Source: a virus
DNA: 20,083 nucleotides
IMG/VR virus record: IMGVR_UViG_3300031722_000189
Location: 1 to 20,083 of that record
Direction: 5' to 3' (one strand)
Each line of letters opens with the position of its first letter. Position 1 is the stretch's first letter. A model generated the notes under the pieces. That model worked only from the letters and a program-made list of their open reading frames with translations. It had not been told where the DNA came from and searched no databases. The translations under genes were made by a program, and so were the position numbers. This document shows, in pieces, positions 1-20,083 of the stretch.

Positions 1-216
1 GGCGACCTCTCCAACATCCAGGGCAACCTCTCTGGCATCCGGGGCAACCTCTCCGGCATCCGGGGCGACCTCTCCGGCATCTGGGGCGACCTCTCCAACA
101 TCCAGGGCAACCTCTCCGACATCCGGGGCGACCTCTCCGACATCCGGGGCGACCTCTCCGACATCCAGGGCGACCTCTCCGACATCCGGGGCGACCTCTC
201 CGACATCCAGGGCGAC
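1..216 (+). repeat. 21-bp tandem repeat, ten full units
   Basis: Ten tandem 21-bp units run from 1 to 210, with a partial eleventh after them. The core GGCGACCTCTCC varies little, and most changes fall at codons 5 and 7 of each unit. Units near 120-210 are almost identical and alternate Arg and Gln codons at position 7, which suggests recent duplication of one or two units at a time by slippage or recombination. Because the unit is a multiple of three, copy number can change without breaking the reading frame. Confidence 0.9.
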
Positions 217-285
217 CTCGATGGAGCTGGGATCACTGACGAAGAGCGCAGTGCAGGCATCTCGGTTGAGGACTTGATCATATGA
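1..285 (+). CDS. 3' end of a heptad-repeat protein (partial)
   Basis: The window opens inside this gene; its start is upstream. Frame 1 encodes ten consecutive seven-residue units with consensus G-(D/N)-L-S-(D/G/N)-I-(R/Q/W), followed by a half unit (GDLDGAG) and a 17-residue tail ending SVEDLII. Gly in position 1, Leu in 3 and Ile in 6 are nearly invariant, and position 7 is mostly Arg or Gln, once Trp. The 3-4 spacing of Leu and Ile could suit a coiled coil, but a glycine in every unit argues for a solenoid or roll. I recall similar GDLS-type repeats in uncharacterised phage proteins; the function is unknown. The stop overlaps the next start as ATGA, so it begins a coupled run of five genes. 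Confidence 0.75.
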   Translation, partial: GDLSNIQGNLSGIRGNLSGIRGDLSGIWGDLSNIQGNLSDIRGDLSDIRGDLSDIQGDLSDIRGDLSDIQGDLDGAGITDEERSAGISVEDLII

Positions 286-695
286 AAAAATGCATTTGCG
301 GAGGGATGACACAGATTAAGGAGCATGGGACGCCGGCGGGTATGATCTTCGTGGAGGTCTGCACCAGGTGCTTCGCCACGGCGCCGATCGAGAAAAACCT
401 CTTTTTCGATCTGCTCATAACCCTTCCCGGGAAACTGCCGGAGAAGGCCAACACGAACCCGATCCACGCCAACGACCTCCTGCGCTGGACGACTCCGCTC
501 AGGCGGATGAGACGTGACTGCACCCCGGGCTTCGAGGGTGTGGAGTACGAGGTAAGACCTGTCGCTTTGCTCCGCGAGGCGCTTCGCCTCGCTCCTGCTG
601 CGCAGGGCGGCTTCGCCTCGCGAATCGAGCAAGTCAGAGTCTCCAACGACGAAGCCCGCATGTGCCTGGCGGAGCGCGCCCGGAGGCTCGCATGA
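282..695 (+). CDS. small phage protein, unknown function
   Basis: A 137-aa protein that I do not recognise. The N-terminus has a Cys pair (MKKCICGG) and a second pair around CTRC near residue 33, so a small zinc-binding domain is possible. Residues from about 90 to 117 (PVALLREALRLAP... to ...SRIEQ) are low-complexity and are encoded by GC-rich palindromic DNA, including a perfect 8-bp inverted repeat at 574-592. That segment looks like an in-frame insertion into an older protein ending VSNDEARMCLAERARRLA. The start ATG overlaps the upstream stop, and the stop overlaps the next ATG at 692, both as ATGA. Confidence 0.7.
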   Translation: MKKCICGGMTQIKEHGTPAGMIFVEVCTRCFATAPIEKNLFFDLLITLPGKLPEKANTNPIHANDLLRWTTPLRRMRRDCTPGFEGVEYEVRPVALLREALRLAPAAQGGFASRIEQVRVSNDEARMCLAERARRLA

Positions 696-892
696 AAAAG
701 ACCGTCATCGACCTGGCACCCGAGGACAGGATCTGCCGGTACTGCTCGTCCCCGCTGGTTCGCCGCGAGGGCGAGCAGTTGCAGAACTGGTTGAACCGCG
801 AGACCTGCGGTCGCTTGTGCAGCAACAGGATCGAGGGGCGCCGGAAGAGCTCTAAAGGGCAGAGACGGTTCCTTTTTGGGAGGTGCGTATGA
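692..892 (+). CDS. small zinc-finger protein
   Basis: A 66-aa basic protein. A CRYC pair near residue 15 and a CGRLC pair near residue 39, separated by a stretch with RREGEQLQNWLNR, form a likely single zinc ribbon or treble-clef knuckle. Similar short phage proteins have a CxxC, an R-x-G-E segment and a second Cys pair, and are usually unannotated. The ATG at 692 is chosen over an upstream ATG at 662 because it overlaps the previous stop as ATGA, as do its neighbours. The C-terminus is rich in Arg and Lys, which could suit nucleic-acid binding. The segment from RRE to CGxxC resembles one in the protein at 1080-1430. Confidence 0.7.
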   Translation: MKKTVIDLAPEDRICRYCSSPLVRREGEQLQNWLNRETCGRLCSNRIEGRRKSSKGQRRFLFGRCV

Positions 893-1083
893 AATTCCCA
901 CCTAAATGGCGAGCGGCGGTTAAGATCGTCAAAGTGATTGGATCATGTCGTACCTTCGAGCAACTAGACACAGCCCAAAATATGGTCTTCGCATACCAGA
1001 TGGTCTACGGGGCCGCTGCTACAGAGTTAGAGCGGGCCATCACTAATAGGCGCTACGCTCTCCAGTTTGGAGGTCCCCGATGA
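889..1083 (+). CDS. small conserved-looking phage protein
   Basis: A 64-aa protein, mostly helical by eye: MKFPPKWRAAVKIVKVIGSC, then RTFEQLDTAQNMVFAYQMVYG and a final helix LERAITNRRYALQFG. The phrase I-x-S-C-x-T-x-E-Q-L-D resembles short uncharacterised proteins I associate with phage early regions; no function is known to me. The ATG at 889 has GGGAGG five bases upstream and overlaps the preceding stop as ATGA; a GTG at 883 is possible but lies on the ribosome binding site. The stop overlaps the next ATG at 1080. Confidence 0.65.
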   Translation: MKFPPKWRAAVKIVKVIGSCRTFEQLDTAQNMVFAYQMVYGAAATELERAITNRRYALQFGGPR

Positions 1084-1430
1084 GCCTCATCGCAACGGCG
1101 CGCGCCGCCCTGGAGCCCGCTCTCACCCATACCAAGAGGACTCCGGACCCGGGCAAGACCTGCCAGGCGCCCAGCTGCGATCGCACGTTTTTCCGGAGGG
1201 AAAAAGAGGCACTTAAGGAGTACCGGCTGCGTCGCAGCTGCGGAGGCTCCTGCTCCAGGGAGCTGCAGAGTCTGGCGCATCGCGCTTCTACAGACACCTC
1301 GGAGACCTGCTATGCCTTCTGCGACCCGAGCGACTTCGCCTGCCAGAACTGCGTATCGTTCAAAGAGGACCCCGACATGGGGACGAACTGCGTCCCCTGC
1401 ACGACGGGGCAGAATTTTAAGAGGAAGTGA
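1080..1430 (+). CDS. cysteine-rich protein with zinc-finger module
   Basis: A 116-aa protein with many cysteines. The first half has C-x4-C (CQAPSC), then RREKEALKEYRLRRSCGGSC, matching the plan of the protein at 692-892. The second half holds a second cluster, with ETCYAFC, FACQNC and NCVPC. Two zinc sites are therefore likely, though no catalytic domain is visible. It is the last gene of the five-gene coupled run; its stop lies 12 bases before a TTGACA promoter region. DNA or RNA binding, or a transcription-related role, is inference only. Confidence 0.65.
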   Translation: MSLIATARAALEPALTHTKRTPDPGKTCQAPSCDRTFFRREKEALKEYRLRRSCGGSCSRELQSLAHRASTDTSETCYAFCDPSDFACQNCVSFKEDPDMGTNCVPCTTGQNFKRK

Positions 1431-1433
1431 AAC

Positions 1434-1470
1434 GAAAAGTTCTTGACAAGCACCACAGAGATGTTAAAGT
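1434..1470 (+). promoter_or_regulatory. promoter P1, GAAAAGTTCTTGACA family
   Basis: TTGACA (-35) lies at 1443-1448 and TAAAGT (-10, four of six consensus positions) at 1465-1470, with a 16-bp spacer. The 15-mer GAAAAGTTCTTGACA at 1434-1448 differs by one base from GAAAACTTCTTGACA at 7577 and 12808. All three sit just past or across the end of a gene and before a new gene group. This supports sigma70-type early promoters. The -10 here is the weakest part. Confidence 0.65.
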
Positions 1471-1478
1471 AGCACCAT

Positions 1479-1558
1479 CTCACCCCGCCCTGTGCCAAGC
1501 ACAACGTAACCAACACAGGCCCGCAACCCCTGTGTACCCGCCGCAGGGGCGGGGTGAG
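1479..1558 (+). ncRNA. folded RNA leader, three-way junction
   Basis: Starting about ten bases after promoter P1, CTCACCCCGCCC (1479-1490) pairs perfectly with GGGCGGGGTGAG (1547-1558), closing an 80-nt domain with a 12-bp GC-rich stem. Inside are TGTGC-CAA-GCACA (1491-1503), which abuts the closing stem, and ACACAGG...CCTGTGT (1513-1519 with 1529-1535) with a 9-nt loop. The result is a three-way junction. It has no tRNA hallmarks: the closing stem is too long, and there is no T-loop or CCA end. It may be a small RNA, a leader with a ligand or protein site, or a stabilising 5' cap for the mRNA. Confidence 0.55.
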
Positions 1559-1565
1559 ACACTAC

Positions 1566-1601
1566 CTCCCTCTTCGAGGGAGCAACCATTTCCAATGGAG
1601 G
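1566..1601 (+). promoter_or_regulatory. 5'UTR hairpins before gene 1608
   Basis: CTCCCTC (1566-1572) pairs with GAGGGAG (1576-1582) across a UUC loop. CCATT (1586-1590) pairs with AATGG (1594-1598), partly covering the GGAGG ribosome binding site at 1597-1601. The layout of a hairpin, then GCAAC, then a second small stem touching the Shine-Dalgarno sequence is shared with the leaders at 13668 and 13981. Translational control of the downstream gene is plausible. Confidence 0.45.
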
Positions 1602-1607
1602 CAGCCA

Positions 1608-1868
1608 GTGGCCAGAAAGAAAATGAATTGGAGCTGGGTCGAAGGCGTAAGATGCATAGTCTTTTCCACATTCTGTACCAACGGGGTGTACTCAGTCCAA
1701 ATCATGCTGGGGGAGGCTCACACTTCACCCACTGATCCCCCGTGGAGAAAGGGCACCGTGACATGCTGTAAGAGCCACCACGACGCGTTTAAAGCCGCTG
1801 AGAAGTTCGCGAAACAGGCGCTACTATCGGACTCCTTGGAGGGTAGCAGATGCAACAGCATCAATTGA
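1608..1868 (+). CDS. small protein, unknown function
   Basis: An 86-aa protein read from GTG 1608, which sits six bases after GGAGG at 1597-1601; an earlier ATG at 1554 would lie inside the folded leader. It begins ARKKMNWSWVEGVRC and contains VYSVQIMLGEAHTSP, then GTVTCCKSHHDAFKAAEKFAKQ and a final helix. The pattern of strands followed by a helix looks like a real small domain, but I do not recognise the family. Its end overlaps the Dam-like gene by 19 bases. It is the first gene downstream of promoter P1. Confidence 0.6.
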   Translation: MARKKMNWSWVEGVRCIVFSTFCTNGVYSVQIMLGEAHTSPTDPPWRKGTVTCCKSHHDAFKAAEKFAKQALLSDSLEGSRCNSIN

Positions 1869-2353
1869 TTAACCAAGATTCGGGAAACACTGAGTACTAC
1901 ACGCCAAGCGGCATCATCGAAGCGGCAAGACTGGTTATGGGTGGCATAGACCTTGATCCGGCATCTAGCGCGGTTGCTAATCAGAGGGTGCAGGCAACCC
2001 GGTTCTTCTGCGCCGAAGATGACGCGTTAACGGTCCCTTGGAATGGCCGCGTGTGGATGAACCACCCATTCAGCCGCGAGAACAACCCACGGTTCGTACG
2101 GAAACTGATAGAGGAGTACACCAGTGGGCGTGTCTCCTCTGCCTGCTGCATCACCTTTGCTGCGACATCAGAGGCATGGTTTAGGCCACTTCTGGCCCAC
2201 CCCCAGTGCTACATCTACGGGAGAACCAACTACTATCTCCCCGATGGAACATTGAAAAAAGGGGTCTCCAAGGGGAGCGTTGTGACCTACCTGGGGGATA
2301 ACGAGAAAGCCTTCCGGGAGGTGTTCAAGCAACTCGGGGCAGTCAAGGTTTGA
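1850..2353 (+). CDS. dam: phage DNA N6-adenine methyltransferase (Dam-like)
   Basis: A 167-aa protein of the phage Dam family (PF05869 type), which methylates adenine N6 in DNA using S-adenosylmethionine. The order of motifs fits: EYYTPSGIIEAARLVMGGIDLDPASS near the N-terminus, then WMNHPFSR (N71-H72-P73-F74) as the catalytic motif, then a C-terminal half with YYLPDG. The catalytic motif is NHPF where adenine methyltransferases usually have (D/N)PP(Y/F); I recall NHPF in some phage members, so activity is not excluded. Such enzymes often protect phage DNA from restriction. The ATG at 1850 overlaps the preceding gene, and a GGAGGGTAG ribosome binding site precedes it. Confidence 0.88.
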   Translation: MQQHQLINQDSGNTEYYTPSGIIEAARLVMGGIDLDPASSAVANQRVQATRFFCAEDDALTVPWNGRVWMNHPFSRENNPRFVRKLIEEYTSGRVSSACCITFAATSEAWFRPLLAHPQCYIYGRTNYYLPDGTLKKGVSKGSVVTYLGDNEKAFREVFKQLGAVKV

Positions 2354-2371
2354 GACCCAGCTTCTTCTTCA

Positions 2372-2400
2372 GGGGAGCGCTCCTCACAAAAGCGCTCCTC
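2372..2400 (+). terminator. hairpin after the Dam-like gene
   Basis: GGAGCGCT (2374-2381) pairs with AGCGCTCC (2391-2398) across a 9-nt loop, extendable outward by a G-U and a G-C pair. It lies about 20 bases past the stop. The following bases (TCCTGTCTGTTC) are only moderately T-rich, so this could be a weak terminator or an mRNA-stabilising hairpin. Confidence 0.4.
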
Positions 2401-2401
2401 C

Positions 2402-2500
2402 TGTCTGTTCGGTAATTCGTGGTCCGGCTACAACAAATACCCGAGTGACCGCCCCGATGGGCTGGAAGACATCCGCTGGGTCTTCTGGTTCGATAATTAA
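2402..2500 (+). pseudogene. 3' relic of an SDIH-family phage gene
   Basis: This frame has no start codon but reads LFGNSWSGYNKYPSDRP, then DGLEDIRWVFWFDN and a stop at 2498-2500. That ending resembles the C-terminus of the protein at 7644-8264 (IRFVFGFDS) and matches, from memory, the FVFWFDN ending common in that phage family. It therefore looks like the last 32 residues of a second family member whose 5' part was deleted. The relic's stop codon is directly followed by the leader of the KTSC gene, as expected if that leader was once intergenic DNA behind a complete gene. Confidence 0.5.
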
Positions 2501-2522
2501 CTCACTTCAAAGGAGGCAGCGC

Positions 2523-2720
2523 ATGAACCAGACAATCCACCCCGACTCATCCATGATCAGAGAGTACTCTTACGACGATGACACCCTGGAACTCACCGTC
2601 GAGTTCGTCAAGGGCGGCACCTACAGCTACCAGGGAGTTCCCGAGGAAGTCTTTCAGGCGATGCAGTCGGCCAGCTCCGTCGGTCGCTTCTTCCTGAACG
2701 AGATCAAGGGGCAGTACTGA
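2523..2720 (+). CDS. KTSC domain protein
   Basis: A 65-aa protein that is essentially one KTSC domain (PF13619): a strand with TLELTVEF, then GGTYSYQGVPEEVFQAM, and SASSVGRFFLNEIKGQY at the end. KTSC domains are small single-domain proteins common in phages and bacteria and fused to some lysyl-tRNA synthetases; their function is not established. The start is ATG 2523, preceded by AAAGGAGG at a normal distance. Upstream in-frame extension would run through the relic DNA. The stop overlaps the next ATG by one base (TGATG). Confidence 0.85.
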   Translation: MNQTIHPDSSMIREYSYDDDTLELTVEFVKGGTYSYQGVPEEVFQAMQSASSVGRFFLNEIKGQY

Positions 2721-2893
2721 TGCCGCCGGCATCGGCCGTCAAGCGAGCCTCCCAGCTCCGTATGATCGAGTACCTGAAAGGCGTGGAACTCACTAACGAC
2801 TTCGAGGCCAACTTCATCGAGGGGATCGACAAGTTCCCCTATCTTTCGGATAAGCAGGACGAGATTTTGACCAGAATTTACGAGGGGAATTGA
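2720..2893 (+). CDS. small helical protein upstream of polymerase
   Basis: A 57-aa protein from ATG 2720 to TGA 2891-2893. It is linked to both neighbours by TGATG overlaps. The sequence is MPPASAVKRASQLRMIEYLK, then GVELTNDFEANFIEGIDKFP and YLSDKQDEILTRIYEGN. The end (LSDKQDEILTRIYEGN) is a clear amphipathic helix, and the pattern resembles short uncharacterised phage proteins beside replication genes. No catalytic motif is seen. Its position directly before the polymerase, with coupled translation, hints at a replication-related role. Confidence 0.65.
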   Translation: MPPASAVKRASQLRMIEYLKGVELTNDFEANFIEGIDKFPYLSDKQDEILTRIYEGN

Positions 2894-4854
2894 TGAGCCT
2901 CTTCGACTTCAGCACCAAAATCGGATTCGACATCGAAACGAGCGGCGACAAGCCGGAGTATGCACTTCAGCCTTTTCGTGCTCTAACGGGCATAGGTTGG
3001 CCCACCGTTGCCGCTTTCTGTCGAGAGGACAAGGACCCTCTGGCACTGATGCGTCCGCAGGCGGAGAAGCTGCGCTCCATCCTCCGCGGGATCAACGAGA
3101 AGAAGATCACGCTCGTCGGGTGGAACGTGGCGTTCGACGCTGCCTGGCTCATCGCCCTGGGACTTGAAGAGGAAGTCTTCGCTGCGCAGTGGCTTGACGG
3201 GATGCTCCTTTGGCGCCACGCAGTGGTCGAGCCGGAGGGCGAGGACGTCCCGCAGAATAAACGCAAGTCCTATTCGCTGGAAGCGGCGATGCACGAGTTC
3301 TACCCTGACGACGCCGGGTTCAAAGAGTTCACCGACTTTCACACCAAGGACCCTGAGGAGTTGAAAAAGCTCGCGCATCGCTGCGGACAGGATACGCTTT
3401 GGAGCCTCAGGCTCGCAGGCAAGTTCTGGAACATGCTGAACGACCGGCAGCAGCGCGCAGCACTCATCGAGGCTCGGTGCATCCCTCAGGTGGCTTTGAC
3501 GAACGTCAGAGGGATCAAAATGAGCAGTATGGCCGCAGATGCACTGGGGATTCGACTCGAAGAAGTGGCTCGATCCACAAAAGAAAAGCTCATGGAGACG
3601 AACCCCGAGATTGACGGAGTGAACCTTGGATCACCTAAACAACTTGCGGAGCTGCTCTTCGACGTGTGGGGGCTTCCCTGTGAGAAGATGACTAAAGGTA
3701 CTGAGAAGAACCCCGAAGGCAATCGATCCACAGATAAAGAAGTGCTCTTCGATCTGGCCGCGCTCGACCCAAAGGCACGGCTGCTACGCAGTGTCAGAGA
3801 GTCTTTGAACTGTAAAGCTAAGTACGCAGTGGCAACTGTTAAGTCTTTAGAGTATAACGGAGATGGTTTCGCAAGACCAAACGCAAAAATATTCTCTACG
3901 TATACAAGTAGGATGACGTATAGCTCCACTCAGGAAGCTGATGTAGAGTACGCCAAGACAAAAACTGATAGAAAGACCAAAGAAGTTACAGAAGAAGTAA
4001 AGACGAAGAGGGTCACACTACAAGTCGGAGTAGCTTTACATCAATGGCGGAGGGGAGCAGAGTATCGCAGACTCATCGAGGCGCCCGAAGGGTTTGATGT
4101 ACTAGAGCTTGACTTTGCAGGACAGGAATTTCGCTGGATGGCTGTTGCGTCAGGTGACGAGACCATGCTATCCTTGTGCGCTCCTGGGCAAGACGCTCAC
4201 TCCTACATGGGAGCGCAGATCGCGCAGATGAACTACCACGAGCTGATTAGACTCGTGCATGAAGATAACGCGGAAGCAAACATTAAAAGAAAATTAGGAA
4301 AATTTGCTAACCTAAGCTTCCAGTATCGCGTGGGACCGAAGACTGCTACTGCGAAAGCGCGAGTCGAATACGAACTCGACGTCGATGAAACATTCATCAA
4401 GCAGATCCTTTCGACGTATAAAGCTGCGTTCCCTGGAGTCGTGCAATACTGGCAAAGGTCTATCACCCAGTCCAGACAACTCGGATACGCCGAGACGTTC
4501 GCCGGCCGACGTGTCCAGCTCAACGGCAACTGGGGGAACAAGCGCGAGTCGTGGAAGCTGGAGAGCACGGCGATTAACTATCCGATCCAGGGGACCGGGG
4601 GAGATCAGAAGTATCTGGCGCTCGCAGTAGCCAGAAACATGCTCCCTAAATACGGTGGTAGAGTCTACTACGAACTCCACGACGGTCTTTTCTTCATAAT
4701 TCCGAAGGCGAAGACTGAGACTGCGGCGCACGAACTGCGGCACGCCCTGTCGAACCTCCCCTACAAAGCGGCATGGGGCACTGACTTACCAATTCAATTC
4801 CCTGTTGACGGCAAGATCGGGCGTTCGTGGGGTGATTTGAAAGGATTTGAGTAA
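2893..4854 (+). CDS. polA: family A DNA polymerase with 3'-5' exonuclease
   Basis: A 653-aa replicative polymerase of the Pol I family without a 5'-3' exonuclease domain, the usual phage layout. Exonuclease motifs: FDIET with D13 and E15, then VGWNVAFDAAWL, then CGQDTLWSLRLA. Polymerase motif A is ELDFAGQEFR with D407. Motif B is KRKLGKFANLSFQY with R466, K470, L474 and Y478. Motif C is ELHDGLFFI with D597. L474 aligns with E. coli Phe762, a position whose identity has been tied to polymerase speed and phage lifestyle. Motif C is HDG rather than the usual HDE. The ATG at 2893 overlaps the preceding stop; a TTG at 2890 is less likely. Bases about 3770-4330 are visibly richer in A and T than the rest. 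Confidence 0.96.
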   Translation: MSLFDFSTKIGFDIETSGDKPEYALQPFRALTGIGWPTVAAFCREDKDPLALMRPQAEKLRSILRGINEKKITLVGWNVAFDAAWLIALGLEEEVFAAQWLDGMLLWRHAVVEPEGEDVPQNKRKSYSLEAAMHEFYPDDAGFKEFTDFHTKDPEELKKLAHRCGQDTLWSLRLAGKFWNMLNDRQQRAALIEARCIPQVALTNVRGIKMSSMAADALGIRLEEVARSTKEKLMETNPEIDGVNLGSPKQLAELLFDVWGLPCEKMTKGTEKNPEGNRSTDKEVLFDLAALDPKARLLRSVRESLNCKAKYAVATVKSLEYNGDGFARPNAKIFSTYTSRMTYSSTQEADVEYAKTKTDRKTKEVTEEVKTKRVTLQVGVALHQWRRGAEYRRLIEAPEGFDVLELDFAGQEFRWMAVASGDETMLSLCAPGQDAHSYMGAQIAQMNYHELIRLVHEDNAEANIKRKLGKFANLSFQYRVGPKTATAKARVEYELDVDETFIKQILSTYKAAFPGVVQYWQRSITQSRQLGYAETFAGRRVQLNGNWGNKRESWKLESTAINYPIQGTGGDQKYLALAVARNMLPKYGGRVYYELHDGLFFIIPKAKTETAAHELRHALSNLPYKAAWGTDLPIQFPVDGKIGRSWGDLKGFE

Positions 4855-4872
4855 CTAACCAGGAGGAACACG

Positions 4873-5160
4873 ATGCTCCACCGAATTCGACAGGAACTCG
4901 CCCTGCACAGACTCGCCGCTAACCTGGAAGGTCGCAGAGACTCCCGGTTCGTGGTTTGCGTCTCTGGGGATGCGTGGCAAGAAATGATGTGCCAGCTGAT
5001 GGGAATGTATGGGTCGGCAATATCGAGTGATCCCACCATCGACGGGGCTAAAGTATTTATAACGGTTAACTTAACAGAGGACTATAAAATATTTGAGGAT
5101 CGCCTTCTGCTGAAAGAAGCGCGCCCCGGTGGTGGAGTGAGAGCGCAGTATGCGCGATAA
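4873..5160 (+). CDS. small protein, unknown function
   Basis: A 95-aa protein of no family I recognise. It starts MLHRIRQELALHRLAANLEG, a basic helix, and continues with FVVCVSGDAWQEMM and VFITVNLTEDYKIFEDRLLL, suggesting an alpha-beta fold. AGGAGG at 4861-4866 precedes the ATG by six bases. The leader TAACCAGGAGGAACA at 4856-4870 is repeated exactly before the next gene. It lies between the polymerase and the Cas4-like nuclease and is probably co-transcribed with both. Confidence 0.65.
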   Translation: MLHRIRQELALHRLAANLEGRRDSRFVVCVSGDAWQEMMCQLMGMYGSAISSDPTIDGAKVFITVNLTEDYKIFEDRLLLKEARPGGGVRAQYAR

Positions 5161-5173
5161 CCAGGAGGAACAA

Positions 5174-6349
5174 ATGATCATCGAAGCGCCCCAGGAGACC
5201 AAGGGAACCCCCTTCGTACTTCTTCACAGCATCACCTACCCCGAAGTCTCCACGTCGCGGAAACCTGTCGTCTCGCTGGACGGCCACATGATCGGGGGCC
5301 CGGACCGTCGTGGGTCGAACACGCCCGACTCCTCCACCGTCTGGAAAGCCTGGCAGCAGGACGTGCAGGCCGCCGCGCGCCGTGAAGGCGCCGTACCACA
5401 GGTAGTCATGGACTATTTCCAGAGGACCAAACACTTGGCGACTCCACCGAAAGGGGGAGATGTTACCGTCTACGCCTCGAACCCTCCGGCGCAGCTCCTG
5501 ACGGAGATGCAGTCAGGATGTTTTGAGGTTGACCTCCTTGCACCTATGACTACAGAGAGGTTAGATGTGCTCATTGACATCGTCGAGCGATCTGACCCCC
5601 TCGCCTCGCTCATTTCTGACGATCCTGCGCCTCCGGCGCGCCGGCTCGCGAACCCTCCGCGCTTCGCTACTTCGTTCTCAGGGATGCAGGAGTTCATGCT
5701 CTGCCCTCGCAAGTTCGCAGCGAGTAAATATTTCAAGACGGTGAAGTATGTGCAGTCCGAGGCAGCGGCCGACGGAGACCGCGGGCATAAAACCGCTGAG
5801 AACTACCTCCTGAACGCCCAGGGTAAGAGCCTGCCTGTGGACGCTCACTACCTCCCGCGGGTGCAGAAATACTGCGACATGTTCATCAAGTCCGGCGCCA
5901 AGATTCTCGTCGAGCAGGAGATGTGCTGCACTCGCGAGTTGAAACCCTGCGGGTGGTGGGACAAGGAGGTGTGGTTCAGGAATCGAGGTGATGTAATAAC
6001 ATTCAAAGAATTGAGGATGAAGTACTTCGACTGGAAGTTCGGAAAGCTGAAAGATGATGTTTTCCAGATCGAGGTCGCCATCGCCCTGGCCGACATCCAT
6101 TTCGGGGATCAGTTCGAGGAAGCCGACGGCAAGCTGATCTTCGTTAAGGAGAGCGACCCCAAGAAAGCCCTTGTCGGACTGCCTAAGCCCATCACTAAGG
6201 CAGACATCCCGAGAATCTGGGAACGCATCTTGACCATCACGGATCGCATGGAACGCGCCTGGCAGGAAGAGAACTTCCGCATGACCCCCAATTTTCTCTG
6301 TAAAGGGTATTGTGATGATTTTACCTGTCCGCATAACGGCCGCAGATGA
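5174..6349 (+). CDS. Cas4/RecB-like PD-(D/E)XK nuclease with Fe-S cysteines
   Basis: A 391-aa protein. The C-terminal half is a PD-(D/E)XK nuclease (PF12705/Cas4-like): FMLCPRKFA with C177, GDRGHKTAENYL, RGDVITF with D273, FDWKFGK with D286-W-K288, then a Gln helix (FQIEVAIAL). C376, C380 and C385 in CKGYCDDFTCP, together with C177, match the one-plus-three cysteine plan that holds a 4Fe-4S cluster in Cas4 and AddB nucleases. Such enzymes trim or degrade DNA ends in recombination and replication. The first 160 residues, including a Trp/Gln helix around KAWQQDVQAAARRE, are not recognised. The ATG at 5174 has AGGAGG in place; an upstream ATG at 5150 is rejected because it would overlap the previous gene and lacks a site. 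Confidence 0.85.
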   Translation: MIIEAPQETKGTPFVLLHSITYPEVSTSRKPVVSLDGHMIGGPDRRGSNTPDSSTVWKAWQQDVQAAARREGAVPQVVMDYFQRTKHLATPPKGGDVTVYASNPPAQLLTEMQSGCFEVDLLAPMTTERLDVLIDIVERSDPLASLISDDPAPPARRLANPPRFATSFSGMQEFMLCPRKFAASKYFKTVKYVQSEAAADGDRGHKTAENYLLNAQGKSLPVDAHYLPRVQKYCDMFIKSGAKILVEQEMCCTRELKPCGWWDKEVWFRNRGDVITFKELRMKYFDWKFGKLKDDVFQIEVAIALADIHFGDQFEEADGKLIFVKESDPKKALVGLPKPITKADIPRIWERILTITDRMERAWQEENFRMTPNFLCKGYCDDFTCPHNGRR

Positions 6350-6393
6350 GAGAAGTACACCTCACACATGGAAAAGTCGCGCTTGTAGATGCG
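6346..6393 (+). pseudogene. relic N-terminus of an AP2/HNH homing-type endonuclease
   Basis: ATG 6346 overlaps the nuclease stop as ATGA and reads MREVHLTHGKVALVDA. This closely resembles the start of phage AP2/HNH endonucleases, which as I recall typically begin M-K-E-I-P-L-T-x-G-K-V-A-L-V-D-D. After residue 16 the frame runs into the next gene in the wrong phase and gives no family sequence. An internal deletion appears to have removed the rest. The frame stays open to 6567 but without recognisable content. Confidence 0.5.
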
Positions 6394-6412
6394 AAGCAAA
6401 AAGGAGAAGCAA

Positions 6413-6940
6413 TTGAAAATCTTTGTCGTGAACGGTTACCCGAATGCAGGAAAAGACACATTCATCGACATGTGCCTGGAGGAGCTACGCCCCTCCACAG
6501 CGGTCAAGGCGTCCTCCGTGGATGTCGTCAAGCAGGCGGCCAAGATGCTCGGCTGGGATGGGGTTAAGGACGACCGGGGGCGCATGTTCCTCTCCGACTT
6601 GAAAGACCTCTCCACGGCCGCCTACGACGGACCGATGCGCTGCATGAGATACGTGGTGCAGGTATCCCGCGAGGCGCAGGTCGTGGCACTCTTCCTGTTG
6701 ATTCGCGAGCCGGAGGAAATCGCCCGCTTCGTTGCTGAGTTCCCGGGGACGAAGACGATCCTGGTGGAGCGAGGGAGCGAGGCGGAGCATCTGAACCATG
6801 CAGATGCCGGCGTAGCCGGTTACCCCTACGACGTCACGATCCAGAACGACAAGGACCTGGCAAACCTGCGCTTCAGGGTGAAGAAGTTCCTGAAGAGCGA
6901 AATGAGACCTGCGCTCGTCGCGCTGGAGGCGAAGGCATGA
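6413..6940 (+). CDS. P-loop kinase, phage dNMP kinase-like
   Basis: A 175-aa P-loop protein. The Walker A motif NGYPNAGKDTF lies at the very N-terminus, as in nucleotide kinases of phages, and AGKDT is typical of deoxynucleoside monophosphate kinases. LFLLIREPEEIARF and KTILVER follow, then a C-terminal AGYPYDVTIQNDKDLANL segment. The likely role is phosphorylating dNMPs for phage DNA synthesis, although a related P-loop function cannot be excluded. The start is probably TTG 6413, which has AAGGAG six bases upstream and gives LKIFVVNGYPNAGKD; ATG 6389 in the same frame has no good site. The stop overlaps the MazG-like gene as ATGA. Confidence 0.75.
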   Translation: MKIFVVNGYPNAGKDTFIDMCLEELRPSTAVKASSVDVVKQAAKMLGWDGVKDDRGRMFLSDLKDLSTAAYDGPMRCMRYVVQVSREAQVVALFLLIREPEEIARFVAEFPGTKTILVERGSEAEHLNHADAGVAGYPYDVTIQNDKDLANLRFRVKKFLKSEMRPALVALEAKA

Positions 6941-7236
6941 CCGGCGAAGCCTACCTCTCCGCCCTGCAGGCGTTCACCGAGGCTCACAAGATCCCCCGCG
7001 ACGTCGCTTCGCGCCTGAGAAAGGCAGGGGAGGAACTCGGGGAACTCTCTGAGGCGGCGATGAACCATGACATCCCCGCGCTGACCGAAGAGGCGTGCGA
7101 CCTGGTCAATGTCTCCATCGACCTGCTGACCCGGGTCGTCGGCACCAAGCTTCTCTGGCAGGTGCTGGTGGAGAATCTTATCACGAAGGACGCCAAGTAT
7201 CTGGCCGGCGCGCGCCGGACCGAGGAGAGGAAGTGA
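6937..7236 (+). CDS. MazG-like nucleotide pyrophosphohydrolase
   Basis: A 99-aa all-helical protein with the metal-binding pattern of MazG/dUTPase-type phosphohydrolases: EELGELSEAA near residues 33-42, then EEACDLVNVSID about 20 residues later, giving the E-x-x-E plus E-x-x-D arrangement. These enzymes hydrolyse NTPs or dNTPs to monophosphates. In phages they may clean the nucleotide pool or lower the alarmone response. It follows the dNMP kinase-like gene with an ATGA overlap and leads into the VRR-NUC gene with a GTGA overlap, so the three are translated together. Confidence 0.8.
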   Translation: MTGEAYLSALQAFTEAHKIPRDVASRLRKAGEELGELSEAAMNHDIPALTEEACDLVNVSIDLLTRVVGTKLLWQVLVENLITKDAKYLAGARRTEERK

Positions 7237-7589
7237 CCCCCGAAGGAGAGACTAAAAAAATGATCACCCGCCGCCTCTTGGCGCGCGGGCTGATCCAGGC
7301 GAAGGATGCGGTTAAGGCAACGCAGGAAAACACCGGGAAGTTCGTCATGCCGGTTCCTTCATTTCGGGGCGTGATGGGCATCCCTGACTATTACGGGCAC
7401 TTTCTTGGTTTCTTCTTTGAGATCGAAGCGAAGCGCGAGGGAGAGGCGCCGACGGCGTTGCAGAAGCACCAGCTCGACGCTACCCGAGTGACGGGCGCCG
7501 CTTCTTTCGCCGTGGATTCCGAAGCGGCGATGGACCTGGTCGAGAAGTGGATGGATGAAATTGAAGAAAGTATATTGAAAACTTCTTGA
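7233..7589 (+). CDS. VRR-NUC domain nuclease
   Basis: A 118-aa stand-alone VRR-NUC protein (PF08774), a PD-(D/E)XK nuclease family that cuts branched or flapped DNA. GIPDYYG gives D52; FFEIEAKREGEAPTALQKHQL gives E65-A-K67; and a following helix and strand (GAASFAVDS) complete the fold. The ~118-aa length is usual for phage versions. GTG 7233 overlaps the previous stop and has GGAG upstream; ATG 7260 is an alternative with GGAG about ten bases before it. The stop codon TGA lies within the -35 box of promoter P2. Confidence 0.88.
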   Translation: MTPEGETKKMITRRLLARGLIQAKDAVKATQENTGKFVMPVPSFRGVMGIPDYYGHFLGFFFEIEAKREGEAPTALQKHQLDATRVTGAASFAVDSEAAMDLVEKWMDEIEESILKTS

Positions 7590-7612
7590 CAAGCAGAGAG
7601 TCCTTTGATAAG
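7577..7612 (+). promoter_or_regulatory. promoter P2, GAAAACTTCTTGACA family
   Basis: GAAAACTTCTTGACA at 7577-7591 is identical to the sequence at 12808-12822. The -35 TTGACA (7586-7591) contains the stop of the VRR-NUC gene. The -10 is poorly defined, the best being GATAAG at 7607-7612, after a 15-bp spacer. It should drive the gene at 7644. Confidence 0.65.
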
Positions 7613-7643
7613 CTTCGGTTATCAAATTCAAGGAGGTAGCGAG

Positions 7644-8264
7644 ATGGGATCGGACATTCACGGAGTGTGGCAGAAGAAGACGGTAACAGGTTGGGAGGAC
7701 GTTCCCAGTACGTTCGAGCAGGACAGACACTATCTGATCTTCGCGTGGCTCGGCAACGTTCGTAATGGTTTCGGGTGTGCAGGAGTACCTACGTTCACCC
7801 CGATTACCCCGCTGTCAGATGGTAGAGGGCTCCCTGAGGACTTCGAGATTAACGATGAGGAGTGTCATACGATCCTCAGTCTCGACATCATGGGCCCGAG
7901 CATACAGAAGTACCATGAAGACGGAGAGCCACTGGAGATCTGGATGGGTGATCACTCTTTCTCCTGGGTGAGCGGGGCCGAAGTGCTGGCTGCCGAGATG
8001 CCCAAGATTCAGCGCGAAGGTATCGTATCACTGGAGTGGTACAAAACGTGGGACAAAGTTTCTGCGCCTGAGGAGTGGTGTGGCGGTCGTAGCGGCCCAA
8101 ATGTGCTAGTTAGCAGTCCGGAAAGTATCTGCAAGCAGACCACCGACGTCCATATCACCTGGGCCGAAGACACTACCGAGACGCTGAAGTATTTCACCGA
8201 CGAAGTCCGGCGCCTTGTCGATCTGCATGGAGAGATACGGTTCGTTTTTGGGTTCGATTCATAG
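7644..8264 (+). CDS. conserved phage protein, SDIH family, unknown function
   Basis: A 206-aa protein starting MGSDIHGVWQKKTVTGWEDV, followed by HYLIFAWLGNVRNG, GLPEDFEIN, a central DHSFSWVSGAEVLA and a C-terminal IRFVFGFDS. I recognise this order from a widespread uncharacterised phage family that starts GSDIH and ends with a WFDN-type sequence; no activity is known to me. Conserved His, Asp and Trp residues suggest a compact enzyme or binding domain. ATG 7644 has AAGGAGG upstream, within the leader TCAAATTCAAGGAGG, which recurs at 9482 with one base fewer. It is the first gene of the P2 transcript. A relic of a second copy lies at 2402-2500. Confidence 0.75.
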   Translation: MGSDIHGVWQKKTVTGWEDVPSTFEQDRHYLIFAWLGNVRNGFGCAGVPTFTPITPLSDGRGLPEDFEINDEECHTILSLDIMGPSIQKYHEDGEPLEIWMGDHSFSWVSGAEVLAAEMPKIQREGIVSLEWYKTWDKVSAPEEWCGGRSGPNVLVSSPESICKQTTDVHITWAEDTTETLKYFTDEVRRLVDLHGEIRFVFGFDS

Positions 8265-8418
8265 AGCAGCAGAGCCAGGCGACGAGCGAGGGGTAACACT
8301 CACTCCGACCGGACCAGGAGAAAACACTCCTGACCGTCTCTGCGTTCCACAGGCACGGGCGGGCACCCGATAGGCGGGATCATGCCCGACCCGGCCGAAT
8401 ACCAAAAAGGAGGAAGTG
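8265..8418 (+). other. intergenic stretch with two hairpins and an RBS
   Basis: No convincing gene is seen. CAGGAG (8315-8320) pairs with CTCCTG (8327-8332). Further on, CGGGCGGGCA (8356-8365) pairs with TGCCCGACCCG (8383-8393) with one bulged base. Neither is followed by a clear T-run. The region ends with AAAAAGGAGG, the ribosome binding site of the 28-aa ORF. Transcript processing or attenuation is possible. Confidence 0.45.
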
Positions 8419-8505
8419 ATGCCGCTTCAAGATGCAGAACTCGAAAGAACACTCAACCACTATCTCAAAATATTGCGCCGCGCGGCCGCACGACGCCGTG
8501 GTTAG
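8419..8505 (+). CDS. 28-aa basic peptide
   Basis: A very short ORF: MPLQDAELERTLNHYLKILR, then RAAARRRG and a stop at 8503-8505. It is one amphipathic helix with an Arg-rich end. It would be easily dismissed, but its AAAAGGAGGAAGTGATGC start region is identical over 18 bases to that of the DUF3850 gene at 19950. It ends 18 bases before the methyltransferase start and may serve as a leader peptide for it. An overlapping frame from ATG 8382 has no ribosome binding site. Confidence 0.5.
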   Translation: MPLQDAELERTLNHYLKILRRAAARRRG

Positions 8506-8523
8506 ACATTTACAGGAGTTACC

Positions 8524-9015
8524 TTGGAAAAGATGGTACTTGACCCTTGCTGCGGCAGTCGGATGTTCTGGTTTGATAAACGAGATACCCGCGTCGTCTT
8601 CGGCGATATCCGAAACGAGACGATCACTGTGACGGATCGGTCGCACAAAGAAGACGGTACGCGCACCCTGAGCATTAAGCCGGACATGCACATTGATTTC
8701 CGTGCGCTGCCGTTCCCTGATGGCTCTTTCCGCCTGGTCGTGTTCGATCCGCCACATCTGGTCAGGGCCGGGGCCGATAGTTGGCTGAAGGCGAAGTACG
8801 GGAAACTGAACGTGGACACGTGGCGCGAAGATCTGCGAGCGGGGTTCGCTGAGTGCTTCCGGGTATTGCAACCCGGTGGAGTGCTGATTTTCAAATGGAA
8901 CGAAACGCAGATCAAGGTGAGGGAGGTTTTGGCGCTTACGGATCGGCGGCCGCTGTTCGGCCATCCCTCTGGCAAGCGGAGCAACACCCACTGGATTACG
9001 TTTCTGGCTGTCTAA
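8524..9015 (+). CDS. class I SAM-dependent methyltransferase
   Basis: A 163-aa Rossmann-fold methyltransferase. Motif I is LDPCCGSRMFWFDK, directly at the N-terminus; the acidic loop is FGDIR; then DFRALPFPDGSFRLVVFDPPHL provides the motif IV core with DPPH. The C-terminal GGVLIFKWNETQIKV and FGHPSGKRSNTHWITFLAV strands close the fold. I recall this LDPCCGSRMFWFD type from phages; DPPH suggests a DNA or other N-methyltransferase, but the substrate is unknown. TTG 8524 has AGGAG six bases upstream; ATG 8533 is too far from it. It may be one of three modification enzymes protecting the phage genome. Confidence 0.85.
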   Translation: MEKMVLDPCCGSRMFWFDKRDTRVVFGDIRNETITVTDRSHKEDGTRTLSIKPDMHIDFRALPFPDGSFRLVVFDPPHLVRAGADSWLKAKYGKLNVDTWREDLRAGFAECFRVLQPGGVLIFKWNETQIKVREVLALTDRRPLFGHPSGKRSNTHWITFLAV

Positions 9016-9314
9016 CTCTTAGATTGTACTTGTCCGAGATGCTCACCAACTCCTACAACGCTGTCAGACTCTTCGACCAGCACGCTTACGAGACACAGGA
9101 AGACTACCCTGATAAGAATTGGAAAGATTTTAGGCCTTAGGTCCACTTATCACCCTTCGAGAAGTGAGGTGTGTCGCCCCCGCACACCCTGCTCAAAGGG
9201 CCGACTCAGGTCGGGCACCTCCAAACGGAGAGGATCAACAGCGGCCAGAGCTTCTCCTTCGGGTCAAGGAGCTTAGGGGGCAGAAGCACATCTTCGAGGT
9301 GCAAAGGACGCGAT
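9016..9314 (+). other. gene-poor stretch before the cytosine methyltransferase
   Basis: About 300 bases without a confident gene. A 33-codon frame from ATG 9039 (LTNSYNAVRLFDQHAYETQ...) lacks a ribosome binding site but reads like real protein and may be a remnant. From GTG 9171 a frame continues into the gene at 9315. A third frame, ending at a stop near 9330, reads RPELLLRVKELRGQKHIFEV and is also protein-like. The mix of protein-like pieces in different frames suggests decayed or rearranged coding DNA. Confidence 0.4.
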
Positions 9315-9482
9315 ATGGAATGGTACACACCTGATGTGCCCAACGGAGGACGCTCACCAAAGATGCTGACCACGCAGACAGGGCGCAAGGCGGACGGGTC
9401 CAAGGCACAAGTAGCGCTGTCGAACCAGATAAAGATGTTTGAGACGGACGGACGGACGGACGGACGGAGCGAAGTGAGATGA
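9315..9482 (+). CDS. short ORF with a methyltransferase-like WxTPDVPNGGRS segment
   Basis: A 55-aa frame from ATG 9315, with AAAGGA six bases upstream; a longer version from GTG 9171 is possible. It reads MEWYTPDVPNGGRSPKML, then TGRKADGSKAQVALSNQIKMF and a repeat-encoded tail TDGRTDGRSEVR. The W-x-TP-x-x-PNGGR phrase with a following basic, Asn/Gln-rich stretch resembles the W-P-T-P blocks found in the variable C-terminal half of large phage cytosine methyltransferases. It may be a detached fragment or an N-terminal module. It ends as ATGA with the ATG at 9479 in the frame of the methyltransferase. Confidence 0.45.
   Translation: MEWYTPDVPNGGRSPKMLTTQTGRKADGSKAQVALSNQIKMFETDGRTDGRSEVR
9443..9466 (+). 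repeat. (GACG)6 tetranucleotide tract
   Basis: Six perfect copies of GACG lie inside the end of the ORF at 9315-9482, 40 bases before the likely start of the cytosine methyltransferase. Gain of one copy would place that ORF in frame with the methyltransferase with no stop between them. Such tracts are classic slippage sites. Confidence 0.9.
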
Positions 9483-9505
9483 TCAAATTCAGGAGGGAGT
9501 TGAAT

Positions 9506-10876
9506 GTGGATATTGCCGAAGAACATAGGCCCTTTAATGCAGTGGAGTTCTGCGCAGGTTACGCTGGCATCCATCTCGGACTCAAGCAAGCAATCCCGGC
9601 TTTGCGCGTCGTCGCTTTTAGTGAGATCGAAGCTTTCGCGGCAGCCAACCTGGTTGCAAAAATGGAAGCGGGACTCCTGGACGTCGCACCTATCTGGACG
9701 GATCTTAAGACCTTCCCTGGACTCGCGTTTCGCGGCAAAGTGGACCTCCTTGTTGGGGGATTCCCTTGCCAGGGATTCTCAGCGGCAGGTAAACGACTTG
9801 GAGACACCGACCCTCGGCATCTCTGGCCTTTCTTCGTCGAACAGATCAGACTCATGCGGCCAAGTTACTGTTTCTTCGAGAATGTCGATGGAATTATTAG
9901 CTCCAAGCTCACAGGCGAAGGATGGAATGATCCCCCGGGAACATCTGTTCTGCTCCATGTCTGCAGGGAACTGGAAAGACTGGGTTACGTCGCAACGGCT
10001 GGAGTATTCTCAGCGGCTGAAGTCGGCGCGCCTCACCAGAGAAAGCGAGTCTTATCCTTGCAGAAAGGCGAGGCGGCTGCCAGGCAGCCGCCGAAGGTAA
10101 ATCTCAGCGAGGATTGTCCCGCAGAGCGGTTGAGGAACTCACCGAACTTGGAAGCACAGGCGGGGATGTGGCCGACCGTCTCTGCGAGCGAGACGAAGCA
10201 GAACCAGTCCCCGCGAACAGCGGGGACTGCAGGAACACAGAAAAGCTTATCTGTGGAAGTTCTTTGGCCGACGATCAGCGTCAACGAGTCCAAGAACTCG
10301 GAGATGGGCAGTCAGGCGGCGAGTTCCTCGCCGCCGCTCGGAACGGCAGTACACCTCTTTGGCCCTCAAGACCTGGAGAGCCACAGCACTGGTGGGAGCC
10401 GCCAAGAACCAATCTCCCTTGGGTCCGAACCGCCAACAGACACCATGATTTTGAGTACCAAGTCGAAGAAGTTGAACCCTCGCTGGGTCGAGACCTTGAT
10501 GGGTCTTCCTATCGGCTGGACACAGCCGAGCTGTATGAATCCACTGACAATCGGGTCGATGAGCTGCGCCTCCTTGGAAACGGAGTCGTCCCCGCCTGCG
10601 CAGAGAAAGCTTGGAGAGTGCTGTTCACAAGGCTCAGAGGCGTCCGCCCAGGCGACGCCGTGCGCCCTTAACATCGACGAGTCCTACTACCAGAGAAGCG
10701 GGAATTTGGTGTACCCAGGGCTGGCGAAGCAAGTGAGGGATGAGGCGACGGCCTGGCCGTCGCCCAGAGCCTCCGACGCCGAGCACGGCGGCCCGAACCA
10801 GCGAGGGAGCAAAGGCGATTTAGCACTTCCGAGTGCAGTCCTTCAAGACTTCTCCGCACCCCTCTTCGACTTCTAA
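9506..10876 (+). CDS. dcm: DNA cytosine-5 methyltransferase, frame A
   Basis: A 456-aa protein. Motif I: VEFCAGYAGIHLGL. Motif IV: GGFPCQGFS with catalytic C88. Motif VI: FFENVDGI with E125-N126-V127. Motif VIII: GAPHQRKRV with QRKR 178-181. After residue 182 this frame leaves the usual family continuation and gives three WPT/WPS blocks (nt 10166, 10265 and 10754) and LNPRWVETLMGLPIGWT (10472-10522), all typical of large phage cytosine methyltransferases, but no motif X. The motif X segment lies in another frame of the same DNA (see 10021-10671). GTG 9506 is chosen because AGGAGG lies nine bases upstream in a leader shared with the gene at 7644; ATG 9479, overlapping the previous stop, is the alternative. 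Four long perfect inverted repeats lie in the C-terminal half. Confidence 0.85.
   Translation: MDIAEEHRPFNAVEFCAGYAGIHLGLKQAIPALRVVAFSEIEAFAAANLVAKMEAGLLDVAPIWTDLKTFPGLAFRGKVDLLVGGFPCQGFSAAGKRLGDTDPRHLWPFFVEQIRLMRPSYCFFENVDGIISSKLTGEGWNDPPGTSVLLHVCRELERLGYVATAGVFSAAEVGAPHQRKRVLSLQKGEAAARQPPKVNLSEDCPAERLRNSPNLEAQAGMWPTVSASETKQNQSPRTAGTAGTQKSLSVEVLWPTISVNESKNSEMGSQAASSSPPLGTAVHLFGPQDLESHSTGGSRQEPISLGSEPPTDTMILSTKSKKLNPRWVETLMGLPIGWTQPSCMNPLTIGSMSCASLETESSPPAQRKLGECCSQGSEASAQATPCALNIDESYYQRSGNLVYPGLAKQVRDEATAWPSPRASDAEHGGPNQRGSKGDLALPSAVLQDFSAPLFDF
10021..10671 (+). CDS. overlapping frame B: cytosine methyltransferase motifs IX-X
   Basis: This frame is open from 10021 to the stop at 10669-10671 but has no obvious start; the first ATG is 10114, without a ribosome binding site. 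It reads LILAERRGGCQAAAEG just where frame A should continue RV(F)ILA after motif VIII. It then gives WPSRPGEPQHWWEPPRT (10360-10410), VEPSLGRDLDGSSYRLD (10471-10521) and motif X RVDELRLLGNGVVPA (10552-10596). These are the C-terminal hallmarks of the same enzyme family as frame A. A -1 shift near 10051, or one inserted base there, would join the frames into a complete methyltransferase. So either both frames are used or one base was lost. Confidence 0.6.
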   Translation, partial: SRRASPEKASLILAERRGGCQAAAEGKSQRGLSRRAVEELTELGSTGGDVADRLCERDEAEPVPANSGDCRNTEKLICGSSLADDQRQRVQELGDGQSGGEFLAAARNGSTPLWPSRPGEPQHWWEPPRTNLPWVRTANRHHDFEYQVEEVEPSLGRDLDGSSYRLDTAELYESTDNRVDELRLLGNGVVPACAEKAWRVLFTRLRGVRPGDAVRP

Positions 10877-10889
10877 AAAGGAGAACATC

Positions 10890-11006
10890 ATGCTTCTCAG
10901 ACTCATCATGACCCCGCTCGCGATAGCCGCGGCGCTGCGGGACGAGATCGTTTGTTTTTTCGTCGCCGCAGGCGACTACTTGGAGGATGTATGGAAAAGA
11001 CGTTAA
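10890..11006 (+). CDS. 38-aa small protein
   Basis: ATG 10890 follows AAAAAGGAG at a good distance. The product is MLLRLIMTPLAIAAALRDEI, then VCFFVAAGDYLEDVWKRR and a TAA stop at 11004-11006. It has a moderately hydrophobic N-terminal helix and an amphipathic end, and may associate with the membrane. It overlaps the next small membrane protein gene by 16 bases. I do not recognise it. Confidence 0.5.
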   Translation: MLLRLIMTPLAIAAALRDEIVCFFVAAGDYLEDVWKRR

Positions 11007-11200
11007 TTCTGAACCTGGTCGGAGCCATACTCCTGTCGTGCGTGGGAGCAAGGGTCAATGCATGGATAAATGACTCCCCTAAGTACTCGACTTGGTATGG
11101 GATGCTTATTTTTTGCCGGAGTTTCCTCTCGGTGGTCGCGGGTACAATCTGGATCGCAGTCAGCGTCGCCTGCGGAATCTACTTCCTGGCTCTGCGATGA
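10991..11200 (+). CDS. small two-helix membrane protein
   Basis: A 69-aa protein from ATG 10991, with TTGGAGG just upstream. There are two predicted membrane segments: LILNLVGAILLSCVGA near residues 5-20, and FLSVVAGTIWIAVSVACGIY near 45-65. A polar loop (NDSPKYSTWYG) separates them. The shape is that of a small inner-membrane phage protein. A holin is possible by shape but not supported by neighbours, as no endolysin gene is nearby. Its stop overlaps the helicase start as ATGA. Confidence 0.6.
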   Translation: MEKTLILNLVGAILLSCVGARVNAWINDSPKYSTWYGMLIFCRSFLSVVAGTIWIAVSVACGIYFLALR

Positions 11201-12801
11201 TCGACCTCTTCGCAACGCCTCCGGCGCCTCCGGCGCTCATGACCCCCAAGATCATCCAGAACTCGATCGTCTTCCAAACCAGGGACGCCGAGAAGGTGCG
11301 CGCCTGCATCCCGGGGATGAAGGAAGCCGGCGGATACTGTGCCGTGCCGCTCTCCCTCGAATCCGCCCGCATCCTCAGGAACCTGGGAGTCGAGGCGCCG
11401 TCGCCTATAAGGACGCGCTACGGCTGGCCGATCATGAAGGGGCGGCAGCCCCGGGCGCACCAGATCGACACGGCGGAGGCAATGACCTTAAACCCCCGTT
11501 TTCACTGCCACAACGCACCCCGTACCGGCAAGACCATGTCCTCTTTATGGGCCATCGATTACCTCCAGAGCATGGGGATTGTAAACAAGGCGCTCATCAT
11601 CGCCCCGCTCTCCTCGTTGGAGCGTGCCTGGGGCGACGAGCTTTTCCTTAACTTCCCCCATATCAAATTTACTGTCCTCTACGGCTCTCGTGAGAAGAGA
11701 ATCAAGCTGCTCCAGGAGCCGAGCACGGTCTTCATCGTAAACCACCACGGTGTAGATATTTTGCACGACGAGCTTATGAAGCGCGGAGACATCGACCTGA
11801 TCGTGATTGATGAGCTGGCAGTGTATCGCAACGCCAAAACTAAGAAGCTCTGGAAGCCTACCAACGATATTGTGAACAACCGAGGAGTCCATACATGGTG
11901 CTGGGGGCTTACCGGCACCCCGACATCCAACGAGCCGACAGACGCCTATGGACAGGCGAAGCTGGTACGACCGGAGTCAGTGAAGAACATCTCTTTCACG
12001 GCGTTCAAGAACAGCGTATGTCAGCAATACGGGCCCTTCAAGTGGGTTCCACGCAGGGGGTGTGAGGAGATTGTCACACGGGTACTGTCCCCCTCGATTA
12101 GGTTCGACCGCAGCGTGGTGACATCCATGGAGCCTTGCTTAATTGAGAGACACGCCGAACTATCCCCGGAGCAGAAGCACCACACAATCAAGTTGCTCAA
12201 GGATGCAGTTACAGAGATAGGTGACTCCACTGTTACAGCGGTTAATGCCGCAGTATTAGTGTCTAAGTTAATCCAAGTTTCGTGTGGGTGTGTCTACGGG
12301 GCAGATGGCGAGTTCCTTGAAATAGACTTCGGCCCACGACTCAAAGTATTAGAAGAGGCAATAGAAGAGAACGGACCAGGCAAAGTACTTGTTTTTCTCC
12401 CCTTCACTGGTGCTCTGGAAGCATTAGCAAGAGAGTTAAAGAAAAAGTGGAGCGTAGAGATCATCAATGGAGATGTCTCGGCACACAAAAGGAATCAGGT
12501 ATACCAGGACTTCCAGACGAAGGCTGATCCACACATCATCGTAGCGCACCCTCAGTGCATGGCGCACTCATTAGAATTGACCAAGGCAGATTTAATCTGC
12601 TGGTACGGACCTATCAGCTCCAACGAAATTTACACTCAGGCATGTTGCCGGATCGACGGCGGCGGGCAGAAGAGCAAGATGGATATTCTGCACATTTCGT
12701 CCACCCCAGCGGAGCGCAAAATCTACGCAACTGTGCGGGAACGCGGAAGATTACAGGATGTTGTCCTCGACCTTCTGGCGGGTGCGAAGAAACTGAAATA
12801 A
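11197..12801 (+). CDS. SNF2-type DEAD-like helicase/ATPase
   Basis: A 534-aa superfamily 2 protein of the phage SNF2 type. Motif I is NAPRTGKT with K112. Motif II is VIDELAVYRN with D205-E206, reading DELA instead of DEAH. Motif III is GLTGTPTSN near residue 239. The second RecA-like domain has GKVLVFLPFTGALEAL, then IINGDVSAHKRNQVYQDF, and motif VI is CCRIDGGGQ. It is an ATP-driven DNA translocase or helicase, probably for replication or recombination. The ATG at 11197 overlaps the previous stop. The N-terminus has a Pro/Ala stretch encoded by a repeated CCTCCGGCG. Bases about 12120-12620 are AT-richer than the rest. Confidence 0.93.
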   Translation: MIDLFATPPAPPALMTPKIIQNSIVFQTRDAEKVRACIPGMKEAGGYCAVPLSLESARILRNLGVEAPSPIRTRYGWPIMKGRQPRAHQIDTAEAMTLNPRFHCHNAPRTGKTMSSLWAIDYLQSMGIVNKALIIAPLSSLERAWGDELFLNFPHIKFTVLYGSREKRIKLLQEPSTVFIVNHHGVDILHDELMKRGDIDLIVIDELAVYRNAKTKKLWKPTNDIVNNRGVHTWCWGLTGTPTSNEPTDAYGQAKLVRPESVKNISFTAFKNSVCQQYGPFKWVPRRGCEEIVTRVLSPSIRFDRSVVTSMEPCLIERHAELSPEQKHHTIKLLKDAVTEIGDSTVTAVNAAVLVSKLIQVSCGCVYGADGEFLEIDFGPRLKVLEEAIEENGPGKVLVFLPFTGALEALARELKKKWSVEIINGDVSAHKRNQVYQDFQTKADPHIIVAHPQCMAHSLELTKADLICWYGPISSNEIYTQACCRIDGGGQKSKMDILHISSTPAERKIYATVRERGRLQDVVLDLLAGAKKLK

Positions 12802-12807
12802 ATCTAT

Positions 12808-12845
12808 GAAAACTTCTTGACAGGTATTAAAGGGTCTGATATAAA
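12808..12845 (+). promoter_or_regulatory. promoter P3, GAAAACTTCTTGACA family
   Basis: The best of the three promoters: TTGACA at 12817-12822, a 17-bp spacer and TATAAA at 12840-12845. GAAAACTTCTTGACA at 12808-12822 is identical to P2. It begins seven bases after the helicase stop and should drive the genes from 12884 to the terminator at 15028-15053. Confidence 0.8.
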
Positions 12846-12883
12846 GTAATCAGGATTTGAATTCAACGAAGGAGGAGACGCAG

Positions 12884-13519
12884 ATGGCAATCACCCCGCA
12901 GGACGTAGTCAAGAAGTACCAAGAGGATCGTGAGAAAATCCAGGCGATCAGGAAGGCCGCCGAGGCGGAGGTCCAGACCATCGAGGCTTCGCAGAAGAAG
13001 CGCGAGGATTACCTGCTCTCGCTCTCCGACCCCTCGCTCCTCGAATACTTCACGGACCTCTACCTGAACGGTCGAGACGGGAAGTCCACGGCGGAGGCCC
13101 AGAAGAAAGAGCTGAAGTTCCAGATGGATGCCATCGAGAAATGGCTCCTGAAGACCCTCGACTCCCTGAAGAGCACCGGCATGAAAACCGCCTTCGGCAC
13201 CGTGTTCCCGACCAGGAAAGAAGGCGTGAGCGTCGAGGACTTTGATGCGGTCCTGGACTTCGCCGTGCTCCGGCCGCTCGCAACCGCGATAGACGCCTGG
13301 GTCCAAGATGAAAACTCATCGGGGTATGAGGGTATTGAGGAGATAGTCTCAATTCTCAAGTCCTCCGCTCACTTCGAGTTCCTCAACAAGGCAGTATCGA
13401 AAACTGCGGTGCTCGAAGTCATGGGGGAACAAGATCCGAAAGACCACTCCAGACCGAACCCTGCGCCCCCGGGCGTGAAGTACACGGCAATCAGGACCGT
13501 CGGGGTGAGGAAGTCATAA
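12884..13519 (+). CDS. phage protein, unknown, coiled-coil N-terminus
   Basis: A 211-aa protein. Residues 5-45 form a charged helix (DVVKKYQEDREKIQAIRKAA and onward). Next come KKELKFQMDAIEKWLLKTLD and KSTGMKTAFGTVFPTRKEGV, a pattern seen in phage proteins of the Gam/Gp157-like kind, where a helical base leads into a small beta domain. The end, PPGVKYTAIRTVGVRK, is a phrase I associate with an uncharacterised phage family near SSB and recombination genes. The function is unknown; Gam-like nuclease inhibition is speculation. ATG 12884 has GAAGGAGG upstream; TTG 12857 is less likely. It is the first gene after promoter P3. Confidence 0.65.
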   Translation: MAITPQDVVKKYQEDREKIQAIRKAAEAEVQTIEASQKKREDYLLSLSDPSLLEYFTDLYLNGRDGKSTAEAQKKELKFQMDAIEKWLLKTLDSLKSTGMKTAFGTVFPTRKEGVSVEDFDAVLDFAVLRPLATAIDAWVQDENSSGYEGIEEIVSILKSSAHFEFLNKAVSKTAVLEVMGEQDPKDHSRPNPAPPGVKYTAIRTVGVRKS

Positions 13520-13531
13520 AGGAGCCTCCCC

Positions 13532-13666
13532 ATGCATACAATCCTCAGATGGGCCGATGGAACATGGATCAACAAGGAAGACTACCGAGAAGCAGATTAT
13601 CAGTGGTTAAGCGATGACTACGAAGAGGTGGAACTTTCCGACGAAGAATACGAAGAGCTTCTTTAA
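13532..13666 (+). CDS. 44-aa acidic protein
   Basis: MHTILRWADGTWINKEDYRE, then ADYQWLSDDYEEVELSDEEY and EELL. More than a third of residues are Asp or Glu, so it could be a DNA mimic or a regulator. Such short acidic phage proteins often bind host enzymes, but no target can be named. The ATG has AAAGGAGC about seven bases upstream, starting 13 bases past the previous stop. A possible overlapping frame from 13614 is not used. Confidence 0.6.
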   Translation: MHTILRWADGTWINKEDYREADYQWLSDDYEEVELSDEEYEELL

Positions 13667-13667
13667 C

Positions 13668-13702
13668 CCCTGCCTACGCAGGGCAACTCACTCCAAAGGA
13701 GG
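13668..13702 (+). promoter_or_regulatory. 5'UTR hairpin plus SD-pairing cassette
   Basis: CCCTGC (13668-13673) pairs with GCAGGG (13678-13683). It is followed by GGCAACTCACTCCAAAGGAG (13682-13701), identical to 13998-14017. Within it CTCC-AAA-GGAG can form a small hairpin that hides the ribosome binding site. It precedes the GTG start at 13710. Confidence 0.5.
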
Positions 13703-13709
13703 CCACGTC

Positions 13710-13970
13710 GTGGCAGACCGACCCAACTTCAAAAAAGCACCAGCAGCGGACGGGAAAAAGCAGCATTTCGCAGGTCGCATCTTTAGCAGAATTAAAGAGA
13801 AAATGGCTGGCACCCAGAAGAAGGCCCTTGTGGCTGCGGAGTACATGGACCTGAAGATGAATTGGCAGTCGTATATCAGGGGTAGAAGTCGTGCCCCCTT
13901 CCGCAAGAACGGAGAAAAAGAAATGCTTCGTCGTAGGACCCAGATGGCGAATGGGACTCACGGCCTTTAG
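13710..13970 (+). CDS. small basic protein, unknown function
   Basis: An 86-aa, strongly basic protein from GTG 13710, seven to eight bases after AAAGGAGG. It reads ADRPNFKKAPAADGKKQHFA, then GRIFSRIKEKMAGTQKKALV and a helical end NWQSYIRGRSRAPFRKNGEK. The charge suggests nucleic-acid binding. No family is recognised. It sits between a very acidic small protein and the candidate ssDNA-binding protein. Confidence 0.6.
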   Translation: MADRPNFKKAPAADGKKQHFAGRIFSRIKEKMAGTQKKALVAAEYMDLKMNWQSYIRGRSRAPFRKNGEKEMLRRRTQMANGTHGL

Positions 13971-13980
13971 TTCCTGCTAC

Positions 13981-14017
13981 CCTCTCCCTCAAGGAGAGGC
14001 AACTCACTCCAAAGGAG
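13981..14017 (+). promoter_or_regulatory. second copy of hairpin plus SD-pairing cassette
   Basis: CCTCTCC (13981-13987) pairs with GGAGAGG (13993-13999) across a 5-nt loop. Its right arm runs into GGCAACTCACTCCAAAGGAG (13998-14017), the same 20 bases as at 13682. ACTCC-AAA-GGAGT gives a 5-bp hairpin over the ribosome binding site of the gene at 14028. Confidence 0.5.
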
Positions 14018-14027
14018 TAATTGAACC

Positions 14028-15020
14028 ATGGCAAACGAAGTAATGATCCCCTCCGGCAGTACTGTACCCGCGCACATCCTCGCGCTCCTGAAGTCGAACC
14101 CGAGCCTGCTCAGTATCAACGACAACGCAGCCAACGGCATCGGCGGGGCGAGTGTCCCGACCATCATCGCCTACATGGGCACCTTCAAGACCAAGGTGGA
14201 CGGTGTCGAGGCTCCGATCCAGATCCAGACCGAGCAGGGTCCCATGAACGCGAGCCGCATCTCCGCGATCATCCTGGCCGCTAAGAAGCAGCTCATTCGC
14301 AGCTTCTACATGGGGGCCTTCGTCGCCGGCCAGGAACCGCAGTCCCCGGACTGCTCCAGCGAGGACGGAATCAAGCCGCGTTCGGATTCCCCTAATAAGC
14401 AGTGCGAATCCTGCGCAGGATGCCCGCAGAACGTCTGGGGCTCCGCCAAGCAGCAGGATGGTAGCGCTGGCAAGGGTAAAGCCTGCTCCGAGCGCAAGGT
14501 GCTCGCCGTCTACGCCAACAAGGGCGTCTACAAGTTCACCATCCCGCCGGCATCCCTGGGCGACTTCGCTGCCTACGCCAAGCAGCTGGGCGCTCACGGC
14601 CTGGCACTGCCGACCGTCGTGACCTCGATCTCCTTCGACCCCGCGGCTCCGACCAAGCTGGTCTTCACCTACGTCAACGTGCTGGACGAGAAGCAGCTCC
14701 CCGTCGTTATCGGCATGATCGACTCCCCCGAAGTGAAAGCGATCATCGACGACGCCTTCGGCGGCGCACCACAAGCGGCACTTCCCGCTTCTCCGGCCGA
14801 AGACCCTGCCATCAAGGCGGCAGCCGAGAAGAAAGCGAAGGACGAAGCAGCTGCGGCGGAGAAGAAGGCAGCTGCCGACAAGAAAGCGGCGGAGAAGAAA
14901 GCGAAGGACGACGCGGCCAAACTCGCCGCGCAGTCGGCAGGTCCTGACCTCGGGCTTGATTTGGGTGGTGCCTCCTCTGGTCCCTCCGACGACGACCTGG
15001 CCGCGCTTCTCGATCTGTAG
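14028..15020 (+). CDS. candidate ssDNA-binding protein with zinc site and acidic tail
   Basis: A 330-aa protein. Residues 1-100 form an alpha-beta region. Next come PDCSSEDG, KQCESCAGCPQNVWGS and KGKACSERKV, giving five cysteines that could hold zinc, then a beta-rich part (VYKFTIPPASLGDF, TSISFDP, KLVFTYVNV). An Ala/Lys/Glu-rich linker at about 260-300 leads to an acidic tail, GPSDDDLAALLDL. The Cys block with NVWGS and KGKAC is a phrase I recall from uncharacterised phage proteins beside replication genes. A flexible linker plus acidic, hydrophobic tail is the plan of ssDNA-binding proteins such as SSB and T7 gp2.5, so SSB function is inferred from layout, not from a recognised OB fold. Confidence 0.55.
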   Translation: MANEVMIPSGSTVPAHILALLKSNPSLLSINDNAANGIGGASVPTIIAYMGTFKTKVDGVEAPIQIQTEQGPMNASRISAIILAAKKQLIRSFYMGAFVAGQEPQSPDCSSEDGIKPRSDSPNKQCESCAGCPQNVWGSAKQQDGSAGKGKACSERKVLAVYANKGVYKFTIPPASLGDFAAYAKQLGAHGLALPTVVTSISFDPAAPTKLVFTYVNVLDEKQLPVVIGMIDSPEVKAIIDDAFGGAPQAALPASPAEDPAIKAAAEKKAKDEAAAAEKKAAADKKAAEKKAKDDAAKLAAQSAGPDLGLDLGGASSGPSDDDLAALLDL

Positions 15021-15027
15021 GCCCTAC

Positions 15028-15053
15028 GGGCTCCCTCCGGGGAGCCCTCTTTT
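15028..15053 (+). terminator. rho-independent terminator
   Basis: GGGCTCCC (15028-15035) pairs with GGGAGCCC (15040-15047) across a TCCG loop and is followed by TCTTTT (15048-15053). It starts seven bases after the stop of the previous gene. The T-run merges into the ribosome binding site of the next gene (TTTTAGGAGATAAAATG), so read-through must supply that gene unless another promoter exists. Confidence 0.8.
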
Positions 15054-15063
15054 AGGAGATAAA

Positions 15064-15540
15064 ATGAGCATCCAAGGCGAATTTCTCGCGGAGCCAAAAA
15101 GAAAAATAGGCATCCTCCACCTCGCAGGGACCAAGGGCTTCGCTACTGCCTTCGCAGTTTGGAAAGGGCTCAACGACATCCACGACCTGTCCTTCATGGT
15201 CGGTACTACTGAAACCCCTGCCTATATCCTCTGTAGAGACTTTGCAGCCGCTGGTGGAGAGGAGGTCTTCTACTTCTCGGAAGTTCCTTGCTTGGAGGCG
15301 TGGCGCCAGACGAACGGTGAAGAACCTTTTCCTGAAATTCTTCTCTACGTCGCTGATAGAGGCACCTGGAATCTGGAGCACTCTAGAGAGATCAACGCCT
15401 TCATCGCCCAGATGCCTCAGACCTTCACGGACTGGGATAATTTCTACATGCCCGAGGCTTACGACGCCGGCCGAGCGATTCTCAGGTTCGCATCGCTCAC
15501 GACGTATTCTGTTGCAGATATCCTTGCTTCGCAGGAGTAA
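15064..15540 (+). CDS. protein of unknown function
   Basis: A 158-aa protein of alpha-beta character: KIGILHLAGTKGFATAFAVW, then LSFMVGTTETPAYILCRDFA, then EEVFYFSEVPCLEAW and PEILLYVADRGTWNLEHSRE. No catalytic motif is recognised. ATG 15064 has TAGGAG upstream; the in-frame ATG at 14956 lies inside the previous gene. It follows the terminator and is separated from the HTH-like gene by four bases. Confidence 0.65.
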   Translation: MSIQGEFLAEPKRKIGILHLAGTKGFATAFAVWKGLNDIHDLSFMVGTTETPAYILCRDFAAAGGEEVFYFSEVPCLEAWRQTNGEEPFPEILLYVADRGTWNLEHSREINAFIAQMPQTFTDWDNFYMPEAYDAGRAILRFASLTTYSVADILASQE

Positions 15541-15544
15541 CCAC

Positions 15545-15871
15545 ATGACCACCGAACACAACAAAACGCCTCCCGAGTTCCTCGAACTCGAAGAGATTCT
15601 CAAGCAGACCAAGCTCTCTTCCCGGGAGCTTGGTCCCCTTTTCATGACCTCCAACCAGACGGTGCTCTCCTGGTCGCACGGCGCCGTGCCCAAACAGGAA
15701 GTGCTTCGGCTCTACGCTGTCAGGGTCATCCGCCTGCTGAAGAAAATGATCGAAGAGCATGAGCTCCCGCTCAGGGACGACGTGCCGCAGAAGGACCGCA
15801 AGGGGCAGTTGCAGGAACTCTGGAGGCGGAGGCTTTCGCCTCCGGCGAAGAGAGAGCAGGAGGAGGGGTAG
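15545..15871 (+). CDS. HTH-like DNA-binding protein
   Basis: A 108-aa protein. LEEILKQTKLSSRELGPLFM followed by SNQTVLSWSHG has the spacing of a helix-turn-helix: a short helix, a turn at about FMTSN, and a recognition helix with QTVLSW. A long helix (VLRLYAVRVIRLLKKMIEEH) and a charged tail follow. It is likely a small phage regulator of the Xre-like kind, though a structural role cannot be excluded. The tail (WRRRLSPPAKREQEEG) is encoded by a short GGAGGCG...CGCCTCC inverted repeat. ATG 15545 follows CAGGAG; its stop overlaps the next start by one base. Confidence 0.65.
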   Translation: MTTEHNKTPPEFLELEEILKQTKLSSRELGPLFMTSNQTVLSWSHGAVPKQEVLRLYAVRVIRLLKKMIEEHELPLRDDVPQKDRKGQLQELWRRRLSPPAKREQEEG

Positions 15872-16233
15872 TGAACCCAACATGCCCCTACTGCTCAAGA
15901 CCCTCTCGGAGAGTTACCGGCGTAGACCTGTATCCGCATCGCGCAGACTTAGCCGACAAGTTCTTCTACAGGTGCCTCCCTTGTGATGCTATGGTGGGCT
16001 GTCACCCAGGTACGGACAAGTCGCTGGGTAGGCTGGCGAACGCTGAACTCAGACACTGGAAAATGCGCGCCCATGCTGCTTTCGACCCTCACTGGAAGAA
16101 CGGAGAGATGAGCAGGAAAGCTGCATACAAGCGCCTCGCCGACCGGCTTGGTATATCTGAAGAGGTGTGTCACATCGGAATGATGGATGTGGCGATGTGT
16201 CAGCGAGTTGTAAGGCTCTGCACACCTAGATAG
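15871..16233 (+). CDS. DUF3268 zinc-finger-containing protein
   Basis: A 120-aa protein matching the zinc-finger-containing DUF3268 family (PF11672) from memory: CPYCSRPSRRVTG, then DLYPHRADLADKFFYRCLPC, then VGCHPGTDKSLGRLANAELR, HAAFDP and CHIGMMDVAMCQRVV. The two Cys pairs (CPYC and CLPC) should bind zinc. The family is found in phages and mobile DNA, with no proven function. It starts at GTG 15871, overlapping the previous stop as TAGTG, with GAGGAGG in place. Confidence 0.85.
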   Translation: MNPTCPYCSRPSRRVTGVDLYPHRADLADKFFYRCLPCDAMVGCHPGTDKSLGRLANAELRHWKMRAHAAFDPHWKNGEMSRKAAYKRLADRLGISEEVCHIGMMDVAMCQRVVRLCTPR

Positions 16234-16242
16234 CTTCTCCCC

Positions 16243-16271
16243 TTGACCCCCGCTTCGGCGGGGTGTAGCAT
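16243..16271 (+). promoter_or_regulatory. possible promoter with hairpin spacer
   Basis: TTGACC (16243-16248), a 17-bp spacer and TAGCAT (16266-16271) fit a sigma70 promoter with five and four consensus bases. CCCCGC-TTCG-GCGGGG, a UUCG-capped 6-bp hairpin (16248-16263), fills the spacer. It has no T-run, but in RNA read from upstream it could act as a partial terminator. It would drive the NADAR and primase-helicase genes. Confidence 0.45.
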
Positions 16272-16315
16272 ATGCCCCCTATTTCCTTCTTCCTTAAATG
16301 CCTTGGAGGGCGCCG

Positions 16316-16801
16316 ATGGTAAGTTCCGCTCCGCAGAACTCTCAGCCTGCAGCAATCAATGAATTTCAGGGGGAACACAGGTGGTTGAGTAACTTCGCCC
16401 CTGTGATAGTAGTCTTAGATGGTGCCTGTTACCCATCCGTGGAGCACGCATATATGGCGGCTAAGTCCACATCCATTGAGTGGCGGCTCTTCTGTGCAGA
16501 CCACCTCAATTCTGCCGGGGCGGTCAAAAAGGCCAGTAAAAAACTGGTGCTGCGTGCTGACTGGCACGACATAAAAGTTAAAGTCATGTACGCGCTGCTC
16601 ACGCAGAAATTTGCGCAGGAGCCATATAAGTCGCGATTGGTCGCCACAGGCAATGTTCTTTTATCTGAGGGCAACCGATGGGGCGATACATTTTGGGGTG
16701 TGGATTTACGTAGGACCCCTGCGACAGGTCGTAATATTTTAGGTCGTCTGCTGATGCGAGTCAGGTGTGAGCTTGGATGCGGGGACGCATCATGCCGATG
16801 A
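16316..16801 (+). CDS. NADAR/YbiA-family N-glycosidase-like protein
   Basis: A 161-aa protein with the NADAR (YbiA-like) signature: INEFQGEHRWLSNFAP, then YPSVEHAYMAAKS, a central helix (VKKASKKLVLRADWHDIK), then LLSEGNRWGDTFWGVD and GRNILGRLLM. YbiA cleaves riboflavin-pathway intermediates, and some NADAR proteins remove ADP-ribose from guanine in DNA. In a phage this could counter host DNA ADP-ribosylation, but substrate cannot be read from sequence. ATG 16316 has GGAGG six bases upstream; ATG 16298 would sit before the site. Its stop overlaps the ATG at 16798 of the primase-helicase. Confidence 0.88.
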   Translation: MVSSAPQNSQPAAINEFQGEHRWLSNFAPVIVVLDGACYPSVEHAYMAAKSTSIEWRLFCADHLNSAGAVKKASKKLVLRADWHDIKVKVMYALLTQKFAQEPYKSRLVATGNVLLSEGNRWGDTFWGVDLRRTPATGRNILGRLLMRVRCELGCGDASCR

Positions 16802-19686
16802 CCTTCCTCGAAAAGATCCTTCCCGAAAAAGGGTTCTACTGCGCGGCGCGGCTCCTTCCCGGGGGTGGCTTCGCACATACTTTCCTTCCCTCGATCTCGG
16901 AGCTGAAGAACCACCTCTCCGGCATGGACGCCAACGGTCACACCATGTACGTGGCGCAGGGCACCTACTCCGCGACTGCGGTCTCCAACTGGGAGGCCAA
17001 CAAGGCGCTGCCGCGGGAACTCTCCAAGGAGGATCGCAAGAAGCTCCGCAAGGACGAGCGCACCGCGGCGAACACGGTCTGGTTCAGGAACTTCTTCTTC
17101 GACATTGACTCCGGCCCCGAGAAGTTCGCCAAGGACCCAAGTAACTCCTACCCGAGCCAGATCGACTCCCTGAAGGCTCTGCGCGCTTTCTGCCACGAGA
17201 CTGCGCTGCCCTTCCCTGCCATCGTGTCATCGGGAAACGGACTTTACGCCCACTGGCCGCTGGATGAGGACATGCCCTCTGACAAGTGGCGCGCCTTGGC
17301 ACATATCCTGAAGCAGGTAGCCAAGGCCTATGGCTTCAAGGCCGACCCGTCGAGGACTTCTGACGGTGCCTCCGTGCTGCGCCCTGTCGGCACGAACAAT
17401 CGGAAGGACCCTGCGAATCCGAAGGCGGTGAAGCTCGTTCAGGATATGGAGTCCATGTCGGTGGAGCGTTTCGCGGAGATCCTGGGTGCGTCCGCCAAGG
17501 TGAAGAAGCTCACGACTCCAGCGCTCGCCCTGCCGACGACTTTCAAGGGCATCAACGACGACTTCACCGCCGGCATCGACGGTCCTCCGGCCTCCGCTCT
17601 CAGGGTCGCTGACCGCTGCGCGCAGTTAAGATCGATGCGCGACTCCAAAGGTGACGTTTCTGAGCCGCTGTGGTACGCCTGCATAGGTCTTATGCGCCAC
17701 TGCGAAGAAGGTGATGATCTCATTCACGAGTGGTCTCAGGGGCATCCTGCGTACTCCTTCGCCGTGACGCAGGGGAAGATCGAACACCACGTTGAGTCGG
17801 GCTCCGGCCCCACGACCTGTAGCAAGTTTGGCTCTGATAATCCGCAGGGATGTCTCGCCTGCCCGCAGGCCAATAAGATCAAGTCCCCTATCGTTCTCGG
17901 GCGCCCTGAGCTGGAGATCCTGGAGACGGCGACCGAGGAAGAAGTCTCCCTCCTTCCCCGCGGCTACAAGCGCGCGGCCGGCGGGCTCTACTTCGAGGAG
18001 GAGGGTGCGGCCGCCGTCAGGTTCTACGGCTACGACCTTTACCCCTGCAAGGTCGCCTTCGACTCCACGCTGGGCTACGAGACCGTGACCATCCGGCACC
18101 AGATGCCTATCTCAGGGGAGTACAAGGAGTTCCCACTCAGGTCATCCCTGCTGCACGATCCGAAGACATTACTTATGACCCTGGCGGATAACCATGTCCA
18201 GGTCTCAGGAAAGGAGTCACGACAGATCATGTGTGCCTACATTGACCGTTATCTCTCAGAACTGAAGGCGAGCGCCGCGCTCGCGACCCTGCACTCCCAG
18301 ATGGGCTGGCAGAAGGAGTGCGGAAAGAAGATCTTCATCCTGGGTGACCGCATCTACAAGGAAGACGAAGAGGATTCCAGCGCCGGCTTCGCTCGCAACA
18401 TTCCGGAAGTGGCAAAGAGCTTCCACCAAAAAGGAGAACTCGATGAATGGGTTGCCGCGACGAAGTATCTTAGCCTCCCCGGTATGGAGCCCCTCGCTTT
18501 TGCTTTCCTTGCAGGCGCCTTCGGGGCACCGCTTATGGGATTTACCGGGTTCGCTGGAGCTATGGTTGCTCTTGTCGGTCGCTCAGGGATTGGCAAAACC
18601 CTTATCGGTGAGTTCGCCCTTTCAGCCTACGGAGACCCGGAAAAGCTGATACTGCTGAAGAATGACACGACGAACGCCCTGGTGTCCCGCCTAGGCCTTT
18701 ACGGCTCGCTGCCGCTCTATCTAGACGAGATCTCGAACATCGACGGATCGGAACTCTCCGACCTCCTCTACAGGGTCACCCAGGGGCGCGACAAGGCACG
18801 TCTGAACCGCTCCGCGCAGGAGAAGGCGGTCCTTAACAGCTGGAACACCGTGGCTCTGTGCTCGTCGAACCACTCCCTCATCGACAAGCTGTCGAACCTG
18901 AAGTCGGACGCCTCGGCGGAGATCAATCGCATCATGGAGATTCCCTGCGCCCCCATCGCCGCCTTCGGGCGCGAGCAGGCGACCCCCTGCTATCGCCAGT
19001 TCCACGCCAACTACGGCACGGCGGGGCCAGTCTATGTGCAGTATCTGGTGGACCATCAGGACGAGCACCACGACAAGATCGACGCTCTGACGCGCAAGAT
19101 CGACACCATGACGGGCGCGCGCTCCGACGAGAGGTTCTGGTCTGCCATGGCGGCCGTCGCCGTCTACGGCGGCATGATCGCGGCGAAATTGGGGCTCATC
19201 GAGTTTAAGGTAACTCCGGTCCTCAACTGGCTCACCAGGCAGATCATTGAGATGCGCGAGGCTAAGAGCGCCTGCGTCACTGAGCAGATCGACGTGCTTG
19301 GTCAGTTCCTCGACGCCAACGCCGCCGGGGTCCTCATCACCACCGGCGACAACGGGAAAATCGCTTCAATCCTGCGGGAGCCCCGCGGCGCGCTGGTGGC
19401 TCGTATCCAGGCAGACCAGGGGAAACTGTTCATCTCCAGGAGCGAACTGCGGAAGTATCTGGACCGCACCTTCGGCAGTTTCACCGATCTGAAGAACGAG
19501 CTGATCGCCGTCGGCGCGCTGAAGAACTCGGACATGCGGAAGGTTCTCGGGAGCGGCACCTACATCGGCGGGACGCAGCAGCCCTGCTGGCAGATAGATC
19601 TGAACTGCATCGAGTTAGGAAGGACCACGCTTCGGGTCGTGGAGAATCTTGCCCCTGTCGGGGCGTTAAAGGCGGTGGGGGGATGA
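16792..19686 (+). CDS. primase-helicase: AEP-like domain fused to DUF927 ATPase
   Basis: A 964-aa replication protein. The N-terminal third resembles archaeo-eukaryotic primases: NFFFDIDSG with D104 and D106, then SSGNGLYAHWPLDED, then LRPVGTNNRK. A Cys cluster (TTCSKFGSDNPQGCLACP) near residue 350 suggests zinc. The C-terminal DUF927 ATPase has VGRSGIGKT with K602, YLDEISNID with D645-E646, and ALCSSNHSL as sensor-type motif. It should prime and unwind DNA for the family A polymerase. ATG 16792 is favoured over ATG 16798 because GGGGA lies six bases before it; the latter would overlap the previous stop as ATGA. The final part (from about 840) is an unrecognised, winged-helix-like region. Confidence 0.88.
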   Translation: MPMTFLEKILPEKGFYCAARLLPGGGFAHTFLPSISELKNHLSGMDANGHTMYVAQGTYSATAVSNWEANKALPRELSKEDRKKLRKDERTAANTVWFRNFFFDIDSGPEKFAKDPSNSYPSQIDSLKALRAFCHETALPFPAIVSSGNGLYAHWPLDEDMPSDKWRALAHILKQVAKAYGFKADPSRTSDGASVLRPVGTNNRKDPANPKAVKLVQDMESMSVERFAEILGASAKVKKLTTPALALPTTFKGINDDFTAGIDGPPASALRVADRCAQLRSMRDSKGDVSEPLWYACIGLMRHCEEGDDLIHEWSQGHPAYSFAVTQGKIEHHVESGSGPTTCSKFGSDNPQGCLACPQANKIKSPIVLGRPELEILETATEEEVSLLPRGYKRAAGGLYFEEEGAAAVRFYGYDLYPCKVAFDSTLGYETVTIRHQMPISGEYKEFPLRSSLLHDPKTLLMTLADNHVQVSGKESRQIMCAYIDRYLSELKASAALATLHSQMGWQKECGKKIFILGDRIYKEDEEDSSAGFARNIPEVAKSFHQKGELDEWVAATKYLSLPGMEPLAFAFLAGAFGAPLMGFTGFAGAMVALVGRSGIGKTLIGEFALSAYGDPEKLILLKNDTTNALVSRLGLYGSLPLYLDEISNIDGSELSDLLYRVTQGRDKARLNRSAQEKAVLNSWNTVALCSSNHSLIDKLSNLKSDASAEINRIMEIPCAPIAAFGREQATPCYRQFHANYGTAGPVYVQYLVDHQDEHHDKIDALTRKIDTMTGARSDERFWSAMAAVAVYGGMIAAKLGLIEFKVTPVLNWLTRQIIEMREAKSACVTEQIDVLGQFLDANAAGVLITTGDNGKIASILREPRGALVARIQADQGKLFISRSELRKYLDRTFGSFTDLKNELIAVGALKNSDMRKVLGSGTYIGGTQQPCWQIDLNCIELGRTTLRVVENLAPVGALKAVGG

Positions 19687-19937
19687 TCGGGAAAGTATTC
19701 CAAGATCTTGCATGCAGGATACATAGGCACGACCTAATTGCAATCAGCGTATTATCTGAACAGGCTGCACTGGTTGAGTGCAGCCACTGCCACAAACAGT
19801 GGGCAATGAAGATGGCTGGCGGAAACGAGGGCTCTATGATCCCATGGGCAGAAGCTAAATTATTCTACACTGATGAACGTATCAAGCGAGTGCAAGTAGG
19901 TTTAACGAATTTAGCACCGCTTGCCAAGGCAAGCTAA
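19683..19937 (+). CDS. small CxxCH protein
   Basis: An 84-aa protein with a single Cys pair in VECSHCHKQWAMK, preceded by CRIHRHD, which could supply further zinc ligands. The layout matches short phage proteins that pair a His segment near the start with a CxxC; function is unknown. ATG 19683 overlaps the primase-helicase stop as ATGA. Its last codons form a perfect GCTTGCC-AA-GGCAAGC inverted repeat just before the next ribosome binding site. Confidence 0.65.
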   Translation: MIGKVFQDLACRIHRHDLIAISVLSEQAALVECSHCHKQWAMKMAGGNEGSMIPWAEAKLFYTDERIKRVQVGLTNLAPLAKAS

Positions 19938-19949
19938 AAGGAGGAAGTG

Positions 19950-20083
19950 ATGCGGCATGAATTGAAGACTGACCCCTTTGTGTTCGACGAAGTCCAGGCA
20001 GGAGACAAGACGTTCGAGATTCGGAAGGACGACAGAGGTTTCAGGGTGGGTGATACGTTGGTGTTGAAGCGCACCGTATTCAC
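19950..20083 (+). CDS. DUF3850 (ASCH/PUA-like) protein, 5' part
   Basis: The first 44 codons are present and the gene runs off the window. MRHELKTDPFVFDEVQAGDK, then TFEIRKDDRGFRVGDTLVLK fits DUF3850 (PF12961), a small ASCH/PUA-like domain that usually starts H-E-L-K-x-x-P and contains K-T-F-E-I-R-K-N-D-R-x-F-x-V-G-D. The fold is linked to RNA or modified-base binding, though no function is proven. The start region AAAAGGAGGAAGTGATGC equals that at 8405-8422. Confidence 0.85.
   Translation, partial: MRHELKTDPFVFDEVQAGDKTFEIRKDDRGFRVGDTLVLKRTVF

Follow-up and report, generated by a model that had tools for sequence, protein, structure and literature searches.

The C5 methyltransferase locus of the window (i.e., the whole stretch of DNA analyzed here, a virus contig of 20083 bases) most probably derives from a two-polypeptide enzyme which is encoded twice over the same DNA, and the copy in the window has one base less. 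In related viral loci the overlap of the two reading frames is conserved, their start codons are paired, and the frames form a mosaic with respect to conservation; the window is shorter than these loci by a single base just 3' of motif VIII. In the following, alpha designates the methyltransferase frame and beta the +1 frame; frames A and B are the two overlapping open frames of the window.

Reading frames in viral relatives

About 90 distinct viral relatives had an alpha frame with motifs I–VIII and X and a beta frame which was open across the gene and carried motif IX. The pattern of motif IX was found in beta in 91 of 94 relatives and never in alpha (0/94), that of motif X in alpha in 92/94 and in beta in 1/94. 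The relatives are metagenomic loci of shared ancestry, and these counts are therefore not independent events. Beta spanned 281–704 codons in the main family, corresponding to most or all of alpha. Among relatives L003–L172 the length of alpha (motif I to stop) varied between about 290 and 570 codons, and the beta WPT modules (WPTPxAxD...LxxQV, about 25–40 amino acids) varied in number in parallel; the varying region is located between motifs VIII and IX. The WPT modules may be exchangeable target-recognition units.

Comparison of both frames by tblastn, as proposed in the initial annotation, was carried out with the two halves of frame A (N and C) and with frame B as three queries and related IMG/VR loci as targets. 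In L003, L004, L005, L007–L010, L012 and L013 the N-half query of frame A matched in the same frame as frame B, this frame comprising motifs I–VIII and X; the C-half query with the LNPRWVE block matched in the +1 frame. The +1 ORF of these loci begins with MWIIPK-like residues at the methyltransferase start, spans the entire methyltransferase gene and extends in several cases beyond its stop. The overlap is more than a chance occurrence, because both frames have relatives in other viruses in the same mutual relation. Its conservation had been suggested correctly in the initial annotation, but was understated, since the overlap includes the whole gene and beta has its own start codon. Aligned with the single-chain enzyme of Gordonia phage Baddon, in which all motifs are on one chain, the beta block fell on the position of motif IX (E 1.6e-9); with classical enzymes its best match was on motif IX in 54/58 cases, at scores too low to count alone.

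Selection on the beta frame

Stops in the +1 frame were counted in alpha-seeded non-redundant genes, leaving out the last 30 codons, and compared with the numbers expected when the synonymous codons of alpha were shuffled. There were 0.03 stops per gene versus 4.5 expected, the frame being stop-free in 57 of the 59 alpha-seeded genes; the first 150 codons of the beta frame contained 0 stops versus 143 expected. The +2 frame behaved as expected (14.3 versus 13.9 stops). Classical single-chain methyltransferases (n = 68) had 14.3 stops versus 16.9 expected, and none was stop-free (0/68); their mean GC content is lower (0.43, versus a range of 0.52–0.61), and six classical genes with GC > 0.48 gave a similar result (10.5 versus 12.8 stops).

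Mean pairwise identities in alpha, beta and the third frame were.78,.58 and.55 for motifs I–VIII,.58,.95 and.60 for the motif IX block, and.81,.39 and.37 for the motif X block, and a 10-codon identity profile showed the same switch of frames between the blocks. Over the 17 residues of motif IX, 11 diverse loci were 81% identical in beta, against 46% for alpha and 41% for the third frame. As identity is high in beta only, the bases of motif IX are kept for beta and the alpha reading is passive.

Similarity of the N half of beta exceeded that after pair-preserving shuffling in 89–96% of pairs, compared to 37–39% for the control frame (stops unscored); the alpha-conditioned selection test was clear for the N half and lacked power in the variable region, given the drift of alpha there. 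Conservation of the beta N half was hardly above that of the third frame, with a modestly conserved stretch around RSKPSPxRTWxxKWKRDSW; this half seems to be mainly kept open. Rates at codon position 3 were 1.8–1.9 times those at position 1 in the N half, a ratio matching that of classical enzymes; for the C half the ratio was 1.0. In the beta tail, substitutions at beta codon positions 1, 2 and 3 numbered 5, 3 and 14 between the window and L008, and 4, 3 and 18 between the window and L007; the tail past the alpha stop evolves as coding sequence, including that of the window. Beta is thus under selection at the protein level at motif IX and in the tail. AlphaFold predicted beta alone as mostly disordered (pLDDT 51); for frame A pLDDT was 53, with the C half unresolved in the model, the alignment consisting of alpha rows only, because mixed alpha/beta alignments were misplaced by MAFFT.

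Features of the window

Coordinates are compiled in Table 1. Frame A is open from 9479 to 10876 on the plus strand (465 aa) and matches PF00145 (E 6.8e-30); PCQGFS and ENV are present. The alignment reaches profile position 294 of 324, and its final residue, 348, is the last one of LNPRWVETLMGLPIGWT. Within frame A, alpha motif I is at 9551, PCQ of motif IV starts at 9758, ENV of motif VI is at 9878 and motif VIII starts at 10028. Frame B, open from 10021 to 10671 (plus strand), contains LILAERRGG as well as WPSRPGEPQHWWEPPRT, VEPSLGRDLDGSSYRLD and RVDELRLLGNGVVPA. Both frames are open where motif IX is read in frame A and motif X in frame B; methyltransferase motifs in two overlapping open frames, as described in the initial annotation, are thus present at 10021–10671. 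The window thus lacks a chain on which motif X follows motif IX, and in the relatives IX belongs to beta and X to alpha. Two 17-residue blocks on the same bases had also been reported; both readings exist, but only the block of frame A is selected as protein. That both blocks are functional is not supported, since the one in frame B is a shadow of motif IX, conserved only to the level of the third frame.

Table 1. Features of the methyltransferase locus in the window
Feature	Position	Strand	Evidence
Shine-Dalgarno-like AGGAGGG, common to both starts	9491–9497	+	sequence
Dual start ATGTG: beta ATG 9504–9506, alpha GTG 9506–9508	9504–9508	+	start-codon survey of relatives
Alpha frame, motifs I–VIII (first half of frame A)	9506–10051	+	PF00145; best-conserved frame
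Beta ORF, N half, MWILPKN..., 198 aa	9504–10100	+	ORF list; intact in relatives
Junction directly 3' of motif VIII, where frames swap	10045–10055	+	DNA alignment with L003, L007, L008, L009
Frame A from the junction on, corresponding to the beta frame of relatives; includes WPT modules, motif IX and tail	10052–10876	+	tblastn, ORFs, phrog_1008
Beta WPT modules: WPTVSASE 10169, WPTISVNESKN 10265	10169–10290	+	also in relatives
WPSRPGEPQHWWEPPRT, conserved alpha-frame block (frame B)	10360–10410	+	identity 0.8 in alpha versus 0.5 in beta
Motif IX LNPRWVETLMGLPIGWT, beta frame (frame A)	10472–10522	+	end of PF00145 match; frame identities
VEPSLGRDLDGSSYRLD, frame B reading of motif IX bases; shadow	10471–10521	+	alpha identity at third-frame level
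Motif X RVDELRLLGNGVVPA, alpha frame (frame B)	10552–10596	+	identity; motif survey
Frame B ORF from TTG, 185 aa, putative source of motif X	10114–10671	+	ORF list
Beta tail past alpha stop, single-coding; WPSPRASDAEHGGPNQRGSKGDL module at 10754	10672–10876	+	codon-position substitutions

DNA alignment showed the window to be one base shorter than L003, L007, L008 and L009 just 3' of motif VIII. One of the two explanations offered in the initial annotation, a lost base near 10051 with the other frame independently open, therefore agrees with the relatives, which are intact and in order. Owing to this loss, frame A combines motifs I–VIII with IX, and frame B retains motif X; relative to the related loci, the second halves of alpha and beta are exchanged. 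The ORF at 9504–10100 follows the beta frame until the lost base and thereafter the third frame to its first stop. The base is also missing from L002, a contig with a different record name and 1 difference from the window in 7395; a scan for close variants with 0–4 bases at the junction yielded the L002 contig only. A second break near the same junction was seen in L069 (2495–3760), in which alpha has one in-frame stop just past motif VIII and beta is intact.

Just upstream of the gene, at 9171–9482 of the window, a small ORF contains a beta-like module, EWYTPDVPNGGRSPKMLTTQTGRKADGSKAQVALSNQIKMFE, and behind this module a tandem repeat of GACG (DGRTDGRS). L008, too, carries a WPTP module ahead of alpha. 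The WPT modules appear to undergo duplication and shuffling. The same contig contains a Dam-like adenine methyltransferase ORF and a second small methyltransferase-like ORF, at 1850–2353 and 8524–9015.

Start codons

The start codons of alpha and beta were at most 12 nt apart in 92 of 94 relatives; the start site had the form ATGTG in 54 and ATGACATG in 25. A Shine-Dalgarno-like motif was detected with a simple pattern in only about half of the relatives (45 versus 47). In the window, AGGAGGG is separated by 6 nt from the ATG at 9504 and by 8 nt from the GTG at 9506. With the beta start a few bases from that of alpha, one ribosome-binding site could serve both, and beta would be made by ambiguous initiation at the shared start. 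AUGUG initiates both frames in E. coli (PMC9841429). In the cases of ambiguous initiation at AUGUG or GUGUG (E. coli pqiA and tamA; Thermus rnpA-rpmH) the starts are likewise 2 nt apart and both frames are made (PMC9841429); in contrast to alpha and beta, however, the second frame there is not a demonstrated conserved partner subunit over the full gene.

Proposed enzyme and alternative explanations

An active enzyme would need motifs I–VIII, IX and X. Alpha would supply I–VIII and X; beta, open in the +1 frame through the alpha coding sequence, would contribute motif IX, which alpha lacks, together with the WPT modules. By analogy with M.EcoHK31I, both chains would probably combine into a single enzyme, with an alpha-beta heterodimer as the functional form. 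A wider proposal, falling a little short of an even chance, is that several phage groups possess heterodimeric C5 methyltransferases from two co-initiated, fully overlapping frames, with selection alternating by block (I–VIII alpha, IX beta, X alpha). Single indels would then re-deal motifs between the chains and would not necessarily destroy the enzyme, the window being a natural case in which one chain has I–VIII with IX and the second chain has X.

It could be argued that alpha works as a monomer complete in itself, the beta frame being open as a by-product of codon usage or of conserved DNA. Alpha does resemble a normal methyltransferase over motifs I–VIII, and the codon-position rates of its N half equal those of classical enzymes; but the synonymous shuffling and the control with classical methyltransferases, the lack of motif IX in every alpha, the conservation of the motif IX bases in beta only and the coding signature of the beta tail make this explanation very improbable. 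Equally hard to maintain is a programmed -1 frameshift near 10051 giving two C-termini from one gene, the other explanation in the initial annotation, which had pointed to an A-AAG and a perfect 10-bp hairpin nearby. The hairpin (10072–10092), situated in the variable region, is indeed an exact inverted repeat with a 1-base centre, but neither it nor the A-AAG is conserved in the aligned relatives, so that a conserved slippery site with stimulator is absent there and a frameshift gene of this kind was rejected. Beta is, moreover, stop-free from its own start far upstream, which a shift at 10051 would not require, and a single chain with I–VIII, IX and X would take two opposite shifts in the relatives.

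For the missing base itself, a sequencing or assembly error in a virus with the usual arrangement would account for the fact that all relatives except the window and L002 are in frame, and that no further contig without the base appeared among close variants. Against an error, which is considered rather unlikely, stand the two contigs of different record names, although these could stem from related samples or from one co-assembly, and the nature of the site, which is no long homopolymer. If the deletion is real, the gene in the window may be decaying, with motif X severed from the main chain. Frame A lacks motif X, and frame B has no convincing start: TTG at 10114 is the only one and poor, and the Shine-Dalgarno-like GCGAGGA abuts it, much nearer than usual. 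On the other hand, both frames are open past the junction, though a recent loss would look alike; and phages Firecracker and Jumbo have I–VIII and IX+X on separately annotated ORFs, and a supply of motifs in trans is therefore plausible. Decay thus appears quite possible, if on balance somewhat doubtful. For the origin of the locus, derivation from a doubly encoded two-polypeptide enzyme is preferred. Points against it are the largely disordered prediction for beta alone, the unresolved C half in the frame A model, the near third-frame conservation of the beta N half and the detection of a Shine-Dalgarno-like motif in only about half of the relatives.

Known enzymes and overlapping genes

The small chain of M.EcoHK31I (YGGCCR) is read in an alternative frame within the large gene. 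Its large subunit carries motifs I–VIII and X, the small subunit IX only (PMC3404938), and, according to the title of a paper cited there, two proteins are required in vitro. The relatives resemble this enzyme in motif layout, on which the likeness is based: alpha has I–VIII and X without IX, beta supplies IX, and the small chain is likewise in another frame of the large gene. They differ from it in belonging to phages of many hosts and in having WPT modules in beta; in the main family, beta also starts with alpha, spans most or all of it, and one site serves for both starts. The window copy departs from the M.EcoHK31I layout by having I–VIII and IX in one frame.

The two-subunit C5 methyltransferase M.AquI has both IX and X on its small subunit (PMC3404938). 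It resembles the present system in that a second chain provides the end of the enzyme, the catalytic motifs being on the first, but in the main family motif X stays with I–VIII. The M.AquI-type layout was encountered in mycobacteriophage Firecracker, Gordonia phage Jumbo and the MAG contig L186. In Firecracker (gp6/gp5; L187, 598–1543) and Jumbo (gp35/36; L188, 700–1591) one ORF has motifs I–VIII and the following ORF IX+X, gp6 and gp5 overlapping each other; in L186 (2980–4800, a draft MAG) beta has IX and X in series, and alpha has many stops past motif VIII.

Phage methylase genes can also hide a second protein out of frame in the case of the ShiLan-type HNH endonuclease (PMC11855218). This endonuclease is a homing insertion; beta would instead be part of the enzyme, uses the motif IX bases and overlaps gene-wide. 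A hidden HNH insertion was rejected for beta, which had no match in Pfam above the curated cut-off and none in NCBIfam, and matched phrog_1008 instead.

Distribution and annotation

The alpha-seeded scan of IMG/VR gave 547 relatives and the beta-seeded scan at least 500, of which 80 were kept per scan. Among annotated phages, the frame pair was present in Paenibacillus phages Bloom and Sitara and Lacticaseibacillus phage R9.1, and also in phages of Synechococcus, Acidovorax, Acinetobacter, Klebsiella, Stenotrophomonas, Salmonella and Vibrio. The block pair was the same in the phages of Paenibacillus, Lacticaseibacillus, Acinetobacter and Synechococcus. In the Paenibacillus phages and R9.1 the beta start is internal to alpha, and stops occur in the beta frame before that start. 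A search of plasmids for beta found one record, a Leptospira plasmid with the same block pair; in genomes, three loci had beta, two being from Verrucomicrobia records. The gene of the Klebsiella phage had a match in 4 of 5426 E. coli genomes. Frame B gave no match with annotated phages, and its C half alone three weak matches; its relatives came from IMG/VR.

Beta proteins matched phrog_1008, "DNA methyltransferase", at 1e-11 to 6e-72, and are therefore already grouped under a methyltransferase name; this family name is silent on the overlap and on the division of motifs. A PDB search with the beta profile gave no match. Beta is annotated in Bloom and Sitara as a second methyltransferase or as "g59 internal gene". 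The annotations of Acidovorax phage Alfacinha3 and Vibrio phage 1.236.O give beta as the CDS and leave out the catalytic frame. Loci annotated in this way are L175 961–2127 (named methyltransferase), L193 501–1199, L174 1210–2139 and L178 872–1987.

Implications

The two-polypeptide principle was already known; the overlap plan described here occurs in phages of many hosts, often at full length from a shared start. No description of such an overlap in phages was found in the open-access literature subset searched. To our knowledge, few conserved same-strand overlaps between phage genes would be longer. The overlap explains why either frame may be labelled by gene callers, as in Alfacinha3 and 1.236.O. 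Loci of this type would allow ambiguous initiation at AUGUG to be tested directly in a natural setting in which there is a functional reason for reading both frames. If true, both products would be parts of one enzyme, and the two frames must therefore co-evolve base by base.
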